A stretch of DNA of 64,000 nucleotides from assembly GCA_900319525.1 (NCBI GenBank), contig ONOU01000008.1, positions 30,253 through 94,252 on the forward strand. The letters run 5' to 3'. The notes beneath the pieces were generated by a model. It searched no databases, had not been told where the DNA came from, and saw only the letters and a list, made by a program, of their open reading frames with translations. The DNA is from an uncultured Prevotellaceae bacterium. GTDB taxonomy: Bacteria > Bacteroidota > Bacteroidia > Bacteroidales > Muribaculaceae. The position numbers and the translations under genes were made by a program. Below are positions 1 through 64,000 of this stretch, piece by piece; the stretch's first letter is position 1; every line of letters begins with the position of its first letter.

Positions 1-2
1 CG

Positions 3-1676
3 CCTAACCAGCCCCGCGAGCGTGACTATGCCTACGCTGGCTCGTTCTATGCCTTCTGCATCTGGGTCGGCATGGGCGTCGCCGGCTTGTGGAGCCTGGT
101 GATGTGGGCCATGAAGAAGAAAGGCAAAAAGGAGGCTAAGGAGGGCGAAGCAGCCCTGGCCAGCGGCAACCGCGGCGGTGTGGCCACCGCAGTAGCCGCC
201 GTGGCAGCCCTCATCGGCATCATCGTGCCGTTGCAGATGGTGAGCCAGACGTGGGACGACCACGACCGCAGCGGACGCACGGCAGCGCGCGACTTTGGCC
301 GCAACTACCTGTCGAGCGTGGCCCCCAACGGCGTGATCTTCTGTAACGGTGACAACGACACCTTCCCGCTGTGGTACCTGCAGGAGGTGGAGGGTTACCG
401 CACCGACGTGCGTGCCGTGAACCTGAGCTACCTGGCCACCGACTGGTACATCAGCCAGATGCAGCGTGCCGCCTATGAGTCGGCCCCGCTGCCCATGCAG
501 GCCGGCAAGGACACCTACGCCTATGACGACCGCCAGTTCAACTACTTCATGCAACCCGACGAAACGCCCACCGAGGCGCTCAAGTCGATTGCCGCGGTCT
601 ATAGTCCCGACAGCAAGAACAACCCCTACGGCATCAACGAGATACGCTATCCCAAGGTTTATATGCCCGTGAACGCCGACCAGGCCATCAAGGCCGGCGT
701 GGTGCGTGAGGAGTACCGCGACCAGATCCAGGAGTCGATCAACCTGGACCTGCAGCGCATGGGCTCGGGCTTGACGTCCAGCCAGATGATGTCGCTGGAC
801 ATCATCGCCAGCAGCATCGCTCAGGGCTGGAACCGCCCGTGCTACTTTGCCATGACCGTTCCCAGCAGCTATTATCTGGGACTGGATCCCTACCTGCGCT
901 TGACCGGTCTGGCCTATCAGGTGAGCCCGCTCATCAACGCCAACGGCGATGCCGGTGTCTCGACCGACGTGATGTATGACAACGTGGTGAACAAGTTCCG
1001 CTGGGGCGGCCTCGACACGGCCAAGCCCGGCCACCTGTATCTCGACGAGACCGTGAGCCGCATGGTAACCACGATGCGCAGCGCCCTGCTTGACCTGGCC
1101 ACCAGCCTGGTCAACGAGGGAACCCTCGCCCGCGAGGGCCAGCATCCCATCCCCGCAGGAATGACTGCCGAGCAATATTCGGCCGACCGCTACAAGAAGG
1201 CGCGCACCATCCTGGACCTGATGCTAGAGAAACTGCCCACGAGCATCTGCCCGTTTGCCGTACAGATGGGTGAGCAGGTATCCAACGTCTATTACACCCT
1301 GGGCAAAGCCAGCGGTGACAACACCTGCATCGAGAAGTCCAACAAGATTCTGGAAGACGAGATCATGCACTGGGGCAGCTACATGCGCTTCTACCAGTCG
1401 CTCGACGCCGACCAATACTCCCGCCTGACGGCCAGCGACAAGTTCATCGACCAGCAGTACATGATCTTCATGCTGCACGACTACTTCCGCCAGTGTGGCG
1501 AGAAGAAATATACTGCCATGATGGAGAAGCTCAGCCGTGCCGGCGTGAATGTCGAGCGCCTGCAAGCCTACCAGAAGGCCTATGAGCAGGCATTGCTCCA
1601 GCAACAGCAGCAACAAGAGCAGCCCGAGCCGGAGCAGGAGTCGTCGATCAGCCTGGACGAGGCCCTGGGCAACTGA
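3..1676 (+). CDS. DUF2723 family membrane protein, C-terminal part (5' end outside window)
   Basis: The reading frame is open from the first bases of the window, so the gene starts upstream; 557 residues are present. The first visible residues PNQPRERDYAYAGSFYAFC are a conserved segment of Bacteroidetes DUF2723 proteins, which are about 1000 residues with an N-terminal multi-membrane part related to protein O-mannosyltransferases. What is seen is one last membrane segment around window residues 15-35, a Lys/Glu-rich linker, a second hydrophobic stretch (about 55-75), then a long soluble domain. The tail is Gln/Glu-rich (QQQQQQEQPEPEQE). The family is thought to act in envelope glycan or lipoprotein biology, but its biochemical role is not settled. 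A polysaccharide deacetylase gene follows after 28 bases, probably in the same transcript. Confidence 0.85.
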   Translation, partial: PNQPRERDYAYAGSFYAFCIWVGMGVAGLWSLVMWAMKKKGKKEAKEGEAALASGNRGGVATAVAAVAALIGIIVPLQMVSQTWDDHDRSGRTAARDFGRNYLSSVAPNGVIFCNGDNDTFPLWYLQEVEGYRTDVRAVNLSYLATDWYISQMQRAAYESAPLPMQAGKDTYAYDDRQFNYFMQPDETPTEALKSIAAVYSPDSKNNPYGINEIRYPKVYMPVNADQAIKAGVVREEYRDQIQESINLDLQRMGSGLTSSQMMSLDIIASSIAQGWNRPCYFAMTVPSSYYLGLDPYLRLTGLAYQVSPLINANGDAGVSTDVMYDNVVNKFRWGGLDTAKPGHLYLDETVSRMVTTMRSALLDLATSLVNEGTLAREGQHPIPAGMTAEQYSADRYKKARTILDLMLEKLPTSICPFAVQMGEQVSNVYYTLGKASGDNTCIEKSNKILEDEIMHWGSYMRFYQSLDADQYSRLTASDKFIDQQYMIFMLHDYFRQCGEKKYTAMMEKLSRAGVNVERLQAYQKAYEQALLQQQQQQEQPEPEQESSISLDEALGN

Positions 1677-1704
1677 TGTTCAACCCACACAACCCGCACT
1701 TGCC

Positions 1705-2322
1705 GTGTTAGTTGAACGTCCGCCGCTCATCTATCGAATGATATTTCCCGAGACCGTGTGGCGCATCCACAAGCGCGACCACACGGTCTATTTGACCTTT
1801 GACGACGGGCCCATCCCCGAGGTCACGCCGTGGGTGCTCGACACGCTCGACCGCTATGGCGTGAAAGCCACCTTCTTTATGGTGGGCGAGAATGTGGAGC
1901 GGCATCCCGAGCTGCTCGAGGAGGTGCGCCGCCGTGGCCACAGCGTGGGCAACCACACGATGAGCCACCTGCAAGGCGCCCACGTGGGCACCAAGCACTA
2001 CCTACACAATGTATTCAGGGCCAATGAGTTGATTGGCTCTACGTTATTCCGCCCACCGCATGGATTGCTGCGCTGGGGACAGAGCAAGGTACTGCGCTCG
2101 CGGTTTGCCATCATCATGTATGACCTGGTCACGCGTGACTACAGCCGCAAGCTCACGGGCGAGCAGGTGCTGAACAATGTCAAGCGCTATGCCCGCAACG
2201 GCTCGATCATCGTCTTTCACGACTCGTTGAAGGCCGAGAAGAACATGAAATATGCCCTGCCGCGAGCCATCGAGTGGCTGCAGAGCAAGGGCTATAAATT
2301 CGATGCCATCCCCGAACTGTGA
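1705..2322 (+). CDS. polysaccharide deacetylase family protein (NodB domain)
   Basis: Small 205-residue carbohydrate esterase 4 (NodB-fold) protein. Motif 1 is TFDDGP (Asp-Asp), motif 2 is HSVGNHTMSH (the HxxxH metal ligands), motif 3 is RPPHG, and a late HDS (IVFHDS) fits motif 5. The family removes acetyl groups from N-acetylated sugars such as peptidoglycan or surface glycans, using a divalent metal. I prefer the GTG at 1705, which gives VLVERPPLIYRMIFP, because relatives begin with a similar (M)LxExPP...YRxxFP sequence; the ATG at 1738 is the alternative. No signal peptide is visible, as in short Bacteroidetes relatives. The 3' end overlaps the queG start by 20 bases. Confidence 0.85.
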   Translation: MLVERPPLIYRMIFPETVWRIHKRDHTVYLTFDDGPIPEVTPWVLDTLDRYGVKATFFMVGENVERHPELLEEVRRRGHSVGNHTMSHLQGAHVGTKHYLHNVFRANELIGSTLFRPPHGLLRWGQSKVLRSRFAIIMYDLVTRDYSRKLTGEQVLNNVKRYARNGSIIVFHDSLKAEKNMKYALPRAIEWLQSKGYKFDAIPEL

Positions 2323-3247
2323 CATACCGTCGATAATCAAATCCCAGGCTGCGAGTCTGGGATTTGACGCATGTGGCTTTGCTGCCGCCACCCCCGTCGA
2401 TGACGAGGCAGTGGCACGTTACGACCGCTGGGTAGAGCAGGGCCATCACGGCTGCATGCTGTGGGCTGCGGGGCATCGTGACCTGCGCCGCGACCCGTCG
2501 ATGCTGCTCGAGGGGGCCCAGACGGTCATCTCGCTGGCGATGAACTATTATCCGTCCCGTTTCCAGCCCTCAAGCGCATTGCGTGTCGCCTATTACGCCT
2601 ACGGCCGCGACTACCATGAGGTCTTGCGGGAGCGATTGACCCAAATGGCCCGTTTCATCGAGGAATTGACCCATTGCACGACCCGCCCGTGCGTCGATTC
2701 GGCACCCATTCGCGAGCGCTACTGGGCCCAGCAGGCAGGCATCGGATTCGTGGGTCACAACAACTGCCTGATCCTGCCCGGCAAGGGGTCCTTCTACTTC
2801 CTGGGCGAGATTGTCACGACGGCCCAACTGCCGCCCGACGAGCCCTGCACGATGACCTGCGGCGACTGCGGCAAGTGTGTTGAGGCGTGTCCGTCGGGGG
2901 CCTTGGATTCCCAGGGCGCGGTCGATGCCTCGCGCTGCCTGTCGTGCCTGCTCATCGAGAACCACGACGAGCAATTGCCCGACTGGGTGGGTAACGTCAT
3001 CGGCAACAGGGTTGTGGGCTGTGACGAGTGCCAGCTGTGTTGTCCCCACAATGCCCATGCCGTGGCGACCACGATCGAGGACTTTGCCCCGACCCTGGCG
3101 GTGATGACGCTCACACGCGAGCGCATCGAGGCGATGACATCGGGCGAATTCAAGCGCACCTTTGCCCACAGCGCCATTTCCCGCCTGCGTTACAAGACCC
3201 TGCGCCGCAACGCAGAGCTTGTGCAGCAGGGCGATGATTGCCAATAA
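2303..3247 (+). CDS. queG: epoxyqueuosine reductase QueG
   Basis: QueG reduces epoxyqueuosine to queuosine in the wobble position of tRNAs with GUN anticodons, using cobalamin and two [4Fe-4S] clusters in the cytoplasm. The protein has 314 residues, slightly short for the family. Visible are the ferredoxin-like cluster motif CTMTCGDCGKCVEACPSGAL, a Cys pair in CLSCLL, and the second cluster motif CDECQLCCPHN. RERYWAQQAGIGFVGHNN matches the conserved region before the clusters. The start ATG at 2303 lies inside the end of the deacetylase gene; there is no later plausible start before the conserved N-terminus, so translational coupling is likely. Confidence 0.95.
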   Translation: MPSPNCDIPSIIKSQAASLGFDACGFAAATPVDDEAVARYDRWVEQGHHGCMLWAAGHRDLRRDPSMLLEGAQTVISLAMNYYPSRFQPSSALRVAYYAYGRDYHEVLRERLTQMARFIEELTHCTTRPCVDSAPIRERYWAQQAGIGFVGHNNCLILPGKGSFYFLGEIVTTAQLPPDEPCTMTCGDCGKCVEACPSGALDSQGAVDASRCLSCLLIENHDEQLPDWVGNVIGNRVVGCDECQLCCPHNAHAVATTIEDFAPTLAVMTLTRERIEAMTSGEFKRTFAHSAISRLRYKTLRRNAELVQQGDDCQ

Positions 3248-3282
3248 TTGATGAGGTGTGCCAGTTTCTTGAAAATTTGTTG

Positions 3283-3290
3283 TATTTTTG
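3283..3290 (+). promoter_or_regulatory. -7 element for the cstA-like gene
   Basis: TATTTTTG fits the Bacteroidetes -7 consensus TAnnTTTG, 34 bases before the ATG at 3325. I could not find a good TTTG -33 element at the usual 19-20 base distance, so only the -7 part is supported. Confidence 0.45.
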
Positions 3291-3324
3291 TGCGACAATA
3301 AAAAAATAGAATTATTCATTCATT

Positions 3325-4863
3325 ATGATAAGTTTTATGATTAGCCTAGTGGCCCTGGTGTTGGGCTACCTGGTTTACGGCGCGGTAGTGGAGCGCGTGA
3401 TGCGCCCCGACGACCGCGAGACACCGGCCGTGCGGATGGCCGACGGCGTGGATTATGTGGTATTGCCCACCTGGAAGGTGTTCATGATCCAGTTCCTGAA
3501 CATTGCGGGTACGGGACCCATCTTTGGTGCCATCATGGGCATGTGGTTCGGCCCTGCCAGCTACTTGTGGATTGTGCTGGGCTGCATCTTTGCCGGCGCG
3601 GTGCACGACTTCATGAGCGGCATGCTCTCGCTGCGCAACGACGGCGCCAACCTGCCGACGCTCATCGGCAAGTACCTGGGCGGCGGCACACGCAACGTGA
3701 TGCTGGTGTTCACCGTGCTGCTGCTGTTGATGGTGGGTGCCGTGTTTGTATATAGCCCTGCGCTGATTTTAGCGGGCATGTGGGGTAATCCCTTGATGTG
3801 GATCATCATCATCTTTGCCTACTATGTGATCGCCACGCTGCTGCCCATCGACAAGATCATCGGCCGTATCTATCCGTTGTTTGCCGTCGCCCTGCTGGTG
3901 ATGGCGGCCGGACTGCTGGTGGGCTTGTTGATCAAGATGCCGCACCTGCCCGAGCTGTGGAACATGGGCGACATGTCGCAGTGGACTGCTAACCAGGTCA
4001 TTGACGGCAAGGACACGCTGGGCGTTGCCGCCTTCTTGAACAAGAATCCCATCTTCCCCTGCATGTTCATCACCATCGCTTGTGGTGCCATCAGCGGTTT
4101 CCATGCCACGCAGAGCCCCCTGATGGCGCGCTGCCTCAAGAGCGAGCGCCTGGCCCGCCCGGTGTTCTACGGCGCGATGATTACCGAGGGCATCGTGGCG
4201 CTCATCTGGGCGACCGTCTCGTCCTATTTCTTCTATTATGGCGGCTGGAAAGAGGTTGTCGATCCCGAGGCAGTCAACGACTTCATGGCACAGGTGCAAC
4301 TGTCCGACGGCAAGACCCTGACCCAGTACTTCACTGCCCCACAGGTGGTTAACCTGGTGTGCAGCAGCTGGCTGGGACTCGTGGGCGGCACACTGGCCGT
4401 GCTGGGTGTGGTGGCTGCCCCCATCACGAGCGGTGATACAGCCTTTCGCAGTGCGCGACTCATCATTGCCGAGGCGCTGCACTTTGAGCAAAAGAGCATG
4501 ACGCGACGCCTGACGATCAGCGTTCCCCTGTTTGCGGCCTCACTGCTGCTGCTCATCTGGCAAATGGAGAACCCCGACGGCTTTAACGTGCTGTGGCAAT
4601 ACTTCGGCTGGTTCAACCAGGCGCTGTCGGTATTCACCTTGTGGATGATTACCGTGTATCTGGCCCACAACCGCAAGCCTTACATCATCACGTTGATTCC
4701 CGCACTCTTGATGACAACAGTGTGCGTTACCTTCCTGGTGGTATCACCACAGGCATTCGGTCTCAAGGAACTCTTGCCCTGGGCCGTCATCGCCGTCATC
4801 GCTATAGCCGTCGTATGGTTTGCCCTGTGGCTCCATAAGGACCGCACCACCAGCAAGCTGTAA
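3325..4863 (+). CDS. carbon starvation protein A (CstA) family transporter
   Basis: Polytopic membrane protein of 512 residues with about a dozen hydrophobic segments. It resembles the CstA/BtsT peptide and pyruvate transporters of Gammaproteobacteria. Family marks are the N-terminal segments MIQFLNIAGTGPIFGAIMG and CIFAGAVHDFMSGMLSLRN, and FHATQSPLMARCLKSE with its following helix. Bacteroidetes homologues are usually shorter than E. coli CstA (about 700), so the length fits. The substrate cannot be read from sequence; peptides or pyruvate are the known ones for relatives. It appears monocistronic, with its own -7 element upstream and a strong terminator right after the stop. Confidence 0.9.
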   Translation: MISFMISLVALVLGYLVYGAVVERVMRPDDRETPAVRMADGVDYVVLPTWKVFMIQFLNIAGTGPIFGAIMGMWFGPASYLWIVLGCIFAGAVHDFMSGMLSLRNDGANLPTLIGKYLGGGTRNVMLVFTVLLLLMVGAVFVYSPALILAGMWGNPLMWIIIIFAYYVIATLLPIDKIIGRIYPLFAVALLVMAAGLLVGLLIKMPHLPELWNMGDMSQWTANQVIDGKDTLGVAAFLNKNPIFPCMFITIACGAISGFHATQSPLMARCLKSERLARPVFYGAMITEGIVALIWATVSSYFFYYGGWKEVVDPEAVNDFMAQVQLSDGKTLTQYFTAPQVVNLVCSSWLGLVGGTLAVLGVVAAPITSGDTAFRSARLIIAEALHFEQKSMTRRLTISVPLFAASLLLLIWQMENPDGFNVLWQYFGWFNQALSVFTLWMITVYLAHNRKPYIITLIPALLMTTVCVTFLVVSPQAFGLKELLPWAVIAVIAIAVVWFALWLHKDRTTSKL

Positions 4864-4895
4864 CAACCAATCAACCGTGAAACAAATTAGCATCA

Positions 4896-4925
4896 AGCCA
4901 TCAGGGACAAAACTCCCTGATGGCT
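4896..4925 (+). terminator. rho-independent terminator after the cstA-like gene
   Basis: A perfect 12-bp stem (AGCCATCAGGGA, 4896-4907, with its complement 4914-4925), a 6-base loop and a run of five T at 4925-4929. The T run also holds the -33 element of the rpoN promoter. Confidence 0.9.
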
Positions 4926-4926
4926 T

Positions 4927-4958
4927 TTTGGGTAATTGAAAACTTTATACTACCTTTG
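4927..4958 (+). promoter_or_regulatory. rpoN promoter, Bacteroidetes type
   Basis: TTTG at 4927-4930, a 20-base gap, then TACCTTTG at 4951-4958: a full match to the Bacteroidetes -33/-7 consensus. The -33 element sits in the terminator T run of the gene before. The ATG is 31 bases after the -7 box. Confidence 0.75.
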
Positions 4959-4989
4959 TAGGTTACAACGATAAAACCTCAAGACGACG

Positions 4990-6462
4990 ATGGCAAAACA
5001 GGCACTTACACAGGAACAGAAACAGACACAGCGGCTGGCGCTGGAGCAACAGCGCATGCTCGGCCTCGTGCTGGAGAAAAATGATGCCGAGATGGCCGAG
5101 TTTATTGACAACAAGGTCAACGAGATCCAGGCGCTGGAAAAGAAGTCTGACGATGACAACGAGTATGGCAACGACGACAGCAACGGCAAGGACCGTCAAG
5201 ACGCCAACCACGAGGAAAGTGACACCACACCCAGCGGAGAGGTGAACAGCGACGGTGACGACGACACGGCGGCATGGTACCGCTACTTTGCCAACAACCG
5301 TAGCCGCGACGACGAGTATTACGCTCCCATCGCTGTGAGCGAGAAGACCCTGCAAGAATACCTGGCCGACCAGCTGGGAGAAATGGAACTGGACGAGACC
5401 CAGCAGATCATTGCCCATGCCATCGTGGGCAACCTGGAGGATGACGGCTACCTGCGCCGCTCGGTCAGCGAGATTGCCGACGACGTGACCTTCAACGACG
5501 GCTATGTCGTGGACGCGCCCCAAGTCGAGCAGGTGCTCAATCTCATCCAGACCCTGGATCCCCCAGGCATTGCCGCCCGCGACTTGAAGGAGTGCATCCT
5601 GCTGCAGTTGCGCCGCAAGGACCCCAGCGAGGACACCGAGCTGGCCATCACGATGGTGGACCGGCACTTTGACGACTTTGCCGCCATGCGGTTCGACACA
5701 CTGGCCCGCAAAATGGGCGTGGACAGCGAGCGCCTGGAGCATGTGTTCAAGCACCAGATCAGGCGAGGCCTGAACCCGCACCCTGGCAGCTCATTCGGCT
5801 CACGTGCCGATACCAGCCAGCAGGTGACGCCCGACTTTGACGTCGAGCTGGAGGAGGAAACAGGCCGACTGACGGTAACCCTGCGCAACAACATTCCCGC
5901 GTTGCAGATCAGCGAGAGCTATGTCTTGATGAATGACCGCTACAAGAGCGCGGCTCCCCTGAGCGTGAAGGAGAATAAGGAGAAGAAACAGATTCAGGAC
6001 GCCTATCAGCGCGCGAGCATGTTTATTGAGGTGCTCAAGCAGCGCCAGGAGACGCTGTTCAACACCATGAGCGCCATCGTCAAGTGCCAGCGCGACTATT
6101 TCCTGCACGGCGACGAGCGCGACCTCAAGCCACTGGGGCAACAGCAGATTGCCGACATGATCGGCAAGGATGTGTCGGTCGTCTCGCGGGCCGTGAGCAA
6201 CAAATACGTGCAACTACCCTGGGGCGTGAAGAGCCTCAAGTCATTCTTCAGCGAGGACATCAACGGCTCGTCGCGCCACGAGGTGTATGACGACCTCAAG
6301 AAGCTCGTCGACAGCGAGGACAAGAAACGCCCCCTGAGCGACGATGCCCTGTGTGAGAAGCTCAAGGCCATGGGATACAAGCTCGAGCGGCGCACGGTGG
6401 CCAAGTATCGCGATGCGCTCAAGATACCCAGCAGCACCATCCGCCGCAAGATGGCCCGATAG
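4990..6462 (+). CDS. rpoN: RNA polymerase sigma-54 factor RpoN
   Basis: Sigma-54 directs RNA polymerase to -24/-12 promoters and needs an AAA+ activator to open DNA. The protein has 490 residues. Region I is Gln/Leu-rich (about residues 1-45). An acidic linker follows (about 50-95). The core-binding domain includes LDPPGIAARDLKECILLQL (about 190-210). The C-terminus carries the helix-turn-helix DMIGKDVSVVSRAVSNKYVQ and the RpoN box RRTVAKYRDALKIPSS. Region I is less typical than the rest, with several Gln-Lys repeats. No sigma-54 activator gene is visible in the window, so the regulon cannot be inferred here. Confidence 0.95.
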   Translation: MAKQALTQEQKQTQRLALEQQRMLGLVLEKNDAEMAEFIDNKVNEIQALEKKSDDDNEYGNDDSNGKDRQDANHEESDTTPSGEVNSDGDDDTAAWYRYFANNRSRDDEYYAPIAVSEKTLQEYLADQLGEMELDETQQIIAHAIVGNLEDDGYLRRSVSEIADDVTFNDGYVVDAPQVEQVLNLIQTLDPPGIAARDLKECILLQLRRKDPSEDTELAITMVDRHFDDFAAMRFDTLARKMGVDSERLEHVFKHQIRRGLNPHPGSSFGSRADTSQQVTPDFDVELEEETGRLTVTLRNNIPALQISESYVLMNDRYKSAAPLSVKENKEKKQIQDAYQRASMFIEVLKQRQETLFNTMSAIVKCQRDYFLHGDERDLKPLGQQQIADMIGKDVSVVSRAVSNKYVQLPWGVKSLKSFFSEDINGSSRHEVYDDLKKLVDSEDKKRPLSDDALCEKLKAMGYKLERRTVAKYRDALKIPSSTIRRKMAR

Positions 6463-6499
6463 GCACTACAGTAAACAACCAGAAACCCAAACACTATAA

Positions 6500-7141
6500 A
6501 TGAACCGATACTCCGTCAATAAGTTTATTGCAGGACTAGCGCGTTTCCTGTCCACGGCATTGACCCCCCTGCTGATGCCCACCTATGGCGTTTTTCTCGT
6601 CTTATGGGTGTCGGTATTGTGCCTACTGCCTTACGGCAGCCGAGTGGCAGTGCTGCTCGTGTGCATGGGCATCACGTGCATCGTTCCGCTGATTTTCCTG
6701 AGTGTTCTGCGCCACTTTAATCTGGTCAAGGACTTGCATGTCGAGATCCGCCAGCAACGACTCATCCCTTATCTATTTACCACCTTCTGCTATGCCGTGG
6801 CGGCCTATTACCTGTACTACGGCTGCCATGCTCCCCAGTGGTTCGCCATGTTTATGGTCGGCTCAGCCATCACCGTGCTGGTGATGGCGATCATCAACCT
6901 GTGGTGGAAAATCAGTGCCCACATGGCGGGAATCGGCGGCGTTGTGGCCTTGATTTACCAGATTCATGTACAAGGCCTTAGCGCATTTGACCTGCTATGG
7001 CTGCTGTGCCTGAGCATCATCGTGGCAGGTATGCTGGGATCGGCAAGGCTGGTGCTCAAGCGGCATGGCCTGTGGCAAGTGCTGGCGGGAGCTGCGGTGG
7101 GGTTCCTGTGTGTGTCGCTAACCATGCGTTTCCTCGGTTGA
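6500..7141 (+). CDS. integral membrane protein, degenerate PAP2-like
   Basis: A 213-residue protein that is nearly all membrane segments (about six). The centre WWKISAHMAGIGG and the C-terminal SARLVLKRHGLWQVLAGAAVG recall the second and third motifs of PAP2-type phosphatases (PSGH and SRxxxxxHxxxD), but the catalytic Ser-Gly-His and the final Asp are not conserved, and the first motif is poor (QQRLIP). Bacteroidetes proteins like this are often labelled PAP2-family. It may have lost phosphatase activity or use a changed site. It follows rpoN after 37 bases and precedes ispG, which suits a role near undecaprenyl or isoprenoid lipids, but that is inference. Confidence 0.6.
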   Translation: MNRYSVNKFIAGLARFLSTALTPLLMPTYGVFLVLWVSVLCLLPYGSRVAVLLVCMGITCIVPLIFLSVLRHFNLVKDLHVEIRQQRLIPYLFTTFCYAVAAYYLYYGCHAPQWFAMFMVGSAITVLVMAIINLWWKISAHMAGIGGVVALIYQIHVQGLSAFDLLWLLCLSIIVAGMLGSARLVLKRHGLWQVLAGAAVGFLCVSLTMRFLG

Positions 7142-7224
7142 ATAAGGCAGCCAAGCGGCCGACGTGCGCCGTGCTTATCGTCACGGTCTTTAAAAACTAA
7201 GCCATTTAAAACTAAATAGATATA

Positions 7225-9048
7225 ATGAACTTCAACTATAACCGCCGCCACACAGTCAGCGTCAACGTGGGCGGCATCGCAATGGGCAGCGAGTGGCCCA
7301 TCAGAGTACAGTCGATGACCAACACGTCCACCGACGATGTCGAGTCCAGCGCGGCCCAGTGCCAACGCATAGCCTATGCCGGGGCCGATTATGTCCGCCT
7401 CACGGCACAAGGCGTCAAGCAGGCCAACAGCATCGGCGAGATTTCGCAGGTGCTGCGTGCCCAGGGCTGCGACGTCCCACTCATCGCCGACATCCACTTC
7501 AATCCCCAGGCTGCCCTGGCGGCAGCTGCGGTGTGTGAGGGTGTGCGCATCAATCCGGGCAACTTTGTCGATCCGGCACGCACCTTCAAGCAGCTGGAAT
7601 ACACCCAGGAGGAATATGAGGCCGAGCTGGCGCGCATCCATGAAGCGCTCCTGCCGTTTATCGCCGTGTGCCGTGAGCACCACACCGCCGTGCGCCTGGG
7701 TGTGAACCACGGCTCGCTGAGCGACCGCATCATGAGCCGATATGGCAACACCGCCGCCGGCATGGTCGAGAGCGTGATGGAATTCCTGCGCGTATTTGTC
7801 GAGGAGGATTTCCTAGACGTGGTGATCTCGATGAAGGCGTCTAACGTTGTCGTTATGGTCGAGGCCGTGCGGCGACTGGTGGACGCCATGGACCGCGAGG
7901 ACATGCACTTCCCGCTCCACCTGGGCGTGACCGAGGCGGGATTTGGCGAGGATGGGCGCGTCAAGAGCGCTGTGGGCATCGGTGCCCTGCTGGCCCAAGG
8001 CCTGGGCGACACCATCCGTGTCTCGCTCAGCGAGGAGCCTGAGCTCGAGGTGCCCGTGGCCCGCAAACTCGTGGACTATATCTCGCAACGGCAGGGTCAT
8101 CCCGATATCGCCGGGGAATACTGCCCTGGATATGACCCCTTGTGTCCCGAGCGACGGGTGACCACCGCTGTCGATAACCGCATCGGCGGCAGTTGCCAGC
8201 CTGTGGTCATTGCCAGCTACAGGCCCGATGAACTCAAGGACGTGGCCTTGCAGCCCGACCTGTACTACAGCGCCAACGGACACATCGACGGCATGCACCG
8301 CTTCCTGGTGCCGCTCGATGCCTGGCATGGCGAGCGCAATGCCTACCCACTGCTCACCCTGGGAGAATGGGACCGCTGCCCCGACACGGCAAGCATGCGA
8401 TTCCTGCAACTGCCGGCCTCCACACCGGCCAACCGCTTGGAGTTCCTTCGTGGTCGTGAGGACACGGTGCTGGTGATCACGCCCGTGGGCATGAACATCC
8501 CCGGCGAGCAGCAGGCACTCATCCATGCACTCGAGGCTGCCGGCATCAACTGCCCCGTGATTCTGCGCAACAACTATTCCGACAGCTCCAACGAGTGGTT
8601 ACAGGTCAAGGCCGGTGCCGACATGGGAGCGGTATTGCTCAACGGCCGTGCCGACGGCATCTGGCTCGAGGCGCCCAACTGCCATAACTGTGCCGACGTC
8701 GTGCGCTATGCCTTCGCCATCCTGCAGGCAGCACGCCAGCGCATCACCAAGACGGAGTTCATCTCTTGTCCCGGCTGCGGCAGGACGATGTTTGACCTGC
8801 AGACGACGGTACAACGCGTCCAGCAGGCGACAGCCCACCTCACCCACCTCAAAATCGGCGTCATGGGCTGCATCGTCAACGGCCCTGGCGAAATGGCCGA
8901 TGCCGACTATGGCTACGTGGGCGCGGCAGCTGGCCGCATCAGCCTGTACAAGGGCAAGCAGTGCATCGAGATGAATATCCCCGAGGAGGAGGCCATCGAC
9001 CGCCTCGTTGACCTCATCAAGCAGCACGGCGACTGGCGTGAGCCTTGA
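7225..9048 (+). CDS. ispG: 4-hydroxy-3-methylbut-2-enyl diphosphate synthase IspG, long form
   Basis: IspG (GcpE) makes HMBPP from the cyclic diphosphate MEcPP in the non-mevalonate isoprenoid pathway, using a [4Fe-4S] cluster and reduced ferredoxin or flavodoxin. At 607 residues it is the long, three-domain form of plants and Bacteroidetes, not the ~370-residue E. coli form. The TIM-barrel half (about 1-280) begins NYNRRHTVSVNVGGIAMGS and holds RLTAQGVKQA and LIADIHFNPQ. An inserted domain spans about 290-500. The cluster half has CPGCGRTMFDLQ and GCIVNGPGEMADADYG, giving the Cys ligands and the catalytic Glu. The start at 7225 matches the family N-terminus. Confidence 0.96.
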   Translation: MNFNYNRRHTVSVNVGGIAMGSEWPIRVQSMTNTSTDDVESSAAQCQRIAYAGADYVRLTAQGVKQANSIGEISQVLRAQGCDVPLIADIHFNPQAALAAAAVCEGVRINPGNFVDPARTFKQLEYTQEEYEAELARIHEALLPFIAVCREHHTAVRLGVNHGSLSDRIMSRYGNTAAGMVESVMEFLRVFVEEDFLDVVISMKASNVVVMVEAVRRLVDAMDREDMHFPLHLGVTEAGFGEDGRVKSAVGIGALLAQGLGDTIRVSLSEEPELEVPVARKLVDYISQRQGHPDIAGEYCPGYDPLCPERRVTTAVDNRIGGSCQPVVIASYRPDELKDVALQPDLYYSANGHIDGMHRFLVPLDAWHGERNAYPLLTLGEWDRCPDTASMRFLQLPASTPANRLEFLRGREDTVLVITPVGMNIPGEQQALIHALEAAGINCPVILRNNYSDSSNEWLQVKAGADMGAVLLNGRADGIWLEAPNCHNCADVVRYAFAILQAARQRITKTEFISCPGCGRTMFDLQTTVQRVQQATAHLTHLKIGVMGCIVNGPGEMADADYGYVGAAAGRISLYKGKQCIEMNIPEEEAIDRLVDLIKQHGDWREP

Positions 9049-9074
9049 TGGAGTGAAACGGCAACAATAGCAAA

Positions 9075-10121
9075 ATGATTTATACGTCTATCACAATGAG
9101 CAAGATACTGTCACATAACCCCTTAATGATTGTGTTGCTGCTTGTCGCCATGCTATCGTCGTGCAGCAACAACGAGTTCAAGATTGATGGCAACATCGCT
9201 AACCTCAACGACGGTGTGGTCAGGATCGTCTTTCATGGCGACTCGAGCATCGTCGATGAACTGACTGATCTGGACGAGAAGGGACGTTTCTCCTTCAAGG
9301 GAGTGTCGGCACAGCCCGTGGTTGTGAATCTGCTTGATTCGCGGGGCAATCCGTTGACCGCGGTGGTAGCGGCTAACGGCGACCACATCAAGGTCAAGGG
9401 GGATGCCGACAAAGCATCAGGCATCAAGGTGCGCGGCAACCGCCTGAACGAGGACTGGCAACTGTTCCGCAACGAGCATGCGGCGTTCTACAGCGACCCT
9501 AACCCGAGCCGCCTGGATGCCGCTATCGCGAAATATGTGAAAGAGCACCCCGCCGACATGCTGTCAACGGTGCTGCTCATGGTCGATTACAGCGACTACA
9601 GCAACCGTGAGGCGGTGGACAAGATGCTGCAAAGCATTGACGAGAAGGCGCGTCCCAAGTCACTTCTTGAAGCCTACGAGAGCCGCCCAGCCAAGCGCAG
9701 GACGGAGGCGCTACCGCGCCTGATGACCCTCAATCTGGTCAAGCACGATGGCGATTTTGAGCACATCACGCTGACCAACCAGGTCACCCTGCTGCACCTG
9801 TGGGCCAACCCGTTCCAGAACCGGGTCACGACAGTGAACAAGATGAAAGGACTCAGCCCTGCCATCCACGTGGTGGATGTGCTGACCGAGAGCGACACGC
9901 TGCGCTGGCAACAGGCCATCAGTGCCGACCCTGCCTCTTGGAAGCACTACTGGGCTCCAGGCGGACCGTTAGAGCCTGGCATCCAGCTCCTGGGCATCAG
10001 CATGGCACCGTGGTTTGCGGTCATCGACAGCACGGGACTGGTCACCTACTCGGGACCCGACTACAGCACTGTCGAGCGTGAGCTGAATGCCGCGCTAGAT
10101 CCGATGAAAAAAACAAGATAA
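9075..10121 (+). CDS. DUF4369 lipoprotein with thioredoxin-like fold
   Basis: A secreted lipoprotein of 348 residues (341 if it starts at the ATG at 9096). A hydrophobic segment ends in the lipobox LSSC, Cys at about residue 30. The next ~100 residues (FKIDGNIANLNDGVVRIVFHGD) match DUF4369, the N-terminal domain of many Bacteroidetes periplasmic thioredoxin-family lipoproteins. The second half has the beta strand TLLHLWANPFQNRV where a thioredoxin would carry WCxxC, but both Cys are missing. It therefore looks like a redox-inactive member. It sits between ispG and yifB with short gaps on the same strand. Confidence 0.7.
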   Translation: MIYTSITMSKILSHNPLMIVLLLVAMLSSCSNNEFKIDGNIANLNDGVVRIVFHGDSSIVDELTDLDEKGRFSFKGVSAQPVVVNLLDSRGNPLTAVVAANGDHIKVKGDADKASGIKVRGNRLNEDWQLFRNEHAAFYSDPNPSRLDAAIAKYVKEHPADMLSTVLLMVDYSDYSNREAVDKMLQSIDEKARPKSLLEAYESRPAKRRTEALPRLMTLNLVKHDGDFEHITLTNQVTLLHLWANPFQNRVTTVNKMKGLSPAIHVVDVLTESDTLRWQQAISADPASWKHYWAPGGPLEPGIQLLGISMAPWFAVIDSTGLVTYSGPDYSTVERELNAALDPMKKTR

Positions 10122-10137
10122 TCATGAGATAAGGCCT

Positions 10138-11685
10138 ATGTTAACAAGAACGATTGCAGCCGCAGTACAGGGCATTGACGCCATCAAGGTCGAGATCGAG
10201 GTGACTGTCGATTATGGTGCCGGATTCATGGTCATCGGACTGCCCGACACCGCCGTCAAGGAGAGTGCCGAGCGGGTGAGGTGCGCCATCAGGCAGACGG
10301 GCAATAAGTTCCCGGGGCGCAAAGTGATGGTCAACATGTCACCTGCCGACATCAAGAAGGAAGGCTCGGCCTATGACCTGCCCCTGGCCATCGGCATCCT
10401 GGCTGCCGACGAGAAGGTACCGGTGGATCGGCTCGACCGCTACATGTTCATGGGAGAACTGTCGCTGGATGGCTCGCTACGGCCCATCAAGGGCGTGCTG
10501 CCCATGGCCATCCTGGCTAGGGAACTGAAACTCGATGGCTTTATCGTTCCGCAAGCCAATGCTATGGAGGCTGCCGTGGTCAACAACCTCAACATCTACG
10601 GTGTGGACAACTTCATTCAGGTGGTGAACTTCTTGAACGGTGACCTCACCCTGGAACCAACTGTGGTGGACACACGCGCCGAGTTTGCCAAGGCACAGGG
10701 TATCTTCCCCTTTGATTTTGCCGACGTCAAGGGACAGGAGAACGTCAAGCGCGCCTTTGAGGTTGCCTGTGCAGGTGGACACAACATCCTGCTGGTGGGC
10801 AGTCCCGGTTCGGGCAAGTCGATGATGGCCAAGCGCCTGCCGTCCATCATGCCGCCGCTCACGCTGAGCGAAGCCCTCGAGACGACCAAGATCCACAGCG
10901 TGGCAGGCAAACTGCCCCAGGGAACCACACTGATGACGACGCGACCCTTCCGCAGTCCGCACCACACCATCTCGCCCGTCGCCCTCGTCGGCGGCGGAAC
11001 GTTTCCCATGCCCGGGGAAATCTCTCTAGCCCACAATGGCGTGCTCTTCCTGGATGAGCTGCCCGAGTTCAATCGCTCCGTTTTGGAGGTGATGCGGCAG
11101 CCGCTGGAGGACAGGATTATCAGTATCAGTAGGGCAAAATACTCTACAGAGTACCCGGCGTCGTTCATGCTTGTGGCGTCGATGAATCCGTGCCCGTGCG
11201 GGTACTATGGGCACCCCAAGAAGAAGTGCGTCTGCAACGAGTATCAGCGCACGCACTACATGAGCAAGATTTCGGGGCCGCTGCTAGACCGCATTGACCT
11301 CCAGATCGAGGTCCAGCCCGTCGATTTCGACCAGATGTCGTCAAAAGCCCCAGGTGAGCCCAGCGCCGCCATCCGCCAGCGCGTCATCGCCGCGAGGATG
11401 CTGCAGGAGCGCCGCTTCAAGGACGAACCCGGCATCCACTGCAACGCCCAGATGACCCCGTCCCTGCTGCACAAATACGCCGAACCCAACGCCGCCGGCC
11501 TGGAGAAGCTGCGCGACGCCATGGACCGCATGAACATGAGCGCAAGGGCCTACGACCGCATCCTCAAGGTCGCCCGCACCATCGCCGACCTCGAAGCCTG
11601 CGCCGACGTCCTCGACCACCACATCATGGAAGCCATCGCCTACCGCAACCTCGACCGCCCCACCTACCTCGGCACCACATTATAA
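10138..11685 (+). CDS. yifB: YifB/ComM family Mg-chelatase-like AAA+ ATPase
   Basis: Full-length 515-residue member of the YifB/ComM family. In naturally transforming Proteobacteria, ComM is a branch-migration helicase that helps integrate incoming DNA. The N-terminal Lon-S5-like domain (about 1-165) contains VMVNMSPADIKKEGSAYDLP. Then come Walker A GSPGSGKSMMAKR (about 221-233), Walker B GVLFLDELPEF, a zinc-like CPCGYYG...CVC, the sensor region, and the C-terminal helical Mg-chelatase domain (from about 400). Its last ~55 codons recur as a separate copy at 12724-12893, and part of the Walker B region recurs at 14588-14675. In Acinetobacter comM is a known integration hot spot. Confidence 0.95.
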   Translation: MLTRTIAAAVQGIDAIKVEIEVTVDYGAGFMVIGLPDTAVKESAERVRCAIRQTGNKFPGRKVMVNMSPADIKKEGSAYDLPLAIGILAADEKVPVDRLDRYMFMGELSLDGSLRPIKGVLPMAILARELKLDGFIVPQANAMEAAVVNNLNIYGVDNFIQVVNFLNGDLTLEPTVVDTRAEFAKAQGIFPFDFADVKGQENVKRAFEVACAGGHNILLVGSPGSGKSMMAKRLPSIMPPLTLSEALETTKIHSVAGKLPQGTTLMTTRPFRSPHHTISPVALVGGGTFPMPGEISLAHNGVLFLDELPEFNRSVLEVMRQPLEDRIISISRAKYSTEYPASFMLVASMNPCPCGYYGHPKKKCVCNEYQRTHYMSKISGPLLDRIDLQIEVQPVDFDQMSSKAPGEPSAAIRQRVIAARMLQERRFKDEPGIHCNAQMTPSLLHKYAEPNAAGLEKLRDAMDRMNMSARAYDRILKVARTIADLEACADVLDHHIMEAIAYRNLDRPTYLGTTL

Positions 11686-11695
11686 ATACAGAAAT

Positions 11696-12718
11696 ATGTC
11701 TGACCAAGAGAGAAATATCATCATCTACCGCACTGCCGATGGCCGTGCATCGGTAGCACTTTATGCCCATGACGGCAAGATTTGGGTTAACCAGCAACAG
11801 ATGGCAGAACTTTTTGCCACCTCCAAGCAAACTATCAGTTATCACATAGTTAATATCCTGAAGGAAAATGAATTAACTCAAGATTCAGTTGTCAAAGAAT
11901 TTTTGACAACTGCCGCCGATGGCAAGAGTTACAACGTCATTTTCTATTCGTTGGAGATGATTATTGCAGTGGGTTATCGTGTACGTGGCGTACGTGGTAC
12001 TCAATTCCGCCAATGGGCAACGGAACATTTGACCGAGTATTTGGTTAAGGGATTCACAATGGACGATGAGCGTTTAAAGAATCCCGATGGTCGTCCCGAC
12101 TATTTTGATGAACTGTTAGCGAGAATTCGGGACATTCGGGCCTCGGAGAAACGCTTCTACCAAAAAATCCGTGATCTGTTCAAACTAAGCAGCGATTACG
12201 ATAAAACAGACAAGGCAACACAGATGTTCTTTGCCGAGACGCAGAACAAATTACTCTATGCTGTCACTCATCAAACCGCCGCCGAATTGATTTGCGTCCG
12301 TGCTGATGCCGAGAAGCCCAATATGGGTCTGACCACATGGAAAGGTTCCATCGTACGCAAGGGCGATATCATCATTGCAAAAAACTATCTGCAAGATGCT
12401 GAAATCGACAGGCTGAACCGCCTCGTTGACATCTTCCTGACATCAGCCGAAATGCGCGTACAAGATAGACGAGACCTCACCCTTGACTACTGGCGTGACA
12501 ACGTTGACAACCTTCTCGCCTTCCAGGGAATGGACGTTCTCCAAGACAAAGGCTCCGTCTCCAATGCCCAGATGGAGCATCACGTCCGTGAAGTCTACGC
12601 CGATTTCGACACCAAACGCAAGCAACTCGAAGCCCAGCAAGCCGACGCCGACGACCTAAAACTCCTCGAAGACATCGAGAAACGAATCCTCAACCAATCA
12701 AGTAACGAGCAAGAATAG
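11696..12718 (+). CDS. RhuM family protein
   Basis: A 340-residue member of the RhuM family, named after a gene of the Salmonella SPI-3 island. Its biochemical function is unknown and it is common on mobile and accessory DNA. Visible are an N-terminal helix-turn-helix-like region ([23 protein letters not shown]), the family signature [19 protein letters not shown] (about 98-116), and a helical C-terminal half ending in a charged coiled coil. It begins 10 bases after the yifB stop and ends 5 bases before a second copy of the yifB 3' end, so it is bounded on both sides by yifB sequence. Its base composition is less GC-rich than yifB. Confidence 0.9.
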
Positions 12719-12723
12719 ATGGT

Positions 12724-12893
12724 GACGCCATGGAACGCATGAACATGTCTGCCCGCACCTACGACCGCATCCTCAAGGTCGCCCGCACCATCGCCGACCT
12801 CGAAGGCACCGCCGACGTCCTCGACCACCACATCATGGAAGCCATCGCCTACAGCAACCTCGACCGCCCCACTTACCTCAGCACCTCGTTATA
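12724..12893 (+). pseudogene. detached copy of the yifB 3' end
   Basis: About 56 codons plus stop matching the C-terminus of yifB (11515-11685). Around 16 of about 172 bases differ, with exact runs of 48 and 43 bases. The frame is intact (starting [14 protein letters not shown]) but has no start of its own. Several changes are synonymous multi-base codon swaps (Ser AGC to TCT, Arg AGG to CGC), so this is an allele that evolved under selection as coding DNA elsewhere, not a recent in-place duplication. It lies between rhuM and the deiminase gene. The similarity continues a few bases past the stop. Confidence 0.85.
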
Positions 12894-12952
12894 AATCAGA
12901 GGTATGTACAATTTTGATAAATCTTTTTATTGACTATTTAATCATCAACACA

Positions 12953-14389
12953 ATGAGTACTTTGAAATATTTTGATACTCTAAAAAATGCTTTAGATGTT
13001 TATCAGTTTGCTAATGCAAATGAAGAACATCTCAATGAAGTGGTTTTCCCTAAAGTTGCAACACAACTTTTATACGGAGGCTTTTTTCTGCTCAATGGTA
13101 AAGAGAAATTATATCTCAGAGAAATAGAGTTTTACTTCATAAATATGGATGGCAGTATTCAAGAGGATAAACTGTATAGAAAAGATTTGCCTGACGATGA
13201 ATGGTTAGAGGCAGGTACTCTTTTCCCGCACAACTCTGGCATTGATATCACGTTTGAAGATCACGAGAAGCATAAGTTTCGCGCATCTGTATTGATTAGA
13301 GCCTTTGACCTTTTCAATATGGATAATTCCCCGATTATACTTGATAATGGTCGGTCGCTCTCGGTTTACGACATACTTTTATCAAGGAGTAACATATTCG
13401 ATGGAGTGTCTATCAAGTGGATGGATGAATGGACAGAACCTCGCACCAAGATCAAAACACAACAGCGACAAGGCTTGAAAGGAGCCCAAGCATATAGGAC
13501 ATGGAACTTTAGAAGGAATGAGAACTTGTTCATCTCACTCGACAAAGAGGTTAATAAAGTATATTTCTCAGATAAAGTCATGGTAAAGCATGATATCTCT
13601 CAGATATACAAAGAGATTTGCGATATACTCGATGAGTATGGCATAAAACATGAACTACTGCCCCACACCAAGGATATTTGGTGCCGAGATTACATGCCTG
13701 TACAGATGTCTCCTAATCGCTTCGTGCAATATGTATATGATCCAGACTATTTGGATAATGATCAATACCGAAACACCAAGACTTCGCCTGATGCCGTATG
13801 CGATGCCATCCATCTTGCCAGGTCCAAGTCTAAACTCATCTTGGACGGCGGTAACATCATCAGAACGCCTCAAGGAGTTATCATGACAAGAAAGGCTTAT
13901 AATTCCAACAAAATGAGTCAAAAGGAGTTTGAGGACATCTTTAAGCAAAACTTTGGGGTCAACAAAATAACTTGGTTAAATTGGGACAGACGTGAGATCT
14001 ACGGTCATGCCGACGGCATCGTACGATACATCAGTGCCGACCATGTTCTTATGACCAATTATTCTGAAATTGATAAAATGAGTGCAATTTCGTTTCGAAA
14101 AGCCTTAGAACAGGATGGATACAAAGTAGAAGAACTCCACTATTCGTCTAATGCGTTACCGAGAAGTGATGACGATCTTAGTTGGGCGTACATCAACTTC
14201 CTCCAGACTTCAAAGGTCATAATAGTTCCTCTTCTTGGTATTGAAAAACAAGATGCAGAAGCATTGAAGCAGATTCAAGACACTTATTCAGGTATCGATG
14301 TTAAGGGCGTTTATGCCTTACCTCTACTAAAAGAAGATGGTGGATTTAACTGTTTCAGTTGGACAGTTAATGAAATAATTGATAGATAG
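12953..14389 (+). CDS. two-domain protein: uncharacterised N-terminal domain plus PAD/agmatine deiminase-type domain
   Basis: 478 residues in clearly AT-rich DNA unlike its neighbours, so probably acquired. The C-terminal part (about 210-478) is a guanidino-group hydrolase of the Porphyromonas-type peptidylarginine deiminase / agmatine deiminase family: WCRDYMP, LDGGNI, HADGIVRYI and a late nucleophile candidate in GGFNCFSW carry the expected Asp, His, Asp and Cys. The N-terminal ~200 residues are not known to me. LREIEFYF and GTLFPHNSGIDITFE...ASVLIRAF weakly resemble methylpurine-DNA glycosylases, which is only a suggestion. I chose the ATG at 12953 over 12914 because the extra residues look like untranslated AT-rich leader. 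No signal peptide, so it is probably cytoplasmic. Confidence 0.75.
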   Translation: MSTLKYFDTLKNALDVYQFANANEEHLNEVVFPKVATQLLYGGFFLLNGKEKLYLREIEFYFINMDGSIQEDKLYRKDLPDDEWLEAGTLFPHNSGIDITFEDHEKHKFRASVLIRAFDLFNMDNSPIILDNGRSLSVYDILLSRSNIFDGVSIKWMDEWTEPRTKIKTQQRQGLKGAQAYRTWNFRRNENLFISLDKEVNKVYFSDKVMVKHDISQIYKEICDILDEYGIKHELLPHTKDIWCRDYMPVQMSPNRFVQYVYDPDYLDNDQYRNTKTSPDAVCDAIHLARSKSKLILDGGNIIRTPQGVIMTRKAYNSNKMSQKEFEDIFKQNFGVNKITWLNWDRREIYGHADGIVRYISADHVLMTNYSEIDKMSAISFRKALEQDGYKVEELHYSSNALPRSDDDLSWAYINFLQTSKVIIVPLLGIEKQDAEALKQIQDTYSGIDVKGVYALPLLKEDGGFNCFSWTVNEIIDR

Positions 14390-14587
14390 CCAAAAATGCG
14401 CCTTTTGAGATAACATGGGCTCGAATCCGCAAGAAAAAAGGGACGAATCTTTTGATATAATGTTTGTGTCTTTGTTCTGAGAAACGTTTATCTTTCTGGA
14501 TGTGATTGGTTTCCTGGTGAATATGGTGCTTGTTTCGGTGGAGTTGGTGCAACTGGGGACGGCTAAAAAATGGGGCAAGTTGTTCCG

Positions 14588-14675
14588 CTTGGATGAGCTG
14601 TCTGAGTTCAATCGCTCAGTTTTGGAGGTGATGCGGCAGCCGTTAGAGGACAGGATTTTCTCGATTTCAAAGGCG
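14588..14675 (+). pseudogene. internal fragment of a yifB gene
   Basis: Bases here encode [17 protein letters not shown] and a few more residues, matching the Walker B region of YifB ([17 protein letters not shown], 11050-11130) with most bases identical. Similarity fades on both sides, so only a short scar remains. It lies downstream of the deiminase gene, in the same orientation as the intact yifB. Confidence 0.8.
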
Positions 14676-14793
14676 ATCTGGACGAACTGGAGTACCGACT
14701 CGAAGAATGAGCCGAGGGTCACTTCTCAAACAATAGTAGTCGTACTAACAACTGATTGATCTGAGATTTCTGATCGGTTTTCGCAAACTAGAG

Positions 14794-14986
14794 TGTGTCA
14801 TAATTCAAATGCTGCAATAATAACCGCCCTGCAGGCGGGAACCTTTAGCTCGGCGAAGCCAAATTTATCAAATTTTTAAATTAAAATTAATCATTGATTT
14901 ATATTAATGATATTTTTAAATAAAATTTGAATAATTTCCCGTGCGATAGCACGGTTATATTTCCGAGCCGCAATGATGACACAGCC
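14794..14986. repeat. inverted-repeat element, TGTGTCATnATT ends (copy A)
   Basis: TGTGTCATAATTC (14794-14806) faces AATGATGACACAGC near 14972-14985, giving 11 of 12 matched end bases. The inside contains the TAACCG element at 14821-14957. A second copy of these ends bounds 30221-30313. No coding capacity; a non-autonomous mobile repeat is the likely reading. Confidence 0.5.
14821..14957 (+). repeat. TAACCG...CGGTTA hairpin-ended repeat (copy 1)
   Basis: 137 bases. One end is a hairpin around CCGCCCTGCAGGCGGG, the other a hairpin CCGTGCGATAGCACGG. The middle is very AT-rich (AAATTTATCAAATTTTTAAA and similar). The terminal bases TAACCG / CGGTTA form short inverted ends. A shorter copy of the same layout lies at 36978-37059 in the opposite orientation. 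Confidence 0.7.
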
Positions 14987-15018
14987 TCTTGTGAAACGCC
15001 AGCCACAATGCTGCCGGG

Positions 15019-15037
15019 AGGCGCAAGTTTTGCGTCT
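15019..15037. repeat. short palindrome GCGCAA/TTGCGTC
   Basis: AGGCGCAA and TTGCGTCT separated by three bases, with one G-T pair. It shares the GACGCAA/TTGCGTC core and the following CTAC with the palindrome at 53753-53776. Confidence 0.45.
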
Positions 15038-15079
15038 CTACATATTTGATGGGGTGAATGGCAACGCTTTATTTGTTTA

Positions 15080-16699
15080 TTACTTGTAGAGGAAGCGTTT
15101 GATGGTTTTCTTCGGGGTTTTCTCGAAGGGTTCGTTCATCATTTCCACTCTTGCGATCTTGCTGTATGCGGGGAGGGACTTGTTGGCAGCCTCGCGGATT
15201 TGTCCAGGAATGGTGGCCCTGGTCGCCTCGTCCATGTCGGCGGGGAGTTCGGTATAGACGAGCGCAGTTATCTTGCCGTCACGGTCCACCACAAGGCATT
15301 CGTCCACATTCGGGCAGTTGGACAGGACTGCCTCCACCTCTTCGGGGTAGATATTCTGGCCCGATGAGTTCAGGATCATGGATTTGATGCGTCCACGGAT
15401 AAAGATGTTGCCCTTCTCATCCATCACACCCAAGTCACCGGTTCGGAACCAGCCGTCCTGGGTAAATGCGGCTGCAGTAGCTTCGGGATTCTTGTAGTAT
15501 CCGATGGTCAGGTTGCGTCCACGCGCCTGGATTTCGCCGGGGACATGGTGCGGGTCTTCTGAGTCGATGCGGACTTCATGTACGGGCTTTCCGCATGAGC
15601 CTGGCACAAAATTGGTCCACCACTCATATCCCAGCAGCGGGCAGGCTTCGGTCATGCCATAGCCCACCGTATAGGGCAGACGTATCTTTTTAAAACACTG
15701 CTCGGCTTCGGGATTGAGCGCTGCACCACCCATGATGAAACACTGCACAGCGCCGCCAAAGGCCTCGATGACCTTGTTGCGGGCCTTGCGGTATATCAGC
15801 CAGTTCAGCACGGGGATGGCCAGCAGCGATTTGGCTTTTTCCAGCGCCGGCTTGATGGCGTTGGCATATATTTTCTCCATCACCAGCGGCACAGTGACCA
15901 CCATATAGGGCTTGATGTCCTGCATCGCCTTGAGCAGGGTGGTGGGCGACGGCGTCTTGCCCAGGAAATAGACGGTGACGCCATCCACGTTGGGATGAAT
16001 GAACTCGATGGCCAGCCCATACATGTGCGCCAGAGGCAACATCGAGACAACGGTCTGGCCAGGATGGTTCGGGAAGTGGGTGTTGGCAAAGTCGTCGGTG
16101 TCGGACATCGCCCCGTAGGTGAGCATCACGCCCTTGGGGTTACCCGTAGTACCCGACGTGTAATTGATGATGGCCAGGTCATCGATATTGTCGGTATCAT
16201 AAGAAACCTGCTCAGGCCACAGCCCATCGGGATAATGTTGCGCGAAAGCCTGTTTGCGCTGCATCCAAGCCTGAGCCACCACATCATCCCGGTTCCACAA
16301 CAAATTGCCGTCCCTAACATTGATGGCGGCCTTGAGTTCAGGCATGTCGTCGGGATTCATCTTTGCCCAGATGTCGTCGTCAACAAAGAGCACAACACTA
16401 TCAGAGTGCTTTGTCAGCGTTGAGACGCTGTCGGGATGAAAGTCGGCCAAAAGCGGGACCGCCACACGGGCATTCACATTGATGCCCCAAAAGGTCATTG
16501 CCCACCGTGCCGAGTTGCGCGCGCAGATAGCGATTTTCTCACCCTTACCAATGCCAGCCGCAGTGAAGAAGATGTTGAATTGCTCAACGTTTGTGGCCAG
16601 TTGGGCATAAGTAAAGGAGTCGCCGTTGTAGTCACACAAGGCTTTCCGGGTCCATTGCTCGCGGACAGTACTTTCCAAATTTGACAGATAGTGCTTCAT
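15080..16699 (-). CDS. AMP-binding long-chain acyl-CoA synthetase
   Basis: A 539-residue acyl-CoA synthetase of the FadD type, which activates fatty acids to acyl-AMP and then acyl-CoA. The P-loop-like motif INYTSGTTGNPKGVMLTYG lies at about 176-194. YGMTEACPL is the A5 motif, WFRTGDLGVMDEKGNIFIRGR the A7-A8 region, and a Lys near the C-terminus (KTPKKTIKRFLY) is the A10 lysine. No membrane segment is obvious. It is transcribed alone: upstream is a 400-base interval and downstream the repeat-rich interval. Whether the substrate is an exogenous fatty acid or a recycled envelope acid cannot be read from the sequence. Confidence 0.9.
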   Translation of the reverse strand: MKHYLSNLESTVREQWTRKALCDYNGDSFTYAQLATNVEQFNIFFTAAGIGKGEKIAICARNSARWAMTFWGINVNARVAVPLLADFHPDSVSTLTKHSDSVVLFVDDDIWAKMNPDDMPELKAAINVRDGNLLWNRDDVVAQAWMQRKQAFAQHYPDGLWPEQVSYDTDNIDDLAIINYTSGTTGNPKGVMLTYGAMSDTDDFANTHFPNHPGQTVVSMLPLAHMYGLAIEFIHPNVDGVTVYFLGKTPSPTTLLKAMQDIKPYMVVTVPLVMEKIYANAIKPALEKAKSLLAIPVLNWLIYRKARNKVIEAFGGAVQCFIMGGAALNPEAEQCFKKIRLPYTVGYGMTEACPLLGYEWWTNFVPGSCGKPVHEVRIDSEDPHHVPGEIQARGRNLTIGYYKNPEATAAAFTQDGWFRTGDLGVMDEKGNIFIRGRIKSMILNSSGQNIYPEEVEAVLSNCPNVDECLVVDRDGKITALVYTELPADMDEATRATIPGQIREAANKSLPAYSKIARVEMMNEPFEKTPKKTIKRFLYK

Positions 16700-17105
16700 A
16701 ATTTCCTGATTTTTAAAGATGCATTAAACATTAATACGACAAGATACGTGCCAGAATTATTTTTAATCATCCACCCAAAGGTACAACAATTTTTCAAATT
16801 ATCGCTTTTCAGCAACAAAAACTTCACTTTTTTCAGCATGCTACTTGCAGCTTTCATTCTACCTATTGCATCAGCTTTTTCCTCATGAGTAGTATGGTAT
16901 GCTGTGGAAATGGTTATCCAGCGTCATTTTTACCGGACAATAGTATGTGATGACAAATGGCCGTGGATGGAGACTTGCCATCCACGGCCATTTGCTATAT
17001 CGATATCGGTATGAGTTATCTTCAACTCACGATGCGGAGGGCCTGATTTAAAGCCGTCATTGCTGCCTGCCTATCAGGCTGTCCATGTTGTCTTGACAAT
17101 GAGCC
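16700..17105. other. gene-free interval between pyrH and the acyl-CoA synthetase
   Basis: About 400 bases. It holds the pyrH terminator hairpin (16954-16994) and, on the minus strand, TACCTTTG (16776-16783, seen as CAAAGGTA), a plausible -7 box for the acyl-CoA synthetase with a leader of about 77 bases. Nothing else is recognisable. Confidence 0.6.
16954..16994 (-). terminator. hairpin terminator after pyrH
   Basis: A perfect 17-bp stem (CAAATGGCCGTGGATGG and its complement) with a 7-base loop, 112 bases beyond the pyrH stop. It has no clear T run, so it may act as an mRNA end-protecting hairpin as well. Confidence 0.65.
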
Positions 17106-17819
17106 CTAGAGGGTGACGACTGTACCGATGGGCTCGCCGCTCATCACCTTCTTGAGGTTACCCACGACGTCCATGTTGAACACGTGGATGGGCAGCTTGT
17201 TGTCGCGGGCCATCACGGTGGCGGTCATGTCCATGACCTTGAGGCCACGGTTGTAAATCTCGTCATAGGTGATGCGGTCAAACTTCGTTGCCGTGGGATC
17301 CTTCTCGGGATCGGCGGTGTAGATGCCGTCCACGCGTGTGCCCTTGAGCATAACGTCGGCCTCGACCTCGATGGCACGCAGCGTGCTGCCCGTGTCGGTG
17401 GTGAAGAACGGGCTCCCCGTGCCACAGGAGCAGATGGCTACCTTGCCGGCCTGCATCGCCTCGATGGCGCGCCACTTGCTGTAAGGCTCGCCGATGGGGA
17501 ACATGCCGATGGCGGTGAATACCTGGGCGGGCTGGCCGATGGCCTCGAGGGCCGACGAGATGGCCAGTGCGTTGATGACCGTGGCGAGCATGCCCATCTG
17601 GTCACCCTTCACGCGGTCAAAACCCTGGGCGGCACCCTTGAGGCCGCGAAAGATGTTACCGCCACCCACGACGATGGCAACCTGTACGCCAGCGTCCACG
17701 ATTTCCTTGATCTGGGATGCATAGTCGGCGACGCGCTGTGCGTCAATGCCGCTCCCCTGCTCGGCAGCCAGCGACTCGCCGCTGAGTTTGAGCAATATGC
17801 GATGATAAATCGGTGTCAT
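17106..17819 (-). CDS. pyrH: UMP kinase PyrH
   Basis: PyrH phosphorylates UMP to UDP with ATP, an essential step of pyrimidine nucleotide synthesis. The 237-residue length is normal. Family marks are RILLKLSGESLA at the N-terminus (nucleotide binding), VVGGGNIFRG, DQMGMLATVINAL, and CSCGTGSPFFTTDT near the middle. The start at 17819 is chosen over the longer frame start because it gives MTPIYHRILLKLSG and has AAGGAG six bases upstream (17826-17831), a clear ribosome binding site that is rare for this group. It follows the TPR gene by about 100 bases on the same strand. Confidence 0.96.
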   Translation of the reverse strand: MTPIYHRILLKLSGESLAAEQGSGIDAQRVADYASQIKEIVDAGVQVAIVVGGGNIFRGLKGAAQGFDRVKGDQMGMLATVINALAISSALEAIGQPAQVFTAIGMFPIGEPYSKWRAIEAMQAGKVAICSCGTGSPFFTTDTGSTLRAIEVEADVMLKGTRVDGIYTADPEKDPTATKFDRITYDEIYNRGLKVMDMTATVMARDNKLPIHVFNMDVVGNLKKVMSGEPIGTVVTL

Positions 17820-17917
17820 AATAATCTCCTTGTTTTTCAATATCGGTTTTGAAAAAAAGGTTGGCACAAAACCATGTTTTGGCCAACCCTTCTATGTGAT
17901 GTATCCACTTGCACTGA

Positions 17918-18595
17918 TTATTTGCCTGCCAGTGCGTTAGCACGCTCCAAGTACTTGTCCACGTTGAAACCGTTCTGCTGGCCATACATGGGGTACTTGT
18001 CTTTAATGGTCTGGTAGATGGCGGCCTCGTCGGCATACTTCTTCTGCTCGTGCAGGATGGTAGCCTTCTTGATCATGAACACGGGGGTATAAGCCTCGTT
18101 GTCGCCGGTCATCGAGATAGCCTTGTCATAGGCACTGAGGGCCTTGTCCAGCTTCTTCAGGTTCACATAGCAGTCACCCAGCAGCGACTGAGCGGCAGGA
18201 GCCACGAGGTTGCCGTCGGGGTTGAAGCCCTCGAGGTGCTTGGCAGCCTTCTCATACTCACCTTTTTCATAAAGGAGGATGGCGGCATTGAGATGAGCGC
18301 GCTCACCAGCCTTGTTGCCAAAATCGGCAGCCACCTTCTCATAGTCCTTCAATGCCTCGTCTTGCTTTCCCTGCAGGAGCTCGATATCGGCCTCACCAAT
18401 CTTTTCCTTAGCCTCCTGAACATTCTTGTTGTGCAGCCAGATGTAACCGCCAGCAAGCAGAGCAATCACTGCGATAGCGATGAGTGCCCAGTTGATGTAC
18501 TTCTTGTTGTCCTCAATGCGTTGTGCTGCCGACGTCAGTGATTCATTCACCTCTTCAAGGGTCGTGCGGGCACTTTGATCTTGTTTTTTTGCCAT
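17918..18595 (-). CDS. membrane-anchored TPR protein
   Basis: A 225-residue protein with a short charged N-terminus, one membrane segment at about 35-54 (WALIAIAVIALLAGGYIW), and a periplasmic domain of TPR repeats (about 65-215; for example DALKDYEKVAADFGNKAG and KALSAYDKAISMTGDNEAY). The layout is that of YfgM-like ancillary proteins that contact the translocon and periplasmic chaperones, but it carries no diagnostic residues, so that function is only possible. It is upstream of pyrH on the same strand. A minus-strand -7 box is not obvious. Confidence 0.75.
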   Translation of the reverse strand: MAKKQDQSARTTLEEVNESLTSAAQRIEDNKKYINWALIAIAVIALLAGGYIWLHNKNVQEAKEKIGEADIELLQGKQDEALKDYEKVAADFGNKAGERAHLNAAILLYEKGEYEKAAKHLEGFNPDGNLVAPAAQSLLGDCYVNLKKLDKALSAYDKAISMTGDNEAYTPVFMIKKATILHEQKKYADEAAIYQTIKDKYPMYGQQNGFNVDKYLERANALAGK

Positions 18596-18749
18596 TTTTA
18601 TTGCGTTAATTTTAATGTTTTCGACACTTTAGCGGGTGCAAAAGTATAACATATTATTAAAATTTAAAAGCAAATGGGCAACATTTTTTGATTTTGAGGC
18701 ATTTTTGGGAGCTTCATTGGCCATCAGTAAACGAGTAAAACGCAAAATA

Positions 18750-18781
18750 TTTGCAATTTTGATTTCGTTGCCGTAACTTTG
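18750..18781 (+). promoter_or_regulatory. promoter of the zinc-ribbon gene
   Basis: TTTG (18750-18753), a 20-base gap and TAACTTTG (18774-18781): a full Bacteroidetes -33/-7 match. The start codon follows 19-25 bases after the -7 box, so the leader is short. Confidence 0.75.
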
Positions 18782-18800
18782 CAGCCACGTCAACAAAGAT

Positions 18801-19415
18801 ATGCTCATGGAACTTCAATGCCCACAGTGCGGTAAATGGATGGCCGTATCACAGGAGGAGCTTGTGATACACGACAGTCAGGTCGTGTGTCCCCAGTGCC
18901 TTGCCGTGTGCCGTTGCATCGACGGCAAGCTGGAAGTGCGCGACGACAGTGACGCCCCCTACCGTCACACAGCCACCGTGGACTCGGGCAAGCACGAGAG
19001 CACCAAGTTCTGCCACAACTGCGGCAAGCAGCTGCCCAGCGGCATCAGCTTCTGCCCCTACTGCGGTGCAGACTTGAGCGCCCCCTTTGACAATCCCAAG
19101 CCCACACCTGCTGCCAGGCAACCCGAGCCGGCACCTGTCAAGAGAGAGGTTCCCCAGCAGCCGTCTCCCAAGCCAGCCCCCGAGCGACCCGCTGTTACTG
19201 CCGAACGCCAGCCCAACCACAGCCAGGTTGAGGACAAGTTGCGCACCATATCCCGCCACTACAATAACGGTCCCCGGCCCCACCTGCACCAGAACGGCAC
19301 AATGCCTAGCCGCTCGTTCAAGATCATGGCCTATGCCGTTATTGCCATCCTGCTCATTCTGCTGGCGTGTATCATCATTGCAGGCCTGAATATCGAGCCC
19401 GCAACCATCGAATAA
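18801..19415 (+). CDS. zinc-ribbon protein with C-terminal membrane anchor
   Basis: 204 residues (202 from the ATG at 18807). It has two zinc-binding regions: CPQCGKW...CPQCLAVC near the N-terminus (about 7-35) and CHNCGKQ...CPYCGADLS (about 73-95). Next is a Pro-rich low-complexity linker (about 100-135), a short basic region, and one membrane segment at the C-terminus (IMAYAVIAILLILLACIIIA, about 176-195). It probably sits in the inner membrane with the ribbons in the cytoplasm. The function is unknown. It is alone on the plus strand between two minus-strand groups, with its own promoter and a shared terminator. Confidence 0.8.
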   Translation: MLMELQCPQCGKWMAVSQEELVIHDSQVVCPQCLAVCRCIDGKLEVRDDSDAPYRHTATVDSGKHESTKFCHNCGKQLPSGISFCPYCGADLSAPFDNPKPTPAARQPEPAPVKREVPQQPSPKPAPERPAVTAERQPNHSQVEDKLRTISRHYNNGPRPHLHQNGTMPSRSFKIMAYAVIAILLILLACIIIAGLNIEPATIE

Positions 19416-19454
19416 GGCAAATCCCACATCAATCTATTTAATCAAACATCACAA

Positions 19455-19497
19455 ACATCAGGTCCGCCCGACGTCAGCAGTCGGGCGGACCTGATGT
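19455..19497. terminator. bidirectional terminator between convergent genes
   Basis: A perfect 18-bp stem (ACATCAGGTCCGCCCGAC and its complement) with a 7-base loop, placed between the zinc-ribbon gene end (19415) and the aminopeptidase gene end (19528). Confidence 0.85.
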
Positions 19498-19527
19498 TCT
19501 ATCGCTATTTCCATTCAGCGCATCACA

Positions 19528-20928
19528 TTACTGTGCTGCCATGAAGTCCTCAACATCCTGAGGATGGTAGGGGATACGTTTCTCACCCAGGAAGCGGCAG
19601 CCGTCGGCCGTGATGAGAATGTCGTCCTCGATGCGAATGCCGCCAAAGTCCTTATACGTCTCGAGTTTGTCAAAGTTCAGGAACTCGGCACAGTGGCCGC
19701 TGGCGCGCCAGTCGTCGATGAGGGCGGGAATAAAGTAGATGCCCGGCTCATCGGTTACAACGAACCCCTCCTGCAGGCGACGTCCCATGCGCAGGGCATT
19801 GGTGCCGAACTGGTCCAAACGGGGGCGTGTCTCCTCGTCAAAGCCGACGTAGATCTGTCCCAGACCCTCCATGTCATGCACGTCCATGCCCATCATGTGA
19901 CCCAGGCCGTGAGGCAAGAACATGGCGTGGGCACCGGCAGCAACGGCCTCGTCCACATCGCCCTTCATCAGGCCCAGCTCCTTGAGGCGCTCGGTCATGC
20001 AGCGGCAGACGGCCATGTGCACGTCCATATACTTCATACCAGGCTTGGAGATGTCCAGAGCCAAGTCGTGGCATTCCTCAACAATGCGGTAAATCTCGAG
20101 CTGACGCTGGTCATACTTGCCGTTGACAGGCATGGTGCGGGTGTTGTCACTGCAATAGAACTCCATCGTCTCGGCACCGCAGTCACACAGGGCAAGCCTT
20201 CCAGCTTCAAGCGGAGCCATCGACGGATTGCCGTGCATGATCTCTCCATGTTGCGAGAAGATGGTGGCAAAGCTCACCTTGGCGCCATAGCTCTCGGCGA
20301 TACCGTCAATCTGACCGCCGATGTACTTCTCGGTCACGCCCGGCTTGATCAGGCGCATGGCGGTGGTGTGCATCATGTAACCCACCTCGGCAGCACGCTC
20401 CAGCTCGGCGATTTCCTCGGCCGTCTTGACCGAACGCATGTTGATGACTGCCATGCGAAGGTCATGAGAGCAGGCCTCGCCTTGCTTGCTGGGATGGATG
20501 CCCAGCAGGTCCATGATCTGGATCTTGGTGTCGTGGCGGTAAGGCGGCAGGAAATGGATGCGGCGGCCCTTGGCGCGAGCCTCGTCACAGATGACCTGCA
20601 ACTGCTTCATCGGCGCCGAGTTGGCCACGCCCACCTGGGCAGCCATGTCGGCCACACTGTCCACCGAGCCATACCACACGATATCCTCGATGTCAATGTC
20701 ATCGCCCACCAGCGTCTCCACGTTGTTGTCGATGTCAATCACGCCCACCAGCCCGTCTCGCTGCTGACCGAAGTAGTACAGGAACGACGAGTCCTGACGG
20801 AAGGGATAATAGGCGTTGTTGGGATAGTTACACGGCGACTCGTTGTTGCCGAACAGTAAAATCACGCCATCGCCCACAAGCTTCTTCAGCTCGTTGCGTC
20901 TCTCAATGTAAGTCTCTTTCTTTAACAT
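19528..20928 (-). CDS. pepP: Xaa-Pro aminopeptidase (M24)
   Basis: 466 residues. It is a pita-bread metallopeptidase that removes N-terminal residues before proline. It has an N-terminal creatinase-like domain (about 1-165; ILLFGNNESPCNYPNNAYYPF) and a C-terminal M24 domain. The metal ligands are visible in order: LCDCGAETMEFYCSDNTRT (two Asp), LPHGLGHMMGMDVHD (His), VTDEPGIYF (Glu) and GGIRIEDD (Glu). No signal peptide, so it is cytoplasmic, where it would finish peptide breakdown. The gene name follows the PepP-type family and is not strictly proven. Just upstream (20954-20985) is a run of about four TTTTAAG units. Confidence 0.92.
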   Translation of the reverse strand: MLKKETYIERRNELKKLVGDGVILLFGNNESPCNYPNNAYYPFRQDSSFLYYFGQQRDGLVGVIDIDNNVETLVGDDIDIEDIVWYGSVDSVADMAAQVGVANSAPMKQLQVICDEARAKGRRIHFLPPYRHDTKIQIMDLLGIHPSKQGEACSHDLRMAVINMRSVKTAEEIAELERAAEVGYMMHTTAMRLIKPGVTEKYIGGQIDGIAESYGAKVSFATIFSQHGEIMHGNPSMAPLEAGRLALCDCGAETMEFYCSDNTRTMPVNGKYDQRQLEIYRIVEECHDLALDISKPGMKYMDVHMAVCRCMTERLKELGLMKGDVDEAVAAGAHAMFLPHGLGHMMGMDVHDMEGLGQIYVGFDEETRPRLDQFGTNALRMGRRLQEGFVVTDEPGIYFIPALIDDWRASGHCAEFLNFDKLETYKDFGGIRIEDDILITADGCRFLGEKRIPYHPQDVEDFMAAQ

Positions 20929-20953
20929 AGTGGTATATTTGGTTTTTAGTTGT

Positions 20954-20985
20954 TAGTTTTAAGTTTTAAGTTTTAAGTTTTAAGT
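20954..20985. repeat. tandem TTTTAAG heptamers
   Basis: About four consecutive copies of a seven-base unit (TTTTAAG), in the short gap between pepP and the DUF2807 gene. It may be a slippage-prone spacer affecting pepP expression. Confidence 0.6.
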
Positions 20986-20991
20986 TGTTAG

Positions 20992-21711
20992 TTAGTTTTT
21001 AGTGTCCATAGGGATGGCCTTGATGGTGCCCAGTTTACGCACGGTCACCTTGCTGGGCGTGCCCTTGTAATAGACTTTGCCCGTTCCGCTACCGCTCACC
21101 TTGAGGTAACCTCCATTGACATCGCAGCCAATGGTGCCTGTGCCCATGATGCGGCATGTCACGTTGGTTGCCACGACATCGTCGGCCTGAATCTCGCCGG
21201 TTCCTACAAGGCGCAGCGAGAGGTCGTCACATGTCCCCTGGGCAATGATCTTGCCCTTGCCGCTCAAAATCTGCAGCTCCAGTTTTGATGCCTTGAGGCC
21301 ACGCGCGATGACCTTGCCGTTGTCGATGAGCCTTACCTTAAAATCTCTCATCGGTGGCAGTCCTGATATCCTGAGCGTACTGTCACTCGAGTTCTCCACC
21401 TCGTCGAGCGATGACGAGTAAACGGTGATTACGGGCAGGTCACCCAGTCGCTCATAGGCATCATCTACCTGGATGCTCAAGCGTCCAGAGTTGTTTATTG
21501 TGAACATGAGGTGGCTGGCTATCTCCTGAGTGCAGTTGATGACCGCCAGCCCTGCCGAGTCGGCATTGCAGCGGTAATTGACGTTAATGTCATCAAGCAG
21601 TGACAGGCGGGTAAAATTACCCACCTTCACCTCATGACGTGTCACCTGGGCCATGCAGCTGATCGACACAGCGAGTATCAACGCCACACTACTGATTATC
21701 CTTTTTTTCAT
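20992..21711 (-). CDS. DUF2807 (head GIN domain) exported protein
   Basis: 239 residues starting MKKRIISSVALILAVSISCMAQ, a signal peptide cut near residue 22. The rest (about 25-230) is a right-handed beta-solenoid of the DUF2807 / GIN type, with repeated short strands such as GKVIARGLKASKLELQILSG and GTGEIQADDVVATNVTCRI. Bacteroidetes carry many; they are periplasmic or surface proteins of unknown role. I reject the longer frame upstream because it lies in the dus gene and lacks a signal peptide. The start overlaps the dus stop by 23 bases, so the two are co-transcribed and probably translationally coupled. Confidence 0.85.
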   Translation of the reverse strand: MKKRIISSVALILAVSISCMAQVTRHEVKVGNFTRLSLLDDINVNYRCNADSAGLAVINCTQEIASHLMFTINNSGRLSIQVDDAYERLGDLPVITVYSSSLDEVENSSDSTLRISGLPPMRDFKVRLIDNGKVIARGLKASKLELQILSGKGKIIAQGTCDDLSLRLVGTGEIQADDVVATNVTCRIMGTGTIGCDVNGGYLKVSGSGTGKVYYKGTPSKVTVRKLGTIKAIPMDTKN

Positions 21712-22717
21712 CGTCAGGTTGATTTTGCAGTTCAACGTTTGGCAATATATCGTTCTCGATGTGATCGAGTATCGCTTCAAGTTCCTGGCGCGTGTCGGCC
21801 TGAAGCATGGCAATGCGCATGGGACGGAAGTTGCGTATGCCCTTGAACAGCGGGGTGGCGGCCAGGTGACGGCGAATGTGCAGAATGCCGCGGTACTCGT
21901 CGATGCGGTCGATGCTCTCGGCAATCTGTCGACGCACGAGTGCCATCTTCTCGGCATTGCTGATGACAGGCACCTCTCCCGTGAGCAGGTACTGTTTCAT
22001 CTCGCGGAATATCCAGGGCGCACCGATGCTCGCACGGCCCACCATCACGCCGTCCACGCCGTAGCGGTCATAGCACTCCTTGAGCCGCTGGGGGGTAGTC
22101 ACGTCACCGTTGCCGATGATGGGAATGTGCATGCGCGGGTTGTTTTTTACCTCGCCGATGAGGGTCCAGTCGGCCTCGCCGCTATAGATCTGGGAACGGG
22201 TGCGGCCATGAATGGTCAGTGCGGCGATGCCGCAATCCTGCAACTGCTCGGCCAGTTCGACAATGATCTTGTTATCGTGATCCCACCCCAGGCGTGTCTT
22301 TACCGTCACGGGCAGGTCAACGGCATCGACCACGGCACGTGTGATCTCGAGCAACAGCGGCACGTTGCGCAACATGCCGGCCCCTGAGCCCTTGCCCGCA
22401 ATCTTCTTGACGGGGCAGCCCCAATTGATGTCAATGATATCGGGATGGGCAGTGGCAGCGATGCGCGCCGCCTCGACCATGGCATCCTTGTCACGACCAT
22501 AGATCTGGATGGCGGCAGGACGCTCGCCAGGAGCTATCGACATCTTCTGGAACGATCGCTCGATACTGCGTATCAGCGCGTCAGCACTGACAAACTCAGT
22601 ATAGACCATATCGGCTCCCTGTTCACGGCAAATGAGCCTAAACGACTGATCGGTGACATCCTCCATGGGTGCCAGCATCACAGGACGTTCCCCTAAATCG
22701 ATATTCCCTATTTTCAT
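21689..22717 (-). CDS. tRNA-dihydrouridine synthase (Dus)
   Basis: A 342-residue flavoenzyme that reduces uridines in the tRNA D-loop with NADPH. The TIM-barrel begins LGERPVMLAPMEDVTDQSFR. DINWGCPVKKIAGKGSGAGML carries the catalytic Cys, VKTRLGWDHDN the Lys, LTIHGRTRSQIYSG the His, and IIGNGDV and VDGVMVGRASIGAPWIF the FMN-phosphate site. The C-terminal helical tRNA-binding domain spans about 255-335. It is closest to the DusB type by layout, which is not certain. Its 3' end overlaps the following DUF2807 gene. Confidence 0.93.
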   Translation of the reverse strand: MKIGNIDLGERPVMLAPMEDVTDQSFRLICREQGADMVYTEFVSADALIRSIERSFQKMSIAPGERPAAIQIYGRDKDAMVEAARIAATAHPDIIDINWGCPVKKIAGKGSGAGMLRNVPLLLEITRAVVDAVDLPVTVKTRLGWDHDNKIIVELAEQLQDCGIAALTIHGRTRSQIYSGEADWTLIGEVKNNPRMHIPIIGNGDVTTPQRLKECYDRYGVDGVMVGRASIGAPWIFREMKQYLLTGEVPVISNAEKMALVRRQIAESIDRIDEYRGILHIRRHLAATPLFKGIRNFRPMRIAMLQADTRQELEAILDHIENDILPNVELQNQPDDEKKDNQ

Positions 22718-22887
22718 CGCAATGCGTGCCTTGGTTTTGTTTTAACCCTGCGAAATTACGATAATTTGACCAACCGCACAAGCCGTTAACGTAATTTAGA
22801 CCATAAATAAAGAAAAATATAAGGAAAAATATGACATTGCAAATCAATGACTGGCCAGAAACAGGCTGGCAGAGTCACAATCATGAA

Positions 22888-22917
22888 AATGAGGGCACGC
22901 TGTGGCGCACCCTCATT
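22888..22917 (-). terminator. terminator hairpin after the DUF4886 gene
   Basis: AATGAGGG (22888-22895) pairs with CCCTCATT (22910-22917), 30 bases past the stop of the large secreted protein gene. Confidence 0.6.
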
Positions 22918-22946
22918 CAATAACCTGTCGTCAAGTGAGCAGGAGG

Positions 22947-25900
22947 CTACTTGACAGACACCTTGACGGTATCGACATGGCTTCCGCTGCGGCCCTGCAC
23001 GATGTAGATGCCACGCCCCAGTTGGCGCATACCCACAGTGTGCTGGCCACTAGCCACTTGCTGGCCATGGATGTTATAGACAGTAATCGCACCCGGATAG
23101 ATGGCGACATGGTCACGCACCTGGATACTGGGCCCTTTATCCTCCACTGTCTCGATAACGCTAGCTTCATCTTCCTTCACGCCGTTGGCCGTGATGGTGA
23201 AGAAGTAGTCACGGTCGGCCACGATGTCATAGTCGGGCAACTGAACGCCGTTGTTCCAGTTGTTGAAAATCAAGTGGTAGTTGCCGCCCTCGGTATCGAG
23301 CAGGAACACCTTGTAGTTGACGCCGTTAACGATAGAATCGCCCACACTGGCCTCACCAGGCCAAGCGCCGAAGAGCTCGCTGTCACCCCAAGCGTACAGG
23401 CCTAGGGCATCCCATCCCGTCTGGTCGTTGACAAAGATGTAGTGCTTGCTGGCAGGAATCTTGGGCAGCTCACCACTGATGGCAAAGTCGTCGATACCCA
23501 GAGCCATAGCGCCCTGAGCGGCATCGCCACTGGCCACACTGATGTTCCAGGCCAGATACAGGTCGCAGCCGCGAGAGAGCTTGGTGGGCAGCACGGCGCT
23601 CACGGGAACCGTCTCGCCAGGAACGGTCTCGTAGCCAACGGTCTCGTTGTCGGGAGCGAAGTAGGTATAGAAACCATTGCCGGCATTGGTCCAGTTGCGG
23701 CCGTCGATGGAATAGTACAACTGTACGGCAAAGCCGGCACTGTTGTTACCCTTGCGGTATTTCTCAACGTTATAGGTGACGTTGACATTCTCGATGTCCT
23801 TCTTGCCCGTGTTGAGCAGATGGGCATAGACGTTGACACAGCGTGTGCCGTTAGCCACACCGGTCGAGATGCCACCCAGGGCACGGTCGTCACCGGCGTT
23901 GTCGCCAAAGTTCCAAGTACCGTTCTTGGCGTTGCTGGGCAGGCTCACGCCGCCGCTGTACATTGTCTGGTCATCAGCCTGGTCATAGCGGCCCACGGTG
24001 CGCGGGGCGGTCAGGATGCGGTCGATGCGCCATGCCTGGGGCAACGAGGCTGTTGCGTCCTCGCCCATCACGTCAAAGCTCTCGCCAACGCTCAGGGTAG
24101 TCTCGTTCAGCTCGATGGCAGGATAGGTCACTACCTCGGTCAGCGCGGTAGCGACCTTGACGGTGGCGTTCTGGGTGAAGTCGCCCGTGGTGGCGGTAAC
24201 GGTATATTCGCCGTTAGTGCCGTTGCTGGTGAATACCAGGTCAGCGTCGATGTCGCCACCGTCACTCAGGGTCATCTCCACAGGAGTTGGAGCATCAATC
24301 TCCATGCCGAACTGGTCGCGCACGGTGACCTTGTAATGAACCTGGCCAGCGGTGTGGTCAACATAGTTGGTGAAGCCGTTCAAGGCACGGCTGGCATAGC
24401 CACGCATGGCAGCGGCATCGTCACTGCTCAAGCCGTTAGGTGCCCAAGTGATGGTCAGCGGGTCAACGCCGTAGATCAAGCCATACTCCATTGCTGCGGC
24501 CATATAGGTGGCCTTGAGGGTAGGATGACGGTCATCCAGGAACCACGTCTGGGTGCCTGTGCTGCCCTCCAGGTCATAAACCTCCTGATAGGCAACGCCC
24601 ACGGGGCACAGCGTCACGCCCAAGTCAAGGGCTACATCCTGGTAGTTCTTGACAAAGGCCGAGTTGAATGCGGTGTAGTTCTCCCAGTCGCCGCTGTAGG
24701 CCCAGTTCACGGGCACGATGATGATGGCGTTGGGGTTGGGGCAGTATTCACGTATGTAATCCACCCAGCGCTTGACATTAGCGCGGAAGGACTCGATATT
24801 GGTGCGGGGCAGTGAACTCTGCTCTTGCAGGATGATGTGGCTCCAAGCCTCGCTGCGCACGAGCATCTTGGCACCAGGGTTGCCGTCCTCGGCCACGCCG
24901 TCGCCCTCTTCCCAGTGGGTCTGGAGCGACTTGCCCAGCAGGGTGTGCTTGGTCCAGTTGGCATCCTTGCCCATTGCCTGTGCAATGCCGTTGAACACCG
25001 CATCCTGGTCATTATAGTAGATGAGGCTGTTGTTGAGCGAGAGCACCTTGACCTGCTCGGGCAACTCGGGCACGAGCACGACATCGGCGGGCTGCAGCGT
25101 CATCGTCGTGGGAGTGGAAGCGGCAATCACGAGGCTATACTCGCCCGTCTCGAGGTTGAAGGTCACGTCATAGGTACCCGGAGCGGTCGAGACCTTACCC
25201 GTGGCACCCTTGATAAGCGTGCCATTGGTATTGTCGCCGGTGAGGTCATTCTCGGCACCCCAGACGCCACCCATACCCAGACGCTGATAGATGCGCCAGT
25301 GGCTATAGCCGTCGCCCACGGCAGGCATGGTCACCTGGCCTCTGTAGGTCTTGCCCTCGACGAGCTTCAGCTCGCCCGACGTGTCCATGTAGTTCCAGCC
25401 GTTATTGTCGCCGATGACATAGACACTGGTCAGACCCGTATCGTCATCATCGCTCACGAGCATCAGCGTGGCGGCACCATCCGCGATGTTGAGGACGATG
25501 CGCTTGCACACGAAGGTGTTGCCGCCGCACGAGATGTTGTCGTTGGTACCCAGCACGAGGTTGTAGGGAACATCCACCTGGATACTGCTGCCGTTGCTGC
25601 CGTAATTGCAGGCGCTGGTCCAGCCCGAGTCGGCGACCTTGAACTGGCCGCTGAGGGTCTTGTCATACAGCACATAGGTGCCACCGCCCTCATCACTGAA
25701 TTCCCAATCGGCCACAGCGCCCCAGCTGTTCACCTCGCCGCGCAGGTAGATGCCCGAAGCAACAAACGGGGGACGCGTCGGGTCAACATAGCCGGTATAG
25801 TTTTGAGGATCGGCGATTTCGGTCACCTCTTCCTTCGTCAGGCACAGGTAGTGGTCACCATCGGCATTGACGGTGCAGTTCACGGCATTGCCGTTGTTGT

Positions 25901-26837
25901 CGGTGAACAGGAGCGCATGCTCGGCACCATCCATGGCCATAGACCATACCTTATAGGTCACGCCGTTGACAACGGCGCTGCCGCTGGCGGGCTGAGCCTG
26001 GGCGCCATCAACGCCCATCAGCAGGCTGCTCCACTTGGTCACATCCTCAACATAGATGTAGCACGACTGGTCCTGGGAGGCAAAGGTCGCGTCGATAACG
26101 ACATTGTCAATGGCCAGGCCCATCGCCTTGTTGGGGCTGCTGCCACTGGCCACACTGATGTTCCAGGCCAGGTACAGGTCACTGCCTGCGGCAACGTCCA
26201 CCATAAGCTGCTTGCCGCTGACGGGGGTCGTGCTGATGGGCACCACCTCGGCGCCGATAGTGGAAGCATCAGGGGCAAAATAGGTGTGGAAGTCATCGCC
26301 AGCACTGGTCCAATTGACACCATCGGTCGAGACGTAGAGCTGCACGGCAAAGCCGGCGGCATTGTCGCCGTCGCGGTACTTCTCGATGTCATAGTTCAGG
26401 GTCAGCTTGGTGATGGCCTCGTTACCGGCATTACGCAGGCAGGTCATCACACTGATGCAGCGGGTACCTCCATCGACGGTAGTCGACAAGCCACCCACCG
26501 AGCAGTCACTGGGTTCACTGCTTGACACAAAGTTCCAGGTGCCGTTCTTGGCATTGCTGGCCAGGCTTGTGCCACCAGTGTACATGACTGTTGACGTCGC
26601 ACTGGCATAGGAACCCACGGTGCGCGGAGCACCCATCTGCCGCTCCACGAGCCAGCCCTGGGGCATGTTGAGCGTTGGGGCCTGGGCCTCGGCATCCCAC
26701 ATGCCGTCAAAATTCTGGGCCACCTGGGTGGCGTCGGGCGTGATCACCAGCGCCTCCTGGGCCCAAAGGTTGCCGTTCCATGCGCCAGACAGCAGCATGA
26801 GGACGGCAAGACTGATTAAAGTTGAAAATTTCTTCAT
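22947..26837 (-). CDS. large secreted multi-domain protein with DUF4886 (SGNH-like) domain and T9SS-type tail
   Basis: 1296 residues with a signal peptide (about 1-26). A jelly-roll-like module at about 57-255 (PQGW...APRTVGSY...NAKNGTWNF) is repeated at about 930-1140 (PQAW...APRTVGRY...NAKNGTWNF). Between them are carbohydrate-module-like beta regions and a DUF4886 domain (about 594-815) of SGNH-hydrolase type: block I VLSLNNSLIYYN, ILQEQSSLP, and LDDRHPT with the Asp/His pair. The last ~70 residues (VYNIHGQQVASG...IYIVQG) form a sorting tail for outer-membrane secretion by the type IX system. I infer a cell-surface esterase or lipase acting on a glycan; the substrate is unknown. Confidence 0.8.
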   Translation of the reverse strand: MKKFSTLISLAVLMLLSGAWNGNLWAQEALVITPDATQVAQNFDGMWDAEAQAPTLNMPQGWLVERQMGAPRTVGSYASATSTVMYTGGTSLASNAKNGTWNFVSSSEPSDCSVGGLSTTVDGGTRCISVMTCLRNAGNEAITKLTLNYDIEKYRDGDNAAGFAVQLYVSTDGVNWTSAGDDFHTYFAPDASTIGAEVVPISTTPVSGKQLMVDVAAGSDLYLAWNISVASGSSPNKAMGLAIDNVVIDATFASQDQSCYIYVEDVTKWSSLLMGVDGAQAQPASGSAVVNGVTYKVWSMAMDGAEHALLFTDNNGNAVNCTVNADGDHYLCLTKEEVTEIADPQNYTGYVDPTRPPFVASGIYLRGEVNSWGAVADWEFSDEGGGTYVLYDKTLSGQFKVADSGWTSACNYGSNGSSIQVDVPYNLVLGTNDNISCGGNTFVCKRIVLNIADGAATLMLVSDDDDTGLTSVYVIGDNNGWNYMDTSGELKLVEGKTYRGQVTMPAVGDGYSHWRIYQRLGMGGVWGAENDLTGDNTNGTLIKGATGKVSTAPGTYDVTFNLETGEYSLVIAASTPTTMTLQPADVVLVPELPEQVKVLSLNNSLIYYNDQDAVFNGIAQAMGKDANWTKHTLLGKSLQTHWEEGDGVAEDGNPGAKMLVRSEAWSHIILQEQSSLPRTNIESFRANVKRWVDYIREYCPNPNAIIIVPVNWAYSGDWENYTAFNSAFVKNYQDVALDLGVTLCPVGVAYQEVYDLEGSTGTQTWFLDDRHPTLKATYMAAAMEYGLIYGVDPLTITWAPNGLSSDDAAAMRGYASRALNGFTNYVDHTAGQVHYKVTVRDQFGMEIDAPTPVEMTLSDGGDIDADLVFTSNGTNGEYTVTATTGDFTQNATVKVATALTEVVTYPAIELNETTLSVGESFDVMGEDATASLPQAWRIDRILTAPRTVGRYDQADDQTMYSGGVSLPSNAKNGTWNFGDNAGDDRALGGISTGVANGTRCVNVYAHLLNTGKKDIENVNVTYNVEKYRKGNNSAGFAVQLYYSIDGRNWTNAGNGFYTYFAPDNETVGYETVPGETVPVSAVLPTKLSRGCDLYLAWNISVASGDAAQGAMALGIDDFAISGELPKIPASKHYIFVNDQTGWDALGLYAWGDSELFGAWPGEASVGDSIVNGVNYKVFLLDTEGGNYHLIFNNWNNGVQLPDYDIVADRDYFFTITANGVKEDEASVIETVEDKGPSIQVRDHVAIYPGAITVYNIHGQQVASGQHTVGMRQLGRGIYIVQGRSGSHVDTVKVSVK

Positions 26838-26871
26838 ATCGCGTCAATAATTAAAAAATAGTGATTTGATG

Positions 26872-26902
26872 CAAAGTTATTACATTGCATCGACTCACCA
26901 AA
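26872..26902 (-). promoter_or_regulatory. promoter of the DUF4886 gene
   Basis: On the minus strand: TTTG (26902-26899), a 19-base gap and TAACTTTG (26879-26872), about 35 bases before the start codon. Confidence 0.7.
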
Positions 26903-27040
26903 TACCATCCAATAAAAATCAAAGTCCGATAAAATATTATTTCATTGTTTATCAATATATTCCATCATCTACTGGATGTGATTTATCTAAACTCATCTCC
27001 AAGTATTCTGCTACTCCTATTCGCAGCTCATGAAATGCAA

Positions 27041-27074
27041 AAATCCCCGATTTCATCGAGGAAATCAGGGATTT
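27041..27074 (-). terminator. terminator of the Cys-rich protein gene
   Basis: Stem AAATCCC-GATTTC / GAAATC-GGGATTT with one internal mismatch and a 6-base loop, followed on the minus strand by TTTTTG. Confidence 0.8.
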
Positions 27075-27124
27075 AGATGCTCACTTGACGGTGGACGCCG
27101 TTCAAGTTGTAGCCTTGGCCTGGA

Positions 27125-27559
27125 TCAGTCCTTCTTGGCTTTCTCCTTGCAGTCGGGGCACTGCTGGTCGGCGGGCTTGTCGCACTTCTTGCCGTCCATC
27201 TTCTTGTCCTTGCAGCAATCCTTCTTTTGGGCGGCAGCCTTGTCGCACTGCTTGGCGGCACCTTCCTTGCACTCATGCTTCATGCCCTCGGCCTTCTTGC
27301 ACTCATGCTTCATGCCCTCGGCCTTCTTGCACTCGTGTTTCATGCCTTCAGCCTTCTTGCACTCTTGCTTGCCGGCTGCAGCCTTGGCCTTGCAGTCGTC
27401 GCACTGCTGGTCGGCAGGCTTGTCACACTTCTTGCCGTCCATTTTCTTGTCCTTGCAGCATTCCTTCTTTACCTGAGGTGCTGAAAAGTTAGCGGTCTGA
27501 GCGGTCATCGATGTAGCGGCAAACACTACAAGAGCGAGTGATAATAAGAGTTTCTTCAT
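27125..27559 (-). CDS. exported Cys/Lys-rich repeat protein, metallothionein-like composition
   Basis: 144 residues. After a signal peptide (MKKLLLSLALVVFAATSMTAQ) the mature part is about 120 residues with 15 Cys and many Lys. Two nearly identical blocks, CCKDKKMDGKKCDKPADQQC followed by xDCK, flank a middle made of three exact KKAEGMKHEC repeats (encoded by 30-base tandem units near 27270-27360) and a partial fourth. There is no lipobox and no membrane segment. The composition suggests metal binding or a disulfide-rich periplasmic protein, with His and Met also in the repeats, but no known family is recognised. It has a minus-strand -7 box (TAACTTTG, 27619-27612) and a good terminator, so it is a single-gene unit. 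Confidence 0.8.
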   Translation of the reverse strand: MKKLLLSLALVVFAATSMTAQTANFSAPQVKKECCKDKKMDGKKCDKPADQQCDDCKAKAAAGKQECKKAEGMKHECKKAEGMKHECKKAEGMKHECKEGAAKQCDKAAAQKKDCCKDKKMDGKKCDKPADQQCPDCKEKAKKD

Positions 27560-27678
27560 TTTTGTTTACTTTTTAGATATAATAAATGATTAAATTAGTG
27601 ATATTGCGCGCCAAAGTTAGCAATAAAAACTGAATAATTAGATGATTTAAACTTTTTTTGGTTTAATCTGGCCCAAAA

Positions 27679-27710
27679 TTTGAATGTTGTGTGTAAAACG
27701 TGTACATTTG
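27679..27710 (+). promoter_or_regulatory. panB promoter
   Basis: TTTG (27679-27682), a 20-base gap and TACATTTG (27703-27710): a full Bacteroidetes -33/-7 match, with a 42-base leader. Confidence 0.8.
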
Positions 27711-27752
27711 CACCCTTTGAATAACAATCTTTAATTACAGAAGAATAACAAC

Positions 27753-28574
27753 ATGTCAACCTATACAGTAACCGACCCCCGCAAGGTCACCACCAAGCGC
27801 ATCGCCGACATGCGCCTTGCTGGCGAGAAAATCGCCATGATCACCGCTTATGACTTCACGATGGCTACCCTCGTCGATCAGGCCGGCATCGACATCATCC
27901 TCGTGGGCGACAGTGCCAGCAACGTCATGCAGGGCAATGCCACCACCATCCCCATCACCATCGATGACATGATCGTGTATGGCCGCACGGTGGCGCGGGC
28001 TGTCAAGCGTGCAATGGTCATTGTGGACATGCCCTTCGGCACCTATCAGGGCGACCCCATGGAGGCCCAGCGCAATGCCGTGCGCATCATGCAGGAGACG
28101 GGTGCCGACGGCGTGAAACTGGAGGGCGGACGTGAGATGCGCGCTGCCATTGAGATGATACTGCGTGCCGGCATCCCCGTGATGGGACACCTGGGACTCA
28201 CGCCACAGAGCATCAATCAGTTTGGCACTTACTCTACCCGTGCCCAGGACGAGGCCGAAGCCACGCGCCTGCTGGCCGACGCCAAGGTGCTGAGCGAGAT
28301 TGGTTGCTTTGGCATCGTGCTGGAGAAGATTCCGGCCACACTGGCGGCCAAGGTCACCCAGAGCATCAACGTGCCCACCATCGGCATTGGCGGTGGCGGC
28401 GCTTGCAGCGGACAGGTGCTGGTACTGCACGACATGCTGGGACTGAACCGCGAATTCAAGCCCAAGTTCCTGCGCGTCTATAACAACCTGGGCGAGCAGA
28501 TCATCGACAGTGTGGGCAACTACATCAACGACGTCAAGAGCGGCGACTTCCCCAACGAAAATGAACAATATTAA
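27753..28574 (+). CDS. panB: 3-methyl-2-oxobutanoate hydroxymethyltransferase PanB
   Basis: PanB adds a hydroxymethyl group from methylenetetrahydrofolate to ketoisovalerate, giving ketopantoate for coenzyme A. 273 residues, normal length. Visible are MITAYDFTMATLVDQAGIDIILVGDSASNVM (two segments around the Asp metal ligand), DMPFGTYQ, GADGVKLEGG with the Lys/Glu, GIPVMGHLGLTPQS, and TIGIGGGGACSGQVLV near the C-terminus. The other pantothenate genes (panC, panD) are not in the window. It is followed 12 bases later by the DUF6377 gene, so the two may share the promoter even though their roles seem unrelated. Confidence 0.97.
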   Translation: MSTYTVTDPRKVTTKRIADMRLAGEKIAMITAYDFTMATLVDQAGIDIILVGDSASNVMQGNATTIPITIDDMIVYGRTVARAVKRAMVIVDMPFGTYQGDPMEAQRNAVRIMQETGADGVKLEGGREMRAAIEMILRAGIPVMGHLGLTPQSINQFGTYSTRAQDEAEATRLLADAKVLSEIGCFGIVLEKIPATLAAKVTQSINVPTIGIGGGGACSGQVLVLHDMLGLNREFKPKFLRVYNNLGEQIIDSVGNYINDVKSGDFPNENEQY

Positions 28575-28586
28575 AATCCACCTTTC

Positions 28587-30215
28587 ATGCGGGCTGGGCC
28601 AATACTGCGCGTAACCACATTTATGTGGACATGCCTGTGTTGCCTCATGGCCCATGCCAGCGAGCACTATCGTGTGGACTCGCTGCTCAGTGTGCTTGAC
28701 GCCGTCATTGACAGCAGTGCCTACTATGACCAGCAATTGCAACAGCAGTTAGTGCGATACAGGACAATGTATGAAAACGCCTCTGGCCAGGAGGCTCGCT
28801 TTGAACTTGCCCACACGCTGTTTCTCAATTACCGCCGGTATAGACTGGACTCAGCCCTCTACTATGCTCGCCAGCGAGTCAAGTTGGCCGGGATAAAAGG
28901 TTTACCTGACTCCTTATCATCGGCCCGCCTTGACGAGGCCGATGCCCTCAAGTGCCTGGGCCGCCTGAACGATGCCTTGAACGTGCTCAACGACATACCC
29001 CACACCCCCTACATCAAGGGGAATGCCCATTATTACTATCTCTACCACAGCATTCTTCTTGCCCTGATGCAGATGACGACCGATGCCGACGAGGTAGCGC
29101 TCTATAAACCGCAGCTGATGAGCTACCGCGACACGGTGAACAGGGTAAACGAGAACGACCCGTTGACAGTGTGTGTCAACACCTGCGAGATTGAGAAGAG
29201 TCAAGGTAACATCCAGCAGGCGCTTGACAGGCTGCTGCAATTCGGGCAGACACATCGAGACCTGGTGAACAATTCTGCAATCTATTGGTTTGTTCTTGGA
29301 GAAACTTATCGTGACTACGGTGATACAGAGGGTGCGAAATACTGCTTAACCATGTCATCGATTATCGACAAGCGGAACTGCAATAAGACTTACACCTCGC
29401 TGCAATCGCTGGCGTGGATGCTATATAACGAGGGAGATACCGAGCGGGCCTACCGCTACATCACATGCTCGCTGCACGACGTGATGTCCAGCAATGCCCG
29501 CAGCAGGCTCTCACTAGTGGGAGAATACCTGCCTATCATCACTACGGCCTACTCTCAAAAACAACGTGCTTCGGTTCTGAGACGTAACATCATGATCATT
29601 GCTGTACTCATAGCCATTACTCTGCTCAGTTTCCTGCTCTGGATCATACACTCGAGGAACAAACGCTTAACAACCATGCACCATGAGCTTGCCGTCAATA
29701 ATGATAAGCTGCAATCGCTCAATTCACGGCTCGAAGAGCTCAACCACGAGCTGGTGGAGAGCAACATGATTAAGGAAGAGTATATCGGGCAACTATTCAA
29801 CTTGTGCTCCAGCTACATCAGCGAAACCGAAAAAAACAGGATACGCATACTAAGCAAGCTCAAATCGGGTAAAAACAAGGAAGTACAGGCCCAGCTTGAC
29901 CAGTCTACAATGAAACAAGACCTGAGCCAGTTGTTCTACAATTTTGACATGATTTTCCTAGAGCTTTTTCCTGATTTCATCGACCATTTTAACGCATTGT
30001 TGCGCCCTGATGAACATATCGAGCCCAAAGGAGAAAACCTGCTCTCACCAGAACTACGCATCTATGCACTGGTGCGCTTGGGCATCAACGATAGTGTCAA
30101 GATTGCCAGTTTCCTGCACTATTCACCTCAAACTGTATATAACTACAGGCTCAAAACACGCAATCGTTCAGACCTGCCAAAGGAAGAATTTCTCGCACAC
30201 GTCAGGAGACTATAA
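28587..30215 (+). CDS. DUF6377-type membrane regulator with TPRs and C-terminal HTH
   Basis: 542 residues. It has an N-terminal signal-like segment (about 10-25), a helical TPR-type sensor domain (about 45-325), one membrane segment (about 332-352; IMIIAVLIAITLLSFLLWII), a coiled coil (about 360-400) and a cytoplasmic C-terminal domain of DUF6377 type. The end (VRLGINDSVKIASFLHYSPQTVYNYR) is a LuxR-like helix-turn-helix. Such proteins are seen as one-piece sensors in Bacteroidetes, often near surface glycan or secreted-protein genes. Here it stands between panB and the large secreted phosphatase gene (opposite strand), which it may control; that is inference. Confidence 0.8.
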   Translation: MRAGPILRVTTFMWTCLCCLMAHASEHYRVDSLLSVLDAVIDSSAYYDQQLQQQLVRYRTMYENASGQEARFELAHTLFLNYRRYRLDSALYYARQRVKLAGIKGLPDSLSSARLDEADALKCLGRLNDALNVLNDIPHTPYIKGNAHYYYLYHSILLALMQMTTDADEVALYKPQLMSYRDTVNRVNENDPLTVCVNTCEIEKSQGNIQQALDRLLQFGQTHRDLVNNSAIYWFVLGETYRDYGDTEGAKYCLTMSSIIDKRNCNKTYTSLQSLAWMLYNEGDTERAYRYITCSLHDVMSSNARSRLSLVGEYLPIITTAYSQKQRASVLRRNIMIIAVLIAITLLSFLLWIIHSRNKRLTTMHHELAVNNDKLQSLNSRLEELNHELVESNMIKEEYIGQLFNLCSSYISETEKNRIRILSKLKSGKNKEVQAQLDQSTMKQDLSQLFYNFDMIFLELFPDFIDHFNALLRPDEHIEPKGENLLSPELRIYALVRLGINDSVKIASFLHYSPQTVYNYRLKTRNRSDLPKEEFLAHVRRL

Positions 30216-30220
30216 ACCAA

Positions 30221-30313
30221 TTGGCACTGTGCCGTAATTCATTTGTCGCAAATTGAATCGCGCTTCACGCAAGGCCGATTAATACACGATGCAGAATTAT
30301 GACACAGCGCCAA
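30221..30313. repeat. inverted-repeat element, TGTGTCATnATT ends (copy B)
   Basis: TTGGCACTGTGCCGTAATTC (30221-30240) faces its imperfect complement (30294-30313), 17 of 20 bases matching. The element is about 93 bases, non-coding, 6 bases after the DUF6377 stop. The ends match those of copy A near 14794. Confidence 0.6.
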
Positions 30314-30363
30314 TATGATCCACTTTCTTATCGCTCTTTAGGAAAGGGGTATCAAGTGGATTG

Positions 30364-33300
30364 TCACTTCATGTCCACAACATGTCCCCAGGCATCATAG
30401 GAGATGCCTTCTTTGATAATCAACATGCGACCATCTTTAAAGACCTTCTGCACACCAGGCATCTGGGCATCCTGATGGATGTCGGTTACACTTGTAGGAT
30501 ATGGTGAATCGCCGCGCAACTTGGCTACACAGGTTTCTATCTCGCCACGGTTGAGATAGCCATCATCAACAAAGTGGGCAATGATGGCATCCTGCAATGT
30601 TGGCAGCAGCGTTCCCTCTTCGGGATATTGATACAGGGTGCAACCTCCGCTATAGGCCGTGTGTGAAGCCTTTGCCTCGTCAAGCGTAGTAGCGGTATAG
30701 ACGGTTGGTAAGGCATCGGGGCCCGAAGGCAGAATCAGGGGATCAAAGCCCGTGAGCAGATAGAAGGCATACCGCAACTGGTTGGAATGGCGATATTCCG
30801 AAATCTGCATGTCGCTCGTGCGCATATAATCGGCTGCGATGTCGTCCCACGATGCGCCACACATGGCGGCCAGTGTACCCGAGAATACGCCAGTGCGGTC
30901 TGCTCCCAAGTGGCAATGGATCTGGAACGGGACAGGATGATCCTCATCATTAATGAAATGGACAATTTCCTGAATCCACTCGGCATAGCGGCTCTGGTCG
31001 GTGTAATAGAGGGCATGGTCATAGGACGGAGTGTGGCCATTCTGAGTGCCCACGTAGAGGACTCGCTGGTTATTGATAATCTCTCGGTAGTAGTCGGGAA
31101 TGCTTGTAGTGTAGGTTGTGCCTGCAACGGTGTAGGTTGCAGTGCCGTCCTCCGACTCCAGGTTACCCGACAAAGCGATGTCACAATTGATGCCTGCCTG
31201 AGTGGCCAGGGCTGCTACCCATTCAAGACGAGCATGCTCGCTATCATAGCTCGCACGGGATGAGTGGTAAGGATGGTATGAGCGGTACAGATACTGAGTT
31301 CCAGGAACAAGGCGGAAGTTGGAGATGCGCTCCTGTTCCATCCTGTCGGTCAGATCAAAGTCAGCAAGCGGACGGATGTACAAGGCCGTCTCCTTGCGCT
31401 GAGCAAGGTCTTCAATATCGTCATCACTCAATGCCACAATCTGTTTCCAGCCGTTGGAGCAGAAGGTCAGATAATCTTCACAACCCTCGGCCAGCGTGGG
31501 CCACGACTGGGTGACGTAGGAGTTGCCGTTAATATGATAGACCTTGAACAGGAATTCAGGTTGGCCACCGTTACCGGTGCGTGCGATATCACTGTAGGGC
31601 AAGGTGAGGTAGAAACAACCGTCGGCGCTGAAGCCTGACATCTGATAGTCGGCATCACTCTGTGACCAGTTGGAGATGGAGCCATAGACATACAGCTTCT
31701 GCAGGTTAAGTGGGGAGATGACAAAGCGGGTGCGTGACGTCGAGAAGATGAACGTTATCTGGCGCAAGTCGTCATTCAAGCGATAACAGTTATTCTTCTC
31801 GGTAGTCGTGAACCTCTCGCCATAGTCGCCATCGAGATGTGACAATGTGATCGGACATCCATTGTCGGCAGCACCCAGGGAGATTTCCCAGCCGTCATTT
31901 ATCCCCGATTGCCAGCCTTCACTGTAAATGGCTGAATAATGGTTGGCCAAGCTCAGGTCGGATGGCCCCCAAGTGCCACTGGAAAAGTGGCTGTTGCCTA
32001 TCACAGCGGCATAGGTGATATCTTCCTTGACATAGGGCACCGGACAGGTGAGGCGTCCCTGTGCATCAGGCAAAAAGCGCACACACAGCGACTCGCTGTC
32101 ATTGCCCACTACCAGATAGATGCACTCATCGTCCCAACCTGCCAGGCTGTTATCCAAGTAAACGCGGCCACCCACTAGAGAGAATGCCTTGCTGGGGTCG
32201 GGCTCGATGATGACTTCATCCTGCTGAGCCGCCTTGGTCAGACGGATGAAAACCGCCTTAGTGACAGGGTTAAAGGCAAACTCGGCTGAGTCTCCCACCG
32301 CTGGGTTATCTATCAAGGTGAGGTCACTCAGAGGAACCCACACGGAGTTAATGCCCAGCACGTTGTCGGCATAGTTGCAGCCAGTACCGCCATAAACGTC
32401 TTGACGGGTATATAAGGTAGAATCGGCATTAGGATAGAGTTCACGCCACTGCCAGGATGCATCCAGACCGTCTCCCCAGCCATGCTTGAAGAACCAGCGC
32501 TGACCCGTTTCCTCCTGAGACTCGCCCATATTGCGGATGCTGATAGCTCCAGTAAGTGGATTGAATGTGAACTCACAAGAGTCTCCTACATTGGGGTTAT
32601 TCACCAGTTCGATGTCGGACAACGGTACCCACGACGAGCCGCTGCCATTGATGTTATCAGCATAATTGCAACCGTTACCACCGAAGATGTCCTTGCGGCT
32701 GTACAGCGTTGCGTCCTCGTTAGGATACACCTCATGCCATTCCCACGAGCCGCTGGCCCAAGGATGCTTGAGGAACCACCGCTGAGCCACTGGGGTCGTC
32801 CCGGAACCATCATAGTCGGGATTAGGCTTCAAGCGTATGGCATAAGTGTACCATGAGCCTGACGAAATCATTGCTATGACAGCCTCATCGGTTCCGCCAT
32901 TGACTACATAGCCATAGGAAACGTCAGAACCAGGAGCCAGATCAATGTCTCCCAGCGATGTGCCGTTGTAACCGCCATTTTTAAAGGTCAGCGTGCGTGA
33001 CGAGGACGAGGACGTTGAATTGCCCCACACCTCAATGGTGTCGCCAGGGTTGGCCGTGAAGTACAGCCAACGGTAGGCCGTACTTGACTTGCCATTGAAT
33101 TTCATGCGCTGGGTAAACGTCATGGTCTCGCCATCGGTGGGTGAGGTCCACGAGCGGCTGGAACAGCCCTGGAAAATGGGAACACGATCGGCCGAGGAGC
33201 CGTCGGTGACAAAGGTCACTCCATGCAACGTGGTCGTTGACCACAAGGTGTCGCTGGGAAACAGATCAGTGTCTGTGAAATTCCAGAAGGTAACACCCTG

Positions 33301-33369
33301 GGCCGACATCAACAGGGGGCACGCCAATAGCAATGCAAACACCCTAAGTAATAATGACTGATTTTTCAT
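30364..33369 (-). CDS. large secreted protein with tyrosine-phosphatase domain and sorting tail
   Basis: 1001 residues with a signal peptide ending near residue 24. The N-terminal beta-rich region is followed by two copies of a ~90-residue module (QRWFLKHPWASGSWEWHEVY and QRWFFKHGWGDGLDASWQWR; about 195-380), then more beta domains (about 400-670). A protein tyrosine phosphatase-like domain follows (about 680-900), of the type with a long insertion. Its P-loop HCHLGADRTG carries the nucleophilic Cys and Arg (about residue 820), and FRLVPGTQYLYRS is the N-terminal domain mark. The tail (KVFKDGRMLIIKEGISYDAWG) matches the end of type IX-secreted proteins. I infer a surface phosphatase; the target could be phosphotyrosine, phosphoinositide or inositol phosphate. 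Confidence 0.85.
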   Translation of the reverse strand: MKNQSLLLRVFALLLACPLLMSAQGVTFWNFTDTDLFPSDTLWSTTTLHGVTFVTDGSSADRVPIFQGCSSRSWTSPTDGETMTFTQRMKFNGKSSTAYRWLYFTANPGDTIEVWGNSTSSSSSRTLTFKNGGYNGTSLGDIDLAPGSDVSYGYVVNGGTDEAVIAMISSGSWYTYAIRLKPNPDYDGSGTTPVAQRWFLKHPWASGSWEWHEVYPNEDATLYSRKDIFGGNGCNYADNINGSGSSWVPLSDIELVNNPNVGDSCEFTFNPLTGAISIRNMGESQEETGQRWFFKHGWGDGLDASWQWRELYPNADSTLYTRQDVYGGTGCNYADNVLGINSVWVPLSDLTLIDNPAVGDSAEFAFNPVTKAVFIRLTKAAQQDEVIIEPDPSKAFSLVGGRVYLDNSLAGWDDECIYLVVGNDSESLCVRFLPDAQGRLTCPVPYVKEDITYAAVIGNSHFSSGTWGPSDLSLANHYSAIYSEGWQSGINDGWEISLGAADNGCPITLSHLDGDYGERFTTTEKNNCYRLNDDLRQITFIFSTSRTRFVISPLNLQKLYVYGSISNWSQSDADYQMSGFSADGCFYLTLPYSDIARTGNGGQPEFLFKVYHINGNSYVTQSWPTLAEGCEDYLTFCSNGWKQIVALSDDDIEDLAQRKETALYIRPLADFDLTDRMEQERISNFRLVPGTQYLYRSYHPYHSSRASYDSEHARLEWVAALATQAGINCDIALSGNLESEDGTATYTVAGTTYTTSIPDYYREIINNQRVLYVGTQNGHTPSYDHALYYTDQSRYAEWIQEIVHFINDEDHPVPFQIHCHLGADRTGVFSGTLAAMCGASWDDIAADYMRTSDMQISEYRHSNQLRYAFYLLTGFDPLILPSGPDALPTVYTATTLDEAKASHTAYSGGCTLYQYPEEGTLLPTLQDAIIAHFVDDGYLNRGEIETCVAKLRGDSPYPTSVTDIHQDAQMPGVQKVFKDGRMLIIKEGISYDAWGHVVDMK

Positions 33370-33616
33370 ATCAACTAAAGAATTATGGTTAATGAAAAGA
33401 TAATGTTATCGACCACAAATTTAATCAATCTTGAAGCCATGAACACTCACAGTAAAACACAAAGTAACCCAACGCCAACCGACAATCATCTGACTATCAG
33501 CAGGAAACAATTCATCCAGCAACAATAAAAAGTAAACCACCTGTGAGGCTTATATTGCATGCACGCATGCTCAGAAAAACGGAGGATGCGGAAAGCTAGC
33601 AGCCGTCAACTTGCAG
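33370..33616. other. gene-free interval
   Basis: About 250 bases between two minus-strand genes. I see no coding frame, no convincing promoter and no strong hairpin, only a short GCATGCACGCATGC alternating stretch near 33558-33571. Confidence 0.5.
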
Positions 33617-34960
33617 CTACACTTTTCTTTTCCTCAAGGAGCGGAAGAAGTGGATGGTGAGGGGGATGGCGAGCAGGAAGGCCAGCACGTCACACACGGC
33701 CTGGCAGATTTCCACGCCCTTCAGGCCCATGTAATGTGGCAAAATCAGAATCAATGGGATGAAGAAGATACCGTTGCGGGCGGCAGCAAGGATATTGGCC
33801 GACAGGCTTTGTCCGCTGGTCTGCAAGGTCATGTTGCACACGGTGACAACGGCAGCCATGGGCAGGGCCACGAGCTGCCATCGCAGGGCGACGGCTCCCA
33901 CGGCAACCACGTCGGGGTCGTCACGCAGCAGGTCCACCAGTTCCTCGGCAAACACAAAGGTGGGACCGCACATCACCACCAGCACAGCCATGTCGAGCAG
34001 GATGGTAAAGTAAAAGCCCCTGAGCAGGCGCTTATACAGGCCCGCGCCATAGTTGAAGCCACAGAAGGGCTGATACCCCTGCCCCACCCCGATGATGATG
34101 GCAAAGATGATGAACGCCAATCTTGAAACAATCGACATGCCGGCAATAGCCGCATCGCCATACACGCCCGCGGCCACGTTCAGCATCAGCGTGGCGATGC
34201 TGGCCAGCGCCTGACGCGTGAGCGACGGCGTGCCACCCTTGAGGATCTCCTGCTGGAAGTGCCACTTGCGGGAGGTTTGCTTGAGTTCGATGGAAATGTT
34301 CTCGCCCTTGCGCGACATCACCCACAGCACAATAAAGCCGAATAACTGGCTCAGTACCGTGCCGATGGCTGTGCCCAGAATGCCCAACTCAAAGGTGAAC
34401 ATAAACAGCGGCACCAGCACCACGTTGAGCACGGCACCCGAGATCATTCCATACATCGCCTGGGTGGCATTGCCCTGGAAACGCATCTGGTTGTTGATGA
34501 CCATCGAGGCCGTCATCAGTGGCGCGCCCAGCAGAATGACGCCCATGAATTGTTCGGTATAAGGGAGAATGGTGGGAGTGGAACCCAGCGCAATAGACAA
34601 GGGCCTGAGGAAAATCAGTCCCAGCACGGTGATGACAAGACCCCACATGATGCTGCCCACAAAAGAGGTCGCCGCCATCTGGCGCGCCTCGTCAAGGCGA
34701 CGGGCACCCAGGTGCCGAGACATGTAGGTGCCGGAACCTTGTCCAAACATGAAACCTATCGACTGGATGATCGCCATCACGGGGAACACGACTCCCACAG
34801 CGGCTGTGGCCTGGGTATTGAGCAGACCCACATAATAGGTATCTACCAGGTTGTAGATGCTCGTGACAAGCATACTGATGATGGTAGGCACGGCCATCGC
34901 CGGAATCACGCGACGGATGGGTGCCGTGGTCAGGAAAGTATAGTTGTCTTGCTTGCGCAT
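33617..34960 (-). CDS. MATE family efflux transporter
   Basis: A 447-residue inner-membrane protein with twelve hydrophobic segments in two similar halves. The N-terminal half begins PIRRVIPAMAVPTIISMLVTSIYNLVDTYYVG, and the second half has SLTRQALASIATLMLNVAAG and GQGYQPFCGFNYGAG, which are typical for the DinF/MepA-like branch. Such pumps export cationic drugs or metabolites in exchange for Na+ or H+. A minus-strand -7 box TACCTTTG (34994-34987) lies 26 bases upstream. No regulator gene is adjacent, so the physiological substrate is open. Confidence 0.93.
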   Translation of the reverse strand: MRKQDNYTFLTTAPIRRVIPAMAVPTIISMLVTSIYNLVDTYYVGLLNTQATAAVGVVFPVMAIIQSIGFMFGQGSGTYMSRHLGARRLDEARQMAATSFVGSIMWGLVITVLGLIFLRPLSIALGSTPTILPYTEQFMGVILLGAPLMTASMVINNQMRFQGNATQAMYGMISGAVLNVVLVPLFMFTFELGILGTAIGTVLSQLFGFIVLWVMSRKGENISIELKQTSRKWHFQQEILKGGTPSLTRQALASIATLMLNVAAGVYGDAAIAGMSIVSRLAFIIFAIIIGVGQGYQPFCGFNYGAGLYKRLLRGFYFTILLDMAVLVVMCGPTFVFAEELVDLLRDDPDVVAVGAVALRWQLVALPMAAVVTVCNMTLQTSGQSLSANILAAARNGIFFIPLILILPHYMGLKGVEICQAVCDVLAFLLAIPLTIHFFRSLRKRKV

Positions 34961-35121
34961 CGAGCTTTACTAGAATTTTGAGGGTGCAAAGGTACAAAAA
35001 AACTTGCCTCGAATGTCGATTTGAAGACAAGAAACACAAAAAAACAACTGATTATCCAGAGAATCACATCGTTCAGACTATTCAGTTGTTGATTATAACT
35101 CAGTTGTGAGAGTTGTCCTTA

Positions 35122-35300
35122 AGGGGACTTCTATAAATTACCAAAAAGATAGTTTTTAGTGTTGGATGTCTTTGGCCGCTTTTCGGCATCTTTTGCCTTG
35201 ACTTCTTGGACCATAGCCTGCTATGCTTCTGCGAAGTCAAGTCAAAATCTACTCGAAAATCAATCCAAATCCATTCCAAGCTAATTTATAGAAGTCCCCT
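35122..35300. mobile_element. 179-bp MITE with perfect 19-bp terminal inverted repeats
   Basis: AGGGGACTTCTATAAATTA (35122-35140) is exactly repeated in inverse complement at 35282-35300. The inside has nested palindromes (TTGACTTC...GAAGTCAA; CATAGCctGCTATG) and no transposase. A target-site duplication is not clear. It lies between the MATE gene and the esterase gene. Such small elements are usually moved by a transposase encoded elsewhere. Confidence 0.8.
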
Positions 35301-35352
35301 AAAAAACTCACAATCCGGATGGTTTGTATTTATTGTACTTATTGTTTTCCTC

Positions 35353-36045
35353 TTAATCGTTGTCGTTGTGCAAGAGCCAGTTGATGCCCTTGGCGACGCG
35401 CAGGGGAGGATTCTTGAAGTGGTTGCCGGGGTTGAGTTCAAACTTGGAGGGAATGCCACGCTCGGCCATCAGGTCGGCCATTGCCCGCGTGCGCTCGCCC
35501 ACCGTCTGCAACACGGCATTGCGCGAGGTGCTCTCCTTGTCGCCCACCGACAAATAGATTCCCTGCAAGGCTGCCACAGGTTCATGCTCCCGGGCATACT
35601 CCAGCCACCCGGGATACCACATCGACCCCGAGGCCGACAGGATGCGCGTGAACAGGTCGCACTGGAACGCGGTCCACACGGCAAACAGGCCCGCCAGCGA
35701 GTAGCCTGCCAGCATGCGCCACGTGGGCGGCGCGTCGAGCAGGCGTTCGACTTGGGGCACAACCTCATCGGTGAGCAGCGGCAACCACTGCGGAGCTCCG
35801 CCCGAGAAGTTGTCGTCCTTAGAGACCACGGTATCGACAGGCCACGGCGACAGTTCCTGGTTCCAATGCAGTCCACTGATGGTCACCAGGTTAAACCCAT
35901 CGCAACCCACCTGGCGGCAGGCCTCCAGCAGCAATTGTCCGTTCTCGTGATAGTCAATCGAATAGACCAACGGTGCCGCCCCCTTTACCAACTGATACAG
36001 GCACACCCTGCGGTGCCCGAATTGTAATTCCTTGACTTCCATCAC
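35353..36045 (-). CDS. alpha/beta-fold esterase-like protein
   Basis: 230 residues (or 229 from the second Met, 36042). The nucleophile elbow GYSLAG (about residue 117) holds the catalytic Ser; the late His in NPGNHFKNPP is the probable catalytic His. The fold is that of IroE / Fes-like or enterochelin-esterase-type hydrolases, but there is no signal peptide, so a cytoplasmic role such as siderophore or ester cleavage is possible. A minus-strand -7 box TACATTTG (36055-36048) ends only two bases before the first start codon, suggesting a nearly leaderless transcript. A truncated paralogue of its first ~30 codons lies at 38462-38552. Confidence 0.75.
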   Translation of the reverse strand: MMEVKELQFGHRRVCLYQLVKGAAPLVYSIDYHENGQLLLEACRQVGCDGFNLVTISGLHWNQELSPWPVDTVVSKDDNFSGGAPQWLPLLTDEVVPQVERLLDAPPTWRMLAGYSLAGLFAVWTAFQCDLFTRILSASGSMWYPGWLEYAREHEPVAALQGIYLSVGDKESTSRNAVLQTVGERTRAMADLMAERGIPSKFELNPGNHFKNPPLRVAKGINWLLHNDND

Positions 36046-36047
36046 TG

Positions 36048-36075
36048 CAAATGTAGGAAATAATCCTTACCTTTG
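36048..36075. promoter_or_regulatory. divergent -7 boxes between esterase and CPBP genes
   Basis: TACATTTG on the minus strand (36055-36048) faces the esterase, and TACCTTTG on the plus strand (36068-36075) faces the CPBP protease (ATG at 36103). Neither has a good -33 TTTG. Confidence 0.5.
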
Positions 36076-36102
36076 CCCTGAAATCGACATATTTTATTAG
36101 CG

Positions 36103-36927
36103 ATGATGAATGCAAAAGCCTCTCCCGTCAAGAAACGCCCACTCTGGAAATGGGCTCTCGTGCTGCTGGCATCGGTTATACTGGGTGTGATGGGCTACGC
36201 CATGCTGCAATTCCTGGCACTGGCCGACAATGACCTGCACCCGATTGCCATTACCCTTGCCGTGGCAGCCGTCCTGGGCTTATATGCCCTGGGAGTGAAA
36301 CTGATGGAGGGGCACTGGCCACGCGACCTGGGCCTGGGCAAACTGTTGCCCCACACGATGCTGGGATGGCTCATCGGCTTTGTGTATATGACCCTTGTAT
36401 CGAGCACCATCGTGGCCCTGGGCAACGCCACAGTCGATGTGCGGGGTACCGTATGGGAAGAAATCTGCTGGTGGCTGCTGGTGTTCCTCACAGTGGCCGT
36501 GGGCGAGGAAATGATCTTCAGGGGCATCATCTTCAGGCAGATTGACGAGCGGTGGAACACCTGGACTGCGCTCATCGTGTCGGCACTGCTCTTTGGCTTC
36601 ATACACCTGCCCAACAACGGCGCTACCTGGTGGTCGTCGCTGGCCATCGCCATCGAGGCCGGCCTGATGCTGGGTGCTGCCTACAAGTGGTCGGGCTCAC
36701 TGTGGCTGCCCATCGGCATCCACTGGGCCTGGAACTTCACCCAGGGCAACGTCTTTGGCGCGTCCGTATCGGGCAACGTGGCGGGAGGCAGCCTGCTCGA
36801 GATGCAGGTAAACGGCCCCGACATCATCACCGGTGGCGACTTTGGCCCCGAAGCCTCGATTGTCGCCGTCACCCTGGGCATCATCTATACCCTCGTTTTC
36901 CTCTTCACCTGGAACCGTCGCCCATAA
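36103..36927 (+). CDS. CPBP family intramembrane metalloprotease
   Basis: A 274-residue polytopic membrane protein of the CAAX protease and bacteriocin-processing (CPBP, Rce1-like) family. The active-site motifs are visible: GEEMIFRG (Glu-Glu and Arg, about 132-139), FGFIHLPNNG (His, about 165-174), and HWAWNFTQG (His/Asn, about 207-215). Around eight hydrophobic segments. It has no partner gene showing a substrate peptide, so the role (protein maturation or bacteriocin immunity-like) is open. The C-terminus GRP* is followed by a repeat-rich interval. Confidence 0.9.
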   Translation: MMNAKASPVKKRPLWKWALVLLASVILGVMGYAMLQFLALADNDLHPIAITLAVAAVLGLYALGVKLMEGHWPRDLGLGKLLPHTMLGWLIGFVYMTLVSSTIVALGNATVDVRGTVWEEICWWLLVFLTVAVGEEMIFRGIIFRQIDERWNTWTALIVSALLFGFIHLPNNGATWWSSLAIAIEAGLMLGAAYKWSGSLWLPIGIHWAWNFTQGNVFGASVSGNVAGGSLLEMQVNGPDIITGGDFGPEASIVAVTLGIIYTLVFLFTWNRRP

Positions 36928-36977
36928 AAAAGGGCAATGATAAAGATGTTGGCCCTGTGAAGAAACGTCTCTACTAT

Positions 36978-37059
36978 TAACCGTGCTAACGCACGGGAAA
37001 TTAAAAGAAAATTTAATTTTAAAATTAATTTGATAAATTTCCAGCCCATAGGGCGGTTA
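36978..37059 (-). repeat. TAACCG...CGGTTA hairpin-ended repeat (copy 2)
   Basis: 82 bases in inverse orientation to 14821-14957: it starts with the hairpin CCGTGCTAACGCACGG, continues in AT-rich sequence (AAATTTAATTTTAAAATTAA) and ends with CCCATAGGGCGGTTA. The terminal six bases are TAACCG and CGGTTA. It sits 50 bases after the CPBP stop. Confidence 0.7.
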
Positions 37060-37080
37060 ATGTTATGATGGACCAACTGC

Positions 37081-37110
37081 TATATCGTTCCCTAAAAAAA
37101 GAACGATATA
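37081..37110. terminator. hairpin between the repeats
   Basis: A perfect 10-bp stem TATATCGTTC / GAACGATATA with a 10-base A-rich loop. It could end transcripts of the ATPase gene, although the repeat at 37132-37194 lies between. Confidence 0.4.
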
Positions 37111-37131
37111 CACCCATCCACTACTCGACCC

Positions 37132-37194
37132 AAACCGCCAAATTTTACCGAATTTTTCGGTTATAACCGCCAAATTTAGCTAAATTTTTCGGTT
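37132..37194. repeat. 63-bp direct repeat R1 (left of ATPase gene)
   Basis: Two related ~30-base units in tandem, each starting (A)ACCGCCAAATT and ending TTTTTCGGTT. The first holds the small hairpin ACCGAAtttTTCGGT. It is repeated at 38397-38459 with 61 of 63 bases identical and in the same orientation. Confidence 0.9.
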
Positions 37195-37225
37195 TAATCC
37201 CTCATAACAGGCATTTACATGGAAG

Positions 37226-38359
37226 TTATTTCACAAAGTCCCAGAAGTTTTCAGGGGTAATGACTGTAAACCCAGACGGTGAATAGCTGTCGATAAACTG
37301 TTGCGGTACTCGGGATTTGGCACGTGGATTCCATTTGAATTCAAATGCCTGAATCACGCCGTCCTCCTCCTCAATAAGATCGATTTCTTTCTGGTCATGA
37401 GTGCGCCAGAAGTAGAGTTGGGCAAAACTGCCATTATACATATTACGCTTGACGCGCTCACTCACCATCAAGTTTTCCCACAAAGCTCCCATGTCGGCCC
37501 TGAGTTCGGGAGGTGCATAATTGGAAATCACTGCATTGCGCACACCATTATCATAGAAATACACTTTCTTGCCTTTCCTGATCTCATTGCGCATGTTGCG
37601 GCTAAAGGAATCCAAGCGGAAAACAACAAAACATTTTTCCAGCAGACCGATATAATTCTCTACCGTCTCCTTATCTACGCCCAGCATATTGCTTAATTCA
37701 TTGTAAGACACCTCACTGCCCAACTGCAGGGCCAGGGCACGGACAAGCTTCTGCAACACATCGGGCTTCTTGATTCCGCGGTAAGCCAGTATGTCTTTAT
37801 AAAGATAATCGTTAGCCAACGATGCCAGTGTACGCTTGGCATGGGCTGGATCGGTAACTACAGCAGGGTAGCAGCCATAAATCAAGCGCTGCTGCAACAT
37901 GCGCGACTCCTCTCGCTCACTTGTCTCCCTAGCCAATTCTGCCAGTGAAAACGGAAATAGCCGATACTCAATCGTGCGCCCCGTCGCTGGCTCATTGATG
38001 TCATTGGCCAGTTCCAGTGATGATGATCCCGTGACAATAACTTGGGTGGGCAACTTCAAGTCGGCCATCTTCTTGATGGTTAAACCAATGTTACGCACAC
38101 GCTGCACTTCATCGATGAATACATAGTCATAGGGCGACAACAGCGCTCTCAATTCGGTCGAACTTTTATTCTCAAGAAGCAAGACATCTTCCTGGTCATC
38201 ACAATTGAGCATGAGCACGTGATCCATACCATGGCTCAAGTGCTCCAGTATCGTGGTTTTTCCCACTTGGCGGGCTCCTAACAGCACAATTACTTTGCCA
38301 AGGCCGAAATCTTCTTGCAGGCTCGTTTCAATTAGTCTCTGTATCATAGCGTTAGTCAT
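37226..38359 (-). CDS. AAA+ ATPase with DUF4143 domain
   Basis: 377 residues from the ATG at 38359; a longer frame with a TTG start would begin inside repeat R2 and is rejected. Walker A is LLGARQVGKTT (about 26-36), Walker B is YVFIDEVQRV, and VIVTGSSSLEL is the sensor region. The DUF4143 domain follows from about residue 185 (GSEVSYNELSNMLGVDKETVENYI), and the C-terminal part (EIDLIEEEDGVIQAFEFKW) resembles a PD-(D/E)XK nuclease core. These ATPases are common accessory genes, many per genome in Bacteroidetes, with no proven function. The gene is bounded by direct repeats R1 and R2. Confidence 0.88.
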   Translation of the reverse strand: MTNAMIQRLIETSLQEDFGLGKVIVLLGARQVGKTTILEHLSHGMDHVLMLNCDDQEDVLLLENKSSTELRALLSPYDYVFIDEVQRVRNIGLTIKKMADLKLPTQVIVTGSSSLELANDINEPATGRTIEYRLFPFSLAELARETSEREESRMLQQRLIYGCYPAVVTDPAHAKRTLASLANDYLYKDILAYRGIKKPDVLQKLVRALALQLGSEVSYNELSNMLGVDKETVENYIGLLEKCFVVFRLDSFSRNMRNEIRKGKKVYFYDNGVRNAVISNYAPPELRADMGALWENLMVSERVKRNMYNGSFAQLYFWRTHDQKEIDLIEEEDGVIQAFEFKWNPRAKSRVPQQFIDSYSPSGFTVITPENFWDFVK

Positions 38360-38396
38360 CGATGATTCTTGAGCGCAAAAATAAACAGATTTTTCC

Positions 38397-38459
38397 AAAC
38401 CGCCAAATTTTACCGAATTTTTCGGTTACAACCGCCAAATTCAGCTAAATTTTTCGGTT
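38397..38459. repeat. 63-bp direct repeat R2 (right of ATPase gene)
   Basis: Same sequence and orientation as R1 (37132-37194), with two T-to-C differences. It covers the region just upstream of the ATPase start and probably the promoter. Confidence 0.9.
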
Positions 38460-38461
38460 AT

Positions 38462-38552
38462 GATGAAAAATAAGACCAGTGGCGCCGACCGTTTTTACCA
38501 ACCGATACAAGTACACCGACTTGATACCCAAATGCAACTCTCGTTTCTCCAT
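38462..38552 (-). pseudogene. 5' fragment of an esterase paralogue
   Basis: On the minus strand a start codon at 38552 opens a frame MEKRELHLGIKSVYLYRLVK, which aligns with the first residues of the esterase at 35353-36045 (EVKELQFGHRRVCLYQLVK; 10 of 19 identical). Similarity stops about 30 codons in, where repeat R2 begins. It looks like the stump of a second esterase gene cut by arrival of the repeat-bounded ATPase cassette. Confidence 0.6.
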
Positions 38553-38576
38553 AGCTGTAATTTTACAAATAAATTG

Positions 38577-38584
38577 TAACTTTG
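38577..38584 (+). promoter_or_regulatory. -7 element for the TonB receptor gene
   Basis: TAACTTTG, 30 bases before the start codon at 38615. No clear -33 partner. Confidence 0.45.
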
Positions 38585-38614
38585 CCTCTGATTTTAGGAA
38601 ATTGGATTTCAGCT

Positions 38615-40645
38615 ATGATACATCAACGGCTCATCGCGGCAATAACCATGGCTATGGTCATGCTGCTGGCTGCAGGACAGACCAGCGTCACCGACACCGC
38701 CTCGACCAGCTTGCCCATGCAGGAAATCGGTGAGGTCACGGTCACCACACGGCGGCCGGGCATGAGTCGTGTGGCTGGTGCCGAGAACACGATGCGCATC
38801 AACAAGGCCGAGCTGTTCAAGGCCGCCTGCTGCAACCTGGGTGAGAGTTTCACCACCAACCCGTCGGTTGACGTTAACTACAGTGATGCCGCCACGGGAG
38901 CTAAGCAGATCAAACTGCTGGGCTTGAGCGGCACTTATGTGCAGATGCTCGCCGAGAATCTGCCTGACTGGCGCGGCTCCGCGTTGCCATATTCCCTGGG
39001 ATATGTGCCTGGACCGTGGATGAAGAGCATCCAGGTGTCGAAGGGGGCGTCGTCGGTGCGCAACGGCTATGAGGGCATCACAGGTCAGATCGACGTGGAA
39101 TACCTTAAACCCGAAGACGAGCAAGGCGTGACACTGAACCTGTACGGCAACAGCGATGGCCGCATCGAGGTCAATGCCGACGGCAATCTGCACTTGTCAC
39201 CTCGCCTCAATGCCAACTTGCTGACCCACTACGAGGACAATCTGGCCGACATGGACCACAACCATGACCACTTCCTGGACCAGCCCAATGTACGCCAAGT
39301 CAATCTGCAGAACCGCTGGGACTGGCTGGGCGACCGTTACATTTTCCATGGTGGGCTGGCCTTGATCGACGAGAAGCGCCACAGCGGGCAAACCAAGGTT
39401 CATCATGAGGGAGCCGTGCCCTTTGCCATCGACCTGAAGACCCACCGCTACGAGGGCTACATGAAGCACGCCGTTGTGCTCAATGCCGAGCATGGCACCA
39501 ACATCGCCCTGATGGCCACAGCCGCCTTCCACAACCTGGACGGCACCTACGGCTACAAGCGATATGATGTCGATGAGACCAATGCCTATGGGCAACTGAT
39601 GTTTGAGACCCGTTTTACCGATCCTCACTCGCTGTCATTGGGACTGAGCGTCGTCCATGACCGCCTGTCACAAGATTATCGCCTGAGGCACGTCGCAGAT
39701 GGAGCCTTGACCCATCTCGTGGAGAAAGAGACCGTCACGGGAGCCTATGGCCAATACACATTCACGCCCGCCAGCGATGTGTTGACCCTGATGGCTGGCG
39801 TGCGTGTGGACCACAGCAGCCTGCACGGCACATTTGTCACCCCGCGCCTGCACCTGCGTCTGCACCCCGCACAGTTCCTCACCCTGCGCCTGTCGGCAGG
39901 TAAAGGTTACCGCACCGCTCATGCCTTGGCCGAGAACAACTACCTGCTGGCCAGCGGTCGCCTGCTCGTCATCAATGACCTGCACCAGGAGAGCGCCTGG
40001 AACTATGGCATCACCTCGGCATGGGACATCCCGCTATGGGGCAAGCTATTGAAAGTCAATGCCGAGTACCATTACACCCGCTTTGAGCATCAGATGGTCA
40101 TCGACATGGACCGGTCCCCGGGGCTCATCTTCATCAACGACCTGGACGGCAAGTCCCGCTCCCACACGTGGCAGGTAGACGTGTCCTATCCCGTCGTGGA
40201 GGGGCTGGAACTGACCGTCGCCTATCGTCACAACGACGTCAAGACGACTTATGACGGCAAGTTGCGCGAGAAACCGCTCACGCCGCGTTGCAAGGGCCTG
40301 TTCACTGCGTCCTACAAGACTCCGCTGGGGTTGTGGCAGTTTGACGTCACACTGCAACTCAACGGCAGCGGCCGCATGCCGGACCCCTACTATATAGACA
40401 ATCCCGTCCAGTTGTCATGGCCCACCCATTTCCCTGCCCATTGCCAGCTCAATGCCCAAGTCACCCGCTGGTTCAGGCATTTTTCGGTTTATCTGGGCGG
40501 CGAGAACCTGACCAACTACCGCCAGCCTAATCCCATCATCGCTGCCGACCGGCCCTGGAGCCAGTCGTTTGAGCCGACAATGATATGGGGGCCCGTGAGC
40601 GGGGCAATGGCCTATCTGGGCATCCGCATCAACCTTTTTAGATAA
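38615..40645 (+). CDS. TonB-dependent outer-membrane receptor, probably metal-related
   Basis: 676 residues. A signal peptide (about 1-22) is followed by a likely TonB box region (EIGEVTVTTRRPG), a plug domain (about 35-165; GLSGTYVQMLAENLPDWRG, PGPWMKSIQVSKGASSVRNGYEGITGQID) and a 22-strand-type beta-barrel ending in aromatic-rich strands (GPVSGAMAYLGIRINLF). A His/Asp-rich loop (MDHNHDHFLD) is a possible metal site. The start at 38615 is preferred over 38582, whose extra residues are not signal-like. It shares a transcript with a heavy-metal-associated-domain protein 28 bases downstream, so copper or another soft metal is a reasonable guess for the cargo. Confidence 0.88.
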   Translation: MIHQRLIAAITMAMVMLLAAGQTSVTDTASTSLPMQEIGEVTVTTRRPGMSRVAGAENTMRINKAELFKAACCNLGESFTTNPSVDVNYSDAATGAKQIKLLGLSGTYVQMLAENLPDWRGSALPYSLGYVPGPWMKSIQVSKGASSVRNGYEGITGQIDVEYLKPEDEQGVTLNLYGNSDGRIEVNADGNLHLSPRLNANLLTHYEDNLADMDHNHDHFLDQPNVRQVNLQNRWDWLGDRYIFHGGLALIDEKRHSGQTKVHHEGAVPFAIDLKTHRYEGYMKHAVVLNAEHGTNIALMATAAFHNLDGTYGYKRYDVDETNAYGQLMFETRFTDPHSLSLGLSVVHDRLSQDYRLRHVADGALTHLVEKETVTGAYGQYTFTPASDVLTLMAGVRVDHSSLHGTFVTPRLHLRLHPAQFLTLRLSAGKGYRTAHALAENNYLLASGRLLVINDLHQESAWNYGITSAWDIPLWGKLLKVNAEYHYTRFEHQMVIDMDRSPGLIFINDLDGKSRSHTWQVDVSYPVVEGLELTVAYRHNDVKTTYDGKLREKPLTPRCKGLFTASYKTPLGLWQFDVTLQLNGSGRMPDPYYIDNPVQLSWPTHFPAHCQLNAQVTRWFRHFSVYLGGENLTNYRQPNPIIAADRPWSQSFEPTMIWGPVSGAMAYLGIRINLFR

Positions 40646-40673
40646 GAGATAAAAGATAATCGATAAGAGAGAC

Positions 40674-41003
40674 ATGAAAAAGTATTTATTATTGCTCATC
40701 GCTGCCCTCACGCTGAGCATGGCCAGCGCCAAGGACATCAAGACCGTGGTACTCACCACCGTGCCGCAGATGCACTGCGAGAATTGCGAGAAGCGCATCA
40801 AGGAGAACATCCGCTTTGAAAAGGGCATCAAGAAGATTGTCACCGACGTTGAACATCAGACGGTTACGATCACCTATGACGCCGACAAGACCACCGTCGA
40901 GAACATCATCAAGGGTTTTGAGAAGATCAAGTACAATGCCCGCGAGGTCAAGGACGGTGAGCAGGTCGTTACCGACGAGGAAGAGGAGTGCCCCAACATG
41001 TAA
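40674..41003 (+). CDS. exported heavy-metal-associated (HMA) domain protein
   Basis: 109 residues. A signal peptide (MKKYLLLLIAALTLSMASA) is followed by one HMA domain (about 22-90) with the metal motif MHCENC (MxCxxC) and the usual beta-alpha-beta-beta-alpha-beta pattern (VTDVEHQTVTITYDADKTT). The tail is acidic (TDEEEECPNM) with one more Cys. This resembles periplasmic copper or mercury chaperones, and it is co-transcribed with the TonB receptor. It could pass metal from the receptor or trap excess metal; no P-type ATPase or efflux gene is adjacent. Confidence 0.88.
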   Translation: MKKYLLLLIAALTLSMASAKDIKTVVLTTVPQMHCENCEKRIKENIRFEKGIKKIVTDVEHQTVTITYDADKTTVENIIKGFEKIKYNAREVKDGEQVVTDEEEECPNM

Positions 41004-41024
41004 CTAGCCCGCTGTCGATAGGGA

Positions 41025-41155
41025 CTACTTGCGGTAGGTCTGGTCCTGGAAAGTGATGACCAGCATCAACCCGAATTTGGAAGTGTCGCTGGTGAGGAAA
41101 TCGGCGATGTGGGCGGTCGTGTGCTCATCGGCGATGGCCTGTTCCCGCGTGCAGG
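41025..41155 (-). pseudogene. possible decayed coding remnant
   Basis: On the minus strand about 43 codons read open up to a TAG at 41025-41027 (for example TREQAIADEHTTAHIADFL then LMLVITFQDQTYRK), with GC-rich codon use like the surrounding genes. There is no start codon and no upstream continuation in frame; AT-rich sequence follows from about 41156. I read it as the C-terminal stump of a lost gene whose family I do not recognise. Confidence 0.4.
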
Positions 41156-41320
41156 GAAATATAAAACGGTCTTTCGTAGTCTTTTATGGTGGCGAAGGTA
41201 TGGCGCCGTTTTTGAGTCCTCCACCATGTAAAAAAGCAAAGAAACAATTTTTTTTCGTTTTCTTGTTTAAAAAGGGGCACCTTGTGTGTTATTATGGTGT
41301 AGCAACAATTTAGAGAACAA

Positions 41321-41815
41321 ATGACGATAGACGCATTCAACCGACAAGCGACACAATTCAGAGGGCTGGCGCTGCAGGCGGCCGCTGCAGCGGGTGCCGA
41401 CGCCGACACCGCCGAGGACGTGGCCCAGGAGACCCTCCTGCGCTTGTGGCAGATGCGTGACGATCCCCGGCTACACAATCCCGAGGGCTATGCCACGGTG
41501 ATTGCACGCCACCTGACCCTGAACCAGTTGCGCCGCAAGCCGCCACTCCCGCTCGACGATCGGCAGGCCACCGATCTCACGGTGCCCTCCCCGCTGGACC
41601 TGATGTTGCAACGCGAGGACGAGAGGTGGCTCAGGCAACGCATCAGGAATCTGCCCTACACCCAGCACGCCATCCTCAGGCTGCGTGAGGTGGAACACCG
41701 CTCCAACAGCGAGATCGCCACCATCCTGGGCATCCAGCCATCGAGCGTGAATACCCTGCTGGCGAGGGCACGACGACAGTTACTCAAAGAGATTCAACAA
41801 TCAAGAAAGAACTGA
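41321..41815 (+). CDS. ECF-type RNA polymerase sigma factor
   Basis: 164 residues, the two-domain ECF layout. Region 2 includes DTAEDVAQETLLRLWQMRD (about 28-46), and region 4 includes LPYTQHAILRLREVEHRSNSEIATILGIQ and SSVNTLLARARRQL (about 110-155), the helix-turn-helix for -35 recognition. It is the first gene of a five-gene group and is followed 5 bases later by a membrane protein that looks like its anti-sigma factor. The AT-rich 160 bases upstream probably hold a self-regulated promoter, which I cannot define. Confidence 0.92.
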   Translation: MTIDAFNRQATQFRGLALQAAAAAGADADTAEDVAQETLLRLWQMRDDPRLHNPEGYATVIARHLTLNQLRRKPPLPLDDRQATDLTVPSPLDLMLQREDERWLRQRIRNLPYTQHAILRLREVEHRSNSEIATILGIQPSSVNTLLARARRQLLKEIQQSRKN

Positions 41816-41820
41816 AACCG

Positions 41821-42513
41821 ATGAAACAGTTATCTCAACAACAAGCGGGCACATTGCTCGACAGATACATGGACGGCCTCACCACCCTGGAGGAGGAAGC
41901 CGCGCTGCGTCGGTACTTCAGAGACAATGACGACATCCCCGACGAGTGGCAGGACTACAAGGTGATGTTCAGCTACCTGGACAGCGGCATGGAGGAGGGC
42001 AACCTGCCTGCACAGGAGCCCCAACGAACGCCATTCATTGCCCAGATGGGCCGCCGCTGGTGGGGCATCGCGGCAGCAGCCTGCATCACCGCCGCCATCG
42101 TGGCCACAGCCGTGCTGCGCCAGCCCTCATCCCCCACCCTGCCCGAGGCTCCCGCCGTTACCGCCCAGGTGGACAACGACACCGTTTCCATCCCGCCCGC
42201 AGTGGAAACCGAGCCCCAGCAATTGGCAACGACTGCGCCGGCATGTCCAGTGGGTCGAGGCTCTGCCTCGGCCACGAGACAAGCCTCTCGCTCCCGCCGC
42301 CTGCAAGCCGAGAATGCAAAACTCGCCCGCGAGAACGAACGCCTGCAACGCGAACTGGCCGACCTGAAGCGCCGCGCCTTCATCATCGACCTGGAGGCCA
42401 ACGGCTTCCGTGCCGTGCAGGACGAGGACGGCAGCATCGTGCTCATCGACCTTGAGCAAGAGTTAGAGAACGAATTGAACAACCAACCAACAGCAAATAT
42501 TCCAGCATTATGA
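41821..42513 (+). CDS. putative anti-sigma factor, single-span membrane protein
   Basis: 230 residues. The N-terminal ~70 residues (LLDRYMDGLTTLEEEAALRRYF) resemble the cytoplasmic part of FecR-like or zinc-less anti-sigma factors. One membrane segment lies at about 80-99 (GIAAAACITAAIVATAVL). The periplasmic part is a Pro/Thr linker, then a coiled coil (LQAENAKLARENERLQRELA, about 160-185) and a short C-terminal domain. No HxxxCxxC zinc site is seen. Position directly after an ECF sigma gene is the main support. Its stop overlaps the next start (ATGA). Confidence 0.7.
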   Translation: MKQLSQQQAGTLLDRYMDGLTTLEEEAALRRYFRDNDDIPDEWQDYKVMFSYLDSGMEEGNLPAQEPQRTPFIAQMGRRWWGIAAAACITAAIVATAVLRQPSSPTLPEAPAVTAQVDNDTVSIPPAVETEPQQLATTAPACPVGRGSASATRQASRSRRLQAENAKLARENERLQRELADLKRRAFIIDLEANGFRAVQDEDGSIVLIDLEQELENELNNQPTANIPAL

Positions 42514-43559
42514 AAACGCTAAATAATATCATCGTCACCACGACCATCATCATGGTAGCCATCATGGCCCTGCTCACATCTTTCACGGCCAGCGCCAACG
42601 TCTATGAGGACCGCCTGAAGGAGGCATTCGACAACATCACCAAAGCCGTGCCGCTTGAGGACCTCAGCCAGATGCACACCACCTACACCGACCCCGAGAC
42701 CGGAGTCAAGGAAGGCCAACTCGACGTCATCAAGTTCACCATCGACAGCGAGAACATGGGCCTGATCAACAACGCCAAACGGGTCTATGAGCAAGTCAAT
42801 GGCAATAGCACTGCAGATATCTATACCCTGTGGTGGAATGACAACCATGACGTCACCTTCCAGGGCTACCGCCTGTATTACAGCCCCGAGAATGCCATCA
42901 CTGTGGGCATCGGCTGTGACCACTGCTATACCGTGGGCTTTCTCACCCCCAATGACAAGCAACACCGCACGACCTACACCATCGAGTGGAGTGAAGACGT
43001 TGACGATGGCATCAGTGGTCGAATCGTCACCACCTATGCTCCCATCAAGCCGAAAGTGACCGATGGCATGAGAATCAGTTCGGTGGTTATGAGTCCTGAC
43101 GATTACGACAAATACATGGAGCAATTCCAAGCCGGCATGGAGAAATACCAAGAGGGCATGGAGAAGTACCAGAGCGCCATGGAAAAAGCCCAAGGAAGTC
43201 TGGAAAAGGCCCATGGTGCGCTCTCTAGACTATCGGACGGTAATGGCCATTCATACTCTTTTTCCTCGTCAAGTTCATCTTCCTCCTCAAGCAAGACCGA
43301 TGCTAAGAGTTGGATGCAGAAACTGCTCTTCTATGTCGAGAAACTGCAAGACAACGGCAGCGCACACTACCTCTATCTGTCCAAACTCTACGAACTGTGC
43401 AAAAATACCGAAGGCCTCGACCAAACGGACCTGAAAATCGGTATGCAGCAACTGGCCTCAATCTATAAGAAACTCAAGGCCAAGAACGAACTCAAGGAAA
43501 ACGAACTCCAATTCCTAGAGAGCATGGTCGATCTGCTCCAGAGCAAAATCAAGAAGTAA
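42510..43559 (+). CDS. exported hypothetical protein of the ECF operon
   Basis: 349 residues, signal peptide about 1-28. The mature N-terminal half (about 30-190) has mixed beta strands and no family I recognise. The middle (about 193-235) is a run of near-repeats MEKYQ-EGMEKYQ-SAMEKAQ-GSLEKAH forming a likely coiled coil, then a Ser-rich stretch (about 248-262), then a helical C-terminal part (about 265-349). It may be a periplasmic sensor or structural partner controlled by the sigma factor. Translation starts within the stop of the anti-sigma gene, so the two are coupled. Confidence 0.65.
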   Translation: MKTLNNIIVTTTIIMVAIMALLTSFTASANVYEDRLKEAFDNITKAVPLEDLSQMHTTYTDPETGVKEGQLDVIKFTIDSENMGLINNAKRVYEQVNGNSTADIYTLWWNDNHDVTFQGYRLYYSPENAITVGIGCDHCYTVGFLTPNDKQHRTTYTIEWSEDVDDGISGRIVTTYAPIKPKVTDGMRISSVVMSPDDYDKYMEQFQAGMEKYQEGMEKYQSAMEKAQGSLEKAHGALSRLSDGNGHSYSFSSSSSSSSSSKTDAKSWMQKLLFYVEKLQDNGSAHYLYLSKLYELCKNTEGLDQTDLKIGMQQLASIYKKLKAKNELKENELQFLESMVDLLQSKIKK

Positions 43560-43590
43560 AAGCCACTGATCATATCCAAGTTTAACCTAT

Positions 43591-43606
43591 TGTTTCATGT
43601 GAAACA
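43591..43606. other. parS-like palindrome
   Basis: TGTTTCATGTGAAACA differs at one base (T for C at position 8) from the widely conserved parS consensus TGTTTCACGTGAAACA bound by ParB. It is in the 78-base gap between two genes of the ECF operon. A single imperfect site could also be chance or a different operator. Confidence 0.4.
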
Positions 43607-43637
43607 ACACATGAGACGGCCACCACTATACCCGATC

Positions 43638-46331
43638 ATGAAATACTTTATTATAACTATCTTGCTGATTTTCTGCACCTTGTTTGTTCAGGCTGATATC
43701 ATCAGCGGTCGTGTCATCGACACCGATACCCGGGAGACCTTGCCTGGAGCAACGGTCCAGTACCTGCAACAAAATCTATACAGTGAAACCAGTTATACGG
43801 GCAGCACCGTGATAGCCGACTCGCTGGGCCGCTTCACGTTCTATATCAATGGACGGGCTGAGTTGACGGTGTCCATGCTGGGCTATTACAACAAGAAGAA
43901 AAACGTCATGGCGCTGACTGACAGCCGCAAGGACACGCTCGACATCGGCGCCATCGAACTCAAGATGTCCTCCCAGATGTTGCAGATGGTCGAGGTTACG
44001 GGCTATGCAAAACGGTTCACCATGCATGGTGATACCATCGTGTTCAACCCGTCGGCCTTCAGGCTGCAACAGGGTGCCCGCCTGGATGAACTCATCAAGC
44101 AACTGCCTGGCGTTGAAGCCGATGCCGAGGGTAAACTGTGGTGGAACGGTAAACCCATTCGCCTGACGATGGACGGCGAGAGCCTCTTTGGCGGTGATGA
44201 CCTGGTGAGCCAACTGCCTGCCGAGGCCGTGCAGAACATCAAGGCCTATAACAAGGCATCTGAACTCAAGGAGCATACCGGAAAGGACGACGGCGGGGAG
44301 GACATGGTGTTGGACCTGAGTATCAAACCAGGATTCCTCGACCGCTGGTATGGCGACGCCACCGCAGGCTACAGGACGCGTGACCACTATGAGGCCGAGG
44401 TGACGATGAACCGCCTCTCCAAATCGGACCCCGTCATGGTGTTCGGTGACGCCAATAATATGGCCAAGCGGCACAGGCGATACAAGGGACAATATACGCT
44501 AAATTCGGGTAACGGTTTGGGCCAAGAGCAGGGCATTTCGGGCGGATACCAGCACAACTGGACCCGAGAGCAGGGCGACAAGACGCTGAAGAGTTACTAC
44601 AGCGTGAGTGGCGGCCTGGCGCATGACGACCGATGGAAAAGTTCGGGCATCGAAACCGAGAATTACTTCCCCGGCGAAGCGCAGAGCTATAACAAGACGA
44701 CGGGCTTTGACCGCAGCCACTCGCTGGAACCGACCATCCTGGGCATGATGCTATGGAGACCCGACACGACCAACATGTTTTTCCTGTGGGGACAAATCGA
44801 ATATGACAACAACCGCTCCACCAACCGTCGCGAGACCGAGCAGTCGGTCGATTCGGGCGACGGCTACGTTCCCACCATCAATCAACAGGTCAATACCCTC
44901 AATCGCGGTCACGAGACCAAAATCAACACATCAGCCAGCTGGACGCACTTTATCAAGGACGGTTCCCTCACACTTGCGAGCGGGCTGAGCTATAACGACC
45001 GAAAGAGCAAGCAATGGATAGACCGCACAATCACCGACTATCTGGGCAACAATTCATCGGCTCTCAGCCAATATGCCATTGAGCCTTCATCAACGTTCAG
45101 CATCAACGGCAGCATGCTCTACCAGCAATGGCTGACCAAGCAAATGATGCTCAATATGAGCTATCGATTAGACCATATCAACTATAGGATTGACAGGGAT
45201 TTCACAACCGACGGCGTGGCCGATGCCGCAAACACGTTCAATAACCGCTACCACAGCACGGGCCACACCGTCACCGCAGGCTCCACGTTCAATCTGGGCC
45301 CTGTGCAACTGCGGCCCAGCGCAGCCCTGAATTGGAACCGCGAGCATCAGGACTATCGTCGGGCGATGCTTGACACCACTGCCGTGAGGAACCGCTTCAA
45401 GATCGAGCCATCGTTCAAGGTCTCGTGGAAGGTGAACAGCGGCATGAACATTGAACTGAATTACAGTTACAAGACCAATCGTCCCGAACTGCTCCAGACC
45501 ATCGGCTACCGTGACCTGAGTGACCCGCTGTTCATCACCGAGGGCAATCCCGGCCTGAAGGACGGCCACACCAACCAATTCATGATGAGCTACAAAGCCG
45601 TGATACCCAGCCGCCAGCTGTCCATCGGCTTCATTGCCAAGTACAGCACTACCGACCACAGCAACGTCATGGCGCTGAGCTATGACCCCATGACCAACGT
45701 CTATACTAGCCGCCCTGAATCGGTCACTGGCAGCCGCACGTGGGAAGTGAACCTCAACTATGACCATGGCTTGGGCAACTACTTCCGCCTGCAGAACGAC
45801 CTCAAGATGATGGGCGGGCGTTACTACGGTTACCTGACCATGCTGCCCACCCACAGTGAGCGCATCCTCAACCGCCAGACGAGCGTCCACCCCAAGGACA
45901 AACTGACCGTGTCATTTGACCACAACTGGATCAAGGCCTCGGTCTTTGCCGAACTCAATGCCGACCGGTTGCGTTTCTCGCAGTCGCCAGTCCAGAACAC
46001 CACCCTGTGGAACAACAACTATGGCATGGAGCTCGAGGCCAACTACCGCAACTTCGTGTTTGAGACCTCGCTCACCCAGGCCATGCGCCGCGGCTATGCC
46101 TCCAGCGGCATGAACCGCAACCGCCTGTTGTGGGACGCCTCCATCACGTGGAAAATCCTGAAGAACAAGGGCAACATCGAGCTCTTTGTCGATGACATCC
46201 TTAACCAGGATGACTATCGCTGGAGCAGCCAGACGGCCTACCAACAGACCAGCGAGTGGCAAGACACTTTGCACCACTACATCGGCATCTCGTTCACCTA
46301 CCACCTCGACGCCAAGAAGAAAGATAACTAA
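43638..46331 (+). CDS. outer-membrane beta-barrel receptor with carboxypeptidase-like N-terminal domain
   Basis: 897 residues from the ATG at 43638; the longer frame start gives no signal peptide. After the signal (MKYFIITILLIFCTLFVQA) comes a CarboxypepD_reg-type domain (about 22-105; ISGRVIDTDTRETLPGATVQ), then a plug-like region (about 120-235; LDELIKQLPGVEADAEGKLW, LPAEAVQNIKAYNKASEL), and a long beta barrel (about 240-897). It belongs to the outer-membrane beta-barrel families related to TonB receptors but lacks a clear TonB box. It probably works in uptake or surface remodelling, controlled by the ECF sigma factor upstream. Confidence 0.85.
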   Translation: MKYFIITILLIFCTLFVQADIISGRVIDTDTRETLPGATVQYLQQNLYSETSYTGSTVIADSLGRFTFYINGRAELTVSMLGYYNKKKNVMALTDSRKDTLDIGAIELKMSSQMLQMVEVTGYAKRFTMHGDTIVFNPSAFRLQQGARLDELIKQLPGVEADAEGKLWWNGKPIRLTMDGESLFGGDDLVSQLPAEAVQNIKAYNKASELKEHTGKDDGGEDMVLDLSIKPGFLDRWYGDATAGYRTRDHYEAEVTMNRLSKSDPVMVFGDANNMAKRHRRYKGQYTLNSGNGLGQEQGISGGYQHNWTREQGDKTLKSYYSVSGGLAHDDRWKSSGIETENYFPGEAQSYNKTTGFDRSHSLEPTILGMMLWRPDTTNMFFLWGQIEYDNNRSTNRRETEQSVDSGDGYVPTINQQVNTLNRGHETKINTSASWTHFIKDGSLTLASGLSYNDRKSKQWIDRTITDYLGNNSSALSQYAIEPSSTFSINGSMLYQQWLTKQMMLNMSYRLDHINYRIDRDFTTDGVADAANTFNNRYHSTGHTVTAGSTFNLGPVQLRPSAALNWNREHQDYRRAMLDTTAVRNRFKIEPSFKVSWKVNSGMNIELNYSYKTNRPELLQTIGYRDLSDPLFITEGNPGLKDGHTNQFMMSYKAVIPSRQLSIGFIAKYSTTDHSNVMALSYDPMTNVYTSRPESVTGSRTWEVNLNYDHGLGNYFRLQNDLKMMGGRYYGYLTMLPTHSERILNRQTSVHPKDKLTVSFDHNWIKASVFAELNADRLRFSQSPVQNTTLWNNNYGMELEANYRNFVFETSLTQAMRRGYASSGMNRNRLLWDASITWKILKNKGNIELFVDDILNQDDYRWSSQTAYQQTSEWQDTLHHYIGISFTYHLDAKKKDN

Positions 46332-46338
46332 GCAAATT

Positions 46339-47871
46339 ATGAATAAGACAAAACTGTACAGGAAATTTATTTTCATGCTGTCAATGCTGTTAGTAGCAAC
46401 ATTTGTGGTGGCACAGACGGGCAGGGATTATTGGTTAGCTGCTGACAAAGCTTTGGCGGCTGGTGATACTGACAGCACATTCTACTATTTCAATCTGTTC
46501 AGAGAGAAATTCGGCAGGCAATATGCATTTGCTTACACAACTTTCTTAACAGAAGAAGACTACAGAACACTTCACAACGATGCAAGATGGACGGACTTTA
46601 TGGACTCGATGTGTACCTACAAGCATGAGGCAGAGGACAAGAGGGAAATTACTTATCCGAGGAAAACGGTCGTGGAGGATACCAATGCCCCAATCGTCAA
46701 GCGATACGACATTCTGCTTGACATTGACGTGGAGAAAAAGACGCTCGCCGTGACAGCGACGGCACAAATTGATTTCAAAGGCAGGGAGAGCATTGATTTC
46801 ACGCTCTGGAAATATTCAACCATCAATCACGTCACCTGCAAGAAGGAACTGACATACTCATTTGACACAAAGGCAAAATCGTCTAACACCTACATTCGCC
46901 AGGGAGCGCCGCTTCGCCTTACCGCGCCAAAGAAGAAGGGTATTTGCAGTATCACATTTGACTATACCTGTAATCTCGACAGCCTAGACACTTGGATGAG
47001 TTCGATGGAAAAGGACTGGGTGCAATTGGGCTATTACATGGCATGGTTCCCCATTAACAGCAATAGCCGTGACTTCACGGCAAGCGTCTCCGTTTCCATC
47101 AACAAAGGCTACAAGGTCAGCGGTTCAGGCATTGTGGAGCGTAAGGGTGATAAGTGGGAAATGTCGCAGCCGTGGGAGAGTTTCGACCTCCAGATTGTGG
47201 CCTCACCAAAACTTAAATCTAAGAAGATGACCAGTGATGGGCGTACATTCGAAGTAGTCTATACCGACTTTGCCGATGCAGATGCCGACTCTGCGCTGGT
47301 CGCATGCAGTGAGGCTCTGCAATTCTATACCCGCTTGTTCAAAACCAATCCCAGCAATGATTATATGAAATTCCTTGTTGTGCCACGTCGTGGTGGTGGC
47401 ATCAGCCGCAAAAATTTCATTGCCTTCGCGACGAAACGCTTCAATGAGCACTTCAAAACCGCTATTGGCCATGAAATGGGTCATTTCTGGTGGAACAAAG
47501 CACCGACGTTTAGTTGGGAAGATTGGCTCAACGAAGGTTTTGCTGAGTTTAGCATGCTGTGGTATGTCAAGTGCCATTTCGACAAGCATGTTTTCGACTG
47601 TTATCTGGAAGCCTGCCGCGAAAATGCCCGCCATGCTTGTCCCATCTACGAGGTTGACCGTGACGCTCCTGAAGCATATGATGCCTTGTACAATAAAGGT
47701 GCCTTGCTTCTGTATGATTTAGAGCAGGACGTCGGCGAAACGCGTTTCTTTGAGTTCATGCAGGAAGTAGCTGAATGTGAAATATCCTCTACTGCCACCC
47801 TTTTGCAGTATGCAGAAATAATATTTGGGAAAGAAACACGCGAATGGATTGAGAACAGGATTAAGTCATGA
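46339..47871 (+). CDS. exported M1-like metallopeptidase
   Basis: 510 residues with a signal peptide (about 1-27). The gluzincin site HEMGH (about residue 378) is followed by NEGFAEF, whose Glu should be the third zinc ligand; the spacing is two residues shorter than in standard M1 enzymes. The aminopeptidase GxMEN motif is missing; its place is taken by VVPRRGGGISRKNF. A Tyr in YDALYNKG may be the catalytic Tyr. So it is an M1-fold enzyme but possibly not an aminopeptidase. It is the last gene of the ECF operon, 7 bases after the barrel gene. GC content is lower than in the genes before it. Confidence 0.8.
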   Translation: MNKTKLYRKFIFMLSMLLVATFVVAQTGRDYWLAADKALAAGDTDSTFYYFNLFREKFGRQYAFAYTTFLTEEDYRTLHNDARWTDFMDSMCTYKHEAEDKREITYPRKTVVEDTNAPIVKRYDILLDIDVEKKTLAVTATAQIDFKGRESIDFTLWKYSTINHVTCKKELTYSFDTKAKSSNTYIRQGAPLRLTAPKKKGICSITFDYTCNLDSLDTWMSSMEKDWVQLGYYMAWFPINSNSRDFTASVSVSINKGYKVSGSGIVERKGDKWEMSQPWESFDLQIVASPKLKSKKMTSDGRTFEVVYTDFADADADSALVACSEALQFYTRLFKTNPSNDYMKFLVVPRRGGGISRKNFIAFATKRFNEHFKTAIGHEMGHFWWNKAPTFSWEDWLNEGFAEFSMLWYVKCHFDKHVFDCYLEACRENARHACPIYEVDRDAPEAYDALYNKGALLLYDLEQDVGETRFFEFMQEVAECEISSTATLLQYAEIIFGKETREWIENRIKS

Positions 47872-47908
47872 GCAAAACAATTATTAATGTTGCTAAAACC
47901 AAAATCAT

Positions 47909-47927
47909 GGGCAATCAGTTATTGCCC
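47909..47927 (+). terminator. weak terminator hairpin after the peptidase gene
   Basis: GGGCAAT / ATTGCCC, 7-bp stem with a 5-base loop, 38 bases after the stop; no T run. Confidence 0.45.
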
Positions 47928-48012
47928 GTTAGCAGGCAAAAATCAAAGCAATAGAATTAAGCTATTGATCAATCTGTTTAACTACAATAAACCTGCTTTT
48001 TGCGGTTATCGT

Positions 48013-48058
48013 CGCGGTCTAATAGTTCTTCTCGCGATGATAGCCGCACTTTTTGACC
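48013..48058. repeat. imperfect inverted repeat upstream of yhcG-like gene
   Basis: GCGGTTATCGTCGCG near 48002-48016 and CGCGATGATAGCCGC near 48033-48047 pair with two G-T wobbles only, across a 16-base loop; the flanks TTTTT and ACTTTTT are also similar. Coordinates of the arms are within a base or two. A structured RNA or a mobile hairpin are the two readings. Confidence 0.5.
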
Positions 48059-48155
48059 AATCAACCACATCGACTTACCGAGATGCTCGCCAAAAGCAGC
48101 TATATTAACCATGTGATTTCTATTTCAAGTGAGACTTCTATTGAACAAAAAGATT

Positions 48156-48163
48156 TATCTTTG
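48156..48163 (+). promoter_or_regulatory. -7 box of the yhcG-like gene
   Basis: TATCTTTG ends four bases before the ATG at 48168. If this box is used, the mRNA has almost no leader. Confidence 0.45.
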
Positions 48164-48167
48164 CGAT

Positions 48168-49247
48168 ATGGAAGATAACAAGAGCATCACTGGATCACAA
48201 AATCGTCAAATATTGCCCGTTCAGTTCGTTGACGATATCAAGCAGATAGTGGAGTACGGTCTGCGTGAAGCGTACGACGGTGCTAATTCCATTCTAGTAA
48301 AATCTTACTGGAACGTGGGTAGACGTATTGTTGAAGAAGAACAAAGTGGAAAGGAACGTGCCGAGTATGGCATTCACCTTATTGATTTGCTATCACATGA
48401 ATTGTCATTGATCTATCCTAAGGGTTATTCCCCAAGAAACTTGCGTGACTATCGTCTTTTTTATCTGAGTTTCAAAGATTTAGAGATTTGGCACTCGCGA
48501 GTGCCAAATCTCACGTGGACCCACTACCGTACTCTGCTTTCAGTGACCAGCGATGATGCGAGATACTGGTATGTCCATGAAGCATCACAACAATCGTGGA
48601 GTGTCCGTACACTGGCTCGCAATGTAGGGTCACAATACTACTATCGCCTCTTGCAATCTCCAAAGAAAGAGGAAGTTGTAGCAGAAATGTTGCAATTGAC
48701 AGAACCGCTCAAAGACGAACCGAAAAGTTTCCTTAAAGACCCGGTTGTTACGGAGTTTTTGCAGTTACCGTCTAATGCGGCATTTACTGAATCTGATCTT
48801 GAACAAGCCATTATCAAACATTTAAAAGCGTTCTTGCTTGAAATGGGGCGTGGCTTCGCTTTCATGGCTGAGCAATATCATATCAGCACCGACGCCGGCG
48901 ACTTCTTTGTTGACCTGGTGTTCTATAATGTAGTGCTGAAATGCTATGTCCTCATTGATTTGAAAACCAAGAAAGTCACACACCAGGACGTCGGGCAGAT
49001 GGACATGTATGTGCGTATGTTTGACGACTTGAAACGTACCGACGGTGATAATCCAACAATCGGTCTGTTACTTTGTTCTGAAACCAGTAAAGATATTGGG
49101 CAATATTCTGTTCTTCATGACAGCAAACAACTGTTTGCAAGCAAATATCTTACTTATCTGCCCAAGAAGGAGGAACTTGACCGAGAGATTGAACGTCAGA
49201 AAGAAATTTTCTATTTGCAGCATAGTAAAGATAGAGAGAATGATTAG
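48168..49247 (+). CDS. YhcG/DUF1016 family PD-(D/E)XK nuclease-like protein
   Basis: 359 residues from the ATG at 48168 (48129 is less likely because it lies upstream of the promoter-like box). The N-terminal DUF1016_N domain (about 25-165) has SYWNVGRRIVEEEQSGKERAEYG and SPRNLRDYRLFYL. The C-terminal domain (about 200-335) shows the nuclease signature FFVDLVFYN...YVLIDLKTKK (Asp, then Asp-x-Lys), with EMGRGFAFMAEQYHI before it. Members are found in accessory and defence-rich regions of many bacteria, and YhcG has been discussed as a restriction- or transposon-linked nuclease. A perfect 30-bp palindrome lies inside the gene at 48483-48512. Confidence 0.88.
   Translation: MEDNKSITGSQNRQILPVQFVDDIKQIVEYGLREAYDGANSILVKSYWNVGRRIVEEEQSGKERAEYGIHLIDLLSHELSLIYPKGYSPRNLRDYRLFYLSFKDLEIWHSRVPNLTWTHYRTLLSVTSDDARYWYVHEASQQSWSVRTLARNVGSQYYYRLLQSPKKEEVVAEMLQLTEPLKDEPKSFLKDPVVTEFLQLPSNAAFTESDLEQAIIKHLKAFLLEMGRGFAFMAEQYHISTDAGDFFVDLVFYNVVLKCYVLIDLKTKKVTHQDVGQMDMYVRMFDDLKRTDGDNPTIGLLLCSETSKDIGQYSVLHDSKQLFASKYLTYLPKKEELDREIERQKEIFYLQHSKDREND
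48483..48512. repeat. perfect 30-bp palindrome inside the yhcG-like gene
   Basis: GAGATTTGGCACTCG (48483-48497) followed without gap by its exact inverse complement (48498-48512). It encodes EIWHSRVPNL in frame, between the two domains' linker and the WTHYR motif. Such a palindrome is very unlikely by chance in coding DNA. Confidence 0.9.
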
Positions 49248-49266
49248 ACTATTAAAATAATCAAAA

Positions 49267-50070
49267 ATGAAGATGAAACAGATGAAGCAATGGTTGATGG
49301 TTGCCGCCGTGGTTGCACTGTGCGGCACGATGACGGGCTGCAAGGGCAATGCCCAGCGCCCAGTGAACGGTATGTTTGAAGGTCCCATCGGTAAAGGCAC
49401 GCCCCCCGAGGCCGTGCTGGACGCCACCAAGAAGATGGCTGTTACTGACGAGCGCCTGGAAACGGTGATGGAAGACAAGGCTAGCGGCGTGGCGGTGTAT
49501 AGCCTGCTGAACTGCTCGGACGAGGTGTCCAGCGAAGGTTACGGCATGCTCATTGCCAAGGGCGATGTGCCCACCGCTATGCCCCAGATCAGGCACGGCC
49601 GCATGCCGCGGGCACGCTATGACGCCGCCACGGGCGACCTATGGATCATCGGCAGCGATGTCGATGGCACGGGCATCAATGTCGAGCGTCCCTACCTGCT
49701 GCGCTTTGATGGCGACAGCCATGCCGCTATCGTCAGCGAGGTTGACCCCTACGAAATCCAGCAGGCAATGTCTAAGGCACTTACCTACACCATCGAGGGC
49801 CAGGATATCACGTTCTATGCCGAGGGCAAGGAACTGGCCAAGGCGACCAACAAGATGGAAGACATGGGCGGCTTTATGGACGATGCCATCTACATCGGCG
49901 AACAAATCGCTTACAGCATCGATGGCCCGCTGACAGTCCATGTCACCCCTGGCGTGAACTTTGTGGTAGGCAAGGTGCTGCACTACGAGGATATGCCCAC
50001 CATCAGCGCCACCGTCACCATCAACGATAACGGCAGCGTTACCCTGAGCGATTTCAAGGCCGAGCCCTAA
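49267..50070 (+). CDS. hypothetical lipoprotein
   Basis: 267 residues. The N-terminus MKMKQMKQWLMVAAVVALCGTMTGC is a signal with lipobox GTMTGC (Cys at about 25). The mature part looks like two small beta-rich domains: about 60-160 has a short repeated-strand character (ARYDAATGDLWIIGSDVDGT) and about 170-265 ends VTINDNGSVTLSDFKAEP. I do not recognise the family. It starts 19 bases after the YhcG-like gene stop, but codon use is GC-rich like the chromosome, so the two are probably unrelated. A bidirectional terminator follows. Confidence 0.75.
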   Translation: MKMKQMKQWLMVAAVVALCGTMTGCKGNAQRPVNGMFEGPIGKGTPPEAVLDATKKMAVTDERLETVMEDKASGVAVYSLLNCSDEVSSEGYGMLIAKGDVPTAMPQIRHGRMPRARYDAATGDLWIIGSDVDGTGINVERPYLLRFDGDSHAAIVSEVDPYEIQQAMSKALTYTIEGQDITFYAEGKELAKATNKMEDMGGFMDDAIYIGEQIAYSIDGPLTVHVTPGVNFVVGKVLHYEDMPTISATVTINDNGSVTLSDFKAEP

Positions 50071-50166
50071 AGCTACAACGGTTTCTTTCAGAACAACTGA
50101 ATTAGCTGAAGGTTCTGGGGCATACGCATCCTTGAATTAAGCAACTGAATTAGCTGAATAAACTGA

Positions 50167-50194
50167 GGCATCCGCGTTCATGAGCGCGGATGCC
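50167..50194. terminator. bidirectional terminator between lipoprotein and Na/Pi genes
   Basis: GGCATCCGCG / CGCGGATGCC, 10-bp perfect stem with an 8-base loop, between convergent genes. It is flanked by two direct copies of CAACTGAATTAGCTGAA (about 50094 and 50143) and by a wider inverted pair TTTCAGAACAACTGA / TCAGTTGTTCTGAAA. Confidence 0.75.
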
Positions 50195-50240
50195 TTCAGA
50201 TTTATCAGACTTATCAGTTGTTCTGAAATTTCGGGAGCGG

Positions 50241-52067
50241 TTATTGTCCCATGGCGACCTTCTCGGGGTTGAGCTCGCCGATGGGCATTTCGCCAGCCGA
50301 GGCCGCACTGCGGCGCATGATGTCCTCCATGCTGTCGATGACATTGACAATGAAGTCACCCACCTTCTCGGCCTCGCAAACGATGTCCATGTAGAAGATG
50401 CCCGCCTTGTAGGGGTACTTCTTCTGGTTGACGTTCTCGATATTCTCGGTGCGGCAGGCATTGCGGAAGTTGTTGATCTCGCGCTCCTTGTTGTAGCTGC
50501 GCATCAGATCCTCGGCCGTGACGTTGTCGATGTCGGTCAATACGGCATACATGTTGGTCATGGCCTCGCTGACGAGCCTCAACATCTCGTCAATGTTCTT
50601 GTAGTTGTACTCGTTGAAGTGGGCGTCGGCCTCCTCCTTGCGCACGAGGGCCTTGGCGATGTTGTTGCAGCTGTCGCCGATGCTCTCCAGCTCGCTGATG
50701 ATGCTCAGCAGGCTGGCCACGCGTGCCTTGGCCAGGCTACTGAGGCGTCCGTCGAGCACCTTGTTCAGGTAGCTGCCGATCTCAAACTCCATGCGGTCGG
50801 TAATGTCCTCATACTTCTGTATGCGTGAGAGGATTTTGTTGAATTCGGGAGTGCCGGTCTTGGTGTGGACGAGTTCCTTGACCATGCCCAGCATGCGCTC
50901 TACACGCCCGGCAAACACGACGATCTCGCGCTGTGCCTGGGTGATGTTCAACTCGCTGGCGCTCATGAGACCACCCTGGATGTACTTGAGCTGGAATTCC
51001 TCGTCCTCCTTCTTCTTGCTCCTGATGAGCACATTGAGCAACTTGACATACAGCTTGGTGAACCAGATCATGATGAGCAGGTTGCACGTCTTGAAGATGG
51101 TGTGGAACATGGTCATGCCGATGGACATGGCCACCTGTTCCTGCATGAGCGCATTGCCATCGACGCTGGCCCCACCCTTCACACTGTTGTACAATGCCAA
51201 GGGGTCACCCAAGTTGAAGAGGTCTCTCACCACCCAGGTCACCATCGAGACAAACGGCTCGAAAACAATCAGTACCCACACGGCGCCGAACAGGTTGAAC
51301 AGGGCATGTCCCAGCGCGGCCTTCTTGGCCTCGGCATTACCGCCCAGCGAAGCGAGCACCGGCGTGATGCTGGTACCGATGCTGGCACCCAGCACCATCG
51401 CACAGGCGATGTCAAACGAGATCCAGCCCTTGGCAGCCATAATCAGCACGATGGCAAACGTGGCGGCACTCGACTGGATGACCATCGTGACAATCCAGCC
51501 CACGAGGGTGAAGAACAGGATGGACAGGAAGCCCATCGACGTGTATTGCTGTAACGAGGCAAACACCTCGGGCGACTTCGACAAGTCAGGCACATTGGCA
51601 CTGATGGCATCCAATCCCATGAACAGGAATGCAAAACCAATGAGCAACTCACCCACATTCTTATAATTATTGCGCTTGACAAACAGCATGGGCACTGCAA
51701 ACGCCAACAATGGCAACAGGAATGCCGACATCTTGACCTTGAAGCCAAAGATGGCGATGATCCACTCGGTAAACGTCGTGCCCAACGCGGCGCCAAAGCT
51801 CACGGCCAACGACTGTTCCAAGGGCATCAAGCCGGCATTGACAAAACTCACGACCATCGATACCGAGGCCGAGGAACTCTGAATCAGTGCTGTAATGACA
51901 ATACCCGTGACGATTGCAAGAAAACGGTTCTTGGTCATCCATGCCAGGATAGAACGCAGGCGGCTGCCAGCAGTCTTCTGGAGGCCTTCACTCATGATCT
52001 TCATACCATAGAGGAACAGGCACACCGAGCCTAACAGGGAAAGCAGGTCAACTAAGGAGTAATCCAT
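50241..52067 (-). CDS. Na/Pi cotransporter family protein with PhoU-like domain
   Basis: 608 residues. The membrane half (about 1-330) has the duplicated Na/Pi cotransporter core with the two QSSSA motifs (ALIQSSSASVSMV and MVIQSSAATFAIV), typical of NptA/PNaS transporters that take up phosphate with sodium. The C-terminal cytoplasmic half (about 380-590) is helical and PhoU-like (SELESIGDSCNNIAKALVRKEE). This two-part build is common in Bacteroidetes. No other phosphate genes are adjacent. It converges on the lipoprotein gene and is separated from it by a terminator. Confidence 0.93.
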   Translation of the reverse strand: MDYSLVDLLSLLGSVCLFLYGMKIMSEGLQKTAGSRLRSILAWMTKNRFLAIVTGIVITALIQSSSASVSMVVSFVNAGLMPLEQSLAVSFGAALGTTFTEWIIAIFGFKVKMSAFLLPLLAFAVPMLFVKRNNYKNVGELLIGFAFLFMGLDAISANVPDLSKSPEVFASLQQYTSMGFLSILFFTLVGWIVTMVIQSSAATFAIVLIMAAKGWISFDIACAMVLGASIGTSITPVLASLGGNAEAKKAALGHALFNLFGAVWVLIVFEPFVSMVTWVVRDLFNLGDPLALYNSVKGGASVDGNALMQEQVAMSIGMTMFHTIFKTCNLLIMIWFTKLYVKLLNVLIRSKKKEDEEFQLKYIQGGLMSASELNITQAQREIVVFAGRVERMLGMVKELVHTKTGTPEFNKILSRIQKYEDITDRMEFEIGSYLNKVLDGRLSSLAKARVASLLSIISELESIGDSCNNIAKALVRKEEADAHFNEYNYKNIDEMLRLVSEAMTNMYAVLTDIDNVTAEDLMRSYNKEREINNFRNACRTENIENVNQKKYPYKAGIFYMDIVCEAEKVGDFIVNVIDSMEDIMRRSAASAGEMPIGELNPEKVAMGQ

Positions 52068-52342
52068 CTAGTTTCAATATTTTAAGTAATGATGAATAAT
52101 CGATTGCGGTTACAAAATTATAACAAATCCTGCACATATCCCATGATAGCCATCTGTTTTTTCCTAAATTGTAACATATCTGCAACTTTACAGCGACTCC
52201 TCATCGACCCTTTCTCATGTTTTCCACTATCTTTGCCGTGTACACATCCATGCACAGAAAAAACAGAAAATATGGAAAGAAACGATAAAAATGACTACTT
52301 TTGCACTTGAATTATTGTTTAACTGCTTAACTATTATTTATT
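52068..52342. other. intergenic region between divergent genes
   Basis: About 275 bases separating the Na/Pi gene (-) from the beta-helix gene (+). TACTTTTG (52296-52303) is a possible -7 box for the latter, 39 bases before its ATG. I see nothing else of note. Confidence 0.5.
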
Positions 52343-53725
52343 ATGAAGAAATTTTACGCATTTGCGCTCATGGCAGCCATCGCTGCCGGAGCAATGGCCG
52401 ATGAGTTTGTCACCGACGGCACCGGCACTGTTTACACCTTTAACAGCCTGAGCCAGATCGAGGGCACCGGCGTGACCCTTCAGAACGACGGCTCCTACCT
52501 GGTGAGCGACAACTTCACCATCGCCGAGGGCGATGCCCTGCAGCTGCTCAACAACGACGTCATCAAGATGGGCAACAACGTGACCGTGACCATCAACGGC
52601 AACGCCGACTTTGCACCTGCCGACACCGCCTTGATTACCCGCGACAGCGAGGAATCGGTACCCCGCGGTTTCTGGATGCTGGGCGAGAACGGCAACGCCA
52701 CGCTCAAGCACGTGCGCTTTGAGTATGTGGGAGTGGTCTTTGGCGGCCTGAACAGCAGCCTGCACGCCGACGGTTGCACCTTCACCCTGTACAACGGCAA
52801 GCTGTCGAGCTCGGGCACCATCTCATTTAACGCCTCCTGTGACGGTAACATCATCGAGAACTGCCAGTTTATCGAGAACACCCTCAACGCCATCGGCAAC
52901 GGCGCCACCAACCCCGTGGGCGTCATCATCCGCAACAACCTGCTGTGGCACAACGTCACCGCCAACCGCAACAAGCCCCAGATCAACCTCACCTGCGCTG
53001 GCGACTATGACGTTCACATCACGGGCAACCAGGTCATCGGCGGCCAGTTCACCATGTCGGGCGGCATCGGCGTGAGCAACATGATGGGCATGGCCCACAC
53101 CGGCAAGGTCTATATCGAGGACAACTACATTGCCGACAACCGCTATGGCATCACCACCATCGGCTCGATTGACGCCATCATCAAGAACAACGAGATGATC
53201 GACAACCGCTACGAGACCGATGCCAACAACGGCGGCAGCTGCGTCAGCATCTATGACAGCAGCAGTAGCAGCAACATCTACATGGAGGGTAACTGGATGG
53301 AAGGCGGCCTGTGGGGCATCACCGTGCCCACTGGTGCTCCCAACATCAACCTGGGCAAGGTCGAGGACCCCGAGGCCGAGGACTACAACCCCGGCAACAA
53401 CACCTTTGTCAACAATGGCAACGGCGGCGTGCTCTATGACCTGTTCAACAACGGCACGGCCACCATCTGGGCACAGGGCAACACCTGGAACGTGAGCGTC
53501 CAGGACGAGGAGAGCATCGAGGAGGTCATCTATCACCAGGTCGATGATCCCAGCAAGGGTCTGGTCATCTTCATGCCCGCCAAGAGCCCGGACACCGGCG
53601 TCGAGGAGGTTGAGGCTGCCCAGCACAACGACGGCCTGTACTACAACCTGATGGGCCAGTCCAGCGAGGCACCCACCGCTCCCGGCATCTACATCCACAA
53701 CGGTAAGAAGATCCTCGTGAAGTAA
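52343..53725 (+). CDS. secreted right-handed beta-helix protein with T9SS-type tail
   Basis: 460 residues with a signal peptide (about 1-19, MKKFYAFALMAAIAAGAMA). From about 55 to 370 it is a parallel beta-helix of the pectate-lyase / NosD class, seen as repeated short coils (IIENCQFIENTLNAIGNG, VIIRNNLLWHNVTAN, VYIEDNYIADNRYGITTIG, IIKNNEMIDNRYETD). No polysaccharide lyase catalytic set is evident. The last ~30 residues (GLYYNLMGQSSEAP...GIYIHNGKKILVK) are a type IX sorting tail. It is probably a surface-anchored glycan-binding or glycan-cutting protein. Confidence 0.82.
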   Translation: MKKFYAFALMAAIAAGAMADEFVTDGTGTVYTFNSLSQIEGTGVTLQNDGSYLVSDNFTIAEGDALQLLNNDVIKMGNNVTVTINGNADFAPADTALITRDSEESVPRGFWMLGENGNATLKHVRFEYVGVVFGGLNSSLHADGCTFTLYNGKLSSSGTISFNASCDGNIIENCQFIENTLNAIGNGATNPVGVIIRNNLLWHNVTANRNKPQINLTCAGDYDVHITGNQVIGGQFTMSGGIGVSNMMGMAHTGKVYIEDNYIADNRYGITTIGSIDAIIKNNEMIDNRYETDANNGGSCVSIYDSSSSSNIYMEGNWMEGGLWGITVPTGAPNINLGKVEDPEAEDYNPGNNTFVNNGNGGVLYDLFNNGTATIWAQGNTWNVSVQDEESIEEVIYHQVDDPSKGLVIFMPAKSPDTGVEEVEAAQHNDGLYYNLMGQSSEAPTAPGIYIHNGKKILVK

Positions 53726-53752
53726 TTCAACAAGTAACACAACGACATGGAG

Positions 53753-53776
53753 AGAGACGCAAATTCTTGCGTCTCT
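53753..53776. repeat. palindrome AGAGACGCAA / TTGCGTCTCT
   Basis: A perfect 10-bp inverted repeat with a 4-base loop, 28 bases after the beta-helix gene. A shorter relative is at 15019-15037, and CGTCTCTAC recurs at 36966-36974. Confidence 0.65.
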
Positions 53777-53790
53777 ACTCATAACACAAA

Positions 53791-53816
53791 TGGGCCGGGG
53801 TTGAAGTCCCGGCCCA
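53791..53816. terminator. terminator hairpin between convergent genes
   Basis: TGGGCCGGG (53791-53799) and CCCGGCCCA (53808-53816), perfect 9-bp GC-rich stem, in the gap between two converging secreted-protein genes. Confidence 0.75.
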
Positions 53817-53844
53817 CTTGTTGTTTAGGGTGATAGGTTATTGA

Positions 53845-56800
53845 TTACCTGACGCTTACCTTGAAGGCTTGCTTGCCGACGGTCACCACATAGATTCCGG
53901 GAGCCATGGGCAGGGTGTTGCTGCCACCAGCGATGAAGGCACCAGCCTGACGGCCGTCGATGGTGAAGACGCGTACCTGCTGACCCTCAAAGCCCTGGAC
54001 GCTGATGCCGCCCTTGACGGCAACTACCTGCTGCGGCACTGCCAGCTCGCTGACGCTGCTGGGCTTGTCCACACTGGTAATCTTGATGTTGTCGATCCAG
54101 ATGCGCTCACTCATCATGCTCATGTTGCCACGGAAGCAGATCTTGACGAAGTTGCCCAGCTCGGCGCCCGTGAGCGGCAGCTCGACGAGTACCCACTCGC
54201 CGTCACCCTGGGTAACATCGATGGAGGTGAGTTCCTCGTAGGGGTTGTCATCGATGCTCTGCGATACCACCAGCGTGGGAAGTACGGCCGACGATGAGGG
54301 ATAACCCATGTAAACATAGAACGACAGCGTGTACTGCTGGTCGGGATCGACCTTCACCTTGGGCGTTATCAGGTCGCTCCAGTGATAGCTGCTGTAGTAG
54401 TTACCATTGTAGCACATGGCAAAGCCATTATCGCCATCCTGAGCAGTCTGCTCTTCGTCATCGTTCAAGATATACCAGATGGTGCCATAGTTAGCCACAT
54501 CGGCATCTACTACCCAACCAGTAGTGGACAGACGGGCCTCGGCAAACGACTCCTCGAAGGGGATATCCTTGAGCTGGCCCAGGACGATATCGTCGATAAC
54601 AGCCTGACCAACGCCAGCACTGGTTGACGGGATGACAGCATAGTAGTGCATCTGCATCTCGGGGGTGGGCTCACGGTCAACAGTGTAGGTGGTCTCGGTG
54701 GTAGTACCGATGATGACCATCTGCTCCTCGGGGGTAGCGCCATCGGGGAAATACTCGACGATGGTGTAAGTGAGCGAACCGTCAAGCACGCCGCCGTTGA
54801 CAGCAGCAGCGGGTGCATCCCAGGTGAGGACAGCCTTCTGGTTATCCTCGTTACCGCGGATCCAGTAGTTCTCGACGGCCATGGGCACGTCAACGCCTGC
54901 AAAGACGGTGGCCTCGCTCACCTTGCCGCGGCCATGCTCGTTCTCGGCCACGATGATGTAGGAGTTGCTGCCGTGCAGGGGCTGCTCGTCAACCCACTCC
55001 AGAGCCTGGCCAGGCTCCACGTTCTCAAACGTCATCAAGGGGATGGCCGAGCCGCTGCGGTAGATATAGACCGTCATGGTACCCTCCAGCGGGCGCTGGG
55101 CATAGTCAACACTAGGAGCATTGAAGGCAAAGTTGACCTTCAACAGACCCGTCGGGTCGTGATCAACAACGAGGTTCTCGACACTGTAGGGGGCAAATGC
55201 CGAGCCCACGAGCGTGATCGAGATGTCGTCGATGCTGGGCGAGATGTAGCTGCTGGCCACATCGGCCACCATGAGGATCGAGGGATAGTACTTGCCGGTT
55301 TCGCTGGCAATCACTTCTTTCTCGATGAGCACCTTCTCGCCATAGTTGGTGAAGGGTAGCTGATCGGGATAAATGGCCTGGGCCGTGGAATCGGGAGCCA
55401 TGCCGATGCCAGCATAGCCCGGGCATACCTGGTTATAGGAGCTGTAGGTCCAGTTGAAGGCGTAAGTGTAAACCATGTCCTTCTCGAGCTTGATGGCGGG
55501 CATGTAGAGCCAGATCTTCTCGACGGGATGCTGCACAAAGTAGCCATAGCCACCCAGGGCCAGGTTCTGGTTGTAGTTGCTCCAAATCCAGCGGTACTCG
55601 TTGCCGCTGTAGATCGACGAGTCGTTGATGGTGATGAAGTCGCGGGTGTCGGCCTCGGTGTCAAACGAGTTGCTGTAGGGAGCGGTATAGACGCCGATAA
55701 AGGCCTCGGCGCTCACGCGCTTGCCCTCGCCAGCCTCGTTGGAGATCGAGACGGTGTAGGTGTGCACGGCCACACCCTCAACAGTGTTGTCGGTCCAGGA
55801 GGCATTGCTGCCAGCCTCGACGGGGAACTGGGTAACAGGCTCCTCACTGCCGTCACGATAGACGTTGGCAGTCAAGTCACCAGTCAGCTCGGCACCATCC
55901 ATCTGCTGGGTGGGCACGGTAAAGGTAACGTCGGCGATCATCTCGCCAGCCTCATCGGGGGTGATGGCCAGGTTGGTGACCTCGGCGGGGGCATTGGTCT
56001 TGCCCAGCGGGTTCACAGCCATCGAGTAAACAAACAGACCCGAGGCATTGTCCTCCTTGAGGGTATAGGCACGCACGGCGAAATAGTAGGTGCCGGCCTC
56101 CTCAACCAGGAAGTCAACCTCCCACGGGGTGGTGGTGCCACCCACATCATAACTATCATTGCTTTCCAGCACCTTGAAGGTGGAGATATCGGTGGGATCG
56201 GTACCCATGAGCAGGCTCACACGCTCCTTATAGTTGGCAAAGGTGTTGCGCATGTTCACGATCAGGGCATAGGAGATACCTTTCTCGATGTTGATGCCCG
56301 GCGAGATCAGGTAGTCGTCGGCAGCATCCTGGTCCTCGCCCATGTTGTAGGGGCCAGTGTAGATGCCCCAGCAGCTATTATAGTCGTTGAAGCTCCAGGT
56401 ATATTCCGAGCCCCAGTTGCTGGCATCGTTGTTGGCATTGATCACGGTCCACAAGTCGCGTTGCGTCACGTCGCTGAAGTCATCAAAGTAGGGAGGCATG
56501 AAGGCCGATCCGGTCAACACAGCGTTGGACTGTGCATCATCACCGCGCTTGCCGTCGCCGTTGTAGGGGGTGACGATGTAGTAGTAGCGCTCCATCTTGG
56601 TGGGCAAGGTCTCGCTGAACTCACACTCAGAGATACCCTCGGCAACCAATACGTTGCCAGGCATGCGCACGACGTTATAGGTCACACCGTCCAGGTAGCC
56701 GCCGTTCACACCAGCTGCGGGAGCGTCCCACGTCAAGTGGCTCACACCGTTCTCGACGGTGAAGTTCACATTGGTCACGGGCAGCGGAGTGTCATAGCCA

Positions 56801-58029
56801 GCATACACGTAGGCGCAGTTCACGGGCGAATAGCCTGCCTCGTTCTCGAACAGCACATACACGTAGTGGTTGTCGTTGGTCACCTCCTGAGTGAACGACT
56901 GCTGGCTGCCAGGAGCCACGCTCACATAGTTGGCCAGTTCCTCGCCATCGAGCCACACGCTCATGTGAATGTTACCGCTCAAGGCGGTGCCGTTGTAGGT
57001 CGTCGTGGGAACGGTAAAGGAGATCACGCCATCGGTCGATGCGCCGTCAAAGGTGAAGGCCAGGTCGGTGGTGGCGGCAGGCGCCAGGTCGGGAGCCTGA
57101 TTGTCCAGGAAGAACACCGTGGGGGCCTGCTCGTTGTTGTTCAGCTCCTCGATGAGCGACATGCTGCCGTCATAGGGGTTGATGGCATAGATGCCCGAGC
57201 CCTGCTGGGTAACGGCCATCCACACGAAGCAACCGCTGTGAGGCTCATAGCCCATACCCTGAACATACATGGTGGGAGCGGCATCCAGGGTGAACAACTG
57301 ACGAGCCATCGCATCGGTCTTGTCGAGCGTATAGAACTCGCCGTCGCTGCCCACACAATACATCTCGCCATTGGGAGTGAAGCCCAGGGTCAACGGCTGG
57401 AACTGGTTGGGCCAGGGAGCCACCGTCTCAAACAGGCGGGTCTCGGGGTTCCACTTGGCCAGATTCAGGCCGCTCAGTTCACTGTTGTACTGGATGGAGT
57501 AGATCACGTCGCTGGTCACGTCATAGGCCATGACCGAGGGTATGTAACTGTAATCCACCTGTTCATAAATCTGTGACCACAGCTCAGTGAATCCGTTACG
57601 GCTAAGGCCGTTATACTCAACACCATTCAATGAGCCAAAGATCTCCATGGGGCGGGCGCCCACGAGCTGGTCACGGCCCATAGCGCTAGCCATGAAGTTG
57701 TAGCGCAGGTCGGTAGCATGGGCCTGGAAGCCCTCGGTACCGATAGTGTGGGAATAGATACCATAGGGCACACTGCCGATGCCGTAACCTGCCCACTCGT
57801 TGGAGTTGGTCAGGTTGACATACATGTTCAACCCCATGAATTGGTCGGCACTGGGCGCCTGCTTGCGTGTAGGAGCCTGCTGGACCGAGAGCATCTTGGC
57901 TCTCTTCTGGGCTTTCACGACCTCCTTGACAGCCTTGGGTGCCGCCGAGTAGGTCGTGGTCTGCTCGCCGGCCGATGCCATCAAGGCCACCAGCGCGAGC
58001 AATGCGAGTAAGGTTCTTGGTCTTCTCAT
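53845..58029 (-). CDS. very large secreted protein with repeated fibronectin/jelly-roll domains and T9SS-type tail
   Basis: 1394 residues from the ATG at 58029, which opens a signal peptide (MRRPRTLLALLALVALMASA); the longer frame has none. After a region that resembles a beta-propeller-like repeat (about 85-340), it alternates fibronectin type III-like domains (VTNVNFTVENGVSHLTWDAP, VENLVVDHDPTGLLKVNFAF, AVLTWDAPAAAVNGGVLDGS) with choice-of-anchor J jelly-rolls (PPYFDDFSDVTQRDLWTVIN, PYSNSFDTEADTRDFITIND, IPFEESFAEARLSTTGWVVD). The end (VRVFTIDGRQAGAFIAGGSN...) is a type IX sorting tail. No catalytic motif is visible, so adhesion or matrix binding is the likely role. Confidence 0.83.
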   Translation of the reverse strand: MRRPRTLLALLALVALMASAGEQTTTYSAAPKAVKEVVKAQKRAKMLSVQQAPTRKQAPSADQFMGLNMYVNLTNSNEWAGYGIGSVPYGIYSHTIGTEGFQAHATDLRYNFMASAMGRDQLVGARPMEIFGSLNGVEYNGLSRNGFTELWSQIYEQVDYSYIPSVMAYDVTSDVIYSIQYNSELSGLNLAKWNPETRLFETVAPWPNQFQPLTLGFTPNGEMYCVGSDGEFYTLDKTDAMARQLFTLDAAPTMYVQGMGYEPHSGCFVWMAVTQQGSGIYAINPYDGSMSLIEELNNNEQAPTVFFLDNQAPDLAPAATTDLAFTFDGASTDGVISFTVPTTTYNGTALSGNIHMSVWLDGEELANYVSVAPGSQQSFTQEVTNDNHYVYVLFENEAGYSPVNCAYVYAGYDTPLPVTNVNFTVENGVSHLTWDAPAAGVNGGYLDGVTYNVVRMPGNVLVAEGISECEFSETLPTKMERYYYIVTPYNGDGKRGDDAQSNAVLTGSAFMPPYFDDFSDVTQRDLWTVINANNDASNWGSEYTWSFNDYNSCWGIYTGPYNMGEDQDAADDYLISPGINIEKGISYALIVNMRNTFANYKERVSLLMGTDPTDISTFKVLESNDSYDVGGTTTPWEVDFLVEEAGTYYFAVRAYTLKEDNASGLFVYSMAVNPLGKTNAPAEVTNLAITPDEAGEMIADVTFTVPTQQMDGAELTGDLTANVYRDGSEEPVTQFPVEAGSNASWTDNTVEGVAVHTYTVSISNEAGEGKRVSAEAFIGVYTAPYSNSFDTEADTRDFITINDSSIYSGNEYRWIWSNYNQNLALGGYGYFVQHPVEKIWLYMPAIKLEKDMVYTYAFNWTYSSYNQVCPGYAGIGMAPDSTAQAIYPDQLPFTNYGEKVLIEKEVIASETGKYYPSILMVADVASSYISPSIDDISITLVGSAFAPYSVENLVVDHDPTGLLKVNFAFNAPSVDYAQRPLEGTMTVYIYRSGSAIPLMTFENVEPGQALEWVDEQPLHGSNSYIIVAENEHGRGKVSEATVFAGVDVPMAVENYWIRGNEDNQKAVLTWDAPAAAVNGGVLDGSLTYTIVEYFPDGATPEEQMVIIGTTTETTYTVDREPTPEMQMHYYAVIPSTSAGVGQAVIDDIVLGQLKDIPFEESFAEARLSTTGWVVDADVANYGTIWYILNDDEEQTAQDGDNGFAMCYNGNYYSSYHWSDLITPKVKVDPDQQYTLSFYVYMGYPSSSAVLPTLVVSQSIDDNPYEELTSIDVTQGDGEWVLVELPLTGAELGNFVKICFRGNMSMMSERIWIDNIKITSVDKPSSVSELAVPQQVVAVKGGISVQGFEGQQVRVFTIDGRQAGAFIAGGSNTLPMAPGIYVVTVGKQAFKVSVR

Positions 58030-58189
58030 GTGATCCAAATAGTTTAATGTTGATATTGCTGCCGTCCACGATTCCGGGGGGAACAGTGTCGCGGCAAAGT
58101 AATTACACATTGCAAAAATACTAATTCCACGACATTCGGCCACGACACTGCATGGAGCAAATTGTACGAATTTCGGCAATTCACACAAA

Positions 58190-58225
58190 AAGATGCTCGA
58201 AAACAGTAGTTTCGGGCAGCATCTT
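58190..58225 (-). terminator. terminator of the AraC/TPR regulator gene
   Basis: Stem AAGATGCT-CGAAA / TTTCG-ggc-AGCATCTT, followed on the minus strand by TTTTTG; 25 bases after the stop. Confidence 0.75.
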
Positions 58226-58249
58226 GAACAACAACAGTGGTGGATCGGG

Positions 58250-59968
58250 TCATTGAGGGCCCTTGCGGGCCATGTGCTGGTACTGCGACGGTGTCAGGCC
58301 TGTGATGCGCTTGAATGACGTGACAAACGTCGAGCGCGACTTGAAGCCCACACTCTCGCTGATGGCCTCGATGGTGTAGTTGCCATAGTGCTCCACGTCG
58401 CCCATGCGCTTGCAGGCTTCCTTGATGCGGTAGGAGTTGAGGAAATTATTGAAATTCTGCTGGTAGTGCTCATTGATGACCTGGGACACATACTTGTACT
58501 TGGAGCCGGCAAGCATCGCCAATCGCTCGAGTGAGAAATCGGGCGAGAAGATTTCGTCACTGTTATCCATGACCTCGAGAATGCGTGCCAGCAGTTGCCG
58601 CTTGTCGTCGTCGCTCAAGTGGCTGCTCTTGTACTTGACGGCAGCATCAGTGTCCTCGTCGGCGGCATCGGCAGCATCGGCGGTATCGGCAGCCTGACGA
58701 TTGTCTTCCTCGACATGTGGCTCCTTGTCCTGCAACTGGCGGCGCATGCGGCGCTCCTCTTCCTCGGCACGCAGCATCTCCACATTCTTCTGGTAGAGCA
58801 ACTCATTGGAACGCGACAGCTCGCCGTTCTTCCTGTACACGAGGTAGAGCAACACCAGCAACACCAGCAGGAAGGCCAGCGAGATGAGCATGACGATGCT
58901 CATCACCTCGCGGTGCTGCTTCACCGCGGTCATCTCCTGCTCCATGTCCTTGAGCTCGTTGCGGAATTCCATCTCGTTGACGCTGGCCAGCTGCTGGTAG
59001 TTGGTCAGCGTGTCCTTGAGCATGGTGTAGCGGTTATAATAATGCTCGCGCGCGTTGCGGTCGCCCATCTGCTGGTAATACTGCGACATGAGGCCATACA
59101 CCTCCAGCTTGCAGTCCTTCATCTCCAGGTCCACAGCAATCTTCTCAGACTGCTTCAACGCCGCAATGGCGCGCGTGTAGTCGCCCTGCATGGCATGGGC
59201 CTTGGCTTTCTCGACATGGGTGAAATAGATCAGCCGCGAATATTGGGTCGTGTCGATGAGCTGCAGCTGGCGGTCGTGCACGGCAATGGCGCTGTCCAGG
59301 CGGCCATGCTCCACGTTGTCAAAGGCCTGATACAGCATCTTGTTGTACCGCCGCAGTATCCACGTCTCGTTATCCTCGGGCAGCCGCAGGTAGTTCTGCC
59401 AGATGCCTTGAATCTGGGACAGTCCGCCCAGCACACGAGCCATCGACAGGACGTCGGTACAAGCCATGTCGGTGTAACGGTCGTCGCTGGTTTTCAGCCC
59501 AGTTGACAAAGCCAGTTTGTAGTAATCAAGGGCTTTGGCAGCCAGTTCCTTGTTGTCACATTCCTCCGAGATGGTCTGGTACATGCAGCCAAATCCCAGA
59601 TAGATGTTGGCGTCCTTGATGCCGCCATCGGTAGCGATCTCCTGGGCGCGGGTCAGGCAGTCAAAGCACTTAGGGTAGTCATAGAAGTCATAGAAATAGA
59701 TCGACCACAGCCTCATGTTGGCGTCTTTGCAATGCCGTTTCTGGTCCAGCGACATCGACTGCTCGTAGCGGTTGGCGACGATGGTGTAGCACATCAGCGC
59801 CGTGTCCTTGCTGCCACCGTCGGCAAAATCCTTGTCGGCCATCTCCATCAGCCTGGCGATGGGCAGGTCGAGCCACTTGCTGTGTGGCCGTGACGAGGGC
59901 GATGCGATGCCCGACAGCCCCATCAACACGGCAAATGCACACAATATAACCCTGACGCTTGTGCTCAT
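58250..59968 (-). CDS. membrane-bound AraC-family regulator with TPR sensor
   Basis: 572 residues. It has an N-terminal signal or anchor (about 5-25), a TPR-rich periplasmic region (about 35-325), a membrane segment (about 352-375; IVMLISLAFLLVLLVLLYLV), a coiled coil (about 380-420), an Ala/Asp-rich linker (about 422-440), and an AraC-type DNA-binding domain (about 465-565) with two helix-turn-helices; the second is TIEAISESVGFKSRSTFVTSFKR. This one-component design is typical of Bacteroidetes. It is encoded just upstream of the 1394-residue secreted protein gene on the same strand and may control it. Confidence 0.88.
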   Translation of the reverse strand: MSTSVRVILCAFAVLMGLSGIASPSSRPHSKWLDLPIARLMEMADKDFADGGSKDTALMCYTIVANRYEQSMSLDQKRHCKDANMRLWSIYFYDFYDYPKCFDCLTRAQEIATDGGIKDANIYLGFGCMYQTISEECDNKELAAKALDYYKLALSTGLKTSDDRYTDMACTDVLSMARVLGGLSQIQGIWQNYLRLPEDNETWILRRYNKMLYQAFDNVEHGRLDSAIAVHDRQLQLIDTTQYSRLIYFTHVEKAKAHAMQGDYTRAIAALKQSEKIAVDLEMKDCKLEVYGLMSQYYQQMGDRNAREHYYNRYTMLKDTLTNYQQLASVNEMEFRNELKDMEQEMTAVKQHREVMSIVMLISLAFLLVLLVLLYLVYRKNGELSRSNELLYQKNVEMLRAEEEERRMRRQLQDKEPHVEEDNRQAADTADAADAADEDTDAAVKYKSSHLSDDDKRQLLARILEVMDNSDEIFSPDFSLERLAMLAGSKYKYVSQVINEHYQQNFNNFLNSYRIKEACKRMGDVEHYGNYTIEAISESVGFKSRSTFVTSFKRITGLTPSQYQHMARKGPQ

Positions 59969-60034
59969 ATCTCATCTACTGAGCTACAAAAATAGTAAAA
60001 AATTTCTTACCGCCGCATCAAACCGCCATGAAAC

Positions 60035-60064
60035 AACAACGGCGGGGAATGTCCCGCCGTTGTT
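60035..60064 (-). terminator. tnaA terminator
   Basis: AACAACGGCGGG (60035-60046) pairs with CCCGCCGTTGTT (60053-60064), a 12-bp perfect stem with a 6-base loop, 44 bases past the tryptophanase stop. Confidence 0.75.
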
Positions 60065-60107
60065 TACAATTGTTTAGTTAATGGTATTGGGTTTATGGAG
60101 TATCGTA

Positions 60108-61484
60108 TTAGCCCAGTCGTTTGAGCTTCACGGTGAAGTGGCGCATCAGGGGAGCTTCCCACTCGATGGCGACACCGCGCTTGATCTCGTTACGACGGTC
60201 ATATACGTTCTTCAGGGCAGCGGCAATCACGTTCATGTGGTTGTCGGTGTAAACGCGGCGGGCGATGCACAGACGCAGCAGGTCCAGACCGCCAAAGCGG
60301 TTCTCGCGGGTCACGGGGTCACGGTCGGCCAGGATGTAACCGATCTCGCAGCCACGGATGCCAGCCTCCAGATAAAGCTCACAGGTCAGGGTCTGAGCGG
60401 GGAACTCTTCCTTGGGGACATTGCACAGCACCTTGTCGGCGTCGATAAACAGGGCGTGGCCACCCACGGGACGCTGATAGGGAATGCCATACTCGTCGAG
60501 CTTCTTGGCCAGGTACTGTACCTGGTGGATGCGGGTCTCGAGCATCTCAAACTCGGTGTTCTCATCCAGACCGACAGCCAGAGCGTTCAGGTCACGGCCG
60601 TTCAGGCCACCGTAGGTGAGGAAGCCCTCGAAGGGGATGCAGAACAGCTTGGCACCCTCATACCAGTCCTCGCGGTTGGTAGCGATGAAGCCGCCCATGT
60701 TCACGAGGCCGTCCTTCTTGGCCGACATGGTCATGCCGTCAACATAGGAGTACATCTCGCGGGCAATCTCCTTGATGGTCTTGTCGGCGTATCCCTCCTC
60801 ACGGGTCTTGATAAAGTAGGAGTTCTCGGCAAAGCGGGCGCTGTCCATCACTACGGGCACGTTATACTTGTGGCAGAGCTCGCAGGTATCCTTAATGTTC
60901 TGCATCGACACGGGCTGGCCACCAACGGTGTTGTTGGTCACGGTCAGTACCATGAAGGGGACGTTACCGGGGTTCTCCTTGAGCACCTTCTCCAACTTCT
61001 CGAGCGAAACGTTACCCTTGAAGGGGATCTCGAGCTGGGTGTCCTTGGCCTCGTCGATGGTGACGTCGATAGCCTTGGCGTGACGGCTCTCGATGTGACC
61101 CTTGGTGGTATCGAAGTGGGCGTTGCCGGGAACAACGTTACCTTCCTTCACCAGATAGGAGAACAGCACGTTCTCGGCAGCACGGCCCTGGTGGGTGGGG
61201 ATGACATACTTGAAACCGAAGATGCGTTGAACCACGCTCTCAAACTTGTAGAATGAGCTGGCGCCGGCGTAACTCTCGTCACCGAGCATCATCTCAGACC
61301 ACTGGCGGTCGCTCATCGCGCCAGTACCAGAGTCGGTCAGGCAATCGATGTAAACCTGCTCAGCCTTGAGCATGAAAACGTTGTTGTGAGCTTCCTTGAG
61401 CCACTGCTCGCGCTCGGCACGGGTGCTCTTGCGCAGGGGCTCGATCATCTTGATTTTCCAAGATTCAGCAAATGGTAATTCCAT
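60108..61484 (-). CDS. tnaA: tryptophanase TnaA
   Basis: 458 residues, normal length for the tryptophanase / tyrosine phenol-lyase family. Tryptophanase uses PLP to split tryptophan into indole, pyruvate and ammonia. Visible are IPTHQGRAAE near the N-terminus, LTVTNNTVGGQP, MDSARFAENSYFI, and the PLP lysine region TMSAKKDGLVN (about residues 254-264); YLEAGIRGCEIG is near the C-terminus. I favour tryptophanase over tyrosine phenol-lyase from general similarity but the sequence alone cannot fully exclude the latter. Upstream is a full Bacteroidetes promoter and no tnaC-like leader peptide. Confidence 0.88.
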   Translation of the reverse strand: MELPFAESWKIKMIEPLRKSTRAEREQWLKEAHNNVFMLKAEQVYIDCLTDSGTGAMSDRQWSEMMLGDESYAGASSFYKFESVVQRIFGFKYVIPTHQGRAAENVLFSYLVKEGNVVPGNAHFDTTKGHIESRHAKAIDVTIDEAKDTQLEIPFKGNVSLEKLEKVLKENPGNVPFMVLTVTNNTVGGQPVSMQNIKDTCELCHKYNVPVVMDSARFAENSYFIKTREEGYADKTIKEIAREMYSYVDGMTMSAKKDGLVNMGGFIATNREDWYEGAKLFCIPFEGFLTYGGLNGRDLNALAVGLDENTEFEMLETRIHQVQYLAKKLDEYGIPYQRPVGGHALFIDADKVLCNVPKEEFPAQTLTCELYLEAGIRGCEIGYILADRDPVTRENRFGGLDLLRLCIARRVYTDNHMNVIAAALKNVYDRRNEIKRGVAIEWEAPLMRHFTVKLKRLG

Positions 61485-61572
61485 TGTGTATCAATTATTT
61501 AGGTTAAACTTTATTATCGTTTTACAGTCCAAATTGAACCCTCAAAAAAGGTAATTATATTCAATTTTTATG

Positions 61573-61603
61573 CAAAGTTACGGCAACTTGCCGAACTGGC
61601 AAA
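61573..61603 (-). promoter_or_regulatory. tnaA promoter
   Basis: On the minus strand: TTTG (61603-61600), a 19-base gap and TAACTTTG (61580-61573). The leader is about 85 bases and AT-rich. Confidence 0.75.
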
Positions 61604-61877
61604 ATCTTGGCCATTTTTTTTGCCTCATTGATTATTTTTAACAATTTGTGCTCGCTAGCGCGAGGGGTCTAGGCTTTAGGCTTTGGGTGGCATAGGCGCG
61701 CTCTTGGAATCACGCATTGGCGCTAGGACGCTAAGCTTTTAATCCTGTGAATTTTATCTTTTATTGTTAACGCAGGAACTAAGCGTTGCGTATCAGTATC
61801 AAGAAAGAAATAGATGAATGGCGACATGTAATTGTCTAATAACTGCCAGGCTACGACGTGGGGAAGCAGTAAACAAA
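61604..61877. other. gene-free interval upstream of tnaA
   Basis: About 270 bases with no coding frame I can support, between the tnaA promoter and the YqaE terminator. Short partial repeats (TAGGCTTT, AGGCTTT) are seen near 61670-61690; no tRNA or other RNA gene is recognised. Confidence 0.5.
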
Positions 61878-61919
61878 CCAGGGGACCTACAGGGCCGTTG
61901 GGCCCCTAGTGTCCCCTGG
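61878..61919 (-). terminator. terminator of the YqaE-like gene
   Basis: Outer 9-bp perfect stem CCAGGGGAC / GTCCCCTGG with a nested inner stem GGGCC / GGCCC; on the minus strand it is followed by TTTGTTTACT. It begins 53 bases after the YqaE stop. Confidence 0.75.
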
Positions 61920-61971
61920 ATGGTGCGGTTGCTTTTATGGCGATACTTTGTTTTCCAGTCAGGCAGCCTCA

Positions 61972-62196
61972 CTAATACTCGCAGCGCGTACGGCTAGTAT
62001 TGTTCACCGGATAGGTGGGATAGGTGGGATAGGCGGGTCGATCGGTGTCCTTGTTGAGGATGACCAGGGCACCTATCACTCCCGGGATCCATCCTGCTAG
62101 GGTGAGTATCGTCACGATCAGGAACGATCCACAGCCCTTATCCAGCACAGCCAGCGGCGGGAAAATCACCGATAATATGACTCTGAATACCGACAT
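61972..62196 (-). CDS. YqaE/Pmp3 family small membrane protein
   Basis: 74 residues with two hydrophobic helices (about 5-20 and 23-46): SVIFPPLAVLDKGCGSFLIVT and LTLAGWIPGVIGALVIL. This is the Pmp3/YqaE layout, where the first helix holds the PPLAV motif. In yeast and plants Pmp3 controls membrane potential under salt stress; in bacteria the role is unclear. The C-terminal ~25 residues form a Tyr/Pro-rich tail (PAYPTYPTYPV), common in Bacteroidetes copies. It is a single gene with its own terminator. Confidence 0.88.
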   Translation of the reverse strand: MSVFRVILSVIFPPLAVLDKGCGSFLIVTILTLAGWIPGVIGALVILNKDTDRPAYPTYPTYPVNNTSRTRCEY

Positions 62197-62279
62197 CGTT
62201 CAACTCCTTTCTTTTTAATAACTTGTTTTACTCTTTCTCTTGACCATCAATCTGCAAATCCCATGCCAAAACAAATCGA

Positions 62280-62300
62280 CACCCCTGGAAGCCAGGAGTG
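62280..62300 (-). terminator. deoC terminator
   Basis: CACCCCTGG (62280-62288) pairs with CCAGGAGTG (62292-62300), 3-base loop, with one G-T pair; on the minus strand TTTGTTTTGG follows. It lies 34 bases past the deoC stop. Confidence 0.65.
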
Positions 62301-62333
62301 CCGATATCATTTTCCGGTTAATCGCCGATTGTA

Positions 62334-63287
62334 TCAGAACGGCTTGTCCTCGCTGCCCGTGAAGGACTGGAACAGCGCGTTGGCAAGGCTTGACGCACCG
62401 ATGCGGAAGTACTGGTTGTTCAACCACTGGTCGCCCAGGACTTCCTTGACGATAGTGTAGTACTTGACGGCGTCCTCGGTAGTGCGTATGCCACCCGATG
62501 CCTTGAAACCGACCATGCGTCCGTGCTGGATGTAATACTCCTTGATGCACTGGCACATGACGTAAGCGGCCTCGAGCGAGGCTCCAGGATAAACCTTGCC
62601 CGTAGAGGTCTTGATGAAGTCGCAGCCCGAGTACATCGACAGGATGCTGGCGCGGCGGATGGCCTCGGCGCTCTTCAACAGGCCCGTCTCGAGGATGACC
62701 TTCAAGGGACGCTCGCCCACAACCTGCTTGATCTCGGTGATCTCGTCACACAGTTCCTCATAGGCCTCATCCCTGAAGTAACCCACGTTAAGAACGATAT
62801 CCACCTCATCGGCACCGTCGGCGATGGCCAGAGCGGTCTCGGCGATCTTGGTCTCGATATGGGCCTGGCTGGCGGGAAAGCTGGCGCTGCACACGGCCAC
62901 ATCCACACCGCTCACCTCGAGTGTGCCGCGCACGACCTGTGCAAAGTTGCTGTACACGCAGATGGCAGCCACATTCTTGTATTGAGGGTAATTGTTGTCA
63001 AAGTCGTTCACCTTCTGGACAAACCTGGCCACGCTGGACTCACTGTCATCGGTGGCAAGAGTGGTCAAGTCCACACAGTTAAGCAGAAATTGCTGCACCT
63101 CGGGGGTGTTGTTCTCGGCAGCATGCTTGTCGATGATTTCCTGGACAGCGGCAGTGATGGCGGCATCGTCGGTGATGACATTACTCTTGCTGATGGCGGT
63201 CATGTACTTGTCCATGGGTTTGTGGTCATGCTCGTGATCGTGATGTTCGCAACCACAGTTGCAGTGTTCATGTTCGTGATTACTCAT
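62334..63287 (-). CDS. deoC: deoxyribose-phosphate aldolase DeoC with His/Cys-rich N-terminus
   Basis: 317 residues. DeoC splits deoxyribose 5-phosphate into glyceraldehyde 3-phosphate and acetaldehyde, for deoxynucleoside use. The class I aldolase barrel (about 55-300) has VSGVDVAVCSASFP, ADGADEVDIVLNVG (Asp), LKVILETG, CDFIKTSTGKVYPGAS with the Schiff-base Lys in KTSTGK, and VGFKASGGIRT with the second Lys. The first ~23 residues are unusual: HEHEHCNCGCEHHDHEHDHK, a likely metal-binding tag, not part of the fold. The mazG-like gene is directly upstream (20-base gap), so the two form an operon for nucleotide clean-up and salvage. Confidence 0.95.
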   Translation of the reverse strand: MSNHEHEHCNCGCEHHDHEHDHKPMDKYMTAISKSNVITDDAAITAAVQEIIDKHAAENNTPEVQQFLLNCVDLTTLATDDSESSVARFVQKVNDFDNNYPQYKNVAAICVYSNFAQVVRGTLEVSGVDVAVCSASFPASQAHIETKIAETALAIADGADEVDIVLNVGYFRDEAYEELCDEITEIKQVVGERPLKVILETGLLKSAEAIRRASILSMYSGCDFIKTSTGKVYPGASLEAAYVMCQCIKEYYIQHGRMVGFKASGGIRTTEDAVKYYTIVKEVLGDQWLNNQYFRIGASSLANALFQSFTGSEDKPF

Positions 63288-63307
63288 AATTGTCAGTTAT
63301 TAATCAG

Positions 63308-63634
63308 TTAATGTTTTAGTTTCTCATTATCCAAGTGACGATGGCTGTCACGGGCTGTCTTCTTGGCGAAGTTGCGTTCCAGTGCGGCATCCAGGTCGAT
63401 GCCAGTCTGGTTGGCCAGACACATCACCACCCATAGCACGTCGGCCAACTCATCGGCCAGGTCCAGGTCATCGCCCGGCTTGCTCGACTGGTCACCATAG
63501 CGGCGCGCGATGACGCGTGCCACCTCGCCCACTTCCTCGGTGAGCACGGCCATGTTGGTCAACTCGCTGAAGTAGCGCACCCCATATTGCCTGATCCAAG
63601 CGTCAACACGCTCCTGAGCTTCTTGTATCGTCAT
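63308..63634 (-). CDS. MazG-like nucleotide pyrophosphohydrolase
   Basis: 108 residues from the ATG at 63634; longer upstream frames lack homology. This is the single-domain MazG fold that hydrolyses nucleoside triphosphates to monophosphates, protecting against damaged nucleotides. The metal-binding motifs are visible: LTEEVGEVARVI (ExxE type, about 31-42) and DLADELADVLWVV (ExxD type, about 59-71). A minus-strand -7 box TACCTTTG (63650-63643) ends about eight bases before the start, so the leader would be only a few bases. It heads a two-gene unit with deoC. Confidence 0.9.
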   Translation of the reverse strand: MTIQEAQERVDAWIRQYGVRYFSELTNMAVLTEEVGEVARVIARRYGDQSSKPGDDLDLADELADVLWVVMCLANQTGIDLDAALERNFAKKTARDSHRHLDNEKLKH

Positions 63635-63742
63635 AGTGATGGCAAAGGTAATACTTTTCTGCTGAATAATCAATAACTGACGGTCAATCATGATACCCCC
63701 ACTCACGCTATTGCTACTCATGCAGATTGGAAAATAATACAT

Positions 63743-64000
63743 AATTGCACTTTTTTACATCAATTATTAACACACAAACTACATACCGATGGTGAATTGA
63801 TTTTTCCTGCAAACATGCGCCTTGCGGCCATTAAGACCTCTGATTTTTCATTTACTTTACCGAAAATAATAAGAAAACTATTTTGTCATGTCACTTATTT
63901 GTAATATACCTCAAATCCGCAACCTATAGGGTTTAGTGGGATTTTGCTTGCAAAGCGACAAAATTCATTTTATTGTACATATTTCTTGCACAACAGAAAT
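63743..64000. other. AT-rich right end without recognised gene
   Basis: About 260 bases of AT-rich sequence. I see no supported coding frame, promoter or hairpin; it may be the upstream region of a gene outside the window. Confidence 0.5.

What the first reader, a model, noticed from the sequence alone, without database searches (positions are those of the whole stretch)
11515..14676. yifB followed by a row of cargo genes separated by broken yifB pieces
After the intact yifB come rhuM, a detached yifB 3' end (about 90 percent identical), an AT-rich deiminase gene, and a short internal yifB scar, all in the same direction. The detached tail differs from the intact one partly by synonymous multi-base codon changes, so it evolved as a working yifB end elsewhere. 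The simplest model is that cargo genes arrived with foreign yifB ends, either by homologous recombination at yifB or from a collapsed tandem row of yifB-cargo units. ComM, the Proteobacterial homologue, is a known island insertion site, so this may be a parallel hot spot in Bacteroidales with a different mechanism. No integrase is present locally.
Basis: partly seen in the sequence, partly recalled or inferred. Interest (0 to 1): 0.75.

Follow-up and report, generated by a model that had tools for sequence, protein, structure and literature searches.

The report
Cargo genes stacked behind yifB tails
In a genus of gut bacteria, foreign genes, some of them resembling phage-defence genes, appear to slot in behind one housekeeping gene, each arrival bringing a new end for that gene and pushing the old end downstream, and no integrase was found in the arrays tested.

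Summary
In 38 of 61 yifB loci examined (window plus 60 stretches from relatives), detached yifB 3' pieces lie between variable cargo genes, always downstream and on the same strand (83 tblastn pieces, 0 upstream, 0 inverted). Starts are not random: 42 of 83 begin at codon 305 or 281, behind a conserved 28- or 30-bp sequence. The window's "internal scar" is one of these ends. In the window's clade the intact gene's tail is unlinked from its head from about codon 305 on. The same tail-plus-cargo unit lies first behind intact yifB in some genomes and second, behind another unit, in others. The window's detached tail matches other species' working yifB better than its own. No tyrosine recombinase lies in any of 12 arrays tested. 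Best reading: an integrase-free cassette-accretion hotspot driven by recombination among yifB 3' ends, founded by insertions that replaced the tail of yifB; an HNH homing endonuclease found only behind yifB (4 of 101 genomes) is a candidate founder. Whether joining at codons 305/281 is enzyme-directed remains open. New variant of a known kind (integrase-less hotspots; fungal mitochondrial tail-replacing elements).

The parts
10138..11685 (+). intact yifB (ComM-family AAA+ ATPase), read here as a head/tail hybrid; tail = codons 305-515 = 11050-11682
   Evidence: Pfam; head and tail unlinked from about codon 305 on across 28 relatives
11032..11061 (+). codons 299-308 of intact yifB: the place where detached tails of this clade begin (Walker-B-like LFLDE; motif name recalled)
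   Evidence: 30 detached pieces of the close clade start at codon 305 +/-1
11696..12718 (+). cargo 1: RhuM-family gene (PADLOC candidate PDC-S05)
   Evidence: PF13310 E 7.5e-108; PDC-S05 E 9.7e-145
12724..12896 (+). detached yifB 3' end, codons 460-515
   Evidence: 91% to own yifB; best matches are other species' intact yifB; same rhuM|tail junction in L052
12950..14389 (+). cargo 2: AT-rich gene with a C-terminal Porphyromonas-type peptidyl-arginine deiminase domain
   Evidence: PF04371 E 1.1e-30; GC 0.388; no PADLOC match
14569..14596 (+). 28-bp end motif at the right edge of the array
   Evidence: pattern hit G000:C30:44821-44848; consensus from 31 junctions
14590..14660 (+). decayed detached yifB tail beginning at codon 305, distal end of the array
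   Evidence: tblastn codons 301-333, the first four lying in the motif; 88% direct repeat; Mg_chelatase E 1.3e-07
15080..16699 (-). flank gene, AMP-binding enzyme
   Evidence: PF00501; same protein cluster in 23 of 61 loci

Best explanation
The 3' half of yifB is an integrase-free docking region. A unit consists of one or a few cargo genes plus a copy of the yifB 3' end. When a unit recombines into yifB, its tail completes the resident head, so the gene stays whole, and the resident tail with all older cargo is pushed downstream. Repeated rounds build an array, newest first, of cargo genes separated by old tails that then decay. Shown by sequence: foreign and mosaic tails, head/tail unlinking near codon 305 in the window's clade, fixed 5' boundaries with 28-30 bp end motifs, the same unit first in one genome and second in another, no integrase match in 12 arrays tested. 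Inferred: homologous recombination (RecA, possibly with YifB as the ComM-type branch-migration helicase and DNA uptake by transformation) does the exchange; the founding duplications at codons 305 and 281 were made by tail-replacing insertions, plausibly homing endonuclease elements such as the HNH gene still found behind yifB.
For: Recurrence: 38 of 61 loci carry detached pieces; 83 tblastn pieces (some tails split into two or three pieces), 0 upstream, 0 inverted; 42 start at codon 305 (30) or 281 (12). The motifs occur in 28 and 17 of 101 genus genomes, no genome with both, reversed control 0 in both searches. Exchange: in 28 close-clade genes the distance along codons 241-304 follows the head (r 0.39, 0.61, 0.41; p 0.003 each), and in ten windows over 305-508 it does not (r -0.18 to 0.11, p at least 0.156); 32 genes of the 'other' group keep r 0.15-0.52, p < 0.05 in 10 of 13 windows. 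Fourfold diversity falls to 0.03-0.08 at codons 481-510 versus 0.49-0.50 near the end of 20 other-genus yifB. Order: a three-gene unit (F17-F21-F22, cluster labels) is first in L061 and L071 but second in L043, L056 and L065; L043 4015-6960 aligns without a break (codon 316 through cargo) to L061 1947-4901 at 92%; the F72-F3 unit is first in L051 and second behind rhuM in L052, 98%. Controls: ispG shows no displaced copies (97 of 101 genomes matched); two or more tail matches in 10 of 18 same-genus vs 6 of 129 other-genus genomes. No Phage_integrase match inside 12 of 12 arrays. HNH homing endonuclease in 4 of 101 genomes, each time behind yifB.
Against: The homing gene is in only 4 of 101 genomes and not in the window's; in L082 it is followed by a codon-416 piece, not 305. 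Housekeeping recombination does not by itself explain why three junctions with unrelated upstream sequence keep just the 28-bp motif. In 4 of 5 pairs of shared cassettes identity falls right at the junction, which could mean enzyme-directed joining. A finer scan of 23 close-clade genes shows the head correlation already sinking before codon 305 (0.55 at 277-286, 0.38 at 282-291, 0.26 at 287-296, 0.17 at 297-306, 0.11 at 302-311), so the step is near 305, not proven to be exactly there. In the 15-gene codon-281 clade the correlation is already absent at codons 241-280 (r 0.05-0.06), so no step at 281 is seen; in the 'other' group codons 281-304 are weak too (r 0.15, p 0.083). Linkage is near chance over much of the tail, so the 305 junction is not uniquely low. 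Transformability of this genus is untested.
Confidence: 0.6

Rival explanations
1. Integron-like site-specific cassettes: a recombinase encoded elsewhere joins the end motif of an incoming cassette to yifB at codon 305 (or 281), each motif being half of an attachment site.
For: Two distinct short motifs (28 and 30 bp), each tied to one codon, conserved even where the sequence upstream is unrelated; identity of shared cassettes falls at the junction in 4 of 5 pairs; the motif classes occur in different genomes (28 and 17, no overlap).
Against: No Phage_integrase match inside 12 of 12 arrays, though each of those genomes has 4-15 such matches elsewhere, none tested for a role; large serine recombinase domain in only 9 of 101 genomes, not in the window's genome; intact sites vary where a recombinase overlap should be identical (codons 305-306 CTN GAY); motif and intact site differ in length by about 5-7 bp (read); rapid gene conversion of tails could give the same sharp edge.
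Confidence: 0.2
2. Homing-endonuclease elements that replace the tail of yifB, as in fungal mitochondria: the nuclease cuts yifB near codon 305 in cells without the element, and repair copies new tail, nuclease gene and hitch-hiking cargo.
For: HNH protein with two homing-associated repeats occurs only behind yifB, 4 of 101 genomes; in L043 and L063 it is the last gene before the codon-305 junction (153 nt); same anatomy as atp6/cox2/nad3 hybrids (PMC3630166, passages).
Against: No close homologue in 97 of 101 genomes, including most with arrays; one of the four copies has a stop codon; one of the four (G046, L082) is in a codon-281 genome and is followed by a codon-416 piece, so the gene is not tied to one boundary.
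Confidence: 0.17
3. Old one-off insertions that merely decayed, inherited vertically, with no continuing exchange.
For: 18 of 30 codon-305 pieces end between codons 343 and 390 and many of these are the distal end of their array, as if one ancestral scar.
Against: Cargo differs between loci (114 families in 183 proteins of at least 110 aa); 11 codon-305 tails reach codon 480 or beyond, 10 of them 95-98% and one 86% identical in protein to the window's YifB; heads and tails unlinked.
Confidence: 0.03

Closest known systems
[quoted passage not shown] 2017, PMC5635113; passages read)
   Same: No integrase found; variable cargo next to a core gene whose sequence recombines; [quoted passage not shown]
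   Different: Here part of the core gene is itself repeated between the cargo genes, with fixed 5' edges and short end motifs, and units stack in order
Tail-replacing mobile ORFs of fungal mitochondria (Allomyces atp6, Glomus atp6/atp9/cox2/nad3; PMC3630166, passages read)
   Same: Foreign 3' end keeps the host gene whole; native 3' end is displaced downstream of the inserted gene
   Different: There each insert carries an endonuclease; here most arrays carry none of that kind and several units stack at one gene
Insertion with long target duplication by restriction-modification genes (Nobusato et al. 2000, recalled; mentioned in PMC4978471 and PMC3154945, passages read)
   Same: Long direct repeat of the target flanks the insert
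   Different: Here repeats are one-sided gene ends of defined start, reused in arrays with many cargo types
AbaR islands in comM of Acinetobacter (search listing only; details recalled)
   Same: YifB/ComM-family gene as the island site
   Different: AbaR interrupts comM by transposition (recalled); here yifB stays intact; no inverted repeat of 25 nt or more in 8500-17500, short target duplications not tested
Integrons and Rhs/CdiA orphan arrays (recalled; search listing only for Rhs)
   Same: Array growth next to an anchor gene; displaced 3' modules
   Different: No tyrosine recombinase match in the arrays tested; detached parts are conserved tails, not variable toxin domains

Membership tests
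HR-driven integrase-less hotspot | no integrase in the variable region | tested here: met
   PF00589 inside 0 of 12 arrays tested; none among the Pfam families shown for 113 cargo representatives (only 25 families per set are shown, of 56, 26, 41 and 33)
HR-driven integrase-less hotspot | raised recombination in the flanking core gene | tested here: met
   head/tail unlinking from about codon 305 in 28 genes; comparison group of 32 keeps correlation in 10 of 13 windows
HR-driven integrase-less hotspot | rapid cargo turnover between relatives | tested here: met
   114 families among 183 cargo proteins in 38 loci; maps
HR-driven integrase-less hotspot | natural transformability | not testable with these tools
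   ComEC and DprA families present in own genome, but E. coli matches both too; YifB transposon mutants of Riemerella transform over 100-fold less (PMC8459023, passages)
Tail-replacing homing element | replacement 3' end plus displaced native 3' end | tested here: met
Tail-replacing homing element | endonuclease gene in the insert | tested here: not met
   HNH homing gene behind yifB in 4 of 101 genomes only; none in the window array
Integron / site-specific cassette system | dedicated recombinase next to the anchor | tested here: not met
   no PF00589 match inside 12 of 12 arrays tested
Integron / site-specific cassette system | conserved recombination site at cassette ends | tested here: inconclusive
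   28- and 30-bp motifs at 305/281 junctions, but 41 of 83 pieces are listed with other starts, at least two of them, the window scar and L094, being the same junctions; junctions from codon 398 on show no shared upstream motif by eye
AbaR-type transposon in comM | interruption of the gene | tested here: not met
   yifB open, 515 aa

The most novel reading that the evidence does not exclude
yifB in this genus is the anchor of a dedicated cassette-capture platform: defence and other genes are captured at defined codons (305 or 281) through 28-30 bp end sites by an unidentified nuclease or recombinase acting in trans, with a replacement gene end carried by every cassette so that the anchor gene is never broken, an integron-like system built into a DNA-uptake helicase gene.
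Probability: 0.25. Interest if true: 0.85.

Novelty: new variant of a known kind. Interest (0 to 1): 0.66.

Why it matters
How integrase-less defence islands gain and lose genes is an open question. Here the exchanged units leave ordered scars (old gene ends), so order of arrival, donors and crossover points can be read from sequence. The anchor gene is of the family of the transformation helicase ComM, so a link between DNA uptake and defence-gene turnover becomes testable. The motifs let anyone look for such arrays in metagenomes.

Tried and rejected
Rfam on 9000-17500: no match. tRNA in window: none. Motifs in IMG/VR viral contigs: 0 exact matches for both, so no phage vector was found. YifB tail in phage and plasmid collections: 23 and 53 records; one phage record at 80-90% identity, the rest lower, most below 60%; none inspected. 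Large serine recombinase as driver: 9 of 101 genomes, not the own one. Linkage as proof of site-specific crossing: not decisive, because linkage is near chance over most of the tail. Detached tails as translated fusion proteins: at least two junctions (L039, L043) have a stop codon in the tail's frame shortly before the tail (read), so the motif is taken as DNA. F45-F46 (L072) was dropped as an order example because that genome has a second, complete yifB match and 6% listed contamination. Six of 12 junction pairs were uninformative (upstream not shared); L056/L061 was only partly shared just upstream (84%) and showed no fall after the junction. Three of the five informative pairs share members (L083, L086, L098). 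Of the 83 pieces, one (L067, codon 290 at a contig edge) is probably the intact gene cut by the assembly. The 32-gene comparison group was not chosen free of arrays: for 16 the downstream DNA was fetched and 3 of these have detached pieces (L071, L094, L096); for 16 only the gene was fetched. Literature: searches listed no paper that I recognised as describing yifB as an island site in Bacteroidales; this is limited to the held library and to titles and the starts of abstracts.

Full report
Observation. The repeats are real: 173 nt at 91% and 80 nt at 88%. The gene order and families are as described. The window genome has one full-length yifB. The assembly has 3.28 Mb in 54 contigs; 101 genomes of its genus, its own included, were searched. 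Named contigs with an exact motif match (25 stretches) are MAGs labelled Muribaculaceae, Prevotellaceae, Porphyromonadaceae or Bacteroidales, several from goat, sheep or roe deer or with RUG names (rumen genomes, recalled). That the genus is Sodaliphilus is my guess, not a result.

Recurrence and anatomy. I fetched 60 stretches from relatives and mapped YifB pieces with tblastn. Of 61 loci including the window, 57 have a yifB head and 38 have detached pieces. There are 83 pieces, none upstream and none inverted; some tails are split into two or three pieces and one piece (L067, contig edge) is probably the intact gene. In the window's clade 30 pieces begin at codon 305; in the more distant clade 12 begin at codon 281; 33 begin at codon 398 or later; 8 elsewhere, among them the window's scar, listed at codon 301 because its match runs into the motif. 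The codon-305 junctions share a 28-bp sequence ending in TTGGATGA and the codon-281 junctions another of 30 bp (31 and 13 junctions aligned). Three codon-305 junctions share only that short stretch, with unrelated sequence upstream. With up to 2 and 3 mismatches the motifs occur in 28 and 17 of 101 genomes, never both in one genome, and the reversed control patterns occur in none. In 20 further stretches, 15 of 21 motif hits are directly followed by a YifB piece and 6 are not (L152, L158 two, L159, L163, L171); L158 and L171 hold the usual flank gene, while L152 and L167 are places away from the yifB array.

Specificity. The neighbouring core gene ispG shows no displaced 3' copies: 97 of 101 genomes match, with one match or two pieces of one gene, in G012 on two contigs. 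Two or more YifB-tail matches occur in 10 of 18 same-genus and 6 of 129 other-genus genomes of at least 90% completeness (the six were not inspected, and weak AAA paralogues are not excluded). In 20 other-genus yifB loci no detached tail lies in the downstream DNA fetched, at most 3 kb and almost none in L142.

Tail exchange. In 28 close-clade genes, distances over codons 241-304 follow the head (r 0.39, 0.61, 0.41), but distances in all ten windows from codon 305 to 508 do not (r -0.18 to 0.11, p at least 0.156). A finer scan of 23 genes shows the fall beginning before 305 (0.38 at codons 282-291, 0.26 at 287-296, 0.11 at 302-311), so I place the change near, not exactly at, codon 305. Tail alleles with shared multi-codon strings recur behind unrelated heads. 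A comparison group of 32 genes keeps the correlation in 10 of 13 windows (r 0.15-0.52), being weak at 281-304, 465-484 and 485-508; 3 of its 16 members with fetched downstream DNA have detached pieces. Against a simple picture, the 15-gene codon-281 clade has no correlation even before codon 281. Fourfold diversity sinks towards the 3' end, to 0.03-0.08 at codons 481-510, rising again in the last five codons, and C-ending codons reach 0.87 at 21-40 codons from the end; in other genera the values are 0.49-0.50 and 0.48. This fits frequent exchange of the 3' end within the genus, although selection on the DNA is not excluded. The window's detached tail is closest to other species' intact genes, its own being 33rd of 48; window by window the closest relatives of tails change.

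Accretion. A three-gene unit (F17, F21, F22; cluster labels, functions not established) stands directly behind intact yifB in L061 and L071 but behind a detached tail in L043, L056 and L065. The L043 copy aligns without a break from codon 316 of the detached tail through the cargo to L061's intact tail and cargo (92%, 2973 alignment columns). F72-F3 is first in L051 and second, behind rhuM, in L052 (98%). F19 is first in L039 and L058 but later in L066, L061 and L051. So at least some detached tails were once working ends.

Junctions. For five pairs of genomes sharing a cassette over the 70 nt before the motif (96-100% identity), identity 9-120 nt after the junction is 60-86% in four and 91-100% in one; three of the five pairs share members. 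This is what precise joining would give, but also what rapid gene conversion among tails would give, since only the tail has partners. Left edges are not sharp: shared cargo is most similar from about the end of the gene onward. I therefore do not claim an enzyme-directed site.

Cargo. 183 proteins of at least 110 aa in 114 families. 113 representatives were scanned with Pfam and 86 with PADLOC, only the 25 commonest or best families of each set being shown, plus ten single PADLOC scans. Matches seen include Thoeris ThsA/ThsB, bSEFIR, AbiE, AbiL, viperin, AriA, GmrSD, McrBC, SIR2, Schlafen, Fic, DUF1016/YhcG, SocA/Panacea and other candidate defence families, but also LRR proteins, a sulfatase-modifying-factor domain and GH32, SusD and TonB-receptor families in the set that holds the eight-gene L080 cassette. 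A family match is not a tested function. RhuM of the window is PADLOC candidate PDC-S05; the deiminase has no PADLOC match. One IS1595-type transposase appeared. In 12 genomes with arrays, 4-15 Phage_integrase matches each lie elsewhere and none in the array.

Founder candidate. L063:3057-3719 encodes two homing-associated repeats and an HNH domain. Close homologues occur in 4 of 101 genomes, each behind yifB (about 0.6 kb behind in three; behind rhuM in G046, which is a codon-281 genome and has a codon-416 piece after the gene); the G066 copy has a stop. In L043 and L063 it is the last gene before the codon-305 junction. Fungal mitochondrial elements have the same anatomy (PMC3630166, passages).

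Known context. [quoted passage not shown] YifB transposon mutants of Riemerella anatipestifer transform at 1.3-3.6e-7 against 5.5e-5 (PMC8459023, passages), which makes YifB a likely ComM of Bacteroidota. The own genome has ComEC and DprA families, not specific evidence. No listed paper was recognised as describing yifB as such a site.

Noticed in passing
window 14784-14990: A dispersed repeat of about 200 bp with 28 further partial matches in the own genome on both strands.
   Followed up: no
yifB codons 476-515, window 11563-11682: Third codon positions mostly C (0.70-0.87 in the last 40 codons of the close clade vs 0.48-0.50 in other genera), a C-rich, G-poor stretch; a Rho-type terminator or another DNA-level role is possible.
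   Followed up: partly
L080 2630-17038 and L084: An eight-gene cluster, by inference of the GH32/SusC-SusD polysaccharide type, sits as one cassette between intact yifB and a codon-281 tail; the stretch is 94% identical between two genomes whose yifB heads are 77% identical.
   Followed up: partly
L152 (G067:C8) and L167 (G029:C3): YifB tail pieces and, in L152, the 28-bp motif away from the yifB array of the same genome.
   Followed up: no
L063:3057-3719 and L043:3166-3828: HNH homing endonuclease with two homing-associated repeats; close homologues in 4 of 101 genomes, each behind yifB.
   Followed up: partly
window 12950-14389: The deiminase gene has about 226 residues of N-terminal sequence with no Pfam match before the PAD_porph stretch.
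   Followed up: no
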